DNA of 64,000 nt from Klenkia taihuensis (lineage in GTDB: Bacteria; Actinomycetota; Actinomycetes; Mycobacteriales; Geodermatophilaceae), in assembly GCF_900112525.1 (NCBI RefSeq), contig NZ_FOMD01000003.1, forward strand, positions 682,001-746,000, read 5' to 3'. The notes below the pieces were generated by a model that worked only from the letters and a program-made list of their open reading frames with translations, was not told the origin of the DNA and searched no databases. The position numbers were made by a program, and so were the translations under genes. Of this stretch, positions 1 to 64,000 are shown piece by piece. Numbering within the stretch: position 1 is the stretch's first letter; every line of letters begins with the position of its first letter.

Positions 1-762
1 GCCGGCCTCGTGCGCGGCGGCGGCCAGGGCGCGGTGGTCACGGACGGCCCCGGAGGCACCCGGGTAGGCCAGCAGGACGCCGAAGGCGCCGGCGGCGGGC
101 AGGTCGGTGGGCCAGCCCCGGGACAGGTCGGCGACGTGCAGGCCGATGCCCAGCGGCTCGGCCCGGGTGCGCAGCACGGCCAGCGTCTGCGGCAGCGTGT
201 CCTCGTCGACCACGAAGACGGCTGATCGATCTGCGCCACGCCCGCCCCCCGCACCGCCGGCCCGACGCACCAGGGTCATCGCCTCGGCCGCGGCGGTGGC
301 CTCGTCCAGCATGGACGCCCCGGCCACCGGCAGGCCGGTCAGGTCGGCCACCGTGGTCTGGAAGTTGATCAGCGCCTCGAGCCGGCCCTGGCTGATCTCG
401 GGCTGGTAGGGCGTGTAGGCGGTGTACCAGGCGGGGTTCTCCAGGATGCAGCGCTGGATGACCGCCGGCGTGGTGGTGCCGCTGTAGCCCAGCCCGATCA
501 TCGAGGTGAAGACCTCGTTGTCGGCGGCGCGCTCGCGCAGCGCGGCGAGCACCTCGGCCTCGCCGGACGCCGCCGGCAGGTCGAGGGCGGCGCGGTCGCG
601 GACCACCTCGGGCACTGCGGCGTCGACCAGCGCGTCGAGCGACGGCTGACCCACGGCGGCGAGCATCCGCTCGACGTCGGCGGGGCGCGGGCCGATGTGC
701 CGGGCGGCGAAGGCGCCGGTCGGCTGCAGTGCGTCCAGTGCGGGGAGCGGGAAGTCGACCAC
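1..762 (-). CDS. gcvP: Glycine dehydrogenase (decarboxylating), GcvP, N-terminal part
   Basis: This is the P-protein of the glycine cleavage system, which decarboxylates glycine with PLP and passes the aminomethyl group to the lipoyl arm of GcvH. Only the first 254 codons lie in the window; the C-terminal part with the PLP lysine runs off the left edge. The N-terminus has the family signatures FAARHIGP, then [31 protein letters not shown] and LINFQT, as in full-length (about 950 aa) GcvP. The GTG start at 762 is the only start giving a normal N-terminus; its ribosome site is weak. It lies 22 bases after the upstream MerR gene on the same strand, and gcvH is four genes further upstream, as in mycobacteria. 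Confidence 0.93.
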
Positions 763-785
763 GCCCCGAACGTACCCGGGTGGCG

Positions 786-1346
786 TTACGCGGAGGCGCG
801 GCGCCGGCGACGGGCGGACAGCTCGTCGTCGGCCTGGACCGGGGCACCGTCGACGCGCTCGGCGGGCAGCTCGGCGAGCTCACCGGACAGCTCGCGCAGC
901 GCGCCGGAGACGGCGATGCCGAAGACGCCCTGACCACCGGCCAGCAGGTCGACGACCTCCTCGGCGGAGGTGCACTCGTACACGGTGGCGCCGTCGGACA
1001 GGAGCGTGATGTTCGACAGCTCCTTCACCCCGCGGGTGCGCAGGTGGTCCACGGCCTTGCGGATGTTCTGCAGGGAGACGCCGGTGTCCAGGAGCCGCTT
1101 GACGACCTTGAGCACCAGGATGTCGCGGAAGCTGTAGAGACGCTGCGTGCCCGAGCCGGTGGCGGTGCGCACCGAGGGGGCGACCAGACCTGTTCTCGCC
1201 CAGTAGTCCAACTGCCGATAGGTGATACCAGCGGCGGCGCAGGCCGTCGGGCCGCGGTAGCCGAAGGCGTCGCTGTCGGCGTCGTCGTAGGAGGGAGCAC
1301 CCACAGCTGCGTCGGGGAAGAGCTGGCCCTGGTTGCCGTCGCCCAC
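786..1346 (-). CDS. MerR-family regulator (Rv1830-like)
   Basis: A 186-aa MerR-type DNA-binding protein. After an acidic stretch, residues from about 27 ([22 protein letters not shown]) form the winged helix-turn-helix, followed by [31 protein letters not shown]. The rest is a small domain of unknown ligand. It matches the position and type of mycobacterial Rv1830, between the bifunctional nuclease gene and gcvP. The GTG start is supported by AGGAGG nine bases upstream. It probably regulates this neighbourhood, but no target is shown by the sequence. Confidence 0.85.
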
Positions 1347-1556
1347 GTCCGCGTCCTCCTGATAGAGCGGCCGAACCGGACACCCGGGTCGGGGCCCGGC
1401 GCTGCTCCGAGGAGTTGCACCGGGGTGATTCGTCGAACGTAGGCGCGCCCGCAGGGGCGGTCAACCGAGAGCTGCGGCGTGTCGAGGACCTCACCCCGGA
1501 GGGTGACCTGACCGTGACCTGCGACTACCCGGCTGTCACCGGGCACTCACCGAGCG

Positions 1557-2045
1557 TCAGGGGTTGGGGCCGGAACCCGACGGGCCGAAGAAGTCGTCCG
1601 GGGTGACCTGGTCCAGGAACTCCCGGAACTTCTCGACCTCGTCCTCCTGCTCGTCGGGGATCTCGATCCCGACCTCGTCCAGCAGGGCCTCGGCGCCGTA
1701 GATCGGGGCGCCGGTGCGGACGGCGAGGGCCACCGCGTCCGAAGGCCGGGCGCTGACCGTGCGCTGCTCGCCGAAGACCAGCTCGGCGATGTAGATGCCG
1801 TCCTTCATCTCGGTGATGTGCACCGCCTGCAGGGTGGCGCCCAGCGCGGTGACCACCTCGCGCAGCAGGTCGTGGGTCATCGGCCGCTGCGGCCGGACCC
1901 CCTGCTGCTCGAAGGCGATGGCGGCGGCCTCGACGGCCCCGATCCAGATCGGCAGGTACCGCTCGCCCTGCGTCTCCTTCAGCAGCAGGATCGGCTGGTT
2001 GCCGGGCAGCTCGACCCGGACGCCGACCACTCTGAGCTCCTGCAC
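1557..2045 (-). CDS. Bifunctional nuclease family protein (DUF151)
   Basis: A 162-aa protein with the DUF151 core ILLLKETQGERYLPIWIGAVEAAAIAFEQQG near the N-terminus, then a low-complexity acidic C-terminus. Plant members have DNase and RNase activity; the bacterial role is not settled. It corresponds to Rv1829 in Mycobacterium, where the same order ftsR, DUF151, MerR, gcvP is seen. The GTG start follows a strong GAGGAGG site. A 210-base gap separates it from the downstream MerR gene, so the latter may have its own promoter; nothing else is recognised in that gap. Confidence 0.88.
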   Translation of the reverse strand: MQELRVVGVRVELPGNQPILLLKETQGERYLPIWIGAVEAAAIAFEQQGVRPQRPMTHDLLREVVTALGATLQAVHITEMKDGIYIAELVFGEQRTVSARPSDAVALAVRTGAPIYGAEALLDEVGIEIPDEQEDEVEKFREFLDQVTPDDFFGPSGSGPNP

Positions 2046-2093
2046 GGTCGTCCTCCTCGGGTCGGTGCTGGCGGTCCCAACGTACCCCGGGCC

Positions 2094-2858
2094 TCAGGCC
2101 CCGGCGTCGGGCCCGAGGACCTCGCGCAGCCGCAGCTCCAGCAGCGCGGTGTGCAGCTGGGCGGACAGCCCACCCAGCTCGTGCAGCTGCTCGGCGGCCC
2201 GCGCCCGGGCGTCCTCGGCGCGGGAGGCCAGGGCGGGGGCGACGACCTGCTCGAGCAGGGCCGCCTCGCGCTCGGCGCCGGTGCGGTGCACCCGCAGGTG
2301 CCGGGGCTCGATGCCGTGCTGCGCCAGCCCCGCGACCGCCTGCGCGACCGGCAGTGCACGGGAGGCGAAGGTGCCGTCGGCGGCCGGGGCGAGCAGGCCG
2401 TGCTGCACGCAGTCGGCCAGCTGGGCGTCGTCCAGCCCGGCGGCGGCCGCGAAGGCCGCCGCCGGCAGGGTGGCGTCCTCCGCCGGCCGCGGGGCCGGCT
2501 CGGCGGGGGTCGCCGGCGCGGACGGCGCGGCCGCCGGCGGCTCGGGCCGGGTCGGCTGCTCGCCGCGGTCGAGGGCGTCCAGCTGCTCCTTGATGACCCG
2601 CAGCGGCAGGTAGTGGTCCCGCTGCGCGGTCAGCACGAACCGCAGCCGGTCGACGTCGGCGGTGGAGAACTTCCGGTAGCCCGACGGCGTCCGCTGCGGG
2701 TGGACGAGGTCCTCGCCCTCCAGGTAGCGGATCTTGGAGATGGTCACGTCGGGGAACTCGTCGCGCAGGGCGGCGAGCACCTCCCCGATCGTGAACCGCG
2801 GGCGGGCGTCGGCCCCGCCGGCGTCCACCGGGTCGTCCGAGCGCGCCGCCGCGGTCAC
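2094..2858 (-). CDS. ftsR: MerR-family regulator FtsR-like (Rv1828)
   Basis: A 254-aa regulator with an N-terminal MerR helix-turn-helix (about residues 16-80: FTIGEVLAALRDEFPDVTISKIRYLE, then GYRKFSTADVDRLRFVL). A Pro/Ala linker and a second helical domain (about 140-250) follow. Homologues in Corynebacterium (FtsR) activate ftsZ, and M. tuberculosis Rv1828 is the structural reference. The chosen GTG start overlaps the garA stop in GTGA, giving translational coupling; longer in-frame readings run through garA and are not real. Gene order garA-ftsR-DUF151 is conserved across Actinobacteria. Confidence 0.87.
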   Translation of the reverse strand: MTAAARSDDPVDAGGADARPRFTIGEVLAALRDEFPDVTISKIRYLEGEDLVHPQRTPSGYRKFSTADVDRLRFVLTAQRDHYLPLRVIKEQLDALDRGEQPTRPEPPAAAPSAPATPAEPAPRPAEDATLPAAAFAAAAGLDDAQLADCVQHGLLAPAADGTFASRALPVAQAVAGLAQHGIEPRHLRVHRTGAEREAALLEQVVAPALASRAEDARARAAEQLHELGGLSAQLHTALLELRLREVLGPDAGA

Positions 2859-3373
2859 GACGTGGCGGGCTCGCCGGTGCGCGGACCGGTCAGGTAGACC
2901 AGCCGGAACTTGCCGATCTGCACCTCGTCGCCCCCGGCGAGGGAGGCCACGTCGACCGGCTCGCGGTTGACGTAGGTGCCGTTGAGGCTGCCGACGTCGT
3001 GCACGGTGAAGCCGCCGCCCTCGCGGTGGAACTCCACGTGCCGGCGGCTGACGGTCACGTCGTCGAGGAAGATGTCGCTGTCGGGGTGCCGCCCGGCGGT
3101 GGTGACCTCCTGGTCGAGGAGGAACCGGCTGCCGGCGTTCGGGCCGCGCTTGACCACCAGCAGGGCCGAGCCCGCGGGCAGGGACTCCACGGCGCCCGCG
3201 TGGGCGTCCAGCGGGGTCTCGCCGGTCTGCGGGGCCTCGCCGGAGTCCTCGCCGCCGACCTTGGGGATGACGCTGGTGGACTCCCCCGCACGCTCCGGGG
3301 AGAGGGCCGAGCCGCACTGCGCGCAGAAGCGACTGCCCTCGGGGTTCTGGTGTCCACATCGAGTGCAGTGCAC
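2855..3373 (-). CDS. garA: FHA-domain regulator GarA/OdhI with N-terminal zinc ribbon
   Basis: A 172-aa FHA protein that by family binds and inhibits 2-oxoglutarate dehydrogenase and controls glutamate metabolism, switched off by Ser/Thr kinase phosphorylation. Residues 3-20 form a four-cysteine zinc ribbon (C3, C6, C17, C20). The kinase motif is E31-S-T-S-V-I, where mycobacterial GarA has E-T-T-S-V-F, so only T33 of the two threonines remains. The FHA domain spans about 71-160 with GR at 94-95, SRRH at 109-112 and NGTYVN near 130. The GTG start follows GGAGGAGAC. It lies between gcvH and ftsR as in other actinobacteria. Confidence 0.9.
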   Translation of the reverse strand: MHCTRCGHQNPEGSRFCAQCGSALSPERAGESTSVIPKVGGEDSGEAPQTGETPLDAHAGAVESLPAGSALLVVKRGPNAGSRFLLDQEVTTAGRHPDSDIFLDDVTVSRRHVEFHREGGGFTVHDVGSLNGTYVNREPVDVASLAGGDEVQIGKFRLVYLTGPRTGEPATS

Positions 3374-3512
3374 GGTGTCTCCTCCGGTGTGCAGGCGGCA
3401 ACGGCGCGGACCCAGTGCTCGGGTCGCGGTCGTGCCAGGGGGGCGTTCGATCGTCCGGGCGAGCATAGTGATCGCCGGGCCCGGGGCACCCGGGGGTGCC
3501 CCGGTCGGCGCG

Positions 3513-3917
3513 TCAGCCCTGGTCGACCAGGGCCTGGTAGGCGGCGGCGTCGAGCAGGCCGTCGGTGGGGTCCTCGGCGTCGCCGGTGACCTCGATCTCG
3601 AGCAGCCAGCCCTCGCCGTAGGGGTCGGAGTTGACCGTCTCCGGCGTCTCGGCCAGCGCGGCGTTGACCGCCGAGACCGTGCCGGCCAGCGGCGCGTAGA
3701 CGTCGGAGACGCTCTTGGTGGACTCCACCTCCCCGACCGGGTTGCCGGTGGTGAGCTCCTCGCCCACCTCGGGCAGCTGCACGTAGACGATGTCGCCCAG
3801 GGCGTCCTGGGCGTGGTCGGTGATGCCGATGCGGACCACGGTCGCCGCACCCGAGGTGCCCTGGACCTGGGCCCACTCGTGCTGGTCGGTGTAGCGCCGG
3901 TCGTCGGGGGTGGCCAT
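3513..3917 (-). CDS. gcvH: Glycine cleavage system H protein
   Basis: A 134-aa lipoyl carrier that shuttles the aminomethyl intermediate between P, T and L proteins. The lipoyl lysine is K68 in [15 protein letters not shown], and the C-terminal [10 protein letters not shown] strand is present; length is normal. The start is ATG with GAGGAG about nine bases upstream. It sits directly upstream of garA, separated by 139 bases, and downstream of the DUF881/sbp group, the mycobacterial order. gcvP is in the same block but gcvT is not in the window. Confidence 0.95.
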
Positions 3918-3933
3918 GCGGCAGGGTCTCCTC

Positions 3934-4692
3934 TTAGTCGGTGGGGTCAGCGTATTGAGGCTGGTCGAGGGGTCGCAACGCGTCGACGACGACCTCCTCG
4001 GACTGCACGATCGACACGTCGCCGCCCCTCTGGCGCACCGTGGCGCTGACCCCGCCCGGGATGTCCATGGCGGTGGCCAGCACCTGGGGGTCGCCGATCA
4101 CGACGACGACGTAGGGCGCGGCGACGTCCTGGCCGTCGATCTGCAGGGCGCCGGCGGAGCCGGTGACGGCGCTGCTGACGCCGATGCGGACGTCGTCGAC
4201 CTGCATGGTCTCCGCGCCGGCGCCGCGCAGCTCCTGGATGGCGTTGAGCAGGTTGGCCGGGCTGAGCTCCCCGCCCGGGTCCTCGATGGTCATCCGCAGG
4301 CCGGGGCCCTGGGCGGCGATGCTGCCGTTGAGGATGCCGAGCTCGGTGGCCCGCTGCTGGGCCTCGGCCAGCGCCGCGGCGGCCTGGCTGTCGGTGTCGG
4401 ACAGCTGGCCCAGCGCGGTGCGCTGCTCGGCGATCTGCTCGCGCAGCCGGTCCTCGCGGGCGTTGACGTCGTCGAGGATGCGGACCAGGTCCTCCTCGCG
4501 GGCGCCGGAGTAGGTGGTGTCGGTGTCGTTGCTGCGGACCTGGACGGCGAAGGCGAACCCCAGCAGCAGCGTCAGGACGCCGATGAGGGCCGCGGCCAGC
4601 CGGTCGCGCCGGCGGTGCCGCAGCCGGTGCCACAGCGAGGGCTGGTCGGCCGGCCCCGCGGTCGTCCCCTCGGCGGGAGCGTCGTCGTCCAC
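3934..4692 (-). CDS. DUF881 membrane-anchored protein (Rv1825-like)
   Basis: A 252-aa protein with one N-terminal transmembrane helix (about residues 32-53) after a basic cytoplasmic stretch. A coiled coil of about 60 residues ([21 protein letters not shown] onward) and an extracytoplasmic DUF881 domain with [13 protein letters not shown] and [10 protein letters not shown]-type strands follow. Function is unknown; DUF881 is conserved beside small basic protein and pgsA genes in Gram-positives. The GTG start at 4692 has GGGGAG upstream; longer readings overlap sbp. It is one of two DUF881 genes flanking sbp here. Confidence 0.85.
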
Positions 4693-4705
4693 GGCGGTGC
4701 TCCCC

Positions 4706-5038
4706 TCAGGCCCGGAAGAGGTGGCGTCGGATGGCGGCGGCGTTGCCGAAGATGCGGATGCCCAGGACGACGACCACCGCGGTGGACAGCTGGGCGCCGA
4801 CGCCGAGCTGGTCACCGAGGAACACGATGAGCGCGGCGACCACCACGTTGGACACGAAGGACACCACGAAGACCTTGGCGTCGAAGATCCCGTCGAAGCG
4901 GGCCCGGATGCCGCCGAAGACGGCGTCCAGCGCGGCCACGACGGCGATCGGCAGGTAGGGCTGCAGCCACACCGGGACGCTGGGGTCCAGGAGCAGGCCG
5001 AGCACCACGCCCACCGCGAGGCCGAGGATGGGGATCAC
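4706..5038 (-). CDS. sbp: Small basic family protein (Sbp, DUF1290)
   Basis: A 110-aa integral membrane protein with three predicted helices: residues 1-20 (ILGLAVGVVLGLLL), about 26-45, and 60-85, and a basic C-terminus (IRRHLFRA). It matches the small basic protein family, of unknown function, normally encoded between two DUF881 genes as here. The GTG start at 5038 lies four bases after the upstream DUF881 stop; longer frames continue into that gene and are rejected. Confidence 0.85.
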   Translation of the reverse strand: MIPILGLAVGVVLGLLLDPSVPVWLQPYLPIAVVAALDAVFGGIRARFDGIFDAKVFVVSFVSNVVVAALIVFLGDQLGVGAQLSTAVVVVLGIRIFGNAAAIRRHLFRA

Positions 5039-5042
5039 CGGG

Positions 5043-5975
5043 TCAGTCTCCGCCGTCGCCGGTCGAGGACGGGGCGGGGGTCCCACCGGCCGGCGGGTCC
5101 TCGGGGGTGATCGGGCCGGCCGAGCGCAGCTCGGTGCTGCTCGCGCCGGGCAGCTCCAGGTCGTCGGAGCGGCCGAAGGTGAACACCCAGTCGTAGGTGA
5201 CCTGCAGGTTGGCCAGGTAGTTGGCCTCGGGGGTGCGCAGGAAGCGGTTCTGCAGCGTCTCGGGGTCGCCGATGGCCAGCACCTCGTAGGGGCTGGTGAC
5301 CGGCCGCAGGTCGACCAGGACCGCACCCCCGGCCTGCCGGATGGTGGTGGTCGGGCCCAGCCGCTGGCCGCCCACGCTGATCGCCTCGGCGCCGGCCGAC
5401 CACAGCGCGTTGACCAGCAGCTGCAGGTCGCGGTCGAGCACCTGGGCGACCTCGGTGTCGGCCGGGGTGCGCCCGGCGACGGGGTCGTCGTCGGCCGAGG
5501 GCAGGGCGTTGCCGAGGGTGACCGTCAGCCCGGGGCCGCGCACCGGCTCGGTGGCGGCGCCGGCCTCCTGGCGGGCGAGCTGGTCCAGGGCGAGCTGGCC
5601 GCCGGTCGAGGCCGACAGCGCCTGGTCGCGGGCCGCGCTGACCTGCCCCTGCAGCTGGGCGAGGGTGGCGACCAGGTCGTCGGTGACGCCGGACTCGCGG
5701 TCGATGTCGGCGATGAGCGCCGCCCGGATCTGCTGCCGGCCCTCGGAGCCGGCCGAGGCCTGGTCGTAGGTCAGCGCGGCGAGCAGGCCGGCCAGCACCA
5801 TCGTGACCGCGACCAGCGCCTGCCCCCGCCACCGTGCGCCTCGGCTGGGGGCCGGCCGGTCGGCCCGCGCCTGCGCGGCGCGGGCGTAGGCGGGGTCGAC
5901 GGTCTCGGCGAGCACCTGGTCCAGCAGCGAGGCGCCCAGCGAGCGGGTGCGGGATGCCTGCTGCGTGGTGCTCAC
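5043..5975 (-). CDS. DUF881 membrane-anchored protein (Rv1823-like)
   Basis: A 310-aa paralogue of the other DUF881 protein. It has a cytoplasmic N-terminus of about 50 residues, one transmembrane helix (about 54-70, ALVAVTMVLAGLLAALTY), a coiled coil, and a DUF881 domain with RGPGLTVTLGNA and YEVLAIGDPETLQNRFL. A Pro/Ser/Thr-rich tail ends the protein. The GTG start overlaps the pgsA stop in GTGA, so it is coupled to pgsA. Function is unknown; the conserved neighbourhood suggests a cell-envelope role. Confidence 0.86.
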   Translation of the reverse strand: MSTTQQASRTRSLGASLLDQVLAETVDPAYARAAQARADRPAPSRGARWRGQALVAVTMVLAGLLAALTYDQASAGSEGRQQIRAALIADIDRESGVTDDLVATLAQLQGQVSAARDQALSASTGGQLALDQLARQEAGAATEPVRGPGLTVTLGNALPSADDDPVAGRTPADTEVAQVLDRDLQLLVNALWSAGAEAISVGGQRLGPTTTIRQAGGAVLVDLRPVTSPYEVLAIGDPETLQNRFLRTPEANYLANLQVTYDWVFTFGRSDDLELPGASSTELRSAGPITPEDPPAGGTPAPSSTGDGGD

Positions 5976-6607
5976 GCCGCCACCCGCTCCGCCCGGGCCT
6001 GCCGGACCAGCCCGACCGCCTGCACCACGTACAGGGCGGCGGACAGCAGGTACAGCGCGCCGCCCCAGATGGTCAGCGCGTAGCCGATCGGCGCGACGAC
6101 GGTGGCCAGCCAACCGGTGCCCGCGGCCAGCAGCAGCAGCGGGAAGGCGTAGAGGAAGAGGAAGGTCGCGGCCTTGCCCAGGTAGTGCACCTGCAGCGGC
6201 GGCCAGCCGTAGCGGCGCAGCACCAGCAGGACCAGCGCCAGCACCAGCTCCCGGGCCACGATCGCGGCCACGAACCACAGCGGGACGACGTCGCGGATGA
6301 CGAAGGCGACCAGCGTGGCGACGATGTAGAGCCGGTCGGCGGCGGGGTCGAGCAGGGCGCCCAGCCGGCTGGACTGGCCCAGGGCCCGGGCCAGCTTGCC
6401 GTCGGCCCAGTCGGTGACGCCGGAGACCATGAGGACGACGACCGCCCAGCCGTCGGCCTGCGGGCCCAGCAGCAGCCACAGGAACAGCGGGACGCCGAGC
6501 AGGCGCAGCACCGACAGCGCGTTGGGGACCGTCCAGACCGCGTCACCCAGGTCGTCGCGGGACGGCGCCGGGGCCGCGCTGCCGTTCCTGCCCTGGGCGC
6601 GCGTCAC
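5972..6607 (-). CDS. pgsA: CDP-alcohol phosphatidyltransferase (PgsA-like)
   Basis: A 211-aa membrane enzyme that transfers a phosphatidyl group from CDP-diacylglycerol to an alcohol, probably glycerol 3-phosphate. The family motif DG-x2-AR-x8-G-x3-D-x3-D is complete: D69, G70, A73, R74, G83, D87, D91. Several hydrophobic helices follow. The GTG start at 6607 is used because upstream codons are proline/arginine-rich junk overlapping the divergent gene; the start is moderately certain. It heads the minus-strand block pgsA-DUF881-sbp-DUF881-gcvH. Confidence 0.9.
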   Translation of the reverse strand: MTRAQGRNGSAAPAPSRDDLGDAVWTVPNALSVLRLLGVPLFLWLLLGPQADGWAVVVLMVSGVTDWADGKLARALGQSSRLGALLDPAADRLYIVATLVAFVIRDVVPLWFVAAIVARELVLALVLLVLRRYGWPPLQVHYLGKAATFLFLYAFPLLLLAAGTGWLATVVAPIGYALTIWGGALYLLSAALYVVQAVGLVRQARAERVAA

Positions 6608-6704
6608 GGGGGCCAGGCTAGTGCCCGGGTCCGACGCCGAGGGGCGAACCCGGGCCGGAGGGGGCACGGTGGGTCCAGGACCGGGCGTGCGCCCGGGGAG
6701 GGCG

Positions 6705-7427
6705 GTGGGTCGGGTGCAGGCGGCGGGCACGACCCCGGAGGGCGGCGGGCTGGCCGCGCGGCTGCACCGGCTGCTCGTGGTCCAGCAGTCGGTGCCGTCG
6801 GTCGGCCTGCTGGTGGCCCGGCACGTGGAGGCGGCGGTGCCGCGGGCGGCGGCGGCCTCGCTCACCCTGGTGCGCGGCCGGCGGGCGGCGACGGTGGCCG
6901 CCACGGGTCTGCTGGCGCACGAGCTCGACGAGGCCCAGTACACCGAGGGCACCGGCCCGTGCCTGGACACCGCCCGCTCCGGGCAGCCGCACCTGATGAC
7001 CGACGCGCGCACCGACGACCGCTGGCCGGCGCACACGGCCGAGGCGTGCCGGCGCGGCACGCTGAGCTGCCTGTCGGTGCCCGTGCCGCCCCAGCACGGC
7101 ATCCGCGCGGCGGTGAACCTCTACGCCGAGCCGGCCGGTGCCTTCGGCCCCGCCGATGCCGAGCACGTGGCGGGCGAGCTGGCCGGGGTGGCCGTGGCGC
7201 TGGCCAACGTGCTGGACCACGAGGACCTGGTGGCCGCGGCCACGGGGGTGCGGCAGGCCGCGGAGAGCCGCGCGCTCATCGAGCAGGCCAAGGGGCTGCT
7301 CATGCACGAGCACGGCTGGGACGCCGACGAGGCCTTCGCCGAGCTGCTGAAGCGGTCCAACGACACCAACGTCCGGGTGCGCGACCTGGCCGCGGCGATG
7401 GTGGCCTCGGCGGGCCGGGACGGCTGA
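6705..7427 (+). CDS. GAF and ANTAR domain RNA-binding regulator
   Basis: A 240-aa protein with a GAF sensor domain (about residues 40-165; TEGTGPCLDTARSGQPHLMTD) and a C-terminal ANTAR domain (about 180-235; SRALIEQAKGLLMHEHGWDADEAFAELL). ANTAR proteins bind paired hairpins in mRNA and act as antiterminators, here perhaps triggered by a ligand or redox cue in the GAF domain. The start is uncertain: GTG at 6705 sits close behind GGGGAGGG and GTG at 6714 is also possible. It is transcribed divergently from pgsA. Confidence 0.85.
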   Translation: MGRVQAAGTTPEGGGLAARLHRLLVVQQSVPSVGLLVARHVEAAVPRAAAASLTLVRGRRAATVAATGLLAHELDEAQYTEGTGPCLDTARSGQPHLMTDARTDDRWPAHTAEACRRGTLSCLSVPVPPQHGIRAAVNLYAEPAGAFGPADAEHVAGELAGVAVALANVLDHEDLVAAATGVRQAAESRALIEQAKGLLMHEHGWDADEAFAELLKRSNDTNVRVRDLAAAMVASAGRDG

Positions 7428-7440
7428 CCGGCCCACCGGC

Positions 7441-7478
7441 GACCCGCGCACGCGCCCGGCGGCACACGTGCGCGGGTC
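7441..7478. terminator. Hairpin between convergent genes
   Basis: GACCCGCGCAC at 7441-7451 pairs with GTGCGCGGGTC at 7468-7478, an 11-bp perfect stem with a 16-base loop. It sits between the convergent ANTAR and PPOX genes, so it could stop transcription from both sides. There is no U-tract, which is usual in high-GC actinobacteria. Confidence 0.6.
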
Positions 7479-7484
7479 GTGCGG

Positions 7485-7964
7485 TCAGGGCAGCTCGACC
7501 TTCTCGTTCTCGCCCACGTGGGTGCGCTCGCCCGACGCCTTGGCCTTCACGAAGCTCAGCGCGGTGGCCACCGCACCCGGGGTGTCCCAGTACTCCGCGC
7601 TGTCGCCGTCGACCTTGATCAGGACCACCGAGGGGTCCTCGGGGCCCTGCGGGAGCCAGGCCTCGGCGCCGGAGTTCCACAGCTCCTTCTTCTTGGCCAC
7701 GTCGGTGACGACGCTGCCGTGCCCGGAGATCGACACCCATGCGCTCCTGGACCCGGTGGTCACGTTGACCTCCGGGTTGGCCTGGATGCTCTTCGCCGGA
7801 CCGCCGTCGGCCTCGGCGAAGAACCACAGGTCACCGTCGAACTCGACTTCCTGCAGCGACATCGGCCGGCTCTGCAGCGAGCCGTCCGCGCCGACCGTCG
7901 TCAGCATCGCCATCTTCTCGTCCGCCACCAGCTCGCGGACCTTCTCCACACCGTGCTCGGCCAC
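7485..7964 (-). CDS. Pyridoxamine 5'-phosphate oxidase family protein (general stress type)
   Basis: A 159-aa split-barrel flavin/F420-binding family protein. It has the general-stress-protein 26 pattern: MAMLTTVGADGSLQSRPMSLQEVEFDGDLWFFAEADGG, then NPEVNVT, VSISGHGSVVTD and a C-terminal PSVVLIKVDGDSAEYWD. Members bind FMN, FAD or F420 and their physiological substrates are mostly unknown. The GTG start at 7964 is preceded by GAGGAGG. It is a single-gene unit, convergent with the ANTAR gene. Confidence 0.85.
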   Translation of the reverse strand: MAEHGVEKVRELVADEKMAMLTTVGADGSLQSRPMSLQEVEFDGDLWFFAEADGGPAKSIQANPEVNVTTGSRSAWVSISGHGSVVTDVAKKKELWNSGAEAWLPQGPEDPSVVLIKVDGDSAEYWDTPGAVATALSFVKAKASGERTHVGENEKVELP

Positions 7965-8061
7965 GGGTCCTCCTCCTCTGTCGGGTGCCCGCACCCCTTT
8001 CCCCGCCACCCCGGGGTCGAACCGCGGTCGCCCGCGTGCGGGGCGCTAGGGTCGGCACGCC

Positions 8062-8379
8062 ATGGACGACGACGACCTCCCCGACCTGGACGCCATCACC
8101 TCCGGCTCCATCACCGTCGACGGCAGCACGTTGGTGCTGGCCGGCGACGTCGACTTCGCCCTCGTCAACGCCTGGGAGCGTTCTGCGCAGGCCGTCGGCG
8201 ACGTCGAGCGCATCGACGCCGAGCGCGTCACGTTCATGGGCAGCGCCGGGATCACCCTGGTCATCAAGATCGCGCGGGCGGCCGAGCCGCGCACCGTGGA
8301 GCTGGTCCACCCCAGCCGGCCGGCCCTGCGGCCGCTGCAGGCGATGGGCGTGGACAAGCTCCTGCGCGTCACGCCCTGA
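8062..8379 (+). CDS. STAS-domain protein (anti-anti-sigma-like)
   Basis: A 105-aa single STAS domain: an N-terminal strand (SGSITVDGSTLVLAGDVDF), the loop-helix VTFMGSAGITLVIKIARAA and LRPLQAMGVDKLLRV. In anti-sigma antagonists the loop usually reads F-M-D-S-S-G with a phosphorylatable Ser; here it is F-M-G-S61-A-G, so the Ser stays but the preceding Asp is Gly. Partner-switching control of a stress sigma factor is likely by family but no partner kinase is adjacent. It has a weak paralogue at 9317-9736. Confidence 0.8.
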   Translation: MDDDDLPDLDAITSGSITVDGSTLVLAGDVDFALVNAWERSAQAVGDVERIDAERVTFMGSAGITLVIKIARAAEPRTVELVHPSRPALRPLQAMGVDKLLRVTP

Positions 8380-8471
8380 CCGCGCGGGCGACCGCGTCCC
8401 CTACCGGCTTACGGTGTAGGGAACCTGTTCCTCCAGACGGTTGTGGGCACAGATCGGCTGCGCCCGGGTAC

Positions 8472-8496
8472 GCCGGGGCCCATCCCGGGCCCCGGC
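8472..8496 (+). other. GC-rich hairpin upstream of CmpX-like gene
   Basis: GCCGGGGCCC (8472-8481) and GGGCCCCGGC (8487-8496) form a 10-bp perfect stem with a five-base loop, ending 27 bases before the next start codon. It could terminate the STAS transcript or shape the leader of the membrane protein gene; position alone does not decide. Confidence 0.4.
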
Positions 8497-8523
8497 ATGG
8501 TCGAGCCAGACCCTGGAGAACCC

Positions 8524-9258
8524 GTGAACGACATCGGCCGGTCCTCGCGCGACGCGCTGGACACCGTCCTGCAGTTCCTGCCCCGCCTCGTGCTCTTCCT
8601 GCTGATCCTCGCGATCGGCTACTCCATCGCCAAGGCGCTGGAGAAGATCATCGTGCGGGTGCTCGACCGGGTGGGCTTCGAGCGCGCCGTCGAGCGCGGC
8701 GGCATCAAGCGGGTGCCCGCCAACTCGCAGTACGACGCCGGGCAGATCCTGGCCCGCATCGTCTTCTACGCCGTCATGCTGTTCGTGCTGTCCACCGCGT
8801 TCGGCGTCTTCGGCCAGAACCCGATCAGTGACTACCTGTCGGCCGTCATCGGCTACCTGCCGCGGGTCTTCGTCGCCATCCTCATCCTGGTCATCGCCGC
8901 GGCCGTCGCCGCCGGCGCCAAGCTGCTGGTGCAGAACTCGCTCGGGTCGCTGTCCTACGCCCGGGTGCTGGCCAACGCCACCTCCACGCTGATCCTGGCG
9001 CTGGGGATCATCGCCGCGCTGGACCAGCTGCAGATCGCCCAGAGCGTCGTCAACGCCGTCCTCTACGCCACCCTCGCCGCCGTGGTCGGGGTCGTCGTGG
9101 TGGCCGTCGGCGGTGGCGGCATCGTCCCCATGCGCCAGCGCTGGGAGAAGGTGCTGGACAAGGTCGAGTCCGAGGCGCCGGCCGCGCGCCGGGAGGTGCA
9201 GAGCACCGGCAACCCGGTCGACGCCGTCCGCGACGAGGCGCAGCGCTACACGAACTGA
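8524..9258 (+). CDS. CmpX-like small-conductance channel family membrane protein, copy 1
   Basis: A 244-aa integral membrane protein resembling the TM-helix (CmpX/YnaI-type) proteins related to mechanosensitive channels. It has about five hydrophobic segments: about 17-35 (VLFLLILAIGYSI), 78-98, 110-133, 150-170 and 185-203. A Gly run (VAVGGGGIVPMRQRWE) and a charged C-terminus follow. A second copy at 36948-37682 has exactly the same length and most residues identical. The GTG start is preceded by TGGAGAA; longer readings include a GC-rich leader hairpin. Role in osmotic or envelope stress is inferred. Confidence 0.85.
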   Translation: MNDIGRSSRDALDTVLQFLPRLVLFLLILAIGYSIAKALEKIIVRVLDRVGFERAVERGGIKRVPANSQYDAGQILARIVFYAVMLFVLSTAFGVFGQNPISDYLSAVIGYLPRVFVAILILVIAAAVAAGAKLLVQNSLGSLSYARVLANATSTLILALGIIAALDQLQIAQSVVNAVLYATLAAVVGVVVVAVGGGGIVPMRQRWEKVLDKVESEAPAARREVQSTGNPVDAVRDEAQRYTN

Positions 9259-9268
9259 CGCACGGCAC

Positions 9269-9304
9269 GACGGCCCGGGCGCACCGCGGTGTGCCCGGGC
9301 CGTC
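9269..9304. terminator. Strong bidirectional hairpin
   Basis: GACGGCCCGGGCGCAC (9269-9284) pairs with GTGTGCCCGGGCCGTC (9289-9304), a long near-perfect stem with a tiny loop. It lies ten bases after the CmpX-like gene and twelve before the end of the convergent STAS gene. Confidence 0.75.
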
Positions 9305-9316
9305 GCGCGTCCGGGG

Positions 9317-9736
9317 TCAGCCGACGGGGCGGACGTCGAACAGCCGGTCCAGCCCGCTCAGCCGCAGCGGGCGCAGGGCGGCCCGGCTGGCCCACAACGG
9401 GACGCCGGTGCCGCGCACCCGGGCCACCTCGGCCAGCAGGGACAGGCCAGGGCTGCCGAGGAAGCTCACCCGGCGGCCGTCGATGCAGTCCACGCCGTCG
9501 AGCCGGCGGTCGGCCGCACGGAAGGCCAGGCACAGGTCGGTGCCGACGTCGCCGGAGAGCACCAGCGTGCCGGCGACGGTGGTGATGGAGCCGCCCGGGA
9601 CCGAGACGCCGTCGACGGGGACGCCGTCGGGACGGCCGGTCTCGGGGTCCTCGGCCAGGGGGCAGTCCAGGTGGGGCTCGTGGGCCTCGGGCCCTTCGTC
9701 CGACCGGCCCGCCGCGTGCTCGATGGGCTCGTGCAT
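9317..9736 (-). CDS. STAS-domain protein, second copy
   Basis: A 139-aa protein with an unstructured acidic N-terminus (about 45 residues) and a C-terminal STAS domain: GGSITTVAGTLVLSGDVGTD, then RRVSFLGSPGLSLLAEVARV and LRPLRLSGLDRLFDV. The phosphoacceptor loop is F-L-G-S-P-G, again with Gly where Asp is usual, matching the neighbour at 8062. ATG start with GAGGAG upstream. The two STAS genes flank the CmpX-like gene on opposite strands. Confidence 0.78.
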   Translation of the reverse strand: MHEPIEHAAGRSDEGPEAHEPHLDCPLAEDPETGRPDGVPVDGVSVPGGSITTVAGTLVLSGDVGTDLCLAFRAADRRLDGVDCIDGRRVSFLGSPGLSLLAEVARVRGTGVPLWASRAALRPLRLSGLDRLFDVRPVG

Positions 9737-9881
9737 CCGTTGCTCCTCAGCGCCCGACCACCGGGCGCACCGTTCGCGGACCGGGCGGTCCACGACAGGG
9801 AAGGGAACAGGATCGACCGGATGTGGTCGACTCCCGCTCACCTGGACGGGTGGGCTCGACGTCAGAACCCGGGTGAGCAGC

Positions 9882-10877
9882 TTACTTCGTAAGCGAGTCC
9901 GACGGGGTCGGCGCCGCGCGCTGGTCGAGCAGATCGCCCGCGATCGCGACCACGGCCTCGGCGCACCCCCACGAGAGGGTCAGCCCCGCTCCCCCGTGCC
10001 CGTAGCAGGCCACGACCGGGACGGCGAACCCCGGCACCGGCCCCAGCCGCAGCGTCGAGCGCGCCGGGCGCAGACCGTGTGCGGCGCCCAGGACCTCCTG
10101 GCCGGCCAGCGCGGGCACCGCCGCGGTGACCCGGCGGAGGATCCCCTCCTGCACCCGGGGGTCGACCGCGGTGTCCGCGGGGTCGACGACGGCGGTGCCG
10201 CCGCAGACGACGTCCTCGCCGCGCGGGATGACGTAGGTCAGGCCGGCCGGGTCGTCCTCGTCGAGCAGCCAGTCGGTCAGCCCCGGGTTGGCCAGCCGGA
10301 CGACCTGCCCGCCCACCGGGGTGCCCGGGTCGGGGTCGGCCAGCAGCGCACCGGAGCGCGCCCCGGCGGCCACCACGACCACGTCGGCGGAGGTCGCACG
10401 GGCGGCGACGTCGACGTCGTGCACCTCGGCCTGCTCGACCAGCACGCCCAGGACGGCGGCGCGCTCCGCCAGCCAGCGCAGGTAGTGCGGGGTGTCGGCC
10501 ACGGGCAGTGCGGCACGCACCCCGGAGACCGCGCCGGCGGGCACCTCGTCGGGGCGGGCCTCGCGGTACCGGATCGCCGCCGCCGTCCACGACCGGTCCG
10601 GGTCCGCGGTGCGCTCGACGACGGTGCCCTCCCGGACGGCGACCGGCACCCCGTCGGTGGCGGCGAGCTGCTCGAACCGGGCGCGGGAGCGCAGCAGCAC
10701 GTCGCCCGCCCCCGGCTCGGTGGTCACCCGGTAGGGGAACCACAGCCCGCCGGCGACCCCGGACACCGACTCGTGCGCCGACCGGTCGGCCACGACGGTG
10801 ACCGCCGCCCCGGAGATGGCCAGGTCATGGGCCACGGACAGCCCGACGACCCCGGCCCCGACGACGGTGGCGCGCAC
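9882..10877 (-). CDS. FAD-dependent oxidoreductase, D-amino acid oxidase family
   Basis: A 331-aa flavoprotein with the N-terminal dinucleotide motif VVGAGVVGLSVAHDLAISG. It has the DAO family pattern GGLWFPYRVTTEP, PHYLRWLAERA, VVVAAGARSGALL, GGQVVRL and, near the C-terminus, GLRPARSTLRLGP and CYGHGGAGLTLSWG. It probably oxidises a D-amino acid or related amine with O2. The GTG start at 10877 has GGGGGAG six bases upstream; an upstream GTG at 10919 would add 14 unconserved residues. It is followed by a 145-base gap before the STAS gene. Confidence 0.85.
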   Translation of the reverse strand: MRATVVGAGVVGLSVAHDLAISGAAVTVVADRSAHESVSGVAGGLWFPYRVTTEPGAGDVLLRSRARFEQLAATDGVPVAVREGTVVERTADPDRSWTAAAIRYREARPDEVPAGAVSGVRAALPVADTPHYLRWLAERAAVLGVLVEQAEVHDVDVAARATSADVVVVAAGARSGALLADPDPGTPVGGQVVRLANPGLTDWLLDEDDPAGLTYVIPRGEDVVCGGTAVVDPADTAVDPRVQEGILRRVTAAVPALAGQEVLGAAHGLRPARSTLRLGPVPGFAVPVVACYGHGGAGLTLSWGCAEAVVAIAGDLLDQRAAPTPSDSLTK

Positions 10878-10999
10878 CTGCCGCTCCCCCGCCCGGGGCG
10901 TCCCTCCGGCCTGCAGCACCGCGCACCACCTCGTCGACCTCGTCCGCCGTGACCCATGACACCACGGCGGCCCGGCGGCACGGTCCGGGACGTGCGGCC

Positions 11000-11353
11000 T
11001 CAGCCGACGTGGCCGGCGATCACCAGCTCGGCGATGCGGTCACCGCGCAGGGCGAACCGGTAGTCCAGGTCGGCGGTGCCGCCCGGGAAGGTGCCCTCCA
11101 GGTGCACGGTGACCGTCCAGTGGTCGTCGTCGACGCGGGCGGTGCCGGTCTGCTCGGTCGTGTACCGGAACTCCGAGCCGGCGTCCCGGAGGAAGGCGTG
11201 CACCTCGGCCCGACCGCGGAAGGTCTCGGCCTGGTCGACGACCACGGCGTCGTCGGCGAGGAAGGCCGAGGCGGCATCGGCGTCGCGGGCGGTGTGCGCG
11301 GCCATGAAGTCGCGGACGGTGGGCGGGAGCTGGGTGTCGGTGTTCGTCGTCAT
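11000..11353 (-). CDS. SnoaL-like / NTF2-fold protein
   Basis: A 117-aa small cone-fold protein: VRDFMAAHTARDADAASAFLADDAVVVDQAETFRGRAEVHAFL, and a C-terminal beta region HWTVTVHLEGTFPGGTADLDYRFALRGDRIAELVI. This fold covers isomerases, dehydratases and binding proteins; no catalytic assignment is possible. ATG start. It is divergent from a MerR regulator across repeated GGAGGGTC boxes, so it is probably that regulator's target. Confidence 0.8.
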   Translation of the reverse strand: MTTNTDTQLPPTVRDFMAAHTARDADAASAFLADDAVVVDQAETFRGRAEVHAFLRDAGSEFRYTTEQTGTARVDDDHWTVTVHLEGTFPGGTADLDYRFALRGDRIAELVIAGHVG

Positions 11354-11380
11354 GGCCCGACCGTGCGGCCTCGCGGCGCG

Positions 11381-11419
11381 GGAGGGTCAAGCGCTGGACC
11401 CTCCCCCCGGGGGAGGGTC
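11381..11419. promoter_or_regulatory. MerR-type operator with three alternating half-sites
   Basis: GGAGGGTC (11381-11388), GACCCTCC (11397-11404) and GGAGGGTC (11412-11419) alternate in orientation and make two overlapping inverted repeats, in the 78-base gap between the NTF2-like and MerR genes. MerR regulators bind such palindromes between -35 and -10 elements, so one site could serve each direction. This is inferred from symmetry and position. Confidence 0.6.
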
Positions 11420-11431
11420 GATGATGCCCGG

Positions 11432-12226
11432 GTGCTGTCGATCGGTGAGTTCTCCCGGCTCACCCACCTCACCGTGCGGACGCTGCGCCGCTACCACGAC
11501 GCCGGCCTCCTCGAGCCCGCGGTGGTGGACGACGTGACCGGCTACCGCTGGTACTCCGTCGACCAGGTCCCGACGGCGCAGGTCATCCACCGGCTGCGCG
11601 AGCTCGACGTCCCGCTGGCCGACGTACGGGCGATCCTGCGCACCCCCGACCCGGGTGCGCGGGGCCGGCTGGTCGCCGGGCACCTGCAGCGGCTGGAGGC
11701 CGAGCTGGACCGCACCCGGGCCGCGGTGGCGTCGTTGCGCCGGTTGCTGCGGCCCGACCCGGCGCCGGTGGCCGTGGAGCTGCGGGCCGAGCCGGCCCGC
11801 ACGGTCGCCGCGGTGTCGGCCGTGGTGGACCAGGACGACGTCGCCGCCTGGTTCGCCGGTGCGGTGGCCGAGCTGGTGGCCGCGGTCGGCGGGGCGGCGA
11901 CCGGGCCGTTGGGTGGCACCTACGACGACGCCCTGTTCGAGCAGGGCCGGGGCCGCGCGCTGGTGTACCTGCCCACCCCCGTCCCGCCGCGCGCCGGCCG
12001 GGTGCAGCCGGTGACCCTGCCGGCGGCCGAGCTCGCGGTGACCACCCACGTCGGCGACCACGACACCGCCGACGTCACCTACGGCGGGCTGGGCACCTGG
12101 GTCGTCGGCAACGCGATGGCCGTCGACGGGCCGGTGCGCGAGCGCTACCTGGTGGGGCCGGAGGACTCCCCCGACCCGGCGGCCTGGCGGACCGAGATCG
12201 GCTGGCCGGTGTTCCGGGTCGGGTGA
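11432..12226 (+). CDS. MerR-family regulator with GyrI-like effector domain
   Basis: A 264-aa regulator. Residues 1-70 are the MerR winged helix (LSIGEFSRLTHLTVRTLRRYHDAGLLEP, YRWYSVDQV), then a dimerisation coiled coil (about 75-115). A C-terminal GyrI-like small-molecule binding domain follows (about 120-264, AVEL..EPARTVAAVS and ...DTADVTYGGLGTWV). This is the BmrR/BltR layout for sensing lipophilic compounds. The GTG start at 11432 begins exactly at the helix-turn-helix. It ends seven bases before the convergent MFS gene. Confidence 0.85.
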   Translation: MLSIGEFSRLTHLTVRTLRRYHDAGLLEPAVVDDVTGYRWYSVDQVPTAQVIHRLRELDVPLADVRAILRTPDPGARGRLVAGHLQRLEAELDRTRAAVASLRRLLRPDPAPVAVELRAEPARTVAAVSAVVDQDDVAAWFAGAVAELVAAVGGAATGPLGGTYDDALFEQGRGRALVYLPTPVPPRAGRVQPVTLPAAELAVTTHVGDHDTADVTYGGLGTWVVGNAMAVDGPVRERYLVGPEDSPDPAAWRTEIGWPVFRVG

Positions 12227-12233
12227 GCCGGGC

Positions 12234-13685
12234 TCAGTGGTCGTCGGTGGCGCGGGAGTCGGTGAGCGACAGCGCGCCGTAGGTGGCGACCAGGCCGACG
12301 ACGCCGGCCAGGAGGAGGTAGGTGACGCGCTCCCCGCCGTAGAAGGACGCGACCAGGTCCGAGGTCCACACCCCGGTGGGCAGCGTCGTGGTCACCAGGG
12401 CGGCGATCGCGGTGCCGACGACGGCGGTGCCCAGGCTGGAACCGACCTCCTGCGCGGTGTCGTTGAGCGCGGCGCCGATGCTGGTGCGGTTGGCCGGCAT
12501 CGCCTCGACCAGGGCCACCGCGCAGATGGTCATGATCGTCCGCAGCCCGAGGGTGAGCACGACCATCGAGACGGCGATGGCGACGTAGCCGTGCTCGACA
12601 CCCCAGGCCATGCCGAGCAGGGACACCACCAGCAGGCCGGCGCCGACCAGGCAGGCGGTGCGGTGGCCGAAGCGGGCGGCGAGCCACTCGGAGAGCGGGG
12701 TGGCGGCGATCATCGTGACGATGAGCGGCAGGTTGGCCAGCCCCGCCTTCATCGGGCTCCAGCCGTAGGCGTACTGGAAGTGCAGGATCAACCCGAACAT
12801 GACGCTGGCCATCGTGATCGAGGCGGCCATCTGGGTGATCGCCGCGCCCCGGGCCGGTCCGCCGGCGAACAGGCGCAGGTCGACCATCGGGAACTCGGCC
12901 GCCCGCTCGTGCCGGACGAACCAGGCGCCGGCGACGACCGCGCCCAGGGCCGCGGCCAGGGTGACCGGGGAGAGCCAGCCGTGCTCGACGCCGCTGGTGA
13001 GGGTGTAGCAGCCCAGGCCGACGGCGGCGACGGTGAGGACGGCGCCGGGCAGGTCCAGCGGGTCCGACGTCAGGTCCGCCCGCCGGTCGGCCGGCACCCC
13101 CAGCCGGACGCCGATCCAGGCGACCAGCGCGATGGGTGCGTTGACCACGAGCAGCCAGGTCCAGCTGACGTGGGTCAGCACGGTGCCGCCGAGCAGCGGG
13201 CCGAGCACGAAGCCGGACATCCCGACGACCATCACGACCGTGATGGCGCGCATGCGCAGCTTCTGGTCGTCGAAGAGGCGGAAGATCAGCGACATCGTCA
13301 CCGGGGCCATCGCGGCGGCGGCCAGGCCGAGCGCGGCGCGCAGCGCGATGAGCTCGCCCGGGGTGGTGACGAGCAGGACGGCGAGGCTGACCGCGCCGAA
13401 GGCGGCGAGGCCGGTCAGCAGGACGCGGCGGCGGCCGAGCCGGTCGGCAGCGGCGCCGGCGGTGAGGAGCATGCCGCCGAAGGTCAGGGAGTAGGCGCCG
13501 GTGACCCACTGCAGGGCGGTGGTCCCGCCGCCCAGGTCGCGGCCGATGGTCGGCAGCGCGATCGACAGCAGGGTGTTGTCGACCATCTCGACGAAGAAGG
13601 CGAGGCAGAGCGCGGCCAGCGGGATCGCGGCGGCGCGCAGCGTGGTGTGGGTGGGCGCGGGAGCGGTGGAGGGGGTGGTGGTCAT
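12234..13685 (-). CDS. MFS drug-efflux transporter, DHA2 (EmrB/QacA) family
   Basis: A 483-aa transporter with about 14 predicted membrane helices. It has motif A-like GAAADRLGRRRVLLTGL, motif C-like VGMSGFVLGPLLGGTVL and TTALQWVTGAYSLTFGGMLL, which fit the 14-helix drug:H+ antiporters. The ATG start at 13685 lies just inside the operator region shared with the divergent tetR gene. Drug or toxic-metabolite export controlled by the TetR protein is likely; the substrate is unknown. Confidence 0.9.
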   Translation of the reverse strand: MTTTPSTAPAPTHTTLRAAAIPLAALCLAFFVEMVDNTLLSIALPTIGRDLGGGTTALQWVTGAYSLTFGGMLLTAGAAADRLGRRRVLLTGLAAFGAVSLAVLLVTTPGELIALRAALGLAAAAMAPVTMSLIFRLFDDQKLRMRAITVVMVVGMSGFVLGPLLGGTVLTHVSWTWLLVVNAPIALVAWIGVRLGVPADRRADLTSDPLDLPGAVLTVAAVGLGCYTLTSGVEHGWLSPVTLAAALGAVVAGAWFVRHERAAEFPMVDLRLFAGGPARGAAITQMAASITMASVMFGLILHFQYAYGWSPMKAGLANLPLIVTMIAATPLSEWLAARFGHRTACLVGAGLLVVSLLGMAWGVEHGYVAIAVSMVVLTLGLRTIMTICAVALVEAMPANRTSIGAALNDTAQEVGSSLGTAVVGTAIAALVTTTLPTGVWTSDLVASFYGGERVTYLLLAGVVGLVATYGALSLTDSRATDDH

Positions 13686-13701
13686 GTCACACCTCAGAGT
13701 G

Positions 13702-13754
13702 ATCGAACGCCGTTCGATTCTCGAACGCGGTTCGAAAGATAGAACAGCGTTCGA
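13702..13754. promoter_or_regulatory. Three tandem TetR operators
   Basis: Three palindromes with core GAAC-N3-GTTC lie in the 81-base gap between the MFS and tetR genes: cores 13705-13715, 13723-13733 and 13742-13752, with centres 18 and 19 bases apart. The first extends to ATCGAACG-C-CGTTCGAT and the second to TCGAAC-GCG-GTTCGA; the third is imperfect on the left. Even spacing and divergent position point to autoregulation by the TetR protein. Confidence 0.75.
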
Positions 13755-13766
13755 TAGAGTGCAAGC

Positions 13767-14453
13767 ATGACCGGGCGACGACGGGTGACCCACTCGCTGG
13801 AGGCGGTGCTGGAGGAGGCCATCGCCCTGCTCGACGAGGCCGGCGAGCCGGCGCTGACCTTCCGGGCACTGGCCGGCCGCCTGGGCGGCGGGGTGGCCAG
13901 CATCTACTGGTACGTCGCCAGCAGGGACGAGCTGCTGGACCGCGCCACCGACGAGGTGATGGGCCGCCTGCTCGAGGGGACGGCCGACCTCGGCGAGGGG
14001 CCCGACCCGGTGGCGGACCTGCGCGCCATGCTCCTGGCGCTGTTCGAGGAGATGCGCCGCCGGCCCTGGTTCGGCACCTACATGCTGCGCAACACCGGCC
14101 TGCAGCCGAACTCCATGCTGATGTTCGACCGGCTCGGCCAGCAGACCATGCGCCTGGACCTGACCCCGAAGCAGCGCTTCCACGCGGTGTCCTCGCTGGT
14201 CAGCTATGTCGTCGGGGTCGCCGCGGACATGGCGCAGCCGCCGCCGCAGGAGTTCCTGGACAGCGGCCTGGAGCCGGCCCGGTTCCTGGAGCTGTACGCC
14301 GACCGGTGGCGCGCGCTGGACCCGGAGCGGTACCCCTTCGCCCACCACGTGGCCGACGAGTTCGCTGTCCACGACGACGAGGACGTCTTCCGCTCCGGGC
14401 TGGACCTGCTCCTGGCCGGCATCCGGGCCCAGGCCGGCGGTCACGGCAGCTGA
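13767..14453 (+). CDS. TetR-family repressor of the divergent MFS gene
   Basis: A 228-aa repressor with an N-terminal helix-turn-helix (about 8-55: LEEAIALLDEAGEPALTFRALAGRLGGGVASIYWYVASRDELL) and a larger ligand-binding C-terminal domain typical of TetR_C proteins. ATG start. It is divergent from the DHA2 efflux gene across three regularly spaced operators, the classic drug-responsive arrangement. The inducer is not predictable. Confidence 0.88.
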   Translation: MTGRRRVTHSLEAVLEEAIALLDEAGEPALTFRALAGRLGGGVASIYWYVASRDELLDRATDEVMGRLLEGTADLGEGPDPVADLRAMLLALFEEMRRRPWFGTYMLRNTGLQPNSMLMFDRLGQQTMRLDLTPKQRFHAVSSLVSYVVGVAADMAQPPPQEFLDSGLEPARFLELYADRWRALDPERYPFAHHVADEFAVHDDEDVFRSGLDLLLAGIRAQAGGHGS

Positions 14454-14518
14454 CGGAAGCCCAGCGGGCCCGGCGCGGTTGGCGTCCCACGAGGACGACA
14501 CCCCGACCTGGAGGACCC

Positions 14519-15421
14519 GTGCTGGCTGCCCGCTACCACCGCTTCGGCGACCCCGACGTGCTCGTCGTCGAGGAGGCCCCGGAGCCCCACGCCACCGCGG
14601 GGTCGGTCCGTGTCCGCGTCCGCGCGGCCAGCGTGAACCCCATCGACGTCCTGCTGCGCGCCGGGCACCTGCGGGACGTCGTCCCCCTCCCCCTGCCGGC
14701 GATCCCGGGGCGGGACGCCGTCGGCGTGGTCGACGAGGTCGGCGAGGGGGTGGACGGCGTCTCGGTCGGCGACCTGGTCCTCGGCCTCGGCGGGCTGGCC
14801 GACACGACCGCCCAGTTCGCGGTGCTCACCGCCTGGGCCCCGGTGCCCGACGGCTGGACGACGACCCAGGCCGCCGCAGCCGGGCTGGCGTCGGCGACCG
14901 CGGCCGCGGCACTGGACGCGCTCGGCGAGCTGGACGGCCGCACCCTGCTCGTCGAGGGCGCCTCGGGTGCCGTGGGCGGTGCCGCGGTCGCCCTCGCGGT
15001 GGCCGCCGGCGCCCGGGTCGTCGGCACCGGGCGGGAGTCCGCGCACGAGCACCTCCGCGCGCAGGGCGCCCTGCCCACCACCTATGGCCCCGGCCTGGCC
15101 GACCGGGTCGCCGCGCTGGCACCCGGGGGCGTGGACCTGGCGCTGCACCTCGCCCCGTCGCCGTCCCTGCCCGACCTGGTCGCCGTCGTGGGCGACCCCG
15201 CCCGGGTGGTGACGGTGGTCGACCCGGCCGGTGCGGCCCGCCTCGGCGCGCGGCGGGTCGACGCCCGCAACGAGTCGGCGCTGCTGGAGCGCACCGCCGA
15301 GCTCGGCCGGGCCGGCCGCTGGGCCCCCCAGGTCGCCGCCGAGCTCCCCCTCGACGAGGTCGCCCGGGCGCACGCCCTGGCCGAGAGCGGCGCCGGCAAG
15401 GTCGTCGTCACGCTCCCGTGA
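14519..15421 (+). CDS. Quinone oxidoreductase-type NAD(P)H reductase (MDR family)
   Basis: A 300-aa medium-chain reductase of the zinc-free QOR type: N-terminal GroES-like fold with ASVNPIDVLLRAGHLRD and IPGRDAVGVVDEVGEGV. A Rossmann domain has VEGASGAVGGAAVALAVAAGARVVGTGR. Zinc-binding cysteines are absent. It probably reduces quinones or enones with NADPH. The GTG start follows GGAGGACCC. Its stop overlaps the next gene in GTGA, so it is translationally coupled to the acetyltransferase. Confidence 0.87.
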   Translation: MLAARYHRFGDPDVLVVEEAPEPHATAGSVRVRVRAASVNPIDVLLRAGHLRDVVPLPLPAIPGRDAVGVVDEVGEGVDGVSVGDLVLGLGGLADTTAQFAVLTAWAPVPDGWTTTQAAAAGLASATAAAALDALGELDGRTLLVEGASGAVGGAAVALAVAAGARVVGTGRESAHEHLRAQGALPTTYGPGLADRVAALAPGGVDLALHLAPSPSLPDLVAVVGDPARVVTVVDPAGAARLGARRVDARNESALLERTAELGRAGRWAPQVAAELPLDEVARAHALAESGAGKVVVTLP

Positions 15422-15957
15422 ACCTGCGCGACGGGACGCCGATCAGCACCCGCCGGCTCCTGCTGCGGCCGTTCCGGGCGACCGACGCCGGTGCCTTCCT
15501 GGCCTACCAGGACCACCCCGACGTCCGCCGTCACCTGCCCGGGACCGCCATGGACGCCGACGCCGCCCGCCGGTACGTCGCCGTGCAGGCCGCGATGTCC
15601 GGCGAGGAGCGGGACGCCTGGCACGGCTGGGTCCTCGAGCACCGCGACGACGGCCGGGTGGTCGGCGACGTGGGCGTCTGGGTGCCGGCCGGTGACCCGC
15701 CCCGCGGCGACGTCGGGTTCCAGCTCGCGCCCACCCACCACCGGCAGGGCCTGGCCACCGAGGCGGTGGCCGCGCTGTGCCGCCACCTGCTCGACGTCGC
15801 CGGCCTCGCGCGCCTGACGGCGGGGTGCGACGCCGCCAACGCCGGCTCGCGGAGGGTGCTGCGGGCCGTCGGCATGGTCGAGCTGCCCGTGCCCCCGGCC
15901 GGCCAGCGGGCCTTCGAGCTGCTCAGCCGCGCGGCAGCAGGCGGTGCAGCTGGGTGA
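15418..15957 (+). CDS. GNAT-family N-acetyltransferase (RimJ-like)
   Basis: A 179-aa acetyltransferase with the RimJ/RimL layout: [31 protein letters not shown] and [24 protein letters not shown]. The latter holds the acetyl-CoA loop of the R-x2-G-x-A/G type in variant form. The C-terminal strand [21 protein letters not shown] is typical. The GTG start overlaps the QOR stop. Its last 35 bases overlap the end of the convergent lldD gene. Confidence 0.87.
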
Positions 15958-17161
15958 CGTGCCGGGGCTCGAGCTCGGCGACCGAGGAGACCCCGAGCAG
16001 CCGCATGGTGCGCACGATCTCCGTCCTCAGGATGGCGATCGTCTTGTCCACGCCCTCGCGGCCACCGGCCATCAGCCCGTACAGGTAGGCCCGGCCGATC
16101 ATCGTGAACGAGGCGCCCAGCGCCATCGCGGCCACCACGTCGGCGCCGTGCATGATCCCGGTGTCGACCATGACGCAGGCGTCGTCGCCGACCTCCTTGC
16201 GCACCGCGGGCAGCAGGTGGAAGGGCACCGGGGCCCGGTCGAGCTGCCGGCCGCCGTGGTTGGACAGCACGATCCCGTCCACCCCGGCGTCCAGCAGTCG
16301 CACGGCGTCGGCGACGGACTGCACGCCCTTGACCACCAGCTTGCCCGGCCACATGCCGCGGATGACGTCGAGGTCCTCGTAGCCGATCGTGGGGTCCATC
16401 GCCATGTCCAGCAGGTCCCCGACCGTGCCGCCGGTGGTCGACAGCGAGGCGAACTCCAGCTTCGGGGTGGTCAGGAAGTCCCACCACCACCACGGCCGCA
16501 GGCTCGCATCTAGCACCGTGGAGGCGGTCAGCTGCGGCGGGATGGAGAACCCGTTGCGCCTGTCCCGCAGCCGGGCCCCGGCGATCGGGGTGTCCACGGT
16601 GAACTGCAGCGTGTCGAACCCGGCCGCGGCGGCCCGCTCGACCAGGCCGTAGGAGATCGACCGGTCGCGCATCACGTACAGCTGGAACCAGTTCCGCCCG
16701 TGCGGGTTCGCCGCCCGGACGTCCTCGATCGTCGTCGTGCCGAGGGTCGAGAGCGTGAACGGGATCCCTGCCGCGGCCGCTGCACCGGCGCCGGCGGTCT
16801 CGCCCTCGGTCTGCATCAGCCGGGTGAACCCGGTCGGGGCGATGCCGAAGGGCAACGCGCTGAGCCCGCCGAGCACCTGCACCGAGGTATCCACCTCCAC
16901 CGCCGGGCGCAGCACGTCGGGGTGGAACTCCACGTCGGCGAACGCCTGCCGGGCCCGGGCCAGCGACAGCTCGCCCTCCGCGGCGCCGTCGGTGTAGTCG
17001 AACGCCGCCCGCGGAGTGCGGCGCTTGGCGATCGCGCGCAGGTCGGCGATGGTCTGCGCGCCCTCCAGCCGCCGCTTCCTGCCGTTCAGCTGGGGCTTCT
17101 TGAACCTCACCAGCTCCAGCAGCTCGGCGGGGCGGGGGGCCTGGCGGCGGACCCGGCTCAT
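15923..17161 (-). CDS. lldD: FMN-dependent alpha-hydroxy acid oxidase/dehydrogenase
   Basis: A 412-aa FMN enzyme of the lactate dehydrogenase/glycolate oxidase family. It has [42 protein letters not shown] and the active-site block SNHGGRQLD, with H302 and R305. The C-terminal [20 protein letters not shown] contributes FMN binding. It oxidises an L-2-hydroxy acid. ATG start at 17161 overlaps the stop of a 33-codon ORF in ATGA. It is not beside mycofactocin genes, so MftD is less likely than a lactate or related dehydrogenase. Confidence 0.9.
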
Positions 17162-17259
17162 CGGCGGGCCGCCGGCAGGTCGTCCCGGGAGCGGTCGGCG
17201 GCCACGGGACCCCGGTCGAGCAGGGAGAGGTCCAGGACGGTCAGGGCGGGGGTGTTCAC
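17158..17259 (-). CDS. Possible 33-aa peptide coupled to lldD
   Basis: A short reading frame in the 131-base gap between the enoyl-CoA hydratase and lldD genes. It has a GTG start at 17259 with GGAGA about seven bases upstream, and its TGA overlaps the lldD ATG in ATGA. The peptide begins [16 protein letters not shown] and is acidic then basic. The pattern is reminiscent of the first strand of luciferase-like proteins, so it could be a remnant; it could also be a leader peptide that couples lldD translation. No homology can be claimed. Confidence 0.4.
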
Positions 17260-17292
17260 AGGGCGGTCTCCGGGCTGGGTGGAGGGGCGGGG

Positions 17293-18072
17293 TCAGTCGG
17301 TCCAGACCGGACGGCGCTTGTCCAGGAACGCGGCCATGCCCTCCGCGGCGCCGGCCGTCTGGCTGGCCGCGGCCATCGCGTCGACGGCGATGGCGTAGGC
17401 GTCGCGCTCGGGGCGGTCGAGCTGGGCGTAGAGGGTGTGCTTGCCCCACGCCTTGCTGGCCCGGGACCCGCGGGTGGCCCGGCCGAGGAGCTCCTCGACG
17501 CAGCTGTCGAGCTGGTCGTCGGGGACGACCCGGTTGACCAGGCCCCAGTCCAGGGCGGTCGCGGCGTCCACCGGGTCGCCGGTGAGGGCCAGCTCCATGG
17601 CGCGCTTGCGCCCGACGCTGCGCGCGACGGCCACCATCGGGGTGTGGCAGAACCAGCCACCGGCCCCGCCGGGTGCGGCGAACCGGGCCGACTCGGCCGC
17701 CACCGCGAGGTCGCAGGTGGCCACCAGCTGGCTGCCGGCGGCGGTGGCCAGCGCGTGCACCCGGGCCAGCACCACCTGGGGCACCTCGTGGATGGTCTGC
17801 ATGAGCTCGGTGCACAGCAGCAGCAGGCCCCGGACCTCCGACACGGTCTTGCCGGCCACGTCGGCGAAGTCGTGCCCGGCGCTGAACACCGGCCCGTCGG
17901 CGGCCAGCACGATGCCCGCGGCGTCGGTCCCGCCGACCTCGCGGAAGGCGTCGAGCAGCTGTCCGAGGTGCTCGCGGGACAGCGCGTTGCGCCGTTCCGG
18001 GCGGGCCATGGTGATCCAGGTGGTGGCGCCGCGTCGCTCGATGCGGGGCGCTCCGTCGGTGGTGCTGGTCAT
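17293..18072 (-). CDS. Enoyl-CoA hydratase/isomerase family protein (ECHDC3-like)
   Basis: A 259-aa crotonase-fold protein: [60 protein letters not shown] and [29 protein letters not shown]. The FSAGHD and [12 protein letters not shown] blocks resemble the ECHDC3 branch rather than classic hydratases, and the usual P-G-A-G-G-T-Q segment is altered. The exact reaction is therefore unclear. ATG start. It is probably co-transcribed with lldD downstream and is divergent from an MFS gene. Confidence 0.85.
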
Positions 18073-18230
18073 CGCGGGGGGCCTTCCTCTGCTCCGGTGC
18101 CGGGTGGGCCTGCGACCGGGCCTCGAGGTCGCCCGCGACGGCGCGGGCGGCCCCCGGTGGCCGCTCCGCCACCGTACGGTCCAGGAGCGCCCGGGCACGA
18201 GCTCGGCCGCACCGGCCGTCAGGAGGTCCC

Positions 18231-19478
18231 GTGGTCACCGCACCGGACGTCGAGGCCACCCGCGCCGCGGTGCAGCGCCGGACGCTGACCGTGGTGGTCT
18301 GCGCCCAGGTGCTGGGCGGCGCCGGGCTCGCCGCCGGGGTGACCGTGGGCGCCCTGCTCGCCGGCCAGATGCTGGGCACCGACTCCTCGGCCGGCGTCCC
18401 GACGGCGCTGTTCACCCTGGGCTCGGCGCTGGCCGCGTTCCTGGTCGGCCGGGTCAGCCAGCGGCGTGGGCGCCGCGCGGGCCTGAGCGCCGGGTTCGCC
18501 GTCGGCGGGCTCGGGGCCGCCGGGGTCGTCGTCGCCGCGGCGGTGGACAGCGTGCCGCTGCTGTTCCTGGCGCTGTTCGTCTACGGCTCGGGGACGGCGA
18601 CCAACCTGCAGGCCCGCTACGCCGGCACCGACCTGGCCGACCCGGCCCGCCGGGGCCGCGCGGTGAGCACCGCGCTGGTGTCGACCACCGCCGGGGCGGT
18701 CGCCGGGCCGAACCTGGTGCAGCCGCTGGGCGGGCTGGCCACGGCCTGGGGCCTGCCGGCTCTGGCCGGGCCGTTCCTGCTGGCCGCGGTCGCCTACACC
18801 GCCGCCGCGGCGGCCTTCGTGCTGCTCCTGCGCCCGGACCCGCTGCTGTGGGCCCGGCAGCACCCGGTGACGGCCCCCACCGCCCCCGGGGCGGCCGCGG
18901 AACCGGCCAGGCCCGCGTCGCTGGCCCGACTCGGCGCGGCGGTCATGGTGCTCACGCAGGTCGCCATGGTCGCGGTGATGACCATGACCCCGGTGCACAT
19001 GCGCGACCACCAGCACGGCCTCGGCGACGTCGGGCTGGTCATCGGCCTGCACATCGCGGCCATGTACCTGCCCTCCCCCGTCACCGGGTGGCTGGTGGAC
19101 CGGGTCGGCCGCAGCGCCACCACGGCGGCCGCCGGCGTCGTGCTGGCCGGTTCGGGGGTGGTCGCCGCGCTGGCCCCCGGGGACTCCCTCGGGGCGACGA
19201 TCCTGGCGCTGGTGCTGCTGGGCCTGGGCTGGAACCTCGGGCTGGTGTCCGGCACGGCGCTGGTCATCGACGGCACGGCGCCGGGGACGCGGGCGCGCAC
19301 CCAGGGCAGCATCGACGTCCTCATCGCGCTGTCGGGCGCCGCGGCCGGCGTCCTGTCGGGGGTCGTGGTGTCGGCGGCGGGCTACGCCGTGCTTGCGCTG
19401 ACCGCCTCGGTGCTGGCGGTCGCCGTCCTGCTGGTCGCCCTGGCCGCACGGACCCGCCCAGTCGCACCCGCCCGCTGA
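18231..19478 (+). CDS. MFS transporter
   Basis: A 415-aa protein with about 12 hydrophobic helices. It has a motif-A-like loop [17 protein letters not shown] between helices 2 and 3 and a second-half equivalent [15 protein letters not shown]. It belongs to the major facilitator superfamily; the substrate is unknown. The GTG start is preceded by AGGAGG. The last 97 bases overlap the 3' end of the convergent MBL hydrolase gene. Confidence 0.85.
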
Positions 19479-20623
19479 TCGTCGTCGACCGAACCGACGG
19501 CGGTCCACCAGTCCTCGACACCCGGGGGGTCCAGCACGTCGACCCGCCCACCGGGGCGGGGGACGACGACCGGCACCCCGGCGGGCCCGGTGGCGGCGAC
19601 CAGCCGCCGCACCGGGTCGGCCCAGGGGTGGAAGGCGAGGTTGTAGGTCGCCCAGTGCACCGGCAGCAGCAGCCCGCCGCCGAGGTCGGCGTGCACCTGC
19701 ACCGTCTCCTCCGGGGTCAGGTGCACCGCCGGCCAGGCCGGGTCGTAGGCGCCGATCGGCAGCACCACGAGGTCGAAGGGCCCCCACAGCTCACCGACGC
19801 CGGCGAAGGCCGGCGTGTAGCCGGTGTCCCCGCCGAAGAACACCGCGCGCCGCTCGCCGCGCACCACCCACGAGCTCCACAGGGTGTTGTCCCGGCCGAA
19901 CCAGCGCCCGGAGAAGTGCCGGGCCTCGGTGCAGACCAGGGTCAGCCCGGCGACCGACGTCTCGCCGTCCCAGTCCAGCTCGACGACCCGTTCCTCGGGC
20001 ACGCCCCAGCCGCGCAGGTGCTCCCCGACCCCGAGCGGGACGACGAACGGCGCGGTCGTGCGGCGCAGCAGCTCGCGCACCGCGGGCAGGTCGAGGTGGT
20101 CGTAGTGGTCGTGCGAGATCAGCACGGCGTCGACCGGCGGCAGCTCGGCCAGCGGCAGCGGCGGGGCGTGCAGGCGGGTGGGCCCGAACAGCGGCGACGG
20201 CGAGACCCGCTCGCCCCACACCGGGTCCACCAGCACCCGGCGGCCCTCCACCTCCAGCAGCACCGTCGAGTGGCCCAGCCAGGTGGCCGCGAGCTCGGCG
20301 GCCTGCGCCGGGACGTGCGGCCGGACCACCGGCACCGCGCCCAGCGGCCGACCGCGGCCCCGCTCGCGGTGCAGCTGGCGCCGCAGGCCGCCGAGGGCGC
20401 TGACCGGGGCGATCACCGGGCCGGGCAGCCGGTTGCGGAAGGCGCCGTCGCGGAACTGGCCCGAGCCCGTCGTCCCCGGCAGGCAGACCCGGCGGCCGGC
20501 GCCGATCGCGGCGGGCAGCCCCCAGGTCGCGCGGGCCAGCAGCCCGACGGGGACGGCGGCCAGCGCTGCGGCGCCGGCGGCGACCGCTCGACGGGCCGGG
20601 CGGGCGGGAGGGCGCGACGTCAC
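19382..20623 (-). CDS. MBL-fold metallo-hydrolase (NAPE-PLD/UlaG-like)
   Basis: A 413-aa protein with a hydrophobic N-terminal segment (about 13-35), then a metallo-beta-lactamase domain: ATWLGHSTVLLEVEGRRVLVDPVWGERVSPS and the metal motif SHDHYDHLD. FGGDTGYTPAF and LLPVHWATYNLAFHPW follow. This layout matches NAPE-phospholipase D-like and UlaG-like hydrolases; the substrate is unknown. The start is uncertain (GTG at 20623 or 20665). The Thr/Ser-rich tail lies antisense to the MFS gene and may be unstructured. Confidence 0.82.
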   Translation of the reverse strand: MTSRPPARPARRAVAAGAAALAAVPVGLLARATWGLPAAIGAGRRVCLPGTTGSGQFRDGAFRNRLPGPVIAPVSALGGLRRQLHRERGRGRPLGAVPVVRPHVPAQAAELAATWLGHSTVLLEVEGRRVLVDPVWGERVSPSPLFGPTRLHAPPLPLAELPPVDAVLISHDHYDHLDLPAVRELLRRTTAPFVVPLGVGEHLRGWGVPEERVVELDWDGETSVAGLTLVCTEARHFSGRWFGRDNTLWSSWVVRGERRAVFFGGDTGYTPAFAGVGELWGPFDLVVLPIGAYDPAWPAVHLTPEETVQVHADLGGGLLLPVHWATYNLAFHPWADPVRRLVAATGPAGVPVVVPRPGGRVDVLDPPGVEDWWTAVGSVDDDQRAGATGRVRAARATSRTATASTEAVSASTA

Positions 20624-20699
20624 CTCCCCAGTGTCCCGGCCCGTCGCAGGCTCACCGTGCGGCACCCCGCGTGCGGCGGCGCAGGTCCCCGTGTGGCGC

Positions 20700-21290
20700 T
20701 CAGACCAGGGCCGTGCCGATCAGCCCGCGGCGGGTGACGAGCGCGGTCAGCCCGGCCTCGTCGAGGTCGTCGGTGCCCTGCGGACGGCGCGGCAGGACCA
20801 TGTAGCGCGACTCAGCCGAGGCGTCCCAGACCGCGATGCCGGTCGCCTCGGGCACGGTGACCCCGAACTCGGCCAGCACCGACCGCGGGTCGCGCACGAC
20901 CCGGGACCGGTAGGCCTCGGACTTGTACCAGCTCGGCGAGGGCCCGAGCAGGGCGATCGGGTAGCAGCTGCACAGCGTGCAGACCAGGACGTTGTGCACG
21001 TCGGCGGTGTTGGCCACCACCTTCAGCCGCTGCTCCTGCAGGCCCCCCGCCATGGAGAGCCCGACCTCGGGCAGGGCGGCGTTCGCGTCGGCCAGGAGGC
21101 GGTCGCGGAAGCCCGGGTCGACCCAGGCGCGGGCCACCACGCGGGCCCCGTTGGCCGGCGTCCCCCCGGCCGCGAACTCGTCGATGCGCTGGTCGACCTC
21201 GCCGGGGGCGAGGAGCCCGCGCTCCTCCAGGAGTGCCTCCACGCGGCGCACCTGCGCGGAGATGGTCGAGCTGTGGTGCTCCCCGCTCAT
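20700..21290 (-). CDS. Nitrile hydratase family alpha-type (catalytic) subunit, cobalt type
   Basis: A 196-aa subunit carrying the metal claw VCTLCSCY: C104, C107, S108, C109. Thr after the first Cys marks the cobalt type; in the family C107 and C109 are oxidised to sulfinic and sulfenic acid. ARAWVDPGFRDRLL and SYPWY-type SPSWYKSEAYRSRVVRDPRSVL are family blocks. It hydrates nitriles to amides or, in thiocyanate hydrolase, splits thiocyanate. ATG start overlaps the stop of the upstream half-beta gene. No obvious cobalt chaperone is adjacent. Confidence 0.92.
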   Translation of the reverse strand: MSGEHHSSTISAQVRRVEALLEERGLLAPGEVDQRIDEFAAGGTPANGARVVARAWVDPGFRDRLLADANAALPEVGLSMAGGLQEQRLKVVANTADVHNVLVCTLCSCYPIALLGPSPSWYKSEAYRSRVVRDPRSVLAEFGVTVPEATGIAVWDASAESRYMVLPRRPQGTDDLDEAGLTALVTRRGLIGTALV

Positions 21291-21562
21291 GCCGGTCCCT
21301 CCAGGTGGTCGTGCCACAGCTCGACGGTGACGGTGTGCTCGCCGCTGCCGAACAGGTCCGCCGCGCGGAACCGCACGTGGTAGACCGGCTGGGCGGGGAC
21401 GTCGAGGCCGCGGGCCCGGTCGTCGGCCAGCGGGTGGTGCCCGGCGACCTCGAGGACGGTGCCGGTGACCCCGCGGGCGTAGCGGGGCAGCCGGGTGTGG
21501 CCGTCCGGGTCGGCGGTCCGGGTGCGCACCCGGGTGCCGGGCGCGAACGGCGTCGTCGTCAC
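21287..21562 (-). CDS. Nitrile hydratase beta subunit, C-terminal half as separate gene
   Basis: A 91-aa protein equal to the SH3-like C-terminal domain of nitrile hydratase beta: FAPGTRVRTRTADPDGHTRLPRYARGVTGTVLEV, then YHVRFRAADLFG and VTVELWHDHLEG. In two-subunit enzymes this is fused to the N-terminal half; here it has its own start and overlaps both neighbours by four bases (ATGA). The arrangement N-half, C-half, alpha equals scnB-scnA-scnC of thiocyanate hydrolase and the three toyocamycin nitrile hydratase genes. Confidence 0.9.
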   Translation of the reverse strand: MTTTPFAPGTRVRTRTADPDGHTRLPRYARGVTGTVLEVAGHHPLADDRARGLDVPAQPVYHVRFRAADLFGSGEHTVTVELWHDHLEGPA

Positions 21563-21840
21563 GGGGCCATCTCCTCGGGCGTCAGGACGCCCTTCTCGGC
21601 CAGCAGCGTGGTGATCGCGGCGAACCAGCGCTCGTAGTAGGACGAGCCGAGGAACTCGGCGACCGGCAGCCGCTCCTGGGCGTCGCGGAACTCGTCCAGG
21701 TTGTAGACGCCGCGCTTGATGAGCGCCCCGTTGAGGGCGAAGACGTGCGCTTCCCAGTCCTCGTGGAACCGGGGCTCGTCCGGTTCCTCCACGACGGGTG
21801 GGAACCCGGTCATGCCGCCGACGTCGTTGATCCGGCTCAT
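21559..21840 (-). CDS. Nitrile hydratase beta subunit, N-terminal half as separate gene
   Basis: A 93-aa protein equal to the helical N-terminal domain of nitrile hydratase beta: INDVGGMTGFPPVVEEPDEPRFHEDWEAHVFAL and GVYNLDEFRDAQERL, then YYERWFAAITTLLAEKGVLT. It stops at the end of the helical domain and the stop overlaps the ATG of the C-terminal half. Both halves are intact and use proper starts, so this is a stable gene split and not a frameshift. ATG start. Confidence 0.9.
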   Translation of the reverse strand: MSRINDVGGMTGFPPVVEEPDEPRFHEDWEAHVFALNGALIKRGVYNLDEFRDAQERLPVAEFLGSSYYERWFAAITTLLAEKGVLTPEEMAP

Positions 21841-21850
21841 GGTCGCGACG

Positions 21851-22108
21851 CTAGCCGTGCACCGACACCCACACCTGCGCCGGGCCGTCGGGGGTGGCGA
21901 GCGACCGCGGCGGGTCGGTTCGCACGTAGACGCCGATCCAGCGCGGCCCGTCGTAGACCAGGTAGCGCGAGAGCGAGGCGGTGGCGACCTCGGCCACCGT
22001 GCCGTTGCGGGGGCCGCCCTGGTGGGCGACCCGGGTGACCCCCTCCGCCGCTGCCGGGGCCGGATCGCTGCGGGGTGCTGCTGGTGCGGGGTGTGGTGTC
22101 GTGGTCAT
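21851..22108 (-). CDS. Unrecognised 85-aa protein upstream of the nitrile hydratase genes
   Basis: A small protein with a Pro/Ala-rich N-terminus (about 30 residues) and a compact C-terminal part (HQGGPRNGTVAEVATASLSRYLVYDGPRWIGVYVRTDP ... VWVSVHG). No family is recognised. It starts with ATG and ends ten bases before the N-half beta gene, so it is probably the first gene of the operon. Such a place is often taken by an activator or accessory protein, but the sequence does not resemble known nitrile hydratase activators. Confidence 0.6.
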   Translation of the reverse strand: MTTTPHPAPAAPRSDPAPAAAEGVTRVAHQGGPRNGTVAEVATASLSRYLVYDGPRWIGVYVRTDPPRSLATPDGPAQVWVSVHG

Positions 22109-22295
22109 GGTCGCCCTCCGTCGCCGCTGCCTCTGCGGGCCGGGCGCGACCTGCCGCCGGGACCGACGTGGCCCGCCCGGGGCCCTGCCGTTGTCTCGAC
22201 CACCCCACCCTGCTCCCGGTGCGGGCTCCCCGCCACGCGAGCCCGGCGTGCGCCCGCCCGGCCGGCCCGCGTCCGTCGACCGGCCGACCGCCGCT

Positions 22296-22928
22296 TCACG
22301 AGCTCGGTGCGGACGGTCGCCAGGGCTGGTGGGTGTGGGTGAGCCAGACGGTGTGCGGCTGCAGGGACCGGACGAGCCGCTGCCCCTCGTCCTCGGGCTC
22401 GTCGAGCTGGCCGTGCCAGACCGCGGTGTCCCCGCAGACCACGGTCACCCCCTCGGCGTCCTCGACCACCACGACCTGGGAACCCGGGGTGTGCCCCGGC
22501 GCGGGCAGCAGGCGCAGCCCGGGCAGCAGCTCGACCTCCCCGTCGGCCGGCTCGTACCGGGCACCCGGGAAGTCCACCCACTCCCGGATGGTGTGGCTGT
22601 CGGGCCCGCGGGCGTCGTCGAGCTCGCGCTGCTGCACGTGGATGGGGACACCGGGGAAGAGGCGGTTCCCCCCGCAGTGGTCGACGTGCAGGTGCGTGTT
22701 GACCACCAGGTCGACGCCCGCCAGGTCCAGCCCTGCCGGTCCGTGCCACGGCAGCACGCGGGGGGCCATGTCGGCCACCAGGGGGTGCAGCTCCTCGAGG
22801 CCCGTGTCGACGAGCACCCGCACGCCGCGGTGCTCGACGAGGTGGGCGTAGACGGGCATGGTCTCCCCCTCCACGGCCAGTTCGGCCACCAGGACGGGCG
22901 TGACCGTGGTGCCGGGCGTTGCGCTCAT
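22296..22928 (-). CDS. MBL-fold metallo-hydrolase
   Basis: A 210-aa metallo-beta-lactamase fold protein with the di-metal motif NTHLHVDHCGG, then PAPGHTPGSQVVVVEDAEGVTVVCGDTAVW and a C-terminal LTHTHQPW. It resembles small lactonase/glyoxalase-II-like hydrolases (AHL lactonase family) but the substrate cannot be told. ATG start. A 187-base gap with nothing recognised separates it from the downstream 85-aa gene. Confidence 0.85.
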   Translation of the reverse strand: MSATPGTTVTPVLVAELAVEGETMPVYAHLVEHRGVRVLVDTGLEELHPLVADMAPRVLPWHGPAGLDLAGVDLVVNTHLHVDHCGGNRLFPGVPIHVQQRELDDARGPDSHTIREWVDFPGARYEPADGEVELLPGLRLLPAPGHTPGSQVVVVEDAEGVTVVCGDTAVWHGQLDEPEDEGQRLVRSLQPHTVWLTHTHQPWRPSAPSS

Positions 22929-22996
22929 CTCGTTCCTCCTCGCCGACGGGCATCGAGGTGATGACCCGCGCGACGGGCGGAAGTCATCGGGCGGAG

Positions 22997-23443
22997 CTAC
23001 CGGTCGCCGGCCCGCTGCTGGTACCGGGCGGCCCGGCGCTGCGCCGCGGCGCGCTTGCGCATGCTCTCCTCGCGCTGCCGGACGATGCTGGCCGCCTCGC
23101 GGGCCCGCACCGCCGTCCCGGGGGCGTAGCCGGCCTTGATGACGCGCTGCTCGGTGGTCTCGGCCATGTAGGCGAGGGAGAAGATCAGCCCCAGGAAGAT
23201 GCCCCCGCCGACCACGGCCAGGCGCAGGGCCCAGCCGGCCGGGACGAGGGCCAGCACCAGCGCGGTCGGGATCGCCATCTGGACCAGCGCCCGGGCGACG
23301 TGCCGCACACCCCAGGTGCGCGTGGTGGTGTCGTGCAGCACCCAGCTGCGGTGCCGGGCCGGCAGCCCGCCACCGAGGGCGTACCAGAGCCAGCGGTGCA
23401 CGGGCGGGCGCACCCGGCCGGTACCGCCGTCCTGCTCGGTCAT
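22997..23443 (-). CDS. Small membrane protein (DUF5313-like)
   Basis: A 148-aa protein with RPPVHRWLWYALGGGLPARHRSWVLHDTTTRTWGVRHVAR at the N-terminus, two adjacent membrane helices (about 56-75 and 78-98) and a strongly basic C-terminal tail rich in Arg, Ala and Gln. It matches a widespread actinobacterial family of unknown function. ATG start with GGGGGAG. It is divergent from the OhrR-type regulator across a perfect 34-bp palindrome and is therefore a likely regulated target. Confidence 0.75.
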   Translation of the reverse strand: MTEQDGGTGRVRPPVHRWLWYALGGGLPARHRSWVLHDTTTRTWGVRHVARALVQMAIPTALVLALVPAGWALRLAVVGGGIFLGLIFSLAYMAETTEQRVIKAGYAPGTAVRAREAASIVRQREESMRKRAAAQRRAARYQQRAGDR

Positions 23444-23476
23444 CGTCTCCCCCTCCGGGCGGTTCCGGCGCCAGCC

Positions 23477-23510
23477 TACGCCGATGCTTGGTGCACCAAG
23501 CATCGGCGTA
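23477..23510. promoter_or_regulatory. 34-bp perfect palindrome, probable OhrR/MarR operator
   Basis: The left half TACGCCGATGCTTGGTG (23477-23493) is followed directly by its exact reverse complement (23494-23510). It lies between the divergent DUF5313-like and ohrR-like genes, ending a few bases before the regulator's start. MarR-family dimers bind palindromes of this sort; the extra length could hold two dimers. Inferred from symmetry and context. Confidence 0.8.
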
Positions 23511-23521
23511 CCGTGATCCCG

Positions 23522-24010
23522 GTGACCAGTGAGGACGGCGCCCGGCTGCCCGAGGGCGAGGACCTGCTGGCCCTGGACCGGCAGGTCTGCTTCGCCCTCT
23601 CGGTGGCGGCCCGCAACGTCGTCGCGGTCTACCGGCCGGTGCTCGAGCCGCTGGGCCTGACCCACCCGCAGTACCTGGTGATGCTCGCGCTCTGGGAGCA
23701 CCGGCGACTGGCCGCCAAGGACCTCGCCCGCCTCCTGCAGCTGGACCCCGGGACCCTCACGCCGCTGCTCAAACGGCTCGAGGCCGCCGACCTCGTGCGC
23801 CGCGACCGCGACCCGGACGACCAGCGCACCCTGGCCCTCACCCTGACCGAGAAGGGCCTGGCTCTGCGGGCGCAGGCCGAGCGGATCCCCGGCGGGGTCG
23901 TGGCCCGGCTCGGCATGCCGGTCGAGGACCTGGTGGCGCTCCAGGCCGCGCTGACCGAGGTCATCGCGGCCTCGCAGCGCGCCCTCGCGTCCGGGGACCC
24001 CGCAGCCTGA
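23522..24010 (+). CDS. ohrR: OhrR-type MarR-family regulator
   Basis: A 162-aa MarR-family repressor with the OhrR signature: LDRQVCFALSVAARNVVAVYRPVLEPLGLTHPQYLVMLALWE, with the peroxide-sensing Cys at C23. The winged helix LAKLLQLDPGTLTPLLKRLEAADLVRRDRDPDDQR follows. OhrR proteins sense organic hydroperoxides by oxidation of this Cys. No ohr peroxidase gene is adjacent; candidates are the divergent DUF5313-like gene and the flavoprotein 24 bases downstream. The start is ambiguous (GTG at 23513 or 23522), lacks a clear ribosome site and may be near-leaderless. Confidence 0.85.
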   Translation: MTSEDGARLPEGEDLLALDRQVCFALSVAARNVVAVYRPVLEPLGLTHPQYLVMLALWEHRRLAAKDLARLLQLDPGTLTPLLKRLEAADLVRRDRDPDDQRTLALTLTEKGLALRAQAERIPGGVVARLGMPVEDLVALQAALTEVIAASQRALASGDPAA

Positions 24011-24033
24011 CGCAGCCCCGCTGGCGTGCGGGG

Positions 24034-25452
24034 ATGCTGGAGACCGACTACCTCGTCGTCGGCGCCGGGGCCACCGGCCTGGCCTTCGTCGACACCCTGC
24101 TGGCCGAGACCGACGACGTGCACGTCACCCTCGTCGACCGGCACGCAGCACCCGGCGGGCACTGGGTCGACGCCTACCCCTTCGTGACGCTGCGCCAGCC
24201 GTCGGCGTTCTACGGCGTCGGGTCCCTCGAGCTCGGCACCCGGCGCATCGACACCGCCGGGCTGGACCAGGGCATGTTCGAGCTGGCGTCGGGGGCGGAG
24301 ATCACCGCCTACTACGACCGGGTGGTGCGAACGGTGCTGCTGCCCACCGGCCGGGTCACCCACCACCCGTTGACCGAGCACCGGGCCGACCCGGACGGCG
24401 GCCACCGGATCACCTCGCTGCTGTCGGGGACCACCACCGAGGTGCAGGTGCGCCGCAAGCTGGTGGACACGACGTACAGCAGCCCCTCGGTGCCCTCGAC
24501 CCACCGGCCGCGGTTCACGGTGGGCGACGACGTCGCGCTGGTGACGCCGAACGACCTGCCCCGCCTGCCGGCCGGCCCGCACCGGTTCGTCGTGCTCGGC
24601 GGCGGCAAGACCGCGATGGACACCTGCACCTGGCTGCTGCAGCACGGCGTGGACCCCGCCGGCGTCACCTGGGTCGTGCCGCGCGACTCCTGGCTGATCA
24701 ACCGGGTCACCACCCAGCCCGGTGCGCAGTTCACCGAGGCGATCGGCGGGCAGGCCGACCAGCTCGAGGCGCTGGCCACGGCCACCGACGTCGAGGACCT
24801 CTCCGACCGGCTCGAGCGGTGCGGGGTGCTCACCCGCATCGACCGCGACCGGCGGCCGGGCATGTTCCACCTCGCCACGGTGGCCCCCGGTGAGGTCGAG
24901 CTGCTGCGGCAGGTGCACGACGTCGTCCGCCTCGGGCGGGTGCGCGAGCTGCACGCCGACCGCATGGTGCTCGACGGCGGCGAGGTGCCGGTCCCGGACG
25001 GCGCGGTGGTCGTGGACTGCACCGCCTCCGCGGTCGAGCCGCGGCCGGTGCAACCGGTCTTCCAGGGCGCCACGGTGGTGCCGCAGATGCTCCGGCTGCC
25101 GCAGCCGGCCTTCAGCGCCGCGCTCACCGGCTGGGTCGAGGCCCACCACGGCGACGACGAGCAGCTGCAGAACGACCTCTGCACGCCGGTCCCGTTCCCG
25201 CACGCCCTCGACGACTACCCGGCGACGATGCTGGCCACGATGCTCAACCAGCACCGGTGGAGCCAGCACCCCGAGCTGCGCCGGTGGATCCGGGCCAGCC
25301 GGCTGGACGGGTTCGGCGCGGTGATCGCCGGTGCCGACCGCGACGACCCGGCGCAGCAGGCGGTCCTGGCCCGGCTGCGGCAGCACGCCCCCGCCGCGGT
25401 GGCCAACCTGAGCAGGCTGGCCACCGCCCGCCCAGCGCCGGATCCGGGGTGA
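24034..25452 (+). CDS. NAD(P)/FAD-binding oxidoreductase
   Basis: A 472-aa flavoprotein with an N-terminal FAD motif DYLVVGAGATGLAFVDTLLAE, then DRHAAPGGHWVDAYPFVTLRQPSAFYGV. A second dinucleotide fold has FVVLGGGKTAMDTCTWLLQHG and VTWVVPRDSWLINR. It looks like a monooxygenase- or pyridine nucleotide reductase-type protein; the substrate is unknown. ATG start, 24 bases after the OhrR-type gene, so probably in one transcript and possibly part of the peroxide response. Confidence 0.8.
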   Translation: MLETDYLVVGAGATGLAFVDTLLAETDDVHVTLVDRHAAPGGHWVDAYPFVTLRQPSAFYGVGSLELGTRRIDTAGLDQGMFELASGAEITAYYDRVVRTVLLPTGRVTHHPLTEHRADPDGGHRITSLLSGTTTEVQVRRKLVDTTYSSPSVPSTHRPRFTVGDDVALVTPNDLPRLPAGPHRFVVLGGGKTAMDTCTWLLQHGVDPAGVTWVVPRDSWLINRVTTQPGAQFTEAIGGQADQLEALATATDVEDLSDRLERCGVLTRIDRDRRPGMFHLATVAPGEVELLRQVHDVVRLGRVRELHADRMVLDGGEVPVPDGAVVVDCTASAVEPRPVQPVFQGATVVPQMLRLPQPAFSAALTGWVEAHHGDDEQLQNDLCTPVPFPHALDDYPATMLATMLNQHRWSQHPELRRWIRASRLDGFGAVIAGADRDDPAQQAVLARLRQHAPAAVANLSRLATARPAPDPG

Positions 25453-25537
25453 CCGAGGGGTGATGATCGGCCCGCCGGGTGCCCGGTCTCCCCTAGACTG
25501 GCCGGGTCCGTCGTCACGAGCACCGGGAGGGGACCCC

Positions 25538-26365
25538 ATGGTCAGCGCGCAGACCGCGCCCGGTGCGGCCACGGTGACGGCGCTCCCCCGGGCCGGCGAC
25601 CCGGACACGGGCCAGGAGTACGTGCGCGCCCTCGACCGCGGGCTGGCGGTCATCCGGGCCTTCGACGAGGCGCACCCGCGGCGCACCCTGGCCGACGTCG
25701 CCCGGGCGGTCGGGCTCGCCCCGGCCACGGCCCGCCGCCTGCTGCACACCCTGCAGTCGCTGGACTACGTCAGCACCGACGGCCAGACCTGGTCGCTGCG
25801 CCCCCGGCTGCTCGAGCTGGGTGCGGCCTACCTGTCCACCACCACGGTGTGGGACGTCGTCCGCGAGCGTCTCGAGCGCCTGGCCGGCGAGGTCGCGGAG
25901 ACCGCGTCCGCGGGCGTGCTGGAGGACTCCCACGTCCTCTACACCGTGCGGGTGCCCTACCGGCGGATCATGACGATGAACGTCGAGGTGGGCAGCCGCA
26001 TCCCCGCGCACGCCAGCTCGATGGGCCGGGTGCTGCTGGCCGACCTGGACGACGCCGAGCTCGACGCCTGGCTGGAGCGCACCTCGCTCGACCCGGTCAC
26101 CGCCCGCACGGTGCGCTCCGCCGGCGAGCTGCGCGACCTGGTCCTCCAGGTGCGCGAGCAGGGCTGGTCGTTCATGGACCAGGAGCTGGAGGCGGGCGTG
26201 CAGTGCGTCGCCGCCCCGGTGCACAGCGCCGACGGCCGGGTGCTGGCGGCCATCACGCTGTCCTCGCACACCTCGCGCATCGAGGCCGAGCAGATGACCG
26301 GGCACTTCCTGCCGGCGCTGCTGCGCGCCGCGGCCGACATCGACCAGGACCTCAGCCGCCGCTGA
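25538..26365 (+). CDS. IclR-family regulator (PcaR-like)
   Basis: A 275-aa regulator: helix-turn-helix at about 35-90 (ALDRGLAVIRAFDEAHPRRTLADVARAVGLAPATARRLLHTL) and the IclR effector domain (about 110-270; LAGEVAETASAGVLEDSHVLYTVRVP, IPAHASSMGRVLLA, SFMDQELEAGVQCVAAPV). This is the PcaR/PcaU/CatR branch that controls aromatic ring-cleavage genes. ATG start with GGGAGGGG. It is convergent with the ABC transporter operon; it may control that operon and the hydroxyquinol genes beyond. Confidence 0.87.
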   Translation: MVSAQTAPGAATVTALPRAGDPDTGQEYVRALDRGLAVIRAFDEAHPRRTLADVARAVGLAPATARRLLHTLQSLDYVSTDGQTWSLRPRLLELGAAYLSTTTVWDVVRERLERLAGEVAETASAGVLEDSHVLYTVRVPYRRIMTMNVEVGSRIPAHASSMGRVLLADLDDAELDAWLERTSLDPVTARTVRSAGELRDLVLQVREQGWSFMDQELEAGVQCVAAPVHSADGRVLAAITLSSHTSRIEAEQMTGHFLPALLRAAADIDQDLSRR

Positions 26366-26399
26366 CCCGTCGGCCGGCCGGGCACGGCCGGCCGACGGG
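26366..26399. terminator. Bidirectional hairpin terminator
   Basis: CCCGTCGGCCGGCC (26366-26379) and GGCCGGCCGACGGG (26386-26399) form a perfect 14-bp stem with a six-base loop, directly after the iclR stop and five bases before the end of the convergent livM. Confidence 0.8.
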
Positions 26400-26404
26400 G
26401 GTGC

Positions 26405-27412
26405 TCAGCCCACCCGGTAGCCGGTCGGGAACAGGTCGACCCGGCCGCGGGTGAGCCCCCACAGGCCCTTCGGCGCCAGCAGCGTGACCGCGATCGCCAC
26501 GACGCCCACCACGACGAGGTACCAGTTGCCGAGGTCGGCCAGGGTGTCCTGCAGGGCGTAGAAGACCAGCGCGCCGATGACCGGGCCCTCGATGGTGCCG
26601 ATCCCGCCGATCACCACGATGAAGATCATCATCGCGGAGTAGTCGACGGAGAAGATCGACCCGGGCTGCACCCGCAGGGTGTTGGCCACGATCATCGCCC
26701 CGGCCAGACCGCAGCCGGCGGCGGCGACGACGTAGACGACCCGCTTGGCCCGGGTCACCCCGATGCCCAGGGACCCGGCCGCGGTCGGCTCGTCCCGGAT
26801 GGCGGTGAGCGCCAGGCCCAGCCGGGAGCGCATGAGCAGGTACACCCCGCCGACCACCAGCACGACGATGCCCAGCGACATCCAGTACACGTAGGCGATC
26901 CGGTACGTGGGGTCGATGCCGGCGAACCCGGTCAGCGACGCACCCGACCCGGCCCCCAGGGCGTCGACCTGGGTGACCAGCAGCCGGACCACCTCGGCGA
27001 TGACCCAGGTGCCGATGGCGAAGTAGCCGCCGTTGAGCCGGAAGGCCAGGTAGGAGGTCGGCCAGGCCAGCAGCGCGCAGACCACCGCGGCGACCGGGAC
27101 GGCGAGGAACGGGTCGACGCCCACGGTGGAGGCCAGGTAGACCAGGCCGTAGCCGCCGACGCCGATGTAGGCCTGCTGGCCGATGGAGACCATGCCGCCG
27201 TAGCCGGCGAGCAGGTTCCACATGGTGCCCAGCACGACCAGGCTGAACAGCCCGACGAGGCTGACCTGGGTGCCGCGGGTGGTCAGGAAGGGCAGGTAGC
27301 CCAGCACGGCGACGACCACGACGGCCAGCCCGGCGCCCACCCAGGCGGTGCGCCCGCCGCGGCGCACGCGCGGGGCGGCGACCGGTGCGCGGTCGGTGCG
27401 GGTGGTGGTCAT
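26405..27412 (-). CDS. livM: Branched-chain-type ABC transporter permease LivM
   Basis: A 335-aa inner membrane permease with about ten helices and the family block NLLAGYGGMVSIGQQAYIGVGGYG. The EAA-like cytoplasmic loop RSRLGLALTAIRDEPTAAGSLGIGV and FIVVIGGIGTIEGPVIGAL follow. It is the last gene of a five-gene importer operon and its ATG overlaps the livH stop. The operon faces away from the hydroxyquinol operon, so an aromatic acid or amide substrate is more likely than leucine (inference). Confidence 0.92.
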   Translation of the reverse strand: MTTTRTDRAPVAAPRVRRGGRTAWVGAGLAVVVVAVLGYLPFLTTRGTQVSLVGLFSLVVLGTMWNLLAGYGGMVSIGQQAYIGVGGYGLVYLASTVGVDPFLAVPVAAVVCALLAWPTSYLAFRLNGGYFAIGTWVIAEVVRLLVTQVDALGAGSGASLTGFAGIDPTYRIAYVYWMSLGIVVLVVGGVYLLMRSRLGLALTAIRDEPTAAGSLGIGVTRAKRVVYVVAAAGCGLAGAMIVANTLRVQPGSIFSVDYSAMMIFIVVIGGIGTIEGPVIGALVFYALQDTLADLGNWYLVVVGVVAIAVTLLAPKGLWGLTRGRVDLFPTGYRVG

Positions 27413-28278
27413 GCGGTCACCGCCGAGGGCAGCAGCCCGCGCGGGCGGGTGGCCAGGACGACCAGGAAGACGACGTGCCCGGCGAGCACGCCGTAGGCCG
27501 GGTCGACGGCCGCGCCGAGGGCCTGGGCGACCCCGAGGACGACGCCGCCGAGCAGCGTGCCCCACAGCGAGCCCAGCCCCCCGATGACGACGGCCTCGAA
27601 GGCGAAGATCAGCGTGGTGCCGCCCGCGGAGGGGTCGAAGGTGCTGCGCGCGCCGAGGAACACCCCCGCGATCGCCACGGTCGCCAGCGCGATCGCGGTG
27701 GCCACGGCGTACAGGTGCCGCCCGTCGATGCCCATGAGGGCCGCGGCGTCCCGGTCGTCGCTGGTGGCCCGCATCGCCCGGCCGGTGGCCGTGCGCGCCA
27801 GGAACTGCCCGATGGCGGCGATGACCAGGACGCCGACCACGGCGGCCAGCAGCGGGAAGACCCCGATCGCCAGCCCGTCGCCCAGCCGGATGCTGGCCGT
27901 GCCGAGGTCCCCGACGTCCAGCCGGCGGCTGTCGGCGGAGAAGGCCTCGAGCAGGGCGTTCTGCAGCACGATCGCCAGGCCGAAGGTGACCAGCAGCGGG
28001 GCCAGTTCACCGCCGCCCAGCGCGCGGTTGAGCAGGCCGCGCTGCAGCCCGTACCCCACGGCGGCCATGACCGGGACGACGACCAGCAGCGCCAGGAACG
28101 GGTGCAGGCCGAGGGTGTCGCCCAGCACGTAGGCGCCGAACGCGGCGAGCACGGCGAGCACGCCGTGGGCGAGGTTGACGATGCGCATGACGCCGAAGAC
28201 CAGGGACAGCCCGGCGGCGACCAGCGCGTACAGACCGCCCAGCAGGATGCCCTGCACGACGGCGTTGACCCAGCTCAT
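27409..28278 (-). CDS. livH: Branched-chain-type ABC transporter permease LivH
   Basis: A 289-aa permease with about eight helices: QGILLGGLYALVAAGLSLVFGVMRIVNLAHG at the N-terminus, the coupling loop TATGRAMRATSDDRDAAALMGIDGRHLY and AVVIGGLGSLWGTLLGGVVLG. It pairs with LivM to form the membrane pore. ATG start overlaps the livF stop and its stop overlaps the livM start. Confidence 0.92.
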   Translation of the reverse strand: MSWVNAVVQGILLGGLYALVAAGLSLVFGVMRIVNLAHGVLAVLAAFGAYVLGDTLGLHPFLALLVVVPVMAAVGYGLQRGLLNRALGGGELAPLLVTFGLAIVLQNALLEAFSADSRRLDVGDLGTASIRLGDGLAIGVFPLLAAVVGVLVIAAIGQFLARTATGRAMRATSDDRDAAALMGIDGRHLYAVATAIALATVAIAGVFLGARSTFDPSAGGTTLIFAFEAVVIGGLGSLWGTLLGGVVLGVAQALGAAVDPAYGVLAGHVVFLVVLATRPRGLLPSAVTA

Positions 28279-28982
28279 GCGCTCACCCCGAAGTAGGCGG
28301 CCGACAGCGCGGCCATGTCCACCGACGCCGCCGGGCCCTCGAGCACCGTGCGGCCCTCCAGCAGGCACTGCACCCGGTCGGCCACGGCCAGCGCCTGGTG
28401 CACGTCCTGCTCGACCACCAGCACCGTGGTGCCCTGCTCGGTGATGGTGGGCAGTGCTGCGTAGAGCTGGCCCACCACGACCGGGGCCAGGCCGAGGGAG
28501 ACCTCGTCGAGCAGCAGCAGCTCGGGGTTGGCCATCAGCGCCCGGCCGATGGCCACCGCCTGCTGCTCACCGCCCGAGAGGTTCGCCGCCGGCCGGGCCC
28601 GCCGCTCGGACACCAGGGGGAACAGCTCGTACACCCGCGCCAGCCCCCACGGCCCCGGGCGCCCGGAGTGCGCGCCGACCAGCAGGTTCTCCTCCACCGT
28701 CAGGCTCGGGAACAGCCGGCGCCCCTCCGGGCTCATCGCGATGCCGCGGCCGACCCGCCGGTGCGCGGGCACGCCGCGCAACGACGTGCCCTGCAGACGG
28801 ACGTCGCCCCGGGCCGGGCGCAGCACCCCGGCGACCGTCTTGAGCAGGGTGGACTTGCCGCCGCCGTTGGCGCCGATGACGGCCAGGGTCTCGCCCTGCG
28901 CGACGGTGACGGTGAGCCCGAACAGGGCCTGCACGTCGCCGTAGAACACGTCGACCTCGTCGACCTCCAGCAGGGGGGTCAC
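28275..28982 (-). CDS. livF: ABC transporter ATPase LivF
   Basis: A 235-aa ABC ATPase: Walker A IGANGGGKST (Gly in place of the usual Ala, GANGGGKST), Q-loop region MSPEGRRLFPSLTVEENLLVG, signature NLSGGEQQAVAIGRALMANPELLLLDEVSLGLAP and H-loop VVEQDVHQAL. The EGRRLFP block marks LivF. The GTG start overlaps the livG stop. It powers the importer with LivG. Confidence 0.92.
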   Translation of the reverse strand: MTPLLEVDEVDVFYGDVQALFGLTVTVAQGETLAVIGANGGGKSTLLKTVAGVLRPARGDVRLQGTSLRGVPAHRRVGRGIAMSPEGRRLFPSLTVEENLLVGAHSGRPGPWGLARVYELFPLVSERRARPAANLSGGEQQAVAIGRALMANPELLLLDEVSLGLAPVVVGQLYAALPTITEQGTTVLVVEQDVHQALAVADRVQCLLEGRTVLEGPAASVDMAALSAAYFGVSA

Positions 28983-29737
28983 GCGCTCTCCTCCAGGCCA
29001 GGGTCGTCGCCGGCGATGGTGGAGCCGAGGTAGACCTCGACCACCTTCGGGTCGGCGAGCACCTCGTGGGGGTCCCCGACGGCGAGCACCTCGCCGTAGG
29101 TCAGGCACATCAGCCGGGTGACGACGGCGACCAGCGCGTGCACCACGTGCTCGATCCACACCACGGCGACGCCCTCGCGGCCCAGCTGCCGCACGGTCTC
29201 CACCAGGGCCGGGACCTCGGCCTCGGTGAGCCCGCCGGCGATCTCGTCCAGCAGCACCAGCCGCGGGTTGGTCGCCAGCGCCCGGGCCAGCTCCAGCCGC
29301 TTGCGGTCCAGCAGCCGCAGCGTCCCGGCCGTGGTGTCGGCCTGGCCGTCCAGCCCGGCGGTGACGAGTGCCGCGTAGGCGGCGTCGGCCGCCGCGCGGC
29401 CGCGCAGGCCGGCCCCGAAGGACGCGGCCACCAGCGCGTTCTCGAACACCGTCATGCCGCCGAAGGGCCGGGGCACCTGGTAGCTGCGCCCGATGCCGCT
29501 CCGGCACCGGGCAGCAGCACCGGTGCGGGTGACGTCCTCGCCGTCGAGGACCACCCGCCCGCCGTCGGCCGGGAGGACCCCGGCGACGACGTTGAGCAGC
29601 GTGGACTTGCCGGCGCCGTTGGGGCCGACGACACCGAACGCCTCACCGGGGGCGAGCGAGAAGGAGACGTCGTGCAGGACCGTCAGCTTCCCGAACCGCT
29701 TGCCGACCCCGGCGACCTCCAGCAGGGGTGCGGTCAT
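28979..29737 (-). CDS. livG: ABC transporter ATPase LivG
   Basis: A 252-aa ABC ATPase: Walker A VGPNGAGKST, then IGRSYQVPRPFGGMTVFENALVAA and a Walker B block ATNPRLVLLDEIAGGL. The signature motif is altered: where LSGGQ is expected the sequence reads RLLDRKRLELARALA, the variant common in LivG proteins. H-loop IEHVVHAL is present. ATG start overlaps the binding-protein stop by one base (TGATG). Confidence 0.92.
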   Translation of the reverse strand: MTAPLLEVAGVGKRFGKLTVLHDVSFSLAPGEAFGVVGPNGAGKSTLLNVVAGVLPADGGRVVLDGEDVTRTGAAARCRSGIGRSYQVPRPFGGMTVFENALVAASFGAGLRGRAAADAAYAALVTAGLDGQADTTAGTLRLLDRKRLELARALATNPRLVLLDEIAGGLTEAEVPALVETVRQLGREGVAVVWIEHVVHALVAVVTRLMCLTYGEVLAVGDPHEVLADPKVVEVYLGSTIAGDDPGLEESA

Positions 29738-31035
29738 CAGCCGAGCGGCTCGACGGTGCCGGCGGTCGGGATCTCCGGGGCCTCGGAGTTGCTGACGATG
29801 ACCAGGTCGAAGGGGTGCTCGCCGCCGTCGGTGGCCCGCCACTGCCCGCCGACCAGCGGGGTCTTGGCCACGTTGGGCACCGGGCCCGAGGTCCAGTCCA
29901 GGTCGCCGACGATGGTCGACACCTGCAGCGAGGACAGCGCGTCGACCACGGCCTGGCCGTCGGTGCTGTCGGCCTGGGTCAGCGCGGCGACCGCCACCTC
30001 GAACATGGCGTGCACGAAGCCGACGGGCTGGGTCCACTGCCGCCCGGTCCCCGACTCGTAGGCGTCGGCGAGCTCCTGGGCCGACTGCCCGGTCAGCGAG
30101 CTGGTGAAGGGGTGCTGCGGGCTCCACCAGACCTCGGTGGCCAGGCCGTCGGCGGAGTCGCCGATCGCCTCGACGGCCGAGGGGAACAGCAGGGCCTTGG
30201 CCACGGTGGCGATGCGGGGGGTGAACCCCTGCTGCTGGGCCTGCTGCCAGAAGGTGGCGAAGTCCGGCGGGATCGGCACGCCGAGCAGGATCTGCGCGTC
30301 GGCGGCCTGGAAGGCCGAGATCTGGGCGCTGTAGTCCTGGGTGCCGTTCTCGTACAGGCCGGGGTCGGTGATGGTGTAGCCGTTCTCGCCCACGACGCCG
30401 GGGAAGTCGGCGGACCAGGCGTTGCCGTCGGGGTCGTTGGGCCACAGGGCCGCGGCCTGCTGGTTGGTGTCGACCTGGCTCCACATGTCCTGGTAGACCG
30501 CCTCGACGTCCTCCAGGCCCCAGAAGAAGTGGTAGGTCCAGTCGAAGGAGTCGCCCTCCGATGCCCCGCGCCCGAAGAAGTAGGGCTGCCAGGGCGCGAC
30601 GGAGGTGATGCAGGGGACGCCGTTGGCCTCGCACTGGTCGGCCACCGGGTTGACCGTGTCGGGGGTGGACGCCGCGAGGATGAGGTCGGCGCCGTCGTCG
30701 TTGATCAGCTCCGCGGCGACCTCGCCGGCGCGGACCGAGTCCGACTGGGTGTCCTTGACGACGATCTCGACGTCGTAGGTCGTGCCGCCGAGCTCGAGCG
30801 GGTTGTCGGCGAAGTAGTCGGTCATCTGGTCGACCACGAAGCTGTCCGCCTCGCCGAAGGCGGCCAGCGCGCCGGTCTGCGGGGTGACGTAGCCGATGGT
30901 CAGGGTGTCGCCGTCGCCACCACCGCCGTCGGCCTCCCCGAGACCACCGCCGCAGGCGGTGAGGGCCAGCAGACCCACCCCGGCGAGGGCGACCACCCTG
31001 CTGGTGGTGGGGCGGGCGAGCGTACGACGGTCCAC
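29737..31035 (-). CDS. Periplasmic-binding lipoprotein of the LivFGHM-type importer
   Basis: A 432-aa type I substrate-binding protein with a lipoprotein signal (hydrophobic 13-27, lipobox LTAC, lipid Cys C28), then a Gly/Asp-rich linker. The binding core starts TLTIGYVTPQTGALAAFGEAD. It is the first gene of the operon and is under its own promoter in the divergent region. The ligand is not readable; the context suggests an aromatic compound. The GTG start has GGGAG six bases upstream. Confidence 0.88.
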   Translation of the reverse strand: MDRRTLARPTTSRVVALAGVGLLALTACGGGLGEADGGGGDGDTLTIGYVTPQTGALAAFGEADSFVVDQMTDYFADNPLELGGTTYDVEIVVKDTQSDSVRAGEVAAELINDDGADLILAASTPDTVNPVADQCEANGVPCITSVAPWQPYFFGRGASEGDSFDWTYHFFWGLEDVEAVYQDMWSQVDTNQQAAALWPNDPDGNAWSADFPGVVGENGYTITDPGLYENGTQDYSAQISAFQAADAQILLGVPIPPDFATFWQQAQQQGFTPRIATVAKALLFPSAVEAIGDSADGLATEVWWSPQHPFTSSLTGQSAQELADAYESGTGRQWTQPVGFVHAMFEVAVAALTQADSTDGQAVVDALSSLQVSTIVGDLDWTSGPVPNVAKTPLVGGQWRATDGGEHPFDLVIVSNSEAPEIPTAGTVEPLG

Positions 31036-31086
31036 GGGTACTCCCAGTGTATTCGCTAGACGAACGGGCGTGCGCAGAGCGGTCGC

Positions 31087-31116
31087 AGTGAAGTACGCCA
31101 CGCTCTGGGCTGTCAA
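31087..31116 (-). promoter_or_regulatory. Promoter for the ABC importer operon
   Basis: Read on the minus strand, a perfect TTGACA (31116-31111) is followed after 18 bases by TTCACT (31092-31087). The start codon of the binding protein is about 50 bases downstream. A short inverted repeat TTCG-N5-CGAA lies between at 31052-31064. Confidence 0.5.
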
Positions 31117-31166
31117 TCGGTCGGTGCACGGCCGTTGCACAGCCGTGACCTGGTGCGGCCGGGCCG

Positions 31167-31195
31167 TTGACGTGGTGCGCGCCACCCGTTTCACT
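31167..31195 (+). promoter_or_regulatory. Promoter for the hydroxyquinol operon
   Basis: TTGACG (31167-31172) and TTCACT (31190-31195) are separated by 17 bases, about 70 bases before the monooxygenase start. The same -10-like hexamer is used by the divergent importer promoter. Confidence 0.45.
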
Positions 31196-31213
31196 GCACC
31201 GATGTCACCGCTG

Positions 31214-31231
31214 GACGAAGCGGTGTTCGTC
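31214..31231. promoter_or_regulatory. Inverted repeat, possible IclR-type operator
   Basis: GACGAA-N6-TTCGTC forms an 18-base inverted repeat just downstream of the predicted transcription start of the hydroxyquinol operon. A related TTCG/CGAA repeat stands on the importer side (31052-31064). Binding by the IclR protein at 25538 is a guess from symmetry. Confidence 0.35.
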
Positions 31232-31264
31232 TGCCGAAGCCGTCCTGCCGTGGAGGAAGCACCC

Positions 31265-33061
31265 ATGACCGTCAGCGCCGCTGCGACCCCGACGTCCCCG
31301 CCCGGCGGTCCGGTCCCGGTCGACACCGACGTCCTGGTCGTCGGCAGCGGGCCCGCCGGCTCGGCGGCCGCTCTCGCCCTGGCCACCTACGGGGTGCGGA
31401 CGCTGGTCATCACCAAGTACGGCCGGCTGGCCGACACCCCCCGCGCGCACATCACCAACCAGCGCACGATGGAGGTGCTGCGCGACCTCGGTGTCGAGGA
31501 GGAGGTCGCCGCCGAGGCCGCCCCGCAGGAGCTGATGGGCAACCTCGTCTACTGCACCTCCATCGCCGGCGAGGAGCTCGGCCGCCTGCACAGCTGGGGC
31601 ACCCGCCCCGACCGGCTGGCCGACTACACCGCCGCCTCCCCCACCCGCATCTGCGACATGCCGCAGGACCTGATGGAGCCGGTGCTGCTGCACAACGCGC
31701 AGTCCCGCGGGGCGAAGGTCCGCTTCGACACCGAGTACCTGTCGCTGACCCAGGACGACGACGGGGTCACCGTGCGGGTCCGGGACCGGGTGCGCGGCGA
31801 CGAGTACGACATCCGGGCCCGCTACGTCATCGGCGCCGACGGCGGCCGGTCCCAGGTCGCCACCGACATCGGGTTGCCGCTGGACGGCCAGATGGGGGTC
31901 GGCGGGTCCATCAACATCGTCTTCGAGGCCGACCTCACCCACCTGGTCGCCGACCGCCCGTCGGTCCTCTACTGGGTGCTGCAGCCCGGCGCCGACGTCG
32001 GCGGCATCGGCGCGGGCCTGGTGCGCATGGTCCGGCCGTGGCACCGCTGGCTCATCGTGTGGGGCTACGACATCAACGGTCCGGCGCCGGACCTCACCGA
32101 GGAGTACGCGCTGTCGATCGTGCGCAAGCTCATCGGCGACGACGACGTCCCCGTGCGCATCGAGTCCTCCTCCGCCTGGACGGTCAACCACCTCTACGCC
32201 GAGCAGTACTCCTCGGGCCGGGTCTTCTGCGCCGGCGACGCCGTCCACCGGCACCCGCCGTCGAACGGGCTGGGCTCCAACACCTCCATCCAGGACTCCT
32301 ACAACCTGGCGTGGAAGCTCGCCGCGGTCATCAAGGGCCAGGCCGGCCCCGGTCTGCTGGAGACCTACTCGGTCGAGCGCTCCCCCGTCGGCAAGCAGAT
32401 CGTCGACCGGGCGAACCAGTCCATCGGCGACACCGCCCGGATCTTCGACGCCCTGGGCCTGCTGTCCACCGAGGACCCGGAGGAGATGGTCGCCCACATG
32501 GCCGCCCGCACCGAGGCGACGCCGGAGGCGGAGAAGCAGCGGGCGGCGCTGCGCGAGGCCATCGCGTTCAAGGACTACGAGTTCAACTGCCACGGCGTGG
32601 AGATGGACCAGCGCTACGCGTCGGCCGCCGTCGTCCCCGACGGCACGCCGCCCGAGGAGCCCACCCGCGACCCGGAGCTGTACTCGCACGCCACCTCGCG
32701 CCCCGGCGCGAAGCTGCCGCACGCCTGGCTGACCGCCGACCACCGCCGTCAGGTCTCGACGCTGGACCTGGTCGGGCACGGCCGGTTCACCGTCGTCACC
32801 GGCATCGGCGGCGAGGGCTGGGTGTCCGCGGCCGGGACCGTCGGCGCCGACCTCGGCCTGGAGGTGGCGACGGCGCTGATCGGCCCCGGCCGGGCGCACG
32901 ACGACCTGTACGGCGACTGGGCCCGCGTCCGCGGCGTCGCCGACGGCGGCGCCCTGCTGGTGCGCCCCGACGGCTACGTCGCGGCCCGCTGGGCACAGCC
33001 CGCCGAGGACCCGGCCGCCGCGCTCGGCGAGGCCCTGCGCACCGTGCTGGACCGGGCATGA
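31265..33061 (+). CDS. FAD-dependent aromatic hydroxylase (TfdB/phenol hydroxylase-like)
   Basis: A 598-aa class A flavin monooxygenase. The FAD motif DVLVVGSGPAGSAAALALATYG is at about 24-45, the ribityl motif FCAGDAVHRHPPSNGLGSN is at about 320, and a C-terminal thioredoxin-like domain is typical of phenol hydroxylases. Related enzymes hydroxylate chlorophenols or resorcinol. Followed by hydroxyquinol dioxygenase, its product is probably hydroxyquinol (1,2,4-trihydroxybenzene), so resorcinol or a 4-hydroxylated aromatic is the likely substrate. ATG start; its stop overlaps the next ATG. Confidence 0.85.
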   Translation: MTVSAAATPTSPPGGPVPVDTDVLVVGSGPAGSAAALALATYGVRTLVITKYGRLADTPRAHITNQRTMEVLRDLGVEEEVAAEAAPQELMGNLVYCTSIAGEELGRLHSWGTRPDRLADYTAASPTRICDMPQDLMEPVLLHNAQSRGAKVRFDTEYLSLTQDDDGVTVRVRDRVRGDEYDIRARYVIGADGGRSQVATDIGLPLDGQMGVGGSINIVFEADLTHLVADRPSVLYWVLQPGADVGGIGAGLVRMVRPWHRWLIVWGYDINGPAPDLTEEYALSIVRKLIGDDDVPVRIESSSAWTVNHLYAEQYSSGRVFCAGDAVHRHPPSNGLGSNTSIQDSYNLAWKLAAVIKGQAGPGLLETYSVERSPVGKQIVDRANQSIGDTARIFDALGLLSTEDPEEMVAHMAARTEATPEAEKQRAALREAIAFKDYEFNCHGVEMDQRYASAAVVPDGTPPEEPTRDPELYSHATSRPGAKLPHAWLTADHRRQVSTLDLVGHGRFTVVTGIGGEGWVSAAGTVGADLGLEVATALIGPGRAHDDLYGDWARVRGVADGGALLVRPDGYVAARWAQPAEDPAAALGEALRTVLDRA

Positions 33062-33927
33062 CCGGAGAGCTGTTCAGCGAGGAGCGCTCGGCCGAGGTCG
33101 TCGCCGGGAGCTTCGCCGGCACGCCCGACCCCCGGCTGCGCCAGGTGATGACGTCGCTCGTGCGGCACCTGCACGACTTCGTCAAGGACGTCGAGCTCAC
33201 CGAGGAGGAGTGGGGGGCCGCGATCGACTTCCTCACCCGCACCGGGCAGACCTGCACCCCGGTGCGGCAGGAGTTCATCCTGCTGTCGGACGTCCTGGGG
33301 GTCTCGATGCTGGTCGAGACCATCAACCACCGCACCGGCGGCACGGCCACCGAGTCCACCGTGCTGGGCCCCTTCCACATGGTCGCCTCCCCGCCGCGGG
33401 AGCTGGGCGACGACATCGCCCTGGACGGCAAGGGCACCCCCTGCCTGGTGTCCGGGCAGGTCACCGGGCAGGACGGCGAACCGCTGGCCGGCGCCACGGT
33501 GGACGTCTGGCAGACCAACGAGGACGGCTTCTACGACGTCCAGCAGCCCGACGTCCAGCCGCCGGGCAACCTGCGCGGGATCTTCACCACCGACGACGAC
33601 GGCCGGTTCTGGTTCCGCTCGGTGGTGCCGCGCTTCTACCCGATCCCCGACGACGGCCCGGTCGGTCGGCTGCTGGCCGCCACCGGCCGGCACCCCAACC
33701 GCCCGGCGCACCTGCACTTCATCGCCGAGGCCGCCGGGCACCGGCCGGTCACCACCCACGTCTTCGTCGCCGACTCCCCCTACCTGGACTCCGACGCGGT
33801 CTTCGGCGTCAAGGACTCCCTGGTCCGCGACACCCCCGAGGTCGACGACCCGGAGCGGGCACGGGAGCTGGGGCTGCCCAACCCCTTCCGCACCCTGACC
33901 TTCGACCTGTCCCTGCTGCGGGCATGA
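33058..33927 (+). CDS. Hydroxyquinol 1,2-dioxygenase (intradiol)
   Basis: A 289-aa intradiol ring-cleavage dioxygenase that opens hydroxyquinol to maleylacetate. The Fe(III) ligands Y159, Y194, H218 and H220 are all present (GFYDVQ, RFYPIP, AHLHF), with the N-terminal dimerisation helices and DVWQTNEDGFYDVQ typical of this branch. ATG start overlaps the upstream stop and its own stop overlaps the next start, making a tight three-gene operon. Confidence 0.92.
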   Translation: MTGELFSEERSAEVVAGSFAGTPDPRLRQVMTSLVRHLHDFVKDVELTEEEWGAAIDFLTRTGQTCTPVRQEFILLSDVLGVSMLVETINHRTGGTATESTVLGPFHMVASPPRELGDDIALDGKGTPCLVSGQVTGQDGEPLAGATVDVWQTNEDGFYDVQQPDVQPPGNLRGIFTTDDDGRFWFRSVVPRFYPIPDDGPVGRLLAATGRHPNRPAHLHFIAEAAGHRPVTTHVFVADSPYLDSDAVFGVKDSLVRDTPEVDDPERARELGLPNPFRTLTFDLSLLRA

Positions 33928-34988
33928 GGTCCTTCACCTACGCCGCGCTGCCGATGCGGGTGGTGTTCGGCCCGGGGTCCATCGCGCAGCTGCCCGACGA
34001 GGTCGCCGCCCTCGGCCTCACCCGCGTCCTGGTGCTGTGCTCCCCCGAGCAGGAGGAGACCGGCCGGCAGGTCGCCGCCGCCCTGGGCGACCGCGCCGCC
34101 GGCGTGCTCGCCGAGGCGCGCATGCACGTGCCGGTCGAGGTGGCCCGCGCCGCCCGCGACCGCGCCGCCGAGCTGGGCGCCGACGGCTGCGTGGCCGTCG
34201 GCGGCGGCTCGGCCGTCGGGCTGGGCAAGGCCGTCGCCCTCGAGCACGGCCTGCCCGTCATCGCCGTGCCCACCACCTACGCCGGTTCGGAGATGACCCC
34301 GGTGTGGGGACTGACCGAGGGAGGGGCCAAGCGCACCGGCCGCGACCGGCGGGTGCTGCCGGTGTCGGTGGTCTACGACCCCGAGCTGACCACCACCCTG
34401 CCGGTGGGGATGTCGGTGACCAGCGGCATCAACGCCCTCGCCCACGCCGTGGAGGGCCTGTACGCACCGGACGCCACGCCCATCGTGTCGCTGATGGCCG
34501 CCGACGGCGCCCGCGCCCTGCTCGGCGCCCTCCCCCGGCTCGTCGCCGACCCGGCCGACCTCGACGCCCGCGGCGACGCCCAGTACGGCGCCTGGCTGTG
34601 CGGCGCCGTCCTCGGGGCGACGACCATGTCGCTGCACCACAAGCTCTGCCACGCCCTGGGTGGCACCCTCGACCTCCCGCACGCACCCACCCACACCGTC
34701 GTCCTGCCGCACGCCCTGGCCTACAACGCGCCGGCCGCACCCGAGGCCGCGGCCGCCGTGTCCGCGGCGCTGGGCGGCGCGGCCGACCCGGCGCGGGCGT
34801 TGTGGGACCTGGTCGGGGACCTGGGCGCCCCGCGGTCCCTCGCCGAGCTCGGCATGGCCGCGTCCGACGTCGACCGCATCGCCGACCAGGTGCTGGCCGC
34901 GCCCTACGGCAACCCTCGCGAAGTCACCCGCGAGGGTCTGACCGCGCTGCTGCAGCGGGCCTGGGCGGGCGGGCCCCCGGCCGCCTGA
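33924..34988 (+). CDS. Maleylacetate reductase
   Basis: A 354-aa iron-ADH-like reductase that converts maleylacetate to 3-oxoadipate with NADH. It has FGPGSIAQLPDEVAALGLTRVLVL, the nucleotide motif AVGGGSAVGLGKAVALE, PTTYAGSEMTPVWG and INALAHAVEGLY. The C-terminal domain carries HHKLCHALGG and the block HAPTHTVVLPHALAYNAP. With the hydroxylase and dioxygenase it completes the hydroxyquinol branch; 3-oxoadipate would feed general metabolism. ATG start in an ATGA overlap. Confidence 0.92.
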   Translation: MRSFTYAALPMRVVFGPGSIAQLPDEVAALGLTRVLVLCSPEQEETGRQVAAALGDRAAGVLAEARMHVPVEVARAARDRAAELGADGCVAVGGGSAVGLGKAVALEHGLPVIAVPTTYAGSEMTPVWGLTEGGAKRTGRDRRVLPVSVVYDPELTTTLPVGMSVTSGINALAHAVEGLYAPDATPIVSLMAADGARALLGALPRLVADPADLDARGDAQYGAWLCGAVLGATTMSLHHKLCHALGGTLDLPHAPTHTVVLPHALAYNAPAAPEAAAAVSAALGGAADPARALWDLVGDLGAPRSLAELGMAASDVDRIADQVLAAPYGNPREVTREGLTALLQRAWAGGPPAA

Positions 34989-35112
34989 CGCACGACCCGG
35001 CAGGCCCCCCCGTCGGCCGGGGGGACGAACCCGCGATCGCCGCCCCCGTTTGCGGGACGACGGCTCCCGGAACAGGGTGGTGGGGTCAACGACGTCGCAC
35101 CCGGGGAGCGCC

Positions 35113-35853
35113 GTGCCCGACCGAGGTCCCGGGGTGGACGAGCACGGCCCGTCCGGTGTCCGCGACAGGTTCTGCGACGCACTGGCCGCCGGTGCCCACG
35201 CCGCCGACGCGTCGCCGCGGCTCGCCGACCGTCTGTGCGCGGCGTGCGTGGGGGTGCTGCCCTTCGCCGGCGCCGGCCTGAGCTTCGGGTTCCGGGTCGA
35301 CGGGCGGTTGCCCCTGGGGGCCAGCGACGCGGTGGCCGCGACCGCCGAGCGGCTGCAGTTCACCACCGGCACCGGGCCGTGCTCCACGGCCCAGCGCACC
35401 CGCTCGGAGGTCGTCGTCTCGGAGCAGGAGATCGGCGACCGGTGGCCGGGCTACGCCGCACGCCTGCGCGAGCACACCACCTACCGGAGCGCGGTCGCCG
35501 TGCCGGTGGGCGGCCCGCTCGCCGGGGCCGTGGTGCTCGACCTGTACAGCACCCGCCCGGACCGGCCCGCCGCCGGCCTCCTGGAGGACGTGCGCACCGT
35601 CGCCGCCGTCGTCGGCGAGGAGCTGGCCACCGTCCTCGGCGCCGGCGACCGCCCCGCGCTGGGGCTGCCCGATGCGCTGCAGACCGCCGCCGTCGCCGCG
35701 CGGCAGCAGGTCTGGGTGGCCGTGGGCGCCCTGGCCCAGCGCCAGGGCACCGACGCCGCCGGCGCCCTCGCCCTGCTGCGCGGGCTGGCGTTCGCCCACG
35801 ACCTGGACCTGGAGACCGCCGCGGACCGCGTGGTCCGCGACGAGCTGGGCTGA
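35113..35853 (+). CDS. GAF-ANTAR domain protein, second copy
   Basis: A 246-aa protein with a GAF domain (about 35-165; LQFTTGTGPCSTAQRTRSEVVV, PVGGPLAGAVVLDLYS) and a C-terminal ANTAR-like helical domain (about 185-245; VWVAVGALAQRQGTDAAGALALLRGLAFAHDLDLETAADRVV). Canonical ANTAR residues at the first helix (I-x-Q-A-K-G) are replaced, so RNA binding is less certain than in the copy at 6705. The GTG start has GGGGAG upstream. It stands alone after the hydroxyquinol operon. Confidence 0.78.
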   Translation: MPDRGPGVDEHGPSGVRDRFCDALAAGAHAADASPRLADRLCAACVGVLPFAGAGLSFGFRVDGRLPLGASDAVAATAERLQFTTGTGPCSTAQRTRSEVVVSEQEIGDRWPGYAARLREHTTYRSAVAVPVGGPLAGAVVLDLYSTRPDRPAAGLLEDVRTVAAVVGEELATVLGAGDRPALGLPDALQTAAVAARQQVWVAVGALAQRQGTDAAGALALLRGLAFAHDLDLETAADRVVRDELG

Positions 35854-35943
35854 GGGCCACCCGCGAGCCGGCCGGCGGGCACGCCGGGCGGCGTGCGGCA
35901 CCGTCCGGTTCCTGTACGTCGTAAGAAATCTTCGACGGAACCG

Positions 35944-35968
35944 GTTTTACGCCGTACGAACCCGGGCA
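35944..35968 (+). promoter_or_regulatory. Stress sigma-factor (SigB/SigH-like) promoter candidate
   Basis: GTTT (35944-35947) and GGGCA (35964-35968) are separated by 16 bases, close to the actinobacterial alternative-sigma pattern GTTT-N14-16-GGGTA. Inverted repeats around 35917-35955 (CGTCG ... CGACG and GTACG ... CGTAC) lie over it. The first downstream gene, 36097, encodes a PRC-barrel stress protein, which fits. Confidence 0.4.
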
Positions 35969-36096
35969 CCCGCCCTGTCAACCGGTCGAGTTGAGATCGC
36001 AGCTCCCGGTGACCGGACGGCTCAGCCGCCACGTCCCAGCCTCCTGGACCACCCCGCACCGGGGTGCCCTCGGGCTGCCCTCCCCAAGGAGAACCA

Positions 36097-36915
36097 GTGA
36101 TCACCGAGCAGGACATCACCACCGTCATCGGCGCCACCGCCGTCGACAGCGACGGCGACAAGATCGGCACCGTCTCCGAGGTCTACCTCGACGACCAGTC
36201 CGGTCGTCCCGAGTGGGCCACCGTGAAGACCGGCCTGTTCGGCACCAAGGAGACCTTCGTCCCGCTGGCCCAGGCCCAGCTGTCCGGGGAGGAGCTCCGC
36301 TTCCCGTACGACAAGGCCACCGTCAAGGACGCCCCGACCATCGAGGCCGAGGGCCACCTGTCCCCCGCCGAGGAGAGCGAGCTCTACCGCTACTACGGCA
36401 TCGCCGACGGCACCGCCGGCGACCGCGGCACCACCGACGCGACCGCGGGCACCACCGCCCCCCGCCCCGGTGTCGCCGACGACCGCCGCGAGGGCACCGT
36501 CGGGCACGACACCTCCGGGCCCACCACCGACGACGCCATGACCCGCTCCGAGGAGCGGCTGCAGGTCGGCACCGAGGCCGTGGAGACCGGTCGGGCCCGG
36601 CTGCGCAAGCACGTGGTCACGGAGAACGTCACCCGCACGGTCCCGGTCTCCCACGAGGAGGTCCGCATCGAGCGCGAGCCCATCACCGACGCCAACCGCG
36701 GCGACGCCCTCGACGGCCCCGCGCTGTCGGAGGAGGAGCACGAGGTCACCCTGCACGCCGAGCGCCCCGTGGTGGCCAAGGAGACCGTCCCCGTCGAGCG
36801 CGTGCGGCTGTCCACCGAGACCGTCACCGACCAGGCGCAGGTCAGCGAGCAGGTCGCGCACGAGGAGATCGAGCAGGTCGAGGGCGACGTCCGCCGCACC
36901 GACCGCGACCGCTGA
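36097..36915 (+). CDS. PRC-barrel and DUF2382 stress protein
   Basis: A 272-aa protein with an N-terminal PRC barrel (about 8-80: VIGATAVDSDGDKIGTVSEVYLDDQSGRPEWATVKTGLFG) and a DUF2382 domain (about 150-265: RSEERLQVGTEAVETGRARLRKHVVTENVTRTVPVSHEEVRI). This YsnF/AvaK-type combination is common in desiccation- and osmotic-stress loci. The GTG start follows AAGGAGAACCA. Its neighbours, a CmpX channel-like protein and another DUF2382 gene, support an osmotic/envelope stress role. Confidence 0.9.
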   Translation: MITEQDITTVIGATAVDSDGDKIGTVSEVYLDDQSGRPEWATVKTGLFGTKETFVPLAQAQLSGEELRFPYDKATVKDAPTIEAEGHLSPAEESELYRYYGIADGTAGDRGTTDATAGTTAPRPGVADDRREGTVGHDTSGPTTDDAMTRSEERLQVGTEAVETGRARLRKHVVTENVTRTVPVSHEEVRIEREPITDANRGDALDGPALSEEEHEVTLHAERPVVAKETVPVERVRLSTETVTDQAQVSEQVAHEEIEQVEGDVRRTDRDR

Positions 36916-36947
36916 CCCCCTCCCCCACCCCCAGATCGGAGATCCCC

Positions 36948-37682
36948 GTGTCGTCGCTCCGCGACTCCTTCACCACCCTGCTGGACACGGTCGTCCAGTT
37001 CCTGCCCAAGCTGGTCGGCTTCCTGCTGATCCTGGTCATCGGCTACGTCATCGCCAAGGCCCTGCAGAAGATCATCGACAAGGTCCTCGAGAAGGTCGGC
37101 TTCGACCACGCCGTCGAGCGCGGCGGCATCAAGAAGGCCCTCGCCCGCTCCCAGTACGACGCCTCGGACATCCTGGCCCGGATCGTCTTCTACGCCGTGA
37201 TGCTCTTCGTGCTGTCCACCGCGTTCGGCGTCTTCGGGCAGAACCCGATCAGTGACTACCTGTCGGCGATCATCGGCTACCTGCCCAAGGTGTTCGTGGC
37301 CATCCTCATCCTGGTCATCGCCTCCGCCATCGCCGCCGGCGCCAAGCTGCTGGTCCAGAACACCCTCGGCGGGCTGTCCTACGGCCGCATCCTGGCCAAC
37401 GTGGCCTCGACCGTGATCCTGGCCCTGGGCGTGATCGCCGCTCTCGACCAGCTCGAGATCGCGCAGAACGTCGTCAACGCCGTCCTCTACGCCACCCTGG
37501 CCGCCGTCGTCGGCATCGCCGTGGTCGCGATCGGCGGCGGTGGCATCGCCCCCATGCGCCAGCGGTGGGAGTCCACCCTCGCCAAGGTCGAGGCCGAGGC
37601 CCCCGACGCCCGGCGCGAGGTGCAGAGCACCGGCTCCCCGGTCGACGCCGTCCGCACCGAGGCGCAGCGCTACACCACCTGA
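36948..37682 (+). CDS. CmpX-like small-conductance channel family membrane protein, copy 2
   Basis: A 244-aa paralogue of the protein at 8524-9258: same length, same five helices, same MLFVLSTAFGVFGQNPISDYLSA and VVAIGGGGIAPMRQRWE blocks, mostly conservative differences. It starts with GTG, 32 bases after the PRC-barrel gene, so both are likely in one stress operon. A role as a mechanosensitive or stress-regulated channel is inferred from the family. Confidence 0.87.
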   Translation: MSSLRDSFTTLLDTVVQFLPKLVGFLLILVIGYVIAKALQKIIDKVLEKVGFDHAVERGGIKKALARSQYDASDILARIVFYAVMLFVLSTAFGVFGQNPISDYLSAIIGYLPKVFVAILILVIASAIAAGAKLLVQNTLGGLSYGRILANVASTVILALGVIAALDQLEIAQNVVNAVLYATLAAVVGIAVVAIGGGGIAPMRQRWESTLAKVEAEAPDARREVQSTGSPVDAVRTEAQRYTT

Positions 37683-37690
37683 CCCACCCC

Positions 37691-37730
37691 GCGGCGGGGC
37701 ACACCGGGTCCGCCCGGGGTGCCCCGCCGC
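37691..37730 (+). terminator. Hairpin terminator after CmpX copy 2
   Basis: GCGGCGGGGCAC (37691-37702) pairs with GTGCCCCGCCGC (37719-37730), a 12-bp perfect stem; the loop itself contains CCGGG/CCCGG and can extend the fold. It lies eight bases past the stop codon. Confidence 0.65.
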
Positions 37731-37749
37731 TCCCCGTCGAGGAGCAGAC

Positions 37750-38155
37750 ATGGACCGCCCGTCCCGCACCGAGGACGACCGACCCGCACCACTCGTCCGG
37801 TCCGAGGAACGGCTCGAGGTCAGCACCGAGGCCGTGCCCGTCCGCCGGGCCGTGCTGCGCGTCCGGACCACCACCGAGCAGGTCATGGTGCCGGTGACCG
37901 TCACCCGCCAGCACGCCTACCTGGGAGCACCTGGACGTCGACCCCGGCACCGCTGTGCCGGTGCCGACCGCGGAGCTGCTGACCGGGGCCACCGGCGACT
38001 GGGTGGTGCTCACCCAGGACGAGCCCGTCGTCACCACGCGCCCCGTCCCCGTCGAACGGGTCCGGCTGGTCACGGAGTGGGTGACCGGGACGCAGGAGGT
38101 GACCGCCACCCTGGCGCACGAGGAGGTCGTGCAGGATCTCCCCCGCCGACCCTGA
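37750..38155 (+). pseudogene. Frameshifted DUF2382 domain gene
   Basis: The ATG at 37750 opens a DUF2382 protein (RSEERLEVSTEAVPVRRAVLRV, VTVTRQHAYL) that loses homology after codon 58. The +1 frame carries on with EHLDVDPGTAVPVPTAELLTG and ends RLVTEWVTGTQEVTATLAHEEVVQDLPRRP at 38155. Removing one G in CTGGGAGC (37923-37925) would restore one 134-aa frame. It is either a sequencing or assembly error or a young pseudogene. It is a short homologue of the DUF2382 part of the PRC-barrel protein upstream. Confidence 0.75.
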
Positions 38156-38266
38156 CCGGGTGCTCCGCCCGGGTGGGTGCCCTCACGCTTGCGCCGGCGG
38201 GTGCGGGGGCAGACCCCGTGCGGGGTCGTGGGACCGCGACCCCGGCGACGAGGCGGGAGGGGCACC

Positions 38267-39130
38267 ATGCCGGGACCGGACGAGCCCTCCGGCGAGACCG
38301 CCGACACGCCGGTCGGGGCCCGGGACGTCGGGGCCACGATCAGCGGCGGCATCACCGCGCCCGACCACCCCGACGACCCGGACCTGCCGGAGAACCGCGA
38401 TCGCCGACCGGCGCAGGACCCGCCCGGGGTGCGGCCGCTCGGCGCCCGTGAGCCGCTCACCCGCGACCGCATCGTCGCCGCCGCCGTCGACTACGTCGAC
38501 ACCCACGGGCTCCCCGCCCTCACCATGCGACGGCTCGGCGCCCGCCTCGGGGTCGAGGCCATGGCGCTCTACCACTACGTCCCCAGCCGCGACGACCTGC
38601 TCGACGCCGTCGTCGAGCGCGTGGTCGACGAGCTCTTCGACGACGCGGAGGTGCACCTCGAACCGGTCCGCGGCTGGCAGGACTACCTCCAGCGCCTCGC
38701 CCACGGCGTGCGCCGCAGCGCCCTCGCCCACCCCGCGCTCTTCCCGCTGGTCGCCACCCGGCCGCCGGCCGCGCCGTGGGTGCGGCCCCCGCTGCGCAGC
38801 CTCCGGTGGATCGACTCCTTCCTCACGGCGCTGCGCACCCACGGCTTCGACGACGAGCAGACCGTCGTCGCCTACCGGGCCTACACCAGCTTCCTGCTCG
38901 GCCACCTGCTGCTGGAGGTCGCCCAGCGCGGCGTCGCCATCAACGCCGTCGACGACCCCCACGGCGCCCGCGACACCCTCCCCGACGACGCGCTCGCCGA
39001 GCACCGCGCCATCGTCGACCTCCGCCACCTCCTCGCCCTCGACGAGACCGTCACCGAGTTCGAGGAGTCGCTGGAGAGCCTCATCGAGCGCCTGGACGCG
39101 ATGGTCAAGGACGGCGCCGACCACCTCTGA
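38267..39130 (+). CDS. TetR-family regulator
   Basis: A 287-aa regulator with a long unstructured N-terminus (about 55 residues), the helix-turn-helix (about 63-110: TRDRIVAAAVDYVDTHGLPALTMRRLGARLGVEAMALYHYVPSRDDLLDAV) and a large helical effector domain ending in an acidic stretch. ATG start with GGGAGGGG. No divergent partner exists; a role in controlling the stress operon upstream is possible but not shown. Confidence 0.87.
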   Translation: MPGPDEPSGETADTPVGARDVGATISGGITAPDHPDDPDLPENRDRRPAQDPPGVRPLGAREPLTRDRIVAAAVDYVDTHGLPALTMRRLGARLGVEAMALYHYVPSRDDLLDAVVERVVDELFDDAEVHLEPVRGWQDYLQRLAHGVRRSALAHPALFPLVATRPPAAPWVRPPLRSLRWIDSFLTALRTHGFDDEQTVVAYRAYTSFLLGHLLLEVAQRGVAINAVDDPHGARDTLPDDALAEHRAIVDLRHLLALDETVTEFEESLESLIERLDAMVKDGADHL

Positions 39131-39250
39131 CCGCACCGGTCCCGCTGCCGCGCGGCCCGCGGTGCTCGACCCGCCCACGGTCGTGCGCGACCATGTCGTG
39201 CAGCCCGTGCCGACCTCCGGCGCGGGACGACGGGGAGGACGTGGCGCACA

Positions 39251-41758
39251 GTGGCGCAGGACGACGGCGCCACCGGAGCCGGCGCGGACCGGCCGTCCCC
39301 GGTGACGGCGCTGCCCCGGGTGACGGCGCTGCCGGCGGTCCCCGACCCGGCCTTCGAACGGTTCGCCCGCCTGGTGCGCGACGTCCTCGACGTGCCGACG
39401 GCGCTGGTGGCGGTGGTGGCGGCCGACGGCCAGGTCCTCCCCGGCGCCCTGGGGCTGCCCGAGCCGTGGCAGTCCACCCGGTCCACCTCGCTGAGCCACT
39501 CGTTCTGCCAGGACGTCGTCGCCTCCGGCCGGCCGCTGGTCCTCACCGACGCCCGCACCGACCCGCAGCGGGCCGGCAGCCTGGCCGTCCGCGAGCTGGG
39601 GATGGTCGCCTACGCCGGCGTCCCGCTGGTCGACGCCGCCGGGACCGCCCTGGGCTCGCTGTGCGCGGTCGACCACCGGCCCCGGGCCTGGACCGCCCGT
39701 GAGCTCGGCCTGCTGGACGACCTGGCCGGGGCGTGCAGCTCGGAGCTGCAGCTGCGGCTGGAGCGCACCGCCGTCGAGGCCGACCGGTCCCGGGTGACGC
39801 TGGCCGACCGGGCGGGCGCGGTGGGCACCTTCGACTGGGACCTGACCGGCACCGCGATGGCCTGGGACTCCCCGCTGCTGGAGATGTTCGGCTACACCGA
39901 GGCCGACTTCGAGCCCACGACGGCCTCCTTCTACCGCCGCCTGCACCCCGAGGACGCCGACCGGGTCACCCAGGCCATCACCACCGCGATCGGCACCGGC
40001 GGCGAGTTCCACGCCGAGTACCGGATCGTCCTGCCCGGTGGCGACACCCGCTGGGTCCAGGGACGCGGTCAGGTGCTCACCGACACCACCGGCACCCCGG
40101 TCCGGTTCATCGGCGCCGCCTACGACACCACCGACGTCCACGACGGCGACGTCCGCGTCGGGCGGCTGCTGACCGCCATGCCCTCGGGCTTCGTGTCCCT
40201 GGACCGCGACTGGCGGTTCACCCTGCTCAACCCGGCGGCCGAGGCGCTGCTGGGCCGCAGCCAGGCCGAGCTGCTGGGGCGCACGATCTGGGAGGCGTTC
40301 CCCGACACCGCCGGCAGCGAGTTCGAGCGCGGCTACCGCGCCGCGGTGGCCACCCAGCAGCCGCAGACCGTGCACGCCCACTACCCGCCCCCGCTGGACG
40401 CCTGGTACGACGTGCTGTGCTGGCCCAGCCCCGACGGGCTGTCGCTGTTCTTCACCGACGTCACCGACCGCGCCCGCAGCGATGCCCAGGCCGCGGCGTC
40501 CACCGCCCGGCTGGCGCTGCTGGCCAGCATCGCCGACGCACTCGGCGGCGGCACCGAGCTGCCCGACGTCCTCGCCGGTCTCCCCCGGCTGCTGGTGCCC
40601 GCCGTCGCCGACGCCTGCGTGCTGACCGTGCTTGGCCCCGACGGCCGGGCGCGCGACCTGGGGTACTGGCACGCCGACCCCGGTGCCCGGGCCCACCTCG
40701 CCGGGTACGTCAGCAGCCGGGCCGTCGAGCTGTCCGCCGGCACGCCCCTGGCCCAGGTCCTGCACGACGGACGCACCCGCCATCTGGCTCCGGGCCGGAC
40801 CGCCCCGCTGGCCCGCACGGCGCAGGCCCGGCAGCACCTGGACGCCCTCGGGCCGGTGCGCGCCACGCTCGTCCCGCTGTCGGCGCAGTCGGGCACCACC
40901 GGGGTGCTGACCCTGCTCAGCGCCGCCGACCGGCCGCAGGACCGGGAGATGGAGGCCATCACCGCCGACGTCGCCGACCGATCGGCGCGGCCATCGAGAC
41001 CGACCGGCTGACCCGCACCCGCGCCCAGCTCGCGATGGCCCTGCAGCGCAGCCTGCTCACCGCCCCGCCGGAGCCCGACCACGCCCAGGTCGTCGTCCGG
41101 TACCTGCCGGCCGTCGAGGCCGCCCAGGTCGGCGGCGACTGGTACGACGCGTTCCTGCAGCCCGACGGCACGACCATGATCGTGATCGGCGACGTCGTCG
41201 GGCACGACACGGAGGCCGCGGCCTCCATGGGCGCCCTGCGGGGCCTGCTGCGGGGCATCGTCACCTACTCCGGCGCCGGCCCGGCCGAGGTGCTGCGCGG
41301 GCTCGACAAGTCGATCCAGGTGCTCGAGGTGGGCACCCTCGCCACCGCCGCGGTCGCCCGCCGTCGTGCTGCACACCGACGGCAGCCACCAGGTCCTCGC
41401 GCCGTGGCGCGGTGAGCTGCTGCTGGGGCTCGACCCCGACACCCCGCGTACCGAGCAGGTCACCGTCCTGGAACGGGGAGCCACCGTCCTGCTGTTCACC
41501 GACGGGCTCATCGAGAGGCGCGACGCCGACCTCGACGACGGCCTGACCCGCCTCACCGGCGCCCTGGGCGACCTCGCCGACGCGTCGCTCGACGAGCTGT
41601 GCGACGGCATCGTCGAGCGCCTCGTCCACGGCCGGCCCGACGACGACGTCGCCCTCGTCGCGGTCCGCCTGCACCGGCAGGACCGCCCCCGCCCCCTCGA
41701 AGCGGGACCCGCGCACGTGCCCCCGGGCGTGTCGCCGCCGAGCCACCCGGCCCAGTGA
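39251..41758 (+). pseudogene. Broken GAF/PAS/PP2C (SpoIIE/RsbU-like) phosphatase gene
   Basis: The gene encodes an N-terminal GAF (about 20-165), two PAS domains (about 175-290 and 300-400), a second GAF and a C-terminal SpoIIE-type PP2C domain, but in three pieces. A single missing base near 40980 (GACCGATCGG, expected GACCGCATCGG) shifts the frame before IGAAIETDRLTRTRAQLA. Near 41360 the frame shifts back, between LATAAVA and VVLHTDGSHQVL. At that point the segment with the family SNAGH-x-P motif is missing, so about 30 residues were deleted. The phosphatase is probably inactive. The intact gene would have fed a sigma-factor partner switch. Confidence 0.8.
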
Positions 41759-41891
41759 GCGCGGGGCGCGTCGCCCACCAGCGCCAGCGCCGTTCACCCC
41801 CACCGGGGCCCGCGTCCCGGGTCGACAGGGGCGCCCGGGAGGCGTTGGCTGGGGCCTCCGGTCCCACCGCCGGCCGGACGGGAGGGCAGGG

Positions 41892-42872
41892 ATGCAGACC
41901 GCAGCGATCGGCCCCCGGGCGACCTTCTCCACCGGCGACCCCGACGAGATGGCCGCCTTCCTCACCCGCTCCTACGGGACCACCGTGCGGCTGGGCCGGA
42001 CCCGGGAGCCCCACCGGCTCAGCCACCACCGGGCCGCGGCCGGCCACGTGGCGCTGGACACCGTCCGCAGCAGCGGGTTCGCCGCCGACGCCGGACCGAC
42101 CGGGCACCTGGTGGTGGTCGTCGTCGACACCGGGTCGATCACCCGCCGCACCGGGGGCCGCAGCCGGGACTACGGCCCCGGTGACGTCTTCGTGGCCGCC
42201 CGGCCGTCCGGCGACGTCGCCGCGGAGTGGCGGGGCTCCCCGGCCGCAATCCGGGCGCTCGTGCTCGACGCCGCCCTCGTCGCCGCCGTCACCGGCGCCG
42301 CACCCGAGCAGGTCGCGACGATGGCCGTCGATACCGACCGGCCCGCCGGCGCGGCCGCCGCGCGGCGGTTCCACCAGGCTCTCGCCTTCGCCACCACCAC
42401 GGTCCTCCACGACGAACCCGCCGCACCCCGCACCGCAGCACCGCCCCTGCTGGTCGACGCCGTGGCGCGGACCCTGGCCGCGACCGTGCTGACCGTGTTC
42501 GACAGCAGCCTCGTCCCCGCGCACCGGACCGCCGACGCCGCCGACGCCCGCCCCGAGACCCTGCGCCGGGCGGTCGCCTACATCGAGTCCGGGCCGCACC
42601 TGCCCATGGGCCTCGCCGACATCGCCCGCGCCGCCTACGTCACCCCCCGGGCGGTCCAGCTGGCCTTCCGCAAGCACCTGGACTGCACCCCGCTGGAGTA
42701 CCTGCGCCGCGTCCGGCTGGCCGCGGCCCACCAGGAGCTGGTGGACGCCGAGCCCGGCGACGGCACCACCGTCACCGCCGTCGCCCAGCACTGGGGCATG
42801 GACGGCGGCCGGTTCGGCCAGACCTACCGGGCCGCCTACGGGGTCCCGCCCAGCCGCACCCTCGGCGACTGA
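41892..42872 (+). CDS. AraC-family regulator
   Basis: A 326-aa protein with an N-terminal AraC-binding-like domain (about 20-190) and a C-terminal AraC helix-turn-helix pair (about 220-322: YIESGPHLPMGLADIARAAYVTPRAVQLAFRKHLDCTPLEYLRRVRLAAAHQEL). ATG start. It stands between a broken phosphatase gene and a hybrid kinase gene; its target is unknown. Confidence 0.87.
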   Translation: MQTAAIGPRATFSTGDPDEMAAFLTRSYGTTVRLGRTREPHRLSHHRAAAGHVALDTVRSSGFAADAGPTGHLVVVVVDTGSITRRTGGRSRDYGPGDVFVAARPSGDVAAEWRGSPAAIRALVLDAALVAAVTGAAPEQVATMAVDTDRPAGAAAARRFHQALAFATTTVLHDEPAAPRTAAPPLLVDAVARTLAATVLTVFDSSLVPAHRTADAADARPETLRRAVAYIESGPHLPMGLADIARAAYVTPRAVQLAFRKHLDCTPLEYLRRVRLAAAHQELVDAEPGDGTTVTAVAQHWGMDGGRFGQTYRAAYGVPPSRTLGD

Positions 42873-42923
42873 GGTCGCCCTACCGCCGCGCGCGGTGCGC
42901 GGGGCTGGCAAGCTGGGGGCCCG

Positions 42924-45617
42924 ATGCAGACCACCGTCGGGGCGACCGGAGGAGCACGCGCGTCGATGCCAGGGCACCGCACCGCCTCGCCCAGCGAGCT
43001 GTTCGACGGTGGCGGGGAGGCCGGCCGCCTGATGGCCGAGCTCGACTGGGCGGCGACCGGGGTCGGCGCGGTCGACGAGTGGCCGGCCAGCCTCCGGTTC
43101 GCCGTGCGGACCGTCCTGGCCTCCCGGTTCCCCATGGTGCTCACCTGGGGTCCGGGGTTCCTGCAGTTCTACAACGACGCCTACGCGCCCCTCATCGGCG
43201 CCAAGCACCCGGCCATCGGGGCGGACATCCGGGACACCCTCGCCGAGGGCTGGGACGCCCTCGCCGGCCCGGTCGAGCACGCGATGACCACCCGGGAGGC
43301 CTCCTGGTTGCCTCGCCTGCCCCTGCTGCTCGAGCGGGACGGCTACCGCGAGGAGACCTACTTCACCGTCTCCCACGCCCCGGCGTTCGGCGACGACGGC
43401 TCGGTGGCGGGCATGCACGCGGTCTGCACCGAGGTCACCGCCGAGGTCCTGGCCGAGCGCCGCCAGGAGGTGCTGAGCGCGCTGACCGCGACCGGTGACG
43501 ACCTGGCCGACGAGGAGGTGACGGCGGCCAGGCTGTGCGCCGCGCTCGCCGTCGACGCCCTGGACATCCCCTTCGCCGGGGTGTGGCTGGCCCGCGACGG
43601 CCGGCTGCGGCGCGTGGCCACCGTGGGCTGCCCGGCGGACGCCCTGCCCGCCACCGCGGCGCTGGCCGACCTGCCCACCGACGTGTCCGCCCTCGGCCTG
43701 GCCGGCGGCCTGTGGGCCGACCCGGTCCGCGACGCCGTCGTCCTGCCCCTGCACTCCCCCGGCGGCGACGAGGTGGCCGGCGCCCTGCTGCTCGCCGTCA
43801 CCCCCGCCCGGCGGCTGGACGACGACCTGCGGGACCACCTGTCGCTGGTGGCGAGCCAGTTCGCCGCGGCGCTGGCCGTCAGCCAGGCCTTCGCCGCCGA
43901 GCACCGGCGGGCCGAGGCCCTCGCCGAGCTCGACCGCGCCAAGACCGCCTTCTTCTCCGACATCAGCCACGAGCTGCGCACCCCCCTGACGCTGCTGCTC
44001 GGCCCGCTGGGCGACGTCCTCGCCGACACCGGTGCGCAGCTGGGCGCCCCGGTGCGCGAGGAGCTGGCCGTGGCCCTGCGCAACGGCCAGCGGCTGGAGC
44101 GCCTCGTCGACGACGTGATGGACGTCGTCCGGCTGGAGGCCGGCGCCGTGGTGCTCGACCCGCACCCGGTGGACCTGGCCGCCTACACCGCGGAGCTCGC
44201 CGGGGTGCTGCGCGCGGCCGCCGAGCGCGCCGGGCTCGTCCTGGACGTCGACTGCCCGCCGCTGCCCTCGCCGGTGCTGGTCGACCCGCGGGTGTGGGAG
44301 AAGGTCGTGCTGAACCTCGTGGCCAACGCGGTGAAGTACACCTTCGTGGGCCGCATCGACGTCCGCCTGCGCGCGGCCCCCGGCGGCCCGGACGAGCGGC
44401 CGGCCGAGCTCCCGGTCGAGCTGTCGGTGCGCGACACCGGCATCGGCATCCCCGCCGCCGAGCTCGACCGCGTCTTCGACCGGTTCCACCGGGTGCTGGA
44501 CGCCCAGGCCCGCACGCGGGAGGGCACCGGCATCGGGCTGAGCCTGGTCCGCGACCTGGTGCGCGAGCTGGGCGGCCGGGTCGGGGTGGCCAGCGCCCCC
44601 GGGGAGGGCAGCACCTTCACCGTGCAGGTCGCCCTCCCGGTCGCCGGGGAGCCGGCCGAGGGGCGCGCGCCCTCCGCGGCGGCCCGCGGGACCGCCGCGG
44701 CGTGGGAGCGCGACATGGCCGCACCGGCGGACGACGACCCGGGCCGGTCGGTGCTGGTCGTCGACGACAACGCCGACATGCGCGACTACCTGACCCGGCT
44801 GCTCTCCCCCCGGTTCCGGGTCACGGCGGCCGCGAACGGCGAGCAGGCGCTGACGATGATGGCCCGCGCCGTCCCGGACGTGCTGGTCACCGATGTGATG
44901 ATGCCGCGGGTCGACGGGTTCGACCTCCTGCGCCGGCTGCGCTCGGGACCGGCCACGGCCGACGTCCCGGTGCTGGTGCTCACCGCGCGGGCCGGCCAGG
45001 AGGCCGCCGTCGAGACGCTCGGCGCCGGCGCCGACGACCACCTCGCCAAGCCCTTCCGGTCCGACGAGCTGCTCGCCCGGGTGGGCGCGCTGGCGGCCCG
45101 CGCGCACCGGCGTCCTCCGGGGGACGCCGCGCCGCCCCGCGCCGCGTCGGCCGGCCGGGCGGTCCCGGAGGGCGGGGCGCCGGACGGCGCGGCCCCGGCC
45201 GGCCCGGTCGTCGAGGTCGAGGGCCCCGCCACGACCGGGAGCACCCGGCACGCCCGGTGGCGGCTGACCGCGACCGGCCGGGCGCCGGGCCAGGCCCGGG
45301 CGCGCACCAGGTCGCTGCTGCAGGACGCCGGTGTCGACCCCGACCAGGCCTACGACCTCCTGGTGGCCGTCGGGGAAGCCGTCACCAACGCGGTCGAGCA
45401 CGCCCAGCACCCGACCGAGCCCGTCGTGGAGCTGACGGTCGACGTGGACGCGGACACCGTCGTCGCCGTCGTGCGCGACACCGGGCAGTGGCGGGAACGG
45501 GTGGCCAGCATGGACCGCGGCCGGGGTTCGACCCTGATGGGCGCCGCGGGCCAGGTGACGGTGGTCCCCGGCCCCCACGGCACCACGGTCACCATCCGCG
45601 CCGACCGCCGGGGCTGA
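42924..45617 (+). CDS. Hybrid histidine kinase with receiver and RsbW-like C-terminal domain
   Basis: An 897-aa protein with a PAS-like sensor (about 30-170) and a GAF domain (180-325). HisKA with phosphoacceptor H349 (FFSDISHELRTPL), HATPase_c (about 455-575; GTGIGLSLVRDLV), a receiver (about 610-725; VLVVDDNADMRDYL, VTDVMMPRVDG, ADDHLAKPF) and a second, anti-sigma-type HATPase (about 770-895; VAVGEAVTNAVEHAQHP) complete it. The last domain is of the RsbW kind that phosphorylates or binds STAS antagonists, which would join phosphorelay and partner switching in one protein. ATG start. Confidence 0.9.
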   Translation: MQTTVGATGGARASMPGHRTASPSELFDGGGEAGRLMAELDWAATGVGAVDEWPASLRFAVRTVLASRFPMVLTWGPGFLQFYNDAYAPLIGAKHPAIGADIRDTLAEGWDALAGPVEHAMTTREASWLPRLPLLLERDGYREETYFTVSHAPAFGDDGSVAGMHAVCTEVTAEVLAERRQEVLSALTATGDDLADEEVTAARLCAALAVDALDIPFAGVWLARDGRLRRVATVGCPADALPATAALADLPTDVSALGLAGGLWADPVRDAVVLPLHSPGGDEVAGALLLAVTPARRLDDDLRDHLSLVASQFAAALAVSQAFAAEHRRAEALAELDRAKTAFFSDISHELRTPLTLLLGPLGDVLADTGAQLGAPVREELAVALRNGQRLERLVDDVMDVVRLEAGAVVLDPHPVDLAAYTAELAGVLRAAAERAGLVLDVDCPPLPSPVLVDPRVWEKVVLNLVANAVKYTFVGRIDVRLRAAPGGPDERPAELPVELSVRDTGIGIPAAELDRVFDRFHRVLDAQARTREGTGIGLSLVRDLVRELGGRVGVASAPGEGSTFTVQVALPVAGEPAEGRAPSAAARGTAAAWERDMAAPADDDPGRSVLVVDDNADMRDYLTRLLSPRFRVTAAANGEQALTMMARAVPDVLVTDVMMPRVDGFDLLRRLRSGPATADVPVLVLTARAGQEAAVETLGAGADDHLAKPFRSDELLARVGALAARAHRRPPGDAAPPRAASAGRAVPEGGAPDGAAPAGPVVEVEGPATTGSTRHARWRLTATGRAPGQARARTRSLLQDAGVDPDQAYDLLVAVGEAVTNAVEHAQHPTEPVVELTVDVDADTVVAVVRDTGQWRERVASMDRGRGSTLMGAAGQVTVVPGPHGTTVTIRADRRG

Positions 45618-45735
45618 CCCCCGGGCCCGCGTCGCCGGGGAGGCTCACCACCGGCGCCGCGGTGTGGCCGGCATCACCACATCCGGCGTCGGACGGGCTA
45701 GCCTCGGGTGCCGCCGTCGCGAGGAGGGCCCGCCC

Positions 45736-46938
45736 ATGACCGCCGTCCTGAGCACCCCCGAGCGCCCTCCGGCGCCCGCGTCGGCCAGCGGGCCGTTCAG
45801 CAAGTACCTGGTCCCCGAGGTCGTGTTCGGCTGGGGTGCGCTGTCCGAGGCCGGCCACGCCGCCCGCCGGCTCGGCGCCCGCCGCCCCTTCGTGGTCACC
45901 GACGAGGGCGTGGCCGCCGCCGGCTGGTGGGACGAGCTGGCCGGGCACCTGGCCGCGGCCGGGCTGACCGGCACGGTCTGGCAGGGGATGACGCCTAACC
46001 CCAAGGACCACGAGGTGGCGGCCGGGGCACGGGCCTACGCCGAGAGCGGGTGCGACGTCGTCGTCGGGCTCGGTGGCGGGTCGGTCATCGACGCCGCCAA
46101 GGCCATCGCGGTGGTGGCCAGCAACGGCGGCGCGATCCTGGACTACGAGGGCGTGGACCGGGTGGGCCTGGCCCTGCCGCCCACGGTCATGTGCCCCACC
46201 ACCGCCGGCACCGGCGCCGACGTCTCGCAGTTCGCCGTCGTCACCGACACCGGCCGGCGGGTCAAGGCCACCCTGATCGGCCGGGCCCTCGTCCCCGACA
46301 TCTCGGTCACCGACCCGCGGCTGCTGACCACCATGCCCGACGAGCTGGCCGCCGCCACCGGCCTGGACGCCCTCACCCACGCGGTCGAGGCCTACGTGTC
46401 GCGGGCGCACGGCCCGCTGTCCGACGCCCATGCCCTGCACGCGGTGCAGCTGATCGCGGGCAACCTGCGGCGCACGCTGACCCACCCGGACGACGAGGCC
46501 GCCCGCACCGCGATGGCGCAGGCCAGCCTGGAGGCGGGCCTGGCCTTCACCAACGCCATCCTCGGCGCCACGCACGCGATGAGCCACCAGGTCGGCGGGC
46601 TGCTGGACCTGCCGCACGGCGTGCTCAACGGGGTGCTGCTCCCCCACGTCATGCGGTTCAACGCGCAGCACTCGGCCGAGCGCTTCGTGCCCGTCGCCGC
46701 GGCCCTCGGCGTCGACACCACCCGGCTGTCCGCCGGGGCGGCCGCCGACGCCGCCGCGGACGCGGTGGCCGCGCTGGCCGCCGACCTGGGCTGCCCCGCG
46801 GGGTTGGCCGAGCTCGGGGTGCGGCCCGCCGACCTGGGCACCCTGGCGGCGAGCACGCTGGCCGACGCCTGCCTGTCCACCAACCCGCGCGACGCCGGCG
46901 CCGCCGAGGTCACCGACCTGTTCCGGGCCGCGATGTGA
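45736..46938 (+). CDS. Iron-containing alcohol dehydrogenase (ErcA-like)
   Basis: A 400-aa iron-dependent dehydrogenase with metal ligands D211, H215, H284 and H294 (GLDALTHAVEAY and HAMSHQVGG...LPHG), and nucleotide motif GLGGGSVIDAAKAIA. Its ATG at 45736 has GAGGAGG. It overlaps the sensor kinase gene madS in GTGA, so it is in one operon with the two-component system. In Pseudomonas, ErcA-type proteins have a regulatory role in ethanol oxidation; a similar sensory or catalytic role is possible here. Confidence 0.9.
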   Translation: MTAVLSTPERPPAPASASGPFSKYLVPEVVFGWGALSEAGHAARRLGARRPFVVTDEGVAAAGWWDELAGHLAAAGLTGTVWQGMTPNPKDHEVAAGARAYAESGCDVVVGLGGGSVIDAAKAIAVVASNGGAILDYEGVDRVGLALPPTVMCPTTAGTGADVSQFAVVTDTGRRVKATLIGRALVPDISVTDPRLLTTMPDELAAATGLDALTHAVEAYVSRAHGPLSDAHALHAVQLIAGNLRRTLTHPDDEAARTAMAQASLEAGLAFTNAILGATHAMSHQVGGLLDLPHGVLNGVLLPHVMRFNAQHSAERFVPVAAALGVDTTRLSAGAAADAAADAVAALAADLGCPAGLAELGVRPADLGTLAASTLADACLSTNPRDAGAAEVTDLFRAAM

Positions 46939-48233
46939 CCACCCCCGGCATCACCGAGCTCACCGGCCTGCGCTCCTCCAAGCCCACCTGGTACGCCGAG
47001 TACCGGCACACCGCGGAGAAGCTGACCCGGGCGCTGGGCTCGCTGGACCGCATCGCCCAGGTGCTGTCGGCGACCGGCCAGGGCGCCGGTGCGCTGTGCC
47101 GGGCGGTGGTCGACGCCACCGCCGAGCACCTCGGCGCGAGCTGGGTGGTGCTGGCGCTGCGCGCGGACGCGCTGCCCCTCGCCCGGCCGCGGCTGGTCGC
47201 CCGCGGGCCGGACGGCGACCCGCTGCACGGGCTGGACGACCTGCCCGCCGGCGTGGGCCGGGCGGTGGCCGGGGCGCTGGCCGGCGGCGGGGTCGACCCG
47301 CACCTGGACGACGACGGCGCCGTGGTCGTCCCGCTCGTGGTGGACGGCGAGGCCACCGGCGCGCTGGTCGCCTGGGTCGGCCCGCACGCGGCGGCCTCGG
47401 CCGCGGACCTGGCCATCCTGCGGATCGTGGGCAACCAGTCGGCCGTCGCCCTGCTCAGCGACCACCTGCTGGCCGGCTCGGAGGCGCTGCGCCGGCAGAC
47501 CGAGCAGCTCTACGCCGAGGCCGAGCAGCGGGCCCGCGACCTCGCCGAGCGGCACCGCCAGCTGGCCGAGGCCGAGCGCCGGCTGGACGTCGCCGCGCAG
47601 CGGGAGGCCGTCGACGTCGAGCGGCACCGGATCGCCCGCGAGCTGCACGACAGCGTCGCCCAGCACGTGCTCTCGGCGGGCATGACGATCGAGTGGTGCC
47701 GGCCCGAGGTCGAGCACCACCGCGAGGTCTACGAGCGGCTCGACCACGCCAAGGCGCTCACCCGGGAGGCGGTCGAGCGGCTGCGCGGGGCCATCCACGC
47801 GCTGTCGGCCGACCACGAGGACGACCTGCCCGGTCTGCTGGCCCGGCTGCCCGCCGAGCACCCGGTGCCGGGGCTGGCCGTCGCGGTCCGGGTCGAGGGC
47901 CGGCCGGTGCCGCTGCCGCCCCCCGCCGCGGAGGCGCTGCACAAGATCGCGACCGAGTGCCTGTTCAACACCACCCGGCACGCCGGCGCCACCCGGTGCA
48001 CCGTGCGGCTGGCCTACCGGCCCGGCGCGGTGCGGCTGTCGGTCGCCGACGACGGGACCGGCTCCCCGGAGGTGCTGCGCCGCGCGCTGCGCTCCCCCGA
48101 CGGCCGGCACCACGGGCTGGTGAACATGGCGTCGCGGGCGGCGGAGGTCGGGGCGGTGCTGCGCGTCGGCCGCGCCCGGCTGGGCGGGGTCCGGGTGGAC
48201 GTCGCCCTGCCCGTGGAGGTGGACGGTGGCTGA
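46935..48233 (+). CDS. madS: Sensor histidine kinase of the MadS type
   Basis: A 432-aa cytoplasmic kinase with no membrane helix: GAF-like sensor (about 40-180), coiled coil (185-220), HisKA_3 dimerisation domain with phosphoacceptor H238 (HRIARELHDSVAQHVLS) and a HATPase_c domain (about 330-425; KIATECLFNTTRHAGATRCTVRL). It pairs with the LuxR-type response regulator downstream, whose start overlaps its 3' end by eight bases. Named MadS by analogy with mycofactocin-associated dehydrogenase regulators; the name rests on context. Confidence 0.85.
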   Translation: MTTPGITELTGLRSSKPTWYAEYRHTAEKLTRALGSLDRIAQVLSATGQGAGALCRAVVDATAEHLGASWVVLALRADALPLARPRLVARGPDGDPLHGLDDLPAGVGRAVAGALAGGGVDPHLDDDGAVVVPLVVDGEATGALVAWVGPHAAASAADLAILRIVGNQSAVALLSDHLLAGSEALRRQTEQLYAEAEQRARDLAERHRQLAEAERRLDVAAQREAVDVERHRIARELHDSVAQHVLSAGMTIEWCRPEVEHHREVYERLDHAKALTREAVERLRGAIHALSADHEDDLPGLLARLPAEHPVPGLAVAVRVEGRPVPLPPPAAEALHKIATECLFNTTRHAGATRCTVRLAYRPGAVRLSVADDGTGSPEVLRRALRSPDGRHHGLVNMASRAAEVGAVLRVGRARLGGVRVDVALPVEVDGG

Positions 48234-48873
48234 GCGCATCAGGCTGGTGGTCGTCGACGACCACGCGATCGTGCGGCAGGGGCTGCGGTCGATCCTGGAG
48301 CGGGAGCCCGACATCCGGGTGGTCGGCGAGGCCGCCACCCCCGGCGAGGCGCTGGACCTGGTGGTCCGGGAGCGGCCGCACATCGTGCTGCTGGACCTCA
48401 AGCTGTCGGCCGGGTCCGACGTCGAGGGCCTGGCGCTGTGCGGGGAGCTCACCGGCGGCCCGTCGTCCCCGGGGGTGCTGGTGGTGACCACCTTCCTGGA
48501 CCAGCAGCTGGTGCTGCGCGCGATCCAGGCCGGGGCGCGGGGCTACGTGCTCAAGGACGTCGACGCCACCGCCCTGGTCGCCGCCATCCGGGCGGTGCGG
48601 CGCGGGGAGTCGGCCTTCGACAGCCACAGTGCGGCCGCCGTCGTCGCGTCGCTGGCCGCCCCGGCCACGGGCCCGGACGGCACCGACCTCACCGCGCGCG
48701 AGCGGGAGGTGCTGGCCCTGCTGGCCCGGGGACTGTCCAACGAGGCGATCGGCCGGGAGCTCTACATCTCGGCGACGACCGCGAAGTTCCACGTGGGCAA
48801 CGTGCTGCGCAAGCTGTCGGTGTCGCGGCGGGCCGAGGCCGTCTACGCCGGCTCGAAGCTCGGTCTCATCTGA
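48226..48873 (+). CDS. madR: LuxR-type response regulator of the MadR type
   Basis: A 215-aa NarL/FixJ regulator: receiver with acidic D11/D12 and phosphoacceptor D57 (VVVDDHAIVRQGL, HIVLLDLKLS) and a C-terminal LuxR helix-turn-helix (about 150-210: LTAREREVLALLARGLSNEAIGRELYISATTAKFHVGNVLRKL). The GTG start at 48226 lies inside the kinase gene. It probably activates the methanol dehydrogenase operon beyond the convergent junction. Its last eight bases overlap the vWA gene. Confidence 0.85.
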   Translation: MAERIRLVVVDDHAIVRQGLRSILEREPDIRVVGEAATPGEALDLVVRERPHIVLLDLKLSAGSDVEGLALCGELTGGPSSPGVLVVTTFLDQQLVLRAIQAGARGYVLKDVDATALVAAIRAVRRGESAFDSHSAAAVVASLAAPATGPDGTDLTAREREVLALLARGLSNEAIGRELYISATTAKFHVGNVLRKLSVSRRAEAVYAGSKLGLI

Positions 48874-50371
48874 CCGCGCGGGTGACCACGTCGGTGGCGA
48901 AGCCCTCCAGCGCGGCCATGTCGCGGATGACCTCGACCCGGTCGCACACGTCGGCGTAGGCCGGCAGGTCGCAGCCGCCGAGGGCCCAGGAGTACCTCGG
49001 TTCCGGGGTGAGCCAGATCGTCTCGCGGACCCGGCGGGCCAGGTCGGCGAAGACGTCCAGCCGGGGGGCGTTGCCGTTGCCGCGGCCGTCGCCGAGCACC
49101 AGCAGCGTCGTCCGGCGGGTGAGGGCCCCGGCGTGCTCGGCGGCGAGCTCCGCGAACACGGTGCCGTAGTCGCTGGTGGCGTCCACGTCGATGACGTCGC
49201 CGCCGAAGACCAGGCCCAGCGCGTGCTCCAGGGGGTGCTCGTCGAACAGGTCGGTGATCTCGACGACGTCGTCGACGAAGGCGAAGGTGCGCACCTGCGC
49301 GAAGAGGTCCTGCAGGGCGTGCACCACGTGCAGGGTGAACCGGGCCGTCGTGCGCACCGAGAGCGAGACGTCGGCGACGACGACCAGGCGGGGCTTGTCC
49401 TCCGCCAGCCGGGTGGTGACCGGCCGGAACGGGACGCCGTCGTACTTCATGTTCGACCGCATGGTCCGGGAGACGTCGACCCGCCCGCGGGGGGTGCGCC
49501 GCTTCTTGTGCGTGAGCCCGCCGTGCAGCGAGGTGGCGAGCCGGCGCAGCGACTCCTCGATCCGCGCCCGCTCGGCCTCGGTCACCCGCTGCACCGGTGC
49601 CGCGCGCAGCTCGCGCTCCTCGATGGCCAGGTCGGTCATCTCGGCGAGCTTCTGCAGGTGGGCCTTCAGCAGCTCGGGCAGGTCGTCGATCACGCCGGCC
49701 AGCTGGCGGCGCAGCACCTCGGCGACCTCGGGGTCCAGGTCGTCGACCGGGTCGGCCAGCCAGTCGCGCAGGGCCTGCTGCTGGGCGACCGACAGCTCGG
49801 CGTCCAGCTGGGTGCCCCCGGCCCGCACCAGGTCGCCGGGCAGCCCGGGGTCGTGCAGCCGGCCCACCTCGACCTGCACCTTGTCCTGACCGTCGGCGTT
49901 CCCGACCGGCTCGCTGGAGAGCACGATCTGCTGGGTGAGGCTGGCCAGGTCGACCTTGTTGGCCTCCTGGTGCAGGTTGTACTGCTGGGTGAGGTCCTCC
50001 GGCCTGAAGTAGTCCCGGATGTCCATCGGCTTGCCGTGGCTGTGGCCCTGCTCGGGTTCGCCGCCGGGTTCCCGGGACCAGGTCATCCGGGTCAGCTCGC
50101 CCTCGTCGACCAGGTCGTCGTGGGCGTGGCTGTGTCCCTCGGCGACGTCCGTGACCGCCCGCAGCCCGAAGAACTTCGCGAAGGTGTCGGCGAAGACCTC
50201 GGCGTCGCGGCGGTCCTTGAGCAGCGCCGCGCCGAGCGCGGCCTCCAGCGAGGCGCGGTCGCCCACCTCGACGGCGGCCGCGGCGGCGAAGGCGTCCACC
50301 GCCTCGGCGGTGGAGATCCGCATGCCGCGCAGCCGCAGCAGCCGGACGAACCGGTGCAGCGCCCCCTCCAT
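48866..50371 (-). CDS. vWA-domain protein, CoxE-like, partner of MoxR ATPase
   Basis: A 501-aa protein with a helical N-terminal part carrying two His patches (EGHSHAHDD and QGHSHGKP, about residues 78-120), a central charged region, and a C-terminal von Willebrand A domain. The domain has MIDAS motif DVSLS (about 330) and VLVLGDGRGNGNA. MoxR/CoxE pairs act as chaperones in maturing metalloenzymes. ATG start overlaps the MoxR stop. It ends eight bases into the convergent madR gene. Confidence 0.85.
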   Translation of the reverse strand: MEGALHRFVRLLRLRGMRISTAEAVDAFAAAAAVEVGDRASLEAALGAALLKDRRDAEVFADTFAKFFGLRAVTDVAEGHSHAHDDLVDEGELTRMTWSREPGGEPEQGHSHGKPMDIRDYFRPEDLTQQYNLHQEANKVDLASLTQQIVLSSEPVGNADGQDKVQVEVGRLHDPGLPGDLVRAGGTQLDAELSVAQQQALRDWLADPVDDLDPEVAEVLRRQLAGVIDDLPELLKAHLQKLAEMTDLAIEERELRAAPVQRVTEAERARIEESLRRLATSLHGGLTHKKRRTPRGRVDVSRTMRSNMKYDGVPFRPVTTRLAEDKPRLVVVADVSLSVRTTARFTLHVVHALQDLFAQVRTFAFVDDVVEITDLFDEHPLEHALGLVFGGDVIDVDATSDYGTVFAELAAEHAGALTRRTTLLVLGDGRGNGNAPRLDVFADLARRVRETIWLTPEPRYSWALGGCDLPAYADVCDRVEVIRDMAALEGFATDVVTRAVR

Positions 50372-51585
50372 CAGACCGGCCGGCGACGGGCGGCGCCCCT
50401 GTTGCCGGGGAAGGAGCGGGCCCCCTGGGACGACGTCACCCCGCGCGGGGCGGCCGGGATCTCCCGGGCGCCGCCGGCCTTGTCGCTGCCCGACCCGCTG
50501 GCGCGCTGGCCGTAGTACTCGTCGTCGTGCCGGCCCGGGGTGTCCTTGGCCGCGCGCCGCGCCTTGCCGCCGTCGTCGTCCTGCCCGTGGCCGTGGTCGT
50601 GGCCGCCGTGGGAGTGGGGGTGCCCGTGGTCGTAGCCGTGGCCGTGCAGGTGGTCGGGGACCACCGCGTTGGGGTCGACCAACCGGGGCAGCGCGGCCCG
50701 GGAGCGCTCGACGTCCCGCTCGTACTTGGCGACGACGGAGACGGTGTCGGCCAGCACCTCGGCCTCGAGCTCGGTCACCCCGAGGACGGCGAGGGTGCGC
50801 GCCCAGTCGATGGTCTCCGAGATCGACGGCGACTTGCGCAGGTCCAGCCCCCGCAGGCCCCGGACGATCTGGACCAGCTTCTGCGCCGCGACGTCGTCCA
50901 GGCCGGTCCCCTTGCTCCGCAGGATCTCCAGCTCGCGCTCGGCGTCGGGGTACTCCAGGAACAGGTGCAGGCAGCGCCGCTTGAGGGCCGCGGACAGGTC
51001 GCGGGTGTTGTTGCTGGTCAGGATCACGTAGGGCGGGTGCTCGGCGACGAAGGTGCCGATCTCGGGCACCGACACCTGGTACTCGGCGAGCATCTCCAGC
51101 AGCACCGCCTCCAGCGCCTCGTCGGCCCGGTCGACCTCGTCGACGAGCAGCACCACCGGCTCCGGGGACCGGACGGCCTCCAGCAGCGGGCGGGCGGCGA
51201 GGAACCGGTCGGAGAAGAAGGCGCTGTCCTGCTCGGCGACCCGCTCGACCGCGCCGGCCATGGTGGTGGTGTCGGCCAGCAGCTCCGCGGTCTTCTCCCG
51301 CAGGATCTGGGTGTAGAGCAGCTGCTTGCCGTAGTCCCACTCGTAGAGGGCCTTGGTCTCGTCCTGGCCCTCGTAGCACTGCAGCCGCAGCAGCCGCCGC
51401 CCGGTGGCCGCGGCGAGGGTCTTGGCGAGCTCGGTCTTGCCGACCCCCGCCGGCCCCTCGAGCAGCAGCGGCTTGTCCAGCCGGCTCATCACGAAGGTGG
51501 TGGTGGCCAGCCGCCGGTCGGTGATGTAGCCGTTCTCGGCGAAGGCACGGGCCACGTCGTCCACGCCGTCGAAGTCATCGGTCAT
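50371..51585 (-). CDS. MoxR-family AAA ATPase with His-rich tail
   Basis: A 404-aa AAA+ ATPase: Walker A GPAGVGKT (44-51), Walker B VVLLVDEVDRAD (about 145), sensor 1 VILTSNNTRDLSAALKRRCLHLFL. Residues about 310-336 are a tail with ten His in 23 positions (HLHGHGYDHGHPHSHGGHDHG), then a basic region. MoxR proteins help insert metals or cofactors; the His-rich tail probably binds divalent metal. The ATG at 51585 has GAGGAGC upstream. It follows the dehydrogenase gene and precedes the vWA gene. Confidence 0.87.
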   Translation of the reverse strand: MTDDFDGVDDVARAFAENGYITDRRLATTTFVMSRLDKPLLLEGPAGVGKTELAKTLAAATGRRLLRLQCYEGQDETKALYEWDYGKQLLYTQILREKTAELLADTTTMAGAVERVAEQDSAFFSDRFLAARPLLEAVRSPEPVVLLVDEVDRADEALEAVLLEMLAEYQVSVPEIGTFVAEHPPYVILTSNNTRDLSAALKRRCLHLFLEYPDAERELEILRSKGTGLDDVAAQKLVQIVRGLRGLDLRKSPSISETIDWARTLAVLGVTELEAEVLADTVSVVAKYERDVERSRAALPRLVDPNAVVPDHLHGHGYDHGHPHSHGGHDHGHGQDDDGGKARRAAKDTPGRHDDEYYGQRASGSGSDKAGGAREIPAAPRGVTSSQGARSFPGNRGAARRRPV

Positions 51586-51655
51586 GCGCACGCTCCTCGG
51601 GAAGGGGTGGCGGGGGTGCCGGGCAGGCCGGCACCGGCACCCCCGCCGGCTCGGG

Positions 51656-52948
51656 TCAGGAGAGGAGGTCGTCGAGGTCGCCGGTCATGCAGTGCTCGAC
51701 CACGGGGCGGACGGTCTCGAAGGTGCACTCCTTGGCGTTGCCCGGCGTGCAGGCGTCGCCGAGGACGTGGTGGGTGATCCGGTCGACGTCCTTGTCGTCC
51801 CCGGCGATGACCCCGGCGTTCTCGTAGAACTTCGTGGGGCCCTGGCCCAGCCGGTTCTTCGAGTAGGTGTCGGCCTTGACGTCGACGAAGCGCTCGGTGA
51901 TGCCGACGTCGCGCAGCAGCCGGATGGCGGCGGCCAGGGCGGCCTCGGCGGCCTGCACGTCGGTCATGCCGTAGGTGTCCACACCCATCGCGGTGGCCAG
52001 CTCGGCGAACCGCTTGTACTGGGTGGGCATGTTGAACGCCCAGACCCGCGGCAGCGCGATGGCGTTGTTGAGGCCGTGGTGGGTGTCGTAGAAGGCGCTC
52101 ACGGCGTGGCTGATCGAGTGGATGATGCCCAGGCCGCCGGAGTTGAAGGCCTGCGCGGCGATGTACTGGGCGTACATCATCCCCTCGCGGCCGGCCAAGT
52201 CCTGGCCGTTCCAGACCGCCTGGCGCAGGTTCTCCGCGGTCAGCTTGACCGCGTACAGGGCGTTGCCCAGCGAGGGGGCGAAGTTCAGCCGGCTGACGTA
52301 GGGCTCGGAGGCGTGCGCCAGGACGTCGAAGCCGCACTGCGCGGTGTAGTCGACCGGGCAGTCGTAGTAGAGCACCGGGTCGTCGATGGCCAGGGTGGTC
52401 ACCGAGGTGTCGTCGAAGGCGACGTACTTGTGCGGGTTGTCCGGGTCGGTCGTGGTGTCGGTGATGACGTAGGCCCAGGAGGTCTCCGAACCGGTGCCGG
52501 CGGTGGTGGAGACCGCGATGTGCGGCGGGTTCTTGGGGTTCTCGCTCTGGTTGAAGCCCTCGAACTCGTTGACGCTGCGGCCGTCGTGGGCCACCGAGAT
52601 GCGGGCGCCCTTGCAGGCGTCGTGGCTGGAGCCGCCGCCGATGGAGACGAAGCTGTCGCAGTCGTTCTCCTGGTAGAGCTTGACCGCGTCCATGACGTTG
52701 TAGTCCTTGGGGTTGGACTCCACCTTGTCGTAGACCACGACGTCCAGGCCGTGCCACTTCATGGACTCGGCGATCTTCTCCACGATGTTCGTGCCGCGCA
52801 GGCCCGACGTCATGATCAGCGACTTCCTGAAGCCGAGCTTCTTGGCCTCCGGGCCGATCAGCTCGTGGGCGCCCGGCCCGAGCATCGCCCGGGGGAACGG
52901 GTGGAACTCCTTGATCGGGAACGGCTTGAGCAGTTCTTCGACCTGCAT
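51656..52948 (-). CDS. mno: NDMA-dependent methanol dehydrogenase (mycofactocin-type)
   Basis: A 430-aa iron-type dehydrogenase close to the Mno/Mdo enzymes of mycobacteria and Amycolatopsis (FPIKEFHPFPRAMLGPGAHEL, IGGGSSHDACKGARISVAHDG, STTAGTGSETSWAYVITD). Ligands D208, H212, H281 and H291 are present. These decameric enzymes hold NADH tightly and need an external acceptor, in vivo mycofactocin, to oxidise methanol and other alcohols. ATG start. It is the first gene of a minus-strand unit with MoxR and vWA. The mycofactocin genes are not in the window. Confidence 0.9.
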   Translation of the reverse strand: MQVEELLKPFPIKEFHPFPRAMLGPGAHELIGPEAKKLGFRKSLIMTSGLRGTNIVEKIAESMKWHGLDVVVYDKVESNPKDYNVMDAVKLYQENDCDSFVSIGGGSSHDACKGARISVAHDGRSVNEFEGFNQSENPKNPPHIAVSTTAGTGSETSWAYVITDTTTDPDNPHKYVAFDDTSVTTLAIDDPVLYYDCPVDYTAQCGFDVLAHASEPYVSRLNFAPSLGNALYAVKLTAENLRQAVWNGQDLAGREGMMYAQYIAAQAFNSGGLGIIHSISHAVSAFYDTHHGLNNAIALPRVWAFNMPTQYKRFAELATAMGVDTYGMTDVQAAEAALAAAIRLLRDVGITERFVDVKADTYSKNRLGQGPTKFYENAGVIAGDDKDVDRITHHVLGDACTPGNAKECTFETVRPVVEHCMTGDLDDLLS

Positions 52949-53121
52949 GGCCTGGCCTCCTGCGGCAGCGACGGTGCTGGGGTGGCCGCGAACCTATGGC
53001 CGGGGTCACACCGTCCGGGAGTTGCGAGCAGGTGCAACCGGCCGTCCGGACCGGCAGGTCGGCCCGGTCGGGCAGGGACACCTGCCCGGTCGGGCAGGGT
53101 CCACCGCCCCGGTCGCCCGGC

Positions 53122-54243
53122 TCAGCGTCCGTCGGCCCCGGTGGTGGATCGCCGGTGCGGCACGGAGGTGCGGTACAGGTCGAGGTGCGCGGCGGCCGCG
53201 CGGTCCCAGTCGTGCGCGGCGGCCAGCGCCCGGCCGGCGGCGACGCGCTGCTGGTCCTCCCCGGCCGACCCCGCGAGCAGGGCGGCGGCGAACCCGGCCG
53301 GCCCGCTCGCGAACGCCGCTGCCGGCCCGAAGACCTCGCGCAGCACCGGCAGGTCCCGGGTCACCACGGGCACGCCCGCGGCCAGCGCCTCCATGGCCGC
53401 CAGGCCGAAGCCCTCCTTGGTCGAGGGGAAGGCGAAGACCTCGGCGCCCGCGACGAGGGTCGGCAGCTGCTCGTGGTCGACCGGGCCCAGCACCACGGGG
53501 TGGACGGCGAGCTCGGCGGCACGGGCGTCGACCCGGGCGCGGTAGTCGCGGTAGTCGAACAGGGTCTCGCCGCCGGCGACGACCAGCTCCAGGTCCGGAC
53601 GGCGCCGCTGCACCACGGCCATCGCCTCGACGAGGTCCAGGGTGCCCTTGCGCGGTTCGATCCCGCCGACGGCGAGCACGTAACGGCCCAGCCGGGCGCG
53701 CCACCGCCCGCGCCCGGCGGCGCCGTCGGGCCCCGCGGCCACCGCGAACCGGGCCGCGTCGACCCCGTTCGGGATGACCGACGCCGTCCTCCCCCACCCC
53801 GCGGCGACCTCCGCCGCCACGGCCGAGGACACGCAGACCAGGGTGTGCGGGGTGACCACGGCCCGCTCGTGGCACGCCGCGAGCTCCGGGGTGGTGAAGG
53901 TGTCCAGGTGGTGCACGGTCCGCACGCAGTCGGGCACGGCGTTGGCCGAGATGCAGTCCTGGGCGTGCACGACGTCGTAGTCGGCGTCCTCGAACGCGGC
54001 CGCCAGCACCGCGATCGACCGCAGGATGCGCGCCCCGACGTCCTCCCCGGGCACGTCGGGGAACGGCACCAGCCGCAGCTCGACGGCCGGGTCGACCGGC
54101 CGGAAGAACGCGGCGTCCCCGCCCCGGCCCAGCGACCAGACGTGCACGACGTGCCCGGCCCGCGCCATCGCCTCGGCCAGCGCGAGCGTGTGCACCACCC
54201 CGCCGCGGGGCTTGGTGGAGTAGGTGAGCAGCGCGATCCTCAC
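53122..54243 (-). CDS. Glycosyltransferase (MSMEG_0565-like) of a Nit1C-type cluster
   Basis: A 373-aa GT-B glycosyltransferase of family 4 type: N-terminal RIALLTYSTKPRGGVVHTLALAEAMARAGHVVHVWSLG, central SVIPNGVDAARF and C-terminal FPSTKEGFGLAAMEALAAGVPVV with the E-x7-E motif. Its GTG start overlaps the stop of the upstream carbon-nitrogen hydrolase-like gene. In Nit1C clusters a glycosyltransferase of this kind is the last or first gene; the sugar acceptor is unknown. A 173-base gap with nothing seen separates it from mno. Confidence 0.87.
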   Translation of the reverse strand: MRIALLTYSTKPRGGVVHTLALAEAMARAGHVVHVWSLGRGGDAAFFRPVDPAVELRLVPFPDVPGEDVGARILRSIAVLAAAFEDADYDVVHAQDCISANAVPDCVRTVHHLDTFTTPELAACHERAVVTPHTLVCVSSAVAAEVAAGWGRTASVIPNGVDAARFAVAAGPDGAAGRGRWRARLGRYVLAVGGIEPRKGTLDLVEAMAVVQRRRPDLELVVAGGETLFDYRDYRARVDARAAELAVHPVVLGPVDHEQLPTLVAGAEVFAFPSTKEGFGLAAMEALAAGVPVVTRDLPVLREVFGPAAAFASGPAGFAAALLAGSAGEDQQRVAAGRALAAAHDWDRAAAAHLDLYRTSVPHRRSTTGADGR

Positions 54244-55055
54244 GAGTACGCCTCCGGTCGGAGCTCCCGCAGGTGGGAGAGCACGAGCCGGGAGCGGGTG
54301 ACCTCCCCGGCGACGTCCAGGTCGGCCACCGCCAGCCCGGCCTTGGCCCAGGTGCGGGCCAGCACGTCGCCCCCGGGGCCGACCACCTTGGACTGGCCGA
54401 GGAACCGCAGCCGGCCCATCGTCCCGGTCTGGTTGGCCGACACCACGACCACCTGGTTCTCCGCGGCCCGGGCGCAGTCGTAGAGGTCGAACAGCCGCGA
54501 CTGCCGGTCCTGCACCAGCCGCGGGGCCCGGTTGGTCAGCGACGCCGGCCAGGCGGACAGGCAGGCCAGCACGTGCGCGCCGTCGGCGGCGAGGGTCCGG
54601 GCGGCCTCGGGGAAGGTCTTGTCGTAGTCCACGAGCATGCCCAGCCGGCCCAGCGGGGTGTCGAAGGCGGTGAACGCATCCCCCGCGGCGTAGGCGGCGA
54701 GCTCGCCCGCGGGCTGGTGCACCTTGCGGTGCCGGCCGAGCACGCCGTCCCCGGTCAGGCAGACGGCGCTGTTGTAGAACCGTCCCCCGTGGGCCTCCCG
54801 GTAGGCCAGGCACACCACGGCCGGGCCGGCGGCGGCGGCCAGCCGGGCGAAGACGGCGTCGTCGGCGGCCAGCGCGGGCGGCAACCCGGTCTCCCCCACG
54901 GCGCCGAACCCGCCGAGGTAGCCGCCGAGGGTGGCGTCCGGGAACACCAGCAAGTCCACCCCCTGCGCGCGGGCGTCCGCGGCGATCGCCTCCACCTTCG
55001 CGGCGCAGGCCTCGACGTCCCGCCCGAAGTGGGCCGCGACGGCGGCGATCCTCAC
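54240..55055 (-). CDS. Carbon-nitrogen hydrolase homologue lacking catalytic residues
   Basis: A 271-aa nitrilase-superfamily protein with intact fold blocks (VEAIAADARAQGVDLLVFPDATLGGYLGG, HRKVHQPAGE, DYDKTFPEAARTLAADGA) but changed catalytic triad. The Glu position is D40, Lys K111 is kept, and the Cys position is D143 (LVDYDK instead of VICYDK). The neighbouring copy at 56383 has E41, K118, C150 at the matching places. It is therefore probably a pseudoenzyme, maybe a regulatory subunit or scaffold. GTG starts overlap genes on both sides. Confidence 0.88.
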   Translation of the reverse strand: MRIAAVAAHFGRDVEACAAKVEAIAADARAQGVDLLVFPDATLGGYLGGFGAVGETGLPPALAADDAVFARLAAAAGPAVVCLAYREAHGGRFYNSAVCLTGDGVLGRHRKVHQPAGELAAYAAGDAFTAFDTPLGRLGMLVDYDKTFPEAARTLAADGAHVLACLSAWPASLTNRAPRLVQDRQSRLFDLYDCARAAENQVVVVSANQTGTMGRLRFLGQSKVVGPGGDVLARTWAKAGLAVADLDVAGEVTRSRLVLSHLRELRPEAYS

Positions 55056-56386
55056 GCCCTGCCGGAGCCCGACGACGCCGCGGGCGGCGCGCCCCCCGGC
55101 CCGCTGGGCGCCCCCGCGGCGGCCAGCTCGGTGATGCGGTCGGCGACGAAGGCGGCGTCCCGGGCGATGCCGGAGAACCGGCCGGACCCCCAGGTGTGCA
55201 GCCACGGCAGCCCGAGCACGAACAGCCCCGGCGCGGACGTCACGCCCCGGGTGTGGGTCGGGTACCCGGCGCCGTCGAAGACCGGCACCCTCACCCACGA
55301 CCAGTCGGCCCGGAACCCGATCGCCCAGACGACGCCGGCGACGGCCGCGGTGTCCAGCTCGGTGGGGTCCTCGGACGGTGCCCAGACCGGGACGTAGCGG
55401 TCCTCGGCGGGGGCGTCGATGCCGGCCGCGGCGATGTGCCGGTCGATGAGGTCCTTGGCGCCGTCGTCGACGGCGTCGGCCCGGTCCAGGTGGGCGGTCA
55501 GGTTCGGCTCGAACCGCAGGACGCCGTCGCGCAGGCCGGCGAGGGTGCCGTAGAGCTGCATGCCCTGGAGCGCGAAGGTGCGCAGGTCGATGTCCCGGCC
55601 GCCGTCACGGCCGGTGACGTAGTGGTTGGTGCCGACCCGGGCGGCCTCGCCGTCGCGGTGCTGCTCCACCGGCACGTCGTAGTGGCCCAGGTCGTCCAGC
55701 CAGGCCACGACGTCGCGCCCGCGGTACCGGCGGGCGATCCGCGGCGCGCTGCCGACCGCGAGGTGCACCCGCCGCCCGGTGCCGCGGAAGGCCAGGTGCA
55801 GGTCCTCGGCGATCTGCGCGCCGGACTGGCCGGTGCCCACCACCAGGACGTCGCCCTCGGGCAGCTGGCCGGGGTTGCGGTACTGCTGGGAGTGCAGCTG
55901 CGTGATCCGCTCGGGCAGCGCGGAGGCCCAGGGCGGGACGACGGGCAGGTGGTAGCCGCCCACGGCCAGCACCACCTGGTCGGCGTGCAGCTCGCCCGCG
56001 CTGGTCGCCAGGGTGTACCCGCCCCCGGCGGCCGGGGACAGCCGGAGGACGGCGACGCCCTCGTGCACCGGCGGGTCGAAGGAGGCCGCGTAGGAGCGCA
56101 CGTACTCCACGACCTCGTCGCGCACCATGAAGCCGTCCGGGTCGTCGCCGCGGTAGGGCCAGCCGGGCAGCTGGCACTGCCAGTTCGGGGTGACCAGGCA
56201 GAAGGTGTCCCAGCGGGCGTCGACCCACTCGTGGGCGACCGTCGCCCGCTCCAGGACGACGTGCTCGACGCCGCGCTGCACCAGGTGCCAGGAGATCGAC
56301 AGCCCGGCCTGGCCACCGCCGACGACGGCGACCGGGACGTGCTGCGGGAGCGCGGTGCGGGGTGGGGCAGCCTCGGTGAGCGTCAT
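55052..56386 (-). CDS. Flavin-dependent oxidoreductase (MSMEG_0569-like)
   Basis: A 444-aa flavin monooxygenase-type protein: FAD motif VAVVGGGQAGLSISWHLVQRGVEHVVLE, HEWVDARWDTFCLVTPNWQCQLPGWPY, NADPH motif VLVVGTGQSGAQIAEDL and the C-terminal block LFVLGLPWLHTWGSGRFSGI. This matches the MSMEG_0569 family of Nit1C clusters. Its substrate is unknown; oxidation of a nitrogenous intermediate is a guess. ATG start at 56386 in an ATGA overlap. Confidence 0.9.
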   Translation of the reverse strand: MTLTEAAPPRTALPQHVPVAVVGGGQAGLSISWHLVQRGVEHVVLERATVAHEWVDARWDTFCLVTPNWQCQLPGWPYRGDDPDGFMVRDEVVEYVRSYAASFDPPVHEGVAVLRLSPAAGGGYTLATSAGELHADQVVLAVGGYHLPVVPPWASALPERITQLHSQQYRNPGQLPEGDVLVVGTGQSGAQIAEDLHLAFRGTGRRVHLAVGSAPRIARRYRGRDVVAWLDDLGHYDVPVEQHRDGEAARVGTNHYVTGRDGGRDIDLRTFALQGMQLYGTLAGLRDGVLRFEPNLTAHLDRADAVDDGAKDLIDRHIAAAGIDAPAEDRYVPVWAPSEDPTELDTAAVAGVVWAIGFRADWSWVRVPVFDGAGYPTHTRGVTSAPGLFVLGLPWLHTWGSGRFSGIARDAAFVADRITELAAAGAPSGPGGAPPAASSGSGRA

Positions 56387-57234
56387 GCGGGCACCGCCAG
56401 GCCGTAGGTGTCGGGACGGCGGTCGCGCAGGTGGCCCATCGACCGGCGCGCCCCCGCCAGCACCGCGCCGACGTCGACGGAGGCGACCGCCGTGCCGGGC
56501 GCGGTGCCGGTGGTGGCCAGCACGTCCCCGCCCGGGCCGACGACCTTGGCGCTGCAGACGAAGCGCAGCGAGCCGAAGGTGCCCGACTGGTTCGCCGACA
56601 CCCAGACGATCTGGTTCTCCAGCGCCCGGGCCCGGTCGAACAGGTCGAAGCGGTGGGTCCAGCGGTCCTCGGCGAGGTCGGCCGCGGCGCCGGTGCGGGA
56701 GCCCGGCCACGCCGACATGCAGACCACGACCTCCGCGCCGTCCACGGCCAGCGTGCGGGCCGCCTCGGGGAACGCCTTGTCGTAGCAGATCACCATGCCG
56801 ATCCGGCCCACCGGCGTCTCGAAGGCGGCGAACCCGTCGCCGGCGGCGTAGACGTTGGACTCCCCCAGCGGCTGGTGCACCTTCCGGTGGACGCCGAGCA
56901 CGCCGTCCCCGGTCACCGCGACGGCGGTGTTGTAGCGGTCGGCGCCGTCGGACTCGCACAACCCCGCGGTGACCACCATGTCCCCCGCGATGCGGGCCAG
57001 GCGGGCGACCTCGGGGCCGTCGACGTCCAGGGCGGGCGGGAGCGCGTGCTCGGGCAGCACCTCGGTGACCCCGGAGTCGCCGAGGGAGGCCAGGTAGCCG
57101 CCCAGGGTGGCCTCGGGCAGCGCCAGCAGCTGCACGCCCCGGGCCCGGGCGTCGGCGACGAGGCCCTCGATCCGGGCGAAGGCGGCGTCGAGGTCGCGCC
57201 CGAACGGGGCGGCGACGGCGGCGAAGGTGGTCAC
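56383..57234 (-). CDS. Carbon-nitrogen hydrolase (nitrilase/amidase superfamily), intact
   Basis: A 283-aa enzyme with the full Glu-Lys-Cys triad: E41 (LALPEATLGGY), K118 (HRKVHQP) and C150 (VICYDKAFPEAARTL). The sequence and size fit amidase-branch nitrilase-superfamily members. In Nit1C clusters a nitrilase is the hallmark, linked in Pseudomonas to growth on cyanide; here the branch is amidase-like, so nitrile versus amide specificity stays open. GTG start overlaps the GNAT-AIR gene. Confidence 0.9.
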   Translation of the reverse strand: MTTFAAVAAPFGRDLDAAFARIEGLVADARARGVQLLALPEATLGGYLASLGDSGVTEVLPEHALPPALDVDGPEVARLARIAGDMVVTAGLCESDGADRYNTAVAVTGDGVLGVHRKVHQPLGESNVYAAGDGFAAFETPVGRIGMVICYDKAFPEAARTLAVDGAEVVVCMSAWPGSRTGAAADLAEDRWTHRFDLFDRARALENQIVWVSANQSGTFGSLRFVCSAKVVGPGGDVLATTGTAPGTAVASVDVGAVLAGARRSMGHLRDRRPDTYGLAVPA

Positions 57235-58652
57235 GGGGACTCCTCGTGGGTGCGGGAGGCGCCCAGGCCGGTCACCGGACCGGCCAGGGCGGGGGTGGTC
57301 GAGCCGTCGGGCCAGCGCAGGTGCACGCCGGCGCCGGGGACCAGCTCGCCGCAGGTGGCGGTGGTGGCCGGTCCGGCGGGCGCGACGTCGCGGTCGGCGA
57401 CGTCGGTGGTGAGGAAGGCGGAGCCCGGGAAGCAGGTGAACCAGTCGCCGACGGTCGCCCCCGCCGGCCGGGGCACCGCGGCCACGTCCAGCACGGCGCC
57501 GCAGCCGCTGGCCTCGGCGAGCATCCCGAGCGTGCCGACCAGGCCGGCCATCGAGACGTCCTTCGCCGCGGCCGGGCCGGAGCGGGCCACGACCGACCCC
57601 ATCAGCCGCAGCTCCTCCGTGGTCCGCCCGGTGGTGGAGTCCCACTGCCGGCCGGTGGCACCGGGCCGCCAGCCCCCGCCCAGGTCGGCGGTCAGCCGGA
57701 CCCGCTGACCGGGCCGGCCGCCGGAGGCCGGGACGGGCCGGTCGGTGCGGCCCAGGGCGGTGACGCTCAGCGCCGCCGGGACGCCGAGCTGGGTGTGCCC
57801 GCCGAGCACCGGGACACCCCAGGCCTGCGACCCGGCGCGCAGCCCGGCCACGACGCGGGCCGCGAAGGAGGCGTCCCGGGCCCCGACGGCGTCGAGCAGG
57901 CCGACCGGGGCGGCGCCCATGGCGGACAGGTCGTTGACGTTGACCAGCACCCCGCACCAGCCGGCCCACCCGGGGTCGCGCTCGACCATCGACGGCAGGA
58001 TCGCGTCGCACGCGGCGACGACGTCGGTGCCGGGCACCGGGGCGCCGTCGTCCCCGACGAAGCCCGCCCCGCCCAGTCCCCCGTCCGCGGAGTGGAACCC
58101 GGCGAGCAGGCCGCCGAGCGGGGACTTGGTGGCCCGGGCCAGTGCGGCGAGACGGCCGATGGGCCAGGTCATCGCGGTGTGCGGGCGGCCGGCGACGGCC
58201 GCCGGACCCACGACCTGCCAGCCCAGCCGGGTGAACAGGCCGGCGTAGCGGTCCTGCACGGTGGCGTCGAAGCGCAGCGCGCCGGCCTGCTCGGCGCGCG
58301 CGCAGGCGGCGGCGACCAGCGCCGGTCCGACGCCGGGCGCGGTGCCGGGGGCGACCACCAGGCGGGAGCCGGTCCACCAGCCGACGTCGGCGCCGACCGG
58401 GGCCAGCCGCACCCCGCCGAGCACGGCGCCCTCGGGCCCCCGCGCCACCAGGACGACGGTGCGCGGGTCGGCGTCGGTGTCGTCGAGGTCGGTGCCGGCG
58501 AACAGGCCCTGCTCCTCGACGAAGGCCCGCTGCCGCAGCCGCCGGTGCGCGCGGACCGCGCCCGCGTCGGCCTCCTCGAGCCGCCACCCGGGCCGGGCGG
58601 GGGGCCGGCGGTGGTCCACCAGCAGCACGTTGTGCTCCAGGGGGTCGCTCAC
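57231..58652 (-). CDS. GNAT acetyltransferase-AIR synthase fusion (MSMEG_0567-like)
   Basis: A 473-aa fusion: an N-terminal GNAT domain (about 15-165; RLRQRAFVEEQGLF, LVVAPGTAPGVGPALVAAACARAEQAG) and a C-terminal PurM/AIR synthase-like domain (about 190-470; VNVNDLSAMGAAPVGLLDAVGA, VPVLGGHTQLGVPAALSVTALG, AKDVSMAGLVGTLGMLAEASG). In cyanobacteria the two parts are separate genes (Sll0786, Sll0787); mycobacteria have them joined. The reaction is unknown. GTG start in a GTGA overlap with the radical SAM gene. Confidence 0.88.
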   Translation of the reverse strand: MSDPLEHNVLLVDHRRPPARPGWRLEEADAGAVRAHRRLRQRAFVEEQGLFAGTDLDDTDADPRTVVLVARGPEGAVLGGVRLAPVGADVGWWTGSRLVVAPGTAPGVGPALVAAACARAEQAGALRFDATVQDRYAGLFTRLGWQVVGPAAVAGRPHTAMTWPIGRLAALARATKSPLGGLLAGFHSADGGLGGAGFVGDDGAPVPGTDVVAACDAILPSMVERDPGWAGWCGVLVNVNDLSAMGAAPVGLLDAVGARDASFAARVVAGLRAGSQAWGVPVLGGHTQLGVPAALSVTALGRTDRPVPASGGRPGQRVRLTADLGGGWRPGATGRQWDSTTGRTTEELRLMGSVVARSGPAAAKDVSMAGLVGTLGMLAEASGCGAVLDVAAVPRPAGATVGDWFTCFPGSAFLTTDVADRDVAPAGPATTATCGELVPGAGVHLRWPDGSTTPALAGPVTGLGASRTHEESP

Positions 58653-59725
58653 GCGCCCGCCGCCCCGAGTGCGCTGCACGCCCCGCAGGCCGCGCAGCCG
58701 GCGCCCTGGTCGAACCCCCGCATGCCGAGGGTCCGCAGCCCGGCGGCCACCCGGGTGGTGACGTCCGCGAGCACGGCCGGGTCGGGGGCGCCGACGCCGT
58801 CGGCCGCCGCGAGCGTCCCGGCCAGCGGCCGGTAGGGGACGACGAACGGGTAGACCCCCCGGCGGGCCAGGTCCAGCGCGCCGGCGACGAGTTCGTCGGG
58901 GTCCTCCCCCAGCCCGACCAGCAGGTAGGTGGACACCCGGTTGCGGCCGAACACCCGCACGGCCTCGGCCCAGGCGGCGTCGTACTGGCTCATCGGCACG
59001 CCGGCCTTGCCGGGCATCCAGCGGGACCGGACGGCGTCGTCCAGCGCCTCGACGTGGATGCCGATGGCGGTGGCCCCGGCGTCCTTGAGCTCGCCGATGG
59101 CTGCGAGGTCCTCGGGGGCCGGTGGCTCGCACTGCACCTGGACCGGCAGGCCGGGCACCGCCGCGGTGACCGCCCGGACGCAGCGGGCCAGGTGCCGGGC
59201 GCCGCGGTCCCGGCCGTTGGTGGTCCCGGTGGTCATCACCATCTGCCGCACCCCGTCCAGCCGGACGGCGGCCTCGGCCACCTCGGCGAGCTGGGCCGGC
59301 GTCTTCACCGCGGTGGTGGCGCCGGCGGCGAGGCTCGCCTCGATGGCGCAGAACCGGCAGCGGTCGGCCTCGTCGTAGCGGATGCAGGTCTGCACCACGG
59401 TGGTGGCCAGCACGTCCTTGCCGTGCAGCCGGGCGAGCTTCTCGTAGGGCACGCCGTCGGCGGTGGTGAGGTCGTAGAAGCGGGGGCGCTCGACCGCCTC
59501 GGCGTCGAGGCCGAGGTCGGCGCCGTCGAGCAGCAGGCGTCCCCCGCTGATCGAGTAGGGGCTGTCGGGGTTGAGCGGGACCGCCGTGCCCGCGCCGTCG
59601 AGCAGCACGTGGCCGTCGTCGCTGGGGCCCGCCCCGGCCCGTCGCCGGACCGGGGCGTCGACCCGGACGCCGAGGATCGCGAGGTCGACGCGGTGGCCCA
59701 CCCGCGTACCCGTCGTCGGGGTCAT
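58649..59725 (-). CDS. Radical SAM protein (MSMEG_0568-like)
   Basis: A 358-aa radical SAM enzyme with the [4Fe-4S] cysteines C114, C123, C126. The spacing is C-x8-C-x2-C (CIRYDEADRCRFC), not the usual C-x3-C-x2-C. The C-terminus ends with a second Cys set C344, C347, C350 (GCAACGACSAL) that could hold an auxiliary cluster. It is a core member of Nit1C clusters; its product is unknown. ATG start. Ten bases separate it from the upstream nitrogen-starvation gene. Confidence 0.9.
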   Translation of the reverse strand: MTPTTGTRVGHRVDLAILGVRVDAPVRRRAGAGPSDDGHVLLDGAGTAVPLNPDSPYSISGGRLLLDGADLGLDAEAVERPRFYDLTTADGVPYEKLARLHGKDVLATTVVQTCIRYDEADRCRFCAIEASLAAGATTAVKTPAQLAEVAEAAVRLDGVRQMVMTTGTTNGRDRGARHLARCVRAVTAAVPGLPVQVQCEPPAPEDLAAIGELKDAGATAIGIHVEALDDAVRSRWMPGKAGVPMSQYDAAWAEAVRVFGRNRVSTYLLVGLGEDPDELVAGALDLARRGVYPFVVPYRPLAGTLAAADGVGAPDPAVLADVTTRVAAGLRTLGMRGFDQGAGCAACGACSALGAAGA

Positions 59726-59735
59726 GGCCGCGCGG

Positions 59736-60269
59736 TCAGAGGTTGTAGGTGCTGTTGATGATGGCGCCCTTGCGGGCGTAGTGGATGAGCGCGTCCTGCA
59801 CGTCCAGCGGGTGGCACGGGATGCACCCGGCGATCAGGTCCTCCTCGCGCAGGCCGTGCAGGCTCAGCCCGAAGCGGCAGACGTAGACCGTGCCGCCCTC
59901 CTCGATGAACTTCTCGATCTGGGCGTTGATGTTCTGCTCGCCCGGGAACGCCGAGTCCCCGGTGGTGGGGAACCCGCGGGTGGCCATGGCGTTCATCGCG
60001 GCCGGGCCGTAGAAGTAGAGGACCGACTCGAAGCCCTTGCGCAGCGCCCGCAGCGCCTGCAGGCAGGCCACGAAGCTGACCGAGGACTCGTGCGCGATGC
60101 CGTGCACCAGGGTGAAGTAGCTCTCGCCCTCGCCCGCCTGGTAGTCGGGGAAGATCTTGGTCGAGCCGTACAGGTTGCTGCCCTTGGGCAGCGACGGGTG
60201 CGGGATCTCGGCGAGGCTGGCCTCGGCGTTGGCCTTGATCTCCTCGGGCGTGGCAAGGGGCGTGGTCAC
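59736..60269 (-). CDS. MSMEG_0572/Sll0783-like nitrogen starvation response protein
   Basis: A 177-aa DsrE-like fold protein: NLYGSTKIFPDYQAGEGESYFTLVHGIAHESSVSFVACLQALRALRKGFESVLYFYGPAAMNAMATRGFP, with Cys at IAGCIPCHPLD. This family is induced in nitrogen starvation in mycobacteria and cyanobacteria. Its partner function is unknown. ATG start. It is the second gene of the minus-strand cluster. Confidence 0.9.
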   Translation of the reverse strand: MTTPLATPEEIKANAEASLAEIPHPSLPKGSNLYGSTKIFPDYQAGEGESYFTLVHGIAHESSVSFVACLQALRALRKGFESVLYFYGPAAMNAMATRGFPTTGDSAFPGEQNINAQIEKFIEEGGTVYVCRFGLSLHGLREEDLIAGCIPCHPLDVQDALIHYARKGAIINSTYNL

Positions 60270-60299
60270 GGGGCGTCCTCCTGGTGGTGGGTGCTGCGG

Positions 60300-61142
60300 T
60301 CAGGTCAGGCGGTGGAGCTGCTCGAAGTTGCGGCGGAAGACCAGGTCGGCGAGCTCGCCGTCCCCGGTCGCCGCCGCGAGGCGGGCGTGCTCGCCCTCGA
60401 AGTCGCCCCAGGGCTGGTCGGAGGCGAACAGCAGGCGGTCGTGGCCGGCGCCGTGCCGCTCGATCTCGGCGGCGAACCAGCGCGGGGCGAAGCCGATGGC
60501 CCAGCTGGTGTCGGTGTAGACCCGCTTGCCGGCCGCGACCCAGGCGAAGAACCTCTGGCCGACGAGCTTGATGTGGCCGCTCATGCCCCCGCCCATGTGC
60601 ACCAGGTGCACGGCGACGTCGTCGGCGTACTCGTCGACCAGCAGCCCGACCTCGTCGAGGTCGCTGGCCGCGCCCGGGCTGGTGTGCACGTGGACGACCA
60701 GGCCGTGCTGGCGGGCGGCGGCGAAGATCGCGTCCAGCTGCGGCCGGCAGGCCTCGTCGGTGACCCGGCCGCCGAGCAGGAACGACAGCTTCAGGGCGCT
60801 GACGCCCCGCTCACCGGCGAGGGCGAGCGCCTTCTCCGTCGCCACGGCGTCCTGCGGCCGGGGGCTGGTCCACAGCCCGGCCCGGATCCGCTCGTCGGTC
60901 TGCGCCGCCTCGACGACCAGCTCGTTGAGCGCGAAGGACGCCGTCGGGTCGGGCACCCCGTAGTTCGGGATGACCAGCGCGGCCTCGGTGCCCTCGCGGT
61001 CCAGGTCGGCCACCAGCTCGGCGATCGTGGCCCGGGCGGTGGTGTCCGGGTTGACCGGCGGGCCGCCGTAGAACGGGTGCGCCGGCAGGACGCCGAGGTG
61101 CCGGTGCGCGTCGTGCACCCGCTGCCGCCGCCCCGTCGTCAT
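60300..61142 (-). CDS. Amidohydrolase-family protein heading the Nit1C-type cluster
   Basis: A 280-aa TIM-barrel hydrolase (PF04909 type): N-terminal VHDAHRHLGVLPAH, ALKLSFLLGG, VVHVHTSPG, VHLVHMGGG and LLFASDQPWGDF. These give the likely metal ligands H, H, H and D. It starts the operon and is followed 30 bases later by the nitrogen-starvation gene. It could hydrolyse an amide or decarboxylate a product; the substrate is unknown. ATG start. The gene lies next to the divergent riboswitch region. Confidence 0.85.
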   Translation of the reverse strand: MTTGRRQRVHDAHRHLGVLPAHPFYGGPPVNPDTTARATIAELVADLDREGTEAALVIPNYGVPDPTASFALNELVVEAAQTDERIRAGLWTSPRPQDAVATEKALALAGERGVSALKLSFLLGGRVTDEACRPQLDAIFAAARQHGLVVHVHTSPGAASDLDEVGLLVDEYADDVAVHLVHMGGGMSGHIKLVGQRFFAWVAAGKRVYTDTSWAIGFAPRWFAAEIERHGAGHDRLLFASDQPWGDFEGEHARLAAATGDGELADLVFRRNFEQLHRLT

Positions 61143-61240
61143 GGGGAGAACTCTTGCCGCGTGGCATGTCGTCGTGGTGACGTCCGGAACGAGTTCGCGT
61201 TACCGGGACCGGGGCCCAGCGGGCCGGAGGGGTCGGCGAC

Positions 61241-61256
61241 GTTTCGCGGCGATGAC
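61241..61256 (-). promoter_or_regulatory. GlnR-like nitrogen regulation site
   Basis: Read on the minus strand the site is GTCAT-N6-GAAAC, with spacer CGCCGC; the GlnR consensus is GTNAC-N6-GNAAC. One base differs in the first half and none in the second. It lies about 100 bases upstream of the cluster start. Confidence 0.4.
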
Positions 61257-61311
61257 CGATCGGGGCGCGGTCGCCGGCGGGTGATCCGGGCCGCTTTCCG
61301 CACCAGTCTGG

Positions 61312-61341
61312 TGGACATTGCCGAGCGGCCCGGACTACGGT
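61312..61341 (+). promoter_or_regulatory. Promoter preceding the SAM-IV-like riboswitch
   Basis: TGGACA (61312-61317) and TACGGT (61336-61341) are 18 bases apart, so transcription would start near 61348, right at the first base of the riboswitch stem. Confidence 0.5.
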
Positions 61342-61349
61342 CGGGGGCA

Positions 61350-61427
61350 GGTCATGAGCGGCAGCACCGAGCCCTGGCTGGCTGTCCGGCAACCCTCCTC
61401 CGCGGCGGGGTGCCCCAGGTGATGACC
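61350..61427 (+). ncRNA. SAM-IV-like riboswitch
   Basis: The segment opens with GGTCATGAGCGGCAGC and closes with GGTGATGACC, giving the P1 stem (GGTCAT at 61350-61355 with ATGACC at 61422-61427). Inside are the conserved core GGCAACCCTCC (61388-61398) and GCGGGGTGCCCC, as in actinobacterial SAM-IV/S-box aptamers. The gene behind it is a luciferase-like monooxygenase, typical of sulfur-controlled regulons. High S-adenosylmethionine is expected to reduce expression. Confidence 0.85.
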
Positions 61428-61516
61428 CGGCGAGCCGCACCCGCGGCCCGCAAGCGCGGTACCCGGTCGGCTGCGCCGACCCGGAGCTCGTACCGCCGAG
61501 CCGCCCGGAGGAGCAC

Positions 61517-62707
61517 GTGCCCCACCCCCCGATCCACCTCGTCGCCGCCCTCGACGGCGCCGGCTGGCACCCCGCCGCCTGGCGCGAACCCGGCGCCCGC
61601 CCGGCCGAGCTGCTGACCGCCGGCTACTGGAGCGACCTGGTGCAGGAGGCCGAGCGCGGTCTGCTGGACGCGGTCACCCTCGAGGACGCCTTCGCCCTGC
61701 AGTCCGACGACCCGTTCGTCGCCGACGACCGCACCGACCGGGTCCGCGGCCGGCTGGACGCCGTGCTCGTCGCTGCCCGGGTCGCGCCGACCACCCGGCA
61801 CATCGGCTTCCTCCCGACCGCCGTGGTCACCCACACCGAGCCGTTCCACCTGTCCAAGGCCATCGCCACGCTGGACTACGTGAGCTCCGGCCGGGCCGGG
61901 GTCCGCGTGCAGGTGGCCGCCCGGCCCGACGTCGCCGCGCACCTGGGACGCCGCGAGCTGCCGCCGGTCGACCGGGACGCCGTGGCCACCGCCCCGGTGG
62001 TCGTCGAGCTGTTCGACGAGGCCGCGGACTACGTGGAGGTCCTGCGCCGGCTGTGGGACAGCTGGGAGGACGACGCGGAGATCCGCGACGCCGCCACCGG
62101 GCGGTTCGTCGACGTCGACAAGCTGCACTACATCGACTTCGAGGGCCGGCACTTCTCCGTCCGCGGGCCCTCCATCACCCCGCGTCCCCCGCAGGGGCAG
62201 CCCCTCGTGGCCGCCCTCGGCCACGCCGAGGTGCCCTGGCGGCTGATCGGGCGCAGCGCCGACGTCGGCTTCGTGACGCCCACCGACGCCGCGGACGCCG
62301 CCCGCCTGGTCGCCGCCGTCCGCACCGAGCAGGCCGCGGCCGGCCGGGAGGCCGAGACCGTGCACGTGCTCGGCGACCTGCTCGTCGTGCTCGACGACGA
62401 CGCCACCGCGGCGGCCGACCGGCTGGCCCGGCTCGACGACGTCGCCGGCGCCCCGCTGCGCAGCGACGCCCGGGTGTTCACCGGCACCCCGGCCCAGCTC
62501 GCCGACCTGCTGATGGAGTGGCAGCGGGCGGGGCTGACCGGGTTCCGGCTGCGGCCCGCCGTCCTGCCCGACGACCTGGAGCAGGTCACCCGCGGGCTGG
62601 TGCCCGAGCTGCAGCGCCGCGGAGCCTTCCGCACCGGGTACGAGGCGGCGACCCTGCGGGGCCTGCTCGGCCTGGGCCGCCCCGCCAACCGCTACGCCAC
62701 CGCCTGA
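61517..62707 (+). CDS. Luciferase-like (LLM class) flavin-dependent monooxygenase
   Basis: A 396-aa TIM-barrel flavoprotein: IHLVAALDGAGWHPAAWREP, GLLDAVTLEDAFALQ, GFLPTAVVTHTEPFHLSKAIATLDYVSSGRAGVRV and HFSVRGPSITPRPPQGQPLV. These mark the bacterial luciferase/alkanesulfonate monooxygenase superfamily with reduced FMN as cosubstrate. The SAM-IV-like riboswitch before it suggests a role in sulfur scavenging from organosulfur compounds. The GTG start has GGAGGAG upstream. The next gene is a second LLM enzyme. Confidence 0.87.
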   Translation: MPHPPIHLVAALDGAGWHPAAWREPGARPAELLTAGYWSDLVQEAERGLLDAVTLEDAFALQSDDPFVADDRTDRVRGRLDAVLVAARVAPTTRHIGFLPTAVVTHTEPFHLSKAIATLDYVSSGRAGVRVQVAARPDVAAHLGRRELPPVDRDAVATAPVVVELFDEAADYVEVLRRLWDSWEDDAEIRDAATGRFVDVDKLHYIDFEGRHFSVRGPSITPRPPQGQPLVAALGHAEVPWRLIGRSADVGFVTPTDAADAARLVAAVRTEQAAAGREAETVHVLGDLLVVLDDDATAAADRLARLDDVAGAPLRSDARVFTGTPAQLADLLMEWQRAGLTGFRLRPAVLPDDLEQVTRGLVPELQRRGAFRTGYEAATLRGLLGLGRPANRYATA

Positions 62708-62717
62708 GGAGACCGCC

Positions 62718-64000
62718 GTGCCCAAGCAGATCCACCTCGCCGCGCACTTCCCCGGCGTCAACAACACCACCGTGTGGAGCGACCCGGCGTCGGGGAGCCA
62801 CATCGAGTTCGACTCGTTCCGCGAGTTCGCCCAGGTCGCCGAGCGCGGGAAGCTGGACTTCATCTTCCTGGCCGAGGGCCTGCGGCTGCGCGAGCAGAAC
62901 GACCGCATCTACGACCTCGACGTCGTCGGCCGGCCCGACACCTTCACCGTGCTCGCGGCGCTGGCCGCCGTCACCGACCGCATCGGGCTGACCGGCACCA
63001 TCAACTCCACGTTCAACGAGCCCTACGAGGTGGCCCGGCAGTTCGCCAGCCTGGACCACCTCTCCGGCGGCCGGGCCGCCTGGAACGTGGTCACCTCCTG
63101 GGACGCGTTCACCGGCGAGAACTTCCGCCGCGGCGGGTTCCTCGCCCAGGGCGATCGGTACGACCGGGCGAGGTCGTTCCTGCAGACCGCCACCGAGCTG
63201 TTCGACTCCTGGCGCGGTGACGAGGTCGTCGCGGACAAGGACAGCGGGACGTTCCTCGCCGACCCGCACCCGGGCGCCTTCGCCCACCGCGACCGGTTCT
63301 TCGACATCGCCGGCCAGTTCGACGTGCCGCGCAGCCCGCAGGGCCGGCCGGTCATCTTCCAGGCCGGCGACTCCGACGAGGGCCGCGACTTCGCCGCCGC
63401 CTCCGCCGACGCGATCTTCTCCCGGCACAGCACGCTGGAGGCCGGCCAGGCCTTCTACGCCGACGTGAAGGGCCGGCTGCCGAAGTTCGGCCGCAGCCGC
63501 GACGAGCTGCTCATCCTGCCGGCGGCCACCTTCGTGCTCGGCGACACCGAGGACGAGGCGGCGGAGCTCGCGCAGGAGGTGCGCCTGGCCCAGGTCTCCC
63601 CCGCGACGGCGATCAAGTTCCTCGAGCAGCTGTGGAACCGCGACCTGTCCGACCACGACCCCGACGGCCCACTGCCCTCGGTCGACCCGGTCGTCGGGGA
63701 GAACACCATCGCCCGCGGCCGGGCCAGCGTGCGCATGCACCGCGACCCGGTGGCGACGGCGGCCGAGTGGCGGGCCAAGGCCGAGGCCGAGGGCCTGACC
63801 ACCCGCGAGCTGATCGTCGAGGTGACCGGCCGGCAGTCCTTCATCGGCACGCCGCAGACGGTCGCAGACACCATCGACCGCTACGTGCAGGCCGACGCCA
63901 GCGACGGCTTCATCCTGGTCCCGCACCTCACCCCGGGCGGGATGGCGCCGTTCGTCGACCGGGTGGTGCCGCTGCTGCAGGAGCGGGGCGTCTTCCGCGC
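62718..64000 (+). CDS. LLM-class FMN monooxygenase, NtaA/SnaA/DmoA family (3' end beyond window)
   Basis: At least 427 codons of a class C flavin monooxygenase: IHLAAHFPGVNNTTVWSDPASGSHIEFDSFREFAQVAERGKLDFIFLAEGL, TINSTFNEPYEVARQFASLDHLSGGRAAWNVVTSWD, QAGDSDEGRDFAAASADAIFS. This matches the nitrilotriacetate/DMS/DBT-sulfone monooxygenase group, which uses FMNH2 from a partner reductase. The GTG start follows GAGGAGACC. It continues past the right edge and is probably in the riboswitch-controlled operon. Confidence 0.9.
   Translation, partial: MPKQIHLAAHFPGVNNTTVWSDPASGSHIEFDSFREFAQVAERGKLDFIFLAEGLRLREQNDRIYDLDVVGRPDTFTVLAALAAVTDRIGLTGTINSTFNEPYEVARQFASLDHLSGGRAAWNVVTSWDAFTGENFRRGGFLAQGDRYDRARSFLQTATELFDSWRGDEVVADKDSGTFLADPHPGAFAHRDRFFDIAGQFDVPRSPQGRPVIFQAGDSDEGRDFAAASADAIFSRHSTLEAGQAFYADVKGRLPKFGRSRDELLILPAATFVLGDTEDEAAELAQEVRLAQVSPATAIKFLEQLWNRDLSDHDPDGPLPSVDPVVGENTIARGRASVRMHRDPVATAAEWRAKAEAEGLTTRELIVEVTGRQSFIGTPQTVADTIDRYVQADASDGFILVPHLTPGGMAPFVDRVVPLLQERGVFR

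Follow-up and report, generated by a model that had tools for sequence, protein, structure and literature searches.

A carbon-nitrogen hydrolase paralogue with aspartate in place of the catalytic cysteine is conserved in an actinobacterial nitrogen-starvation gene cluster

Introduction

In Mycobacterium smegmatis, the genes MSMEG_0565-0572 constitute the gpr operon. The available part of the report on this operon describes its GlnR-dependent induction upon nitrogen starvation, the peroxide sensitivity of nitrogen-starved cells following gpr deletion, and MSMEG_0566 as a putative aliphatic amidase with a possible contribution to nitrogen assimilation (PMC6039565). In the available excerpts of nitrogen- or GlnR-responsive gene lists, 0566 is given as an aliphatic amidase and 0571 as a carbon-nitrogen hydrolase (PMC4222082, PMC4617892). 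Another described system, the Nit1C cluster, is defined in the accessible text around a subfamily-1 nitrilase (PMC1199592) and, according to a partial text, has been the subject of cyanide work in Pseudomonas (PMC11049912). In two solved structures of the carbon-nitrogen hydrolase superfamily, a second Glu next to the Lys forms a hydrogen bond with it, as stated in the accessible portion of a structural account (PMC4700190), and BCG_2279c is presented, in the part of the source available, as a second apolipoprotein N-acyltransferase homologue (PMC3850990). The cluster analysed here, from Klenkia taihuensis, resembles both the gpr and Nit1C systems and contains two carbon-nitrogen hydrolases, one of which carries Asp where the catalytic Cys would sit.

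Results

Organization of the locus

Eight open reading frames of the minus strand fill positions 53122-61142 of the window, the whole 64-kb stretch of DNA that was analysed, in a genome of 4.3 Mb. In the order of transcription, the row begins with a PF04909 amidohydrolase (60300..61142; 58.4 bits, cut-off 26.4), followed by an MSMEG_0572/Sll0783 family nitrogen starvation response protein (59736..60269; TIGR04044, 241 bits, cut-off 109.85), an MSMEG_0568 family radical SAM protein (58649..59725; TIGR04043, 498.2 bits, cut-off 303.7) and a GNAT-AIR synthase-like fusion of the MSMEG_0567 family (GNAT-AIRS; 57231..58670, start uncertain; TIGR04050, 485.6 bits, cut-off 312.2, and TIGR04045, 80.7 bits, cut-off 68.45). 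Then come a carbon-nitrogen hydrolase with intact E41-K118-C150 and E125 (the Cys copy; 56383..57234, GTG start at 57234; PF00795, 133.7 bits, cut-off 23.2), an MSMEG_0569 family flavin-dependent oxidoreductase (the flavoprotein; 55052..56386; TIGR04046, 638.2 bits, cut-off 498.35), a second protein of the carbon-nitrogen hydrolase fold with D40, K111, E118 and D143 (the Asp copy; 54240..55055, GTG start at 55055; PF00795, 117.8 bits, cut-off 23.2) and, immediately 3' of the latter, an MSMEG_0565 family glycosyltransferase (53122..54243; TIGR04047, 454.6 bits, cut-off 259.85). Stop and start codons overlap by 4 bases at four junctions: GNAT-AIRS/Cys copy, Cys copy/flavoprotein, flavoprotein/Asp copy and Asp copy/glycosyltransferase.

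The original prediction had read this row as eight coupled minus-strand genes matching the MSMEG_0565-0572 set. The eight genes and their strand are as described, with coupling overlaps at the four junctions above; the set itself is represented by seven of its eight families, together with the added amidohydrolase, and TIGR04042 (MSMEG_0570 family) found no credible match in the whole genome (best E 0.94). A scan of the upstream region for GlnR boxes gave, as raw counts, four AC-n9-AC and zero GTnAC-n6-GnnAC, and thus no clear box.

Active site and fold of the two hydrolases

Columns D40/K111/D143 of the Asp copy align with E41/K118/C150 of the Cys copy and the distance from Lys to the nucleophile place is 32 residues in both, as first proposed. 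From the sequence and alignment, the GAC codon of D143 (54627..54629, minus strand) lies where the catalytic Cys would be encoded. The Glu-Lys-Cys triad is thereby present in the Cys copy and absent from the Asp copy, and a second Glu near the Lys is kept in both (E118 and E125, respectively). Both proteins match the PF00795 profile and are predicted to adopt the alpha-beta-beta-alpha fold of the carbon-nitrogen hydrolase/nitrilase superfamily (AlphaFold pLDDT 94.7 for the Asp copy and 94.1 for the Cys copy). With Foldseek, 3ivz was the best match of both predicted folds; among the matches listed for the Asp copy, identities were 20-27%.

Alignment with solved relatives placed the Asp at the position of the nucleophile. 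The two structures aligned with the Asp copy, 7ovg and 6ypa, both read A at this place, 6ypa being titled as a C146A variant; the Cys copy was aligned by sequence to 3ivz. Cysteine occurs in the Asp copy at C17, C82, C99, C165 and C194. The best kept of them, C82 (109 of 111 Asp copies), is on another strand of the predicted fold, and replacement of the nucleophile by another Cys was excluded since none is located at the elbow. These data support the Asp copy as a probable intact pseudo-hydrolase adjoining an active-type paralogue, and the proposal of a pseudoenzyme that is kept open and translationally coupled stands.

Distribution of the two copies

A protein-level search (E <= 1e-50), independent of residue 143, was run on 393 genomes sampled from the class without selection, and matches were found in 49 of them, the window's genome included. 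Regions were extracted from the other 48 matching genomes and from ten more, the window's own included. Both copies are present in the cluster in 32 of the 49 genomes (window included), 16 have a Cys copy but no Asp copy, and one (L173) has an orphan Asp copy with D40/K111/D143 and no cluster. All 33 Asp copies of this sample, window counted, carry Asp at the place of the Cys as well as K111 and E118, so the substitution does recur in other actinobacterial clusters; at position 40, 26 of them have D, five G, one H and one Q. The Lys and the Cys are kept in 48/48 Cys copies and the Glu was seen in 47, that of L164 being lost beyond a contig end. As 16 of the 48 clusters are devoid of an Asp copy, some versions of the pathway can do without it.

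Named relatives were collected with six peptide patterns, one of which holds the Asp, and the best 80 of at least 245 were kept. Among these best 80, the closest to the Asp copy of the window came from Klenkia and a Modestobacter, then from other genera of the Geodermatophilaceae. A first extraction yielded 192 full-length hydrolases: 95 of Asp type (92 DKD, 2 YKD and 1 GKD), which were partly selected by the Asp-containing pattern and include repeated genomes, 81 of Cys type and 16 others, with EKC in all 81 and all 16. Four Rhodococcus plasmids carry a relative of the Asp copy at 64-66% identity, annotated as a carbon-nitrogen hydrolase family protein in three cases and found in an unannotated record in the fourth. 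The order 0572-Cys-0569-0568-0567-Asp-0565 was found in four survey loci (L166, L167, L168 and L170), where the PF04909 amidohydrolase was not detected, and in Gordonia paraffinivorans (L086). By gene order alone, the Asp copy would correspond to MSMEG_0566 and the Cys copy to MSMEG_0571. A literature search for an inactive nitrilase paralogue found no description of such an Asp twin, which is real, old and under selection.

The original prediction had also called the cluster Nit1C-type. Radical SAM, GNAT, AIR synthase-like, flavin oxidoreductase and Sll0783-type families do occur together in the window, and the Nit1C accessory models TIGR04043, TIGR04045, TIGR04050, TIGR04046 and TIGR04044 score over their cut-offs; the separate sll0787-type model TIGR04049 remains below (176.9 vs 321.3). 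The label does not extend to the nitrilase, as the two hydrolases reach 53.2 and 36.1 bits with TIGR04048, the model of the subfamily-1 (Nit6803-type) nitrilase, for a cut-off of 502.6; in the genome-wide search the best score was 51.8 bits, for the Cys copy. Synechococcus elongatus, used as a control, scored over the cut-off, and was the only one of 14 control genomes with the TIGR04043 radical SAM protein. In the class sample, 54 of 393 genomes matched TIGR04043 (E <= 1e-60): all 48 that have a Cys copy, plus six whose scores were weaker and which gave no match in the hydrolase search. TIGR04048 was over its cut-off in 0 of 13 genomes searched, among them these six, three of which have matches of 201-257 bits on contigs other than that of the radical SAM gene. 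Since neither hydrolase is the Nit1C nitrilase, the Pseudomonas cyanide link does not apply directly and the suggested connection to cyanide use is weakened.

Origin and conservation

A tree was built from 104 rows. Its 40 Asp copies are united by one supported branch and its 54 Cys copies by another (95/92 and 98/87); nine outside hydrolases, included in the tree, are set apart from both groups, with their long branches flagged, and an orphan hydrolase (L193) places with the Cys side. In this reconstruction the two copies are shown to descend from one old duplication, with a single origin each.

Conservation was analysed in 111 unique Asp/Cys pairs obtained from 116. In this set, whose named part was found partly through the Asp-containing pattern, D143, K111, E118, R110, H113, D145 and K146 are invariant in 111/111 Asp copies, and Glu and Cys are present in 111/111 Cys copies. 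Position 40 of the Asp copies is D in 102, G in 5, Y in 2, H in 1 and Q in 1. Over 268 shared columns, mean entropy is 0.837 for Asp copies and 0.942 for Cys copies, and 87 and 86 columns, respectively, are at least 98% conserved: the Asp copy is conserved about as strictly as the Cys copy. Out of 259 stretches of 13 residues, the lowest entropy in the Asp copy, 0.18 bits, is shared by the elbow around D143 (139-151) and by 188-201. The corresponding minimum in Cys copies is 141-153 (0.22 bits), so part of the constraint on the elbow may be structural. Asp copies have near-fixed residues of their own, T147, Q185, L188, Y192 and A198, which are close to the elbow or within the 184-200 helix. 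Nine columns, including R180, W211 and F220, are strict in Cys copies and free in Asp copies, and 11 show the reverse; such columns may mean that the former substrate site is in part relaxed or altered.

In 12 close pairs, dN/dS ranged from 0.11 to 0.36 for the Asp copy and from 0.11 to 0.27 for the Cys copy, with the higher value in the Asp copy in 9 of the 12. Among 301 extracted hydrolase frames, genome repeats included, a motif scan caught 135 Asp-type codons, all of them GAC, and Cys-type codons read TGC in 97 cases and TGT in 17. Because GAC is two bases from TGC and was found in 135/135, a sequencing error, an objection foreseen at the outset, is ruled out.

Relation to neighbouring genes

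The Asp copy is accompanied by a Cys copy in 31/31 clusters of the class sample plus the window, and at 78 of the 80 named Asp loci (best 80 of at least 245 relatives); the contigs of the remaining loci, L069 and L084, measure 4876 and 9591 bases, and a Cys copy may fall past their ends. One or three genes separate the two copies in many loci. Among the cluster genes detected, the one that follows the Asp copy is the glycosyltransferase for 38 of 40 survey copies and at 79 of these best 80 of at least 245 relatives, the contig of the last one (L105) ending soon after. A partial mirror-tree of 7 genes at 33 loci, a weak test on non-independent data, gave correlations of the Asp copy of +0.334 with the flavoprotein, +0.311 with GNAT-AIRS, +0.121 with 0572, +0.106 with the glycosyltransferase, +0.017 with the Cys copy and -0.014 with the radical SAM protein. 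No fused hydrolase gene was found in the 301 frames, the longest of which is 399 aa.

The 16 clusters without an Asp copy were compared with the others. In them, C93, Q121 and W192 of the Cys copy are less constrained. L189 and L190, the two of these loci outside the main Asp-less clade, keep all three residues; as the relaxation is seen in a single clade, an effect of Asp-copy absence is confounded with descent. In 14 of the 16 loci, all 14 from one family (f30, genera g78 and g89), no TIGR04046-type match was found in the extracted region, two of the 14 (L188 and L191) starting at a contig end. The gaps of L176 and L179, the two inspected, contain a frame with a FAD-binding start, and NCBIfam matches of the L176 frame to FAD-dependent oxidoreductases are weak. 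A flavoprotein change as the cause of Asp-copy loss is not a strict rule, since L169 carries a similar-looking flavoprotein-like frame together with an Asp copy.

Discussion

Our preferred reading, held tentatively at a probability of roughly 0.45, is that the Asp copy would be an old functional pseudo-hydrolase with a kept K111-E118-D143 site, serving the nitrogen-starvation pathway as a partner that binds without cleaving, or regulates. As the tree shows, one duplication, predating the uptake or spread of the cluster in present actinobacterial lineages, produced the two copies. The Asp copy has lost the Glu base and the Cys nucleophile, the latter in every case to Asp, and retains the predicted fold with its nucleophile elbow, the Lys and the second Glu. 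Judging from the mechanism of the family, these two losses should preclude thioester or thioimidate chemistry. D143 may replace the Glu as ion-pair partner of K111, which would account for the freedom of position 40 to drift. The site could bind the amide- or nitrile-like metabolite of the pathway, or an anionic effector, without cleaving it, and the protein may work in the vicinity of the flavoprotein or of the Cys hydrolase. As a mere scaffold should let an unneeded old centre drift, the fixation of K111, E118 and D143, with drift at the old base position, argues for a site that was probably kept, for ligand binding or a new chemistry, and not for decay.

Decay or a sequence error is hardly credible. 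The loss of a catalytic residue, taken alone, would fit it, but the two-base change in every codon caught, dN/dS well below 1 in the close pairs, class-wide retention and full-length frames speak against it, and the persistence of the Asp twin points to a real job. A partnership with the Cys copy, in which the two would pair across the dimer surface of the superfamily and the Asp copy would stabilise or tune its paralogue, is a possible but doubtful explanation. It would fit the accessible statement that all superfamily crystal structures but one were dimeric at the time (PMC4700190), the accompaniment of the Asp copy by the Cys copy in the class sample, the window and the best 80 of at least 245 named relatives, short contigs apart, and the relaxation of C93, Q121 and W192 in Asp-less clusters. 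However, that relaxation is limited to one clade and absent from L189 and L190, one or three genes often separate the copies, no fusion was seen, L173 holds an Asp copy on its own, and in the mirror-tree, a weak test, the Asp copy follows the flavoprotein and GNAT-AIRS more closely than the Cys copy. For the heteromeric role first suggested, linkage speaks in favour, and specific co-evolution of the pair was not seen in this weak test.

The Asp copy could also have been repurposed rather than killed, with D143 as nucleophile or acid/base that, together with K111 and E118, would turn over some other substrate. The seven invariant residues, the Asp present at 143 without exception and the near-fixed Asp-specific residues nearby in sequence would suit such an enzyme. 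It is nonetheless unlikely: we know of no carbon-nitrogen hydrolase with an Asp nucleophile, and, although most of the 111 Asp copies have D at the base position, nine have G, Y, H or Q there. Its boldest form, quite improbable in our view, would be a new mechanistic class within the nitrilase fold, built on the invariant Asp-Lys-Glu centre and taking as substrate an intermediate from the flavoprotein, radical SAM or AIR synthase-like proteins. The pseudo-hydrolase with a kept site that we prefer would make the Asp copy a clean natural case of nucleophile loss in the nitrilase fold and a handle on the chemistry of the nitrogen-starvation cluster. An orthologous family across many actinobacterial genera, labelled amidase or carbon-nitrogen hydrolase, is without its nucleophile and yet conserved about as strictly as its active twin.

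The window and the gpr cluster, as the latter is described in the available text (PMC6039565), have gene families in common; the window differs by the absence of the 0570 family, the added amidohydrolase and the gene order. In the same partial text MSMEG_0566 is called a putative aliphatic amidase (PMC6039565), whereas the Asp copy lacks the residues for amidase activity. If the gene order holds, the published view that MSMEG_0566 may release nitrogen as an amidase would need correction. Compared with Nit1C, the window has two hydrolases, neither of them a subfamily-1 nitrilase and one without Cys. BCG_2279c is likewise an inactive-looking paralogue with a carbon-nitrogen hydrolase domain in an actinobacterium; it is reportedly a membrane enzyme with an altered active site, in which the substitution differs from that of the Asp copy, and it belongs to another pathway. 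The Asp twin appears to be a variant of a known fold, not previously described as far as the literature search reached. With 3ivz and amidases of the N-carbamoylputrescine amidase type, both copies share the fold and the Lys-Glu motif, and the Asp copy is set apart from these by the changes of Cys to Asp and of Glu to Asp.

A conserved cysteine in the Asp copy

In the paralogue that carries aspartate in place of the nucleophilic cysteine (the Asp copy), C82 is encoded at window 54810-54812, and this cysteine was kept in 109 of 111 unique paired Asp copies. The matching column of the paralogue with an intact triad (the Cys copy) varies and is occupied by V, T, C or A.

Hydrolases and flavoprotein-like frames outside the paired arrangement

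An orphan Asp copy with residues D40/K111/D143 was found in genome G082 (L173:7342-8205). No other cluster genes were found near it in the 15 kb fetched, and the radical SAM family TIGR04043 had no match in the G082 genome at E <= 1e-60. A second orphan hydrolase, in genome G047 (L193:7380-8189), groups with the Cys copies in the tree; the triad was not seen at the aligned columns of the extracted frame, and the hydrolase may be broken or may have been misread through the choice of frame.

In two of the clusters that carry the Cys copy without an Asp copy, the stretch separating the Cys copy from the glycosyltransferase holds a frame with an FAD-binding start (L176:8018-9616 and L179:8096-10027); no TIGR04046-type flavoprotein was found in the fetched regions of either.

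Cluster flanks and gene order

Directly downstream of the cluster in the window lies an NDMA-dependent methanol dehydrogenase gene (51656-52948; TIGR04266), which had no match in the 80 named loci (the best 80 of 245 relatives, with about 6 kb of flank where the contig allows). An FMN monooxygenase, divergent but close to the NtaA/DmoA family, is encoded at 61517-62707; it scored 271.5 bits against TIGR03860, below the cut-off of 279.7.

PMC6039565 proposes that MSMEG_0571 and MSMEG_0569 are joined through selenocysteine read-through. In 39 of those 80 named loci, the flavoprotein gene sits at the cluster's far end and does not adjoin the Cys copy, which disagrees with a general read-through.
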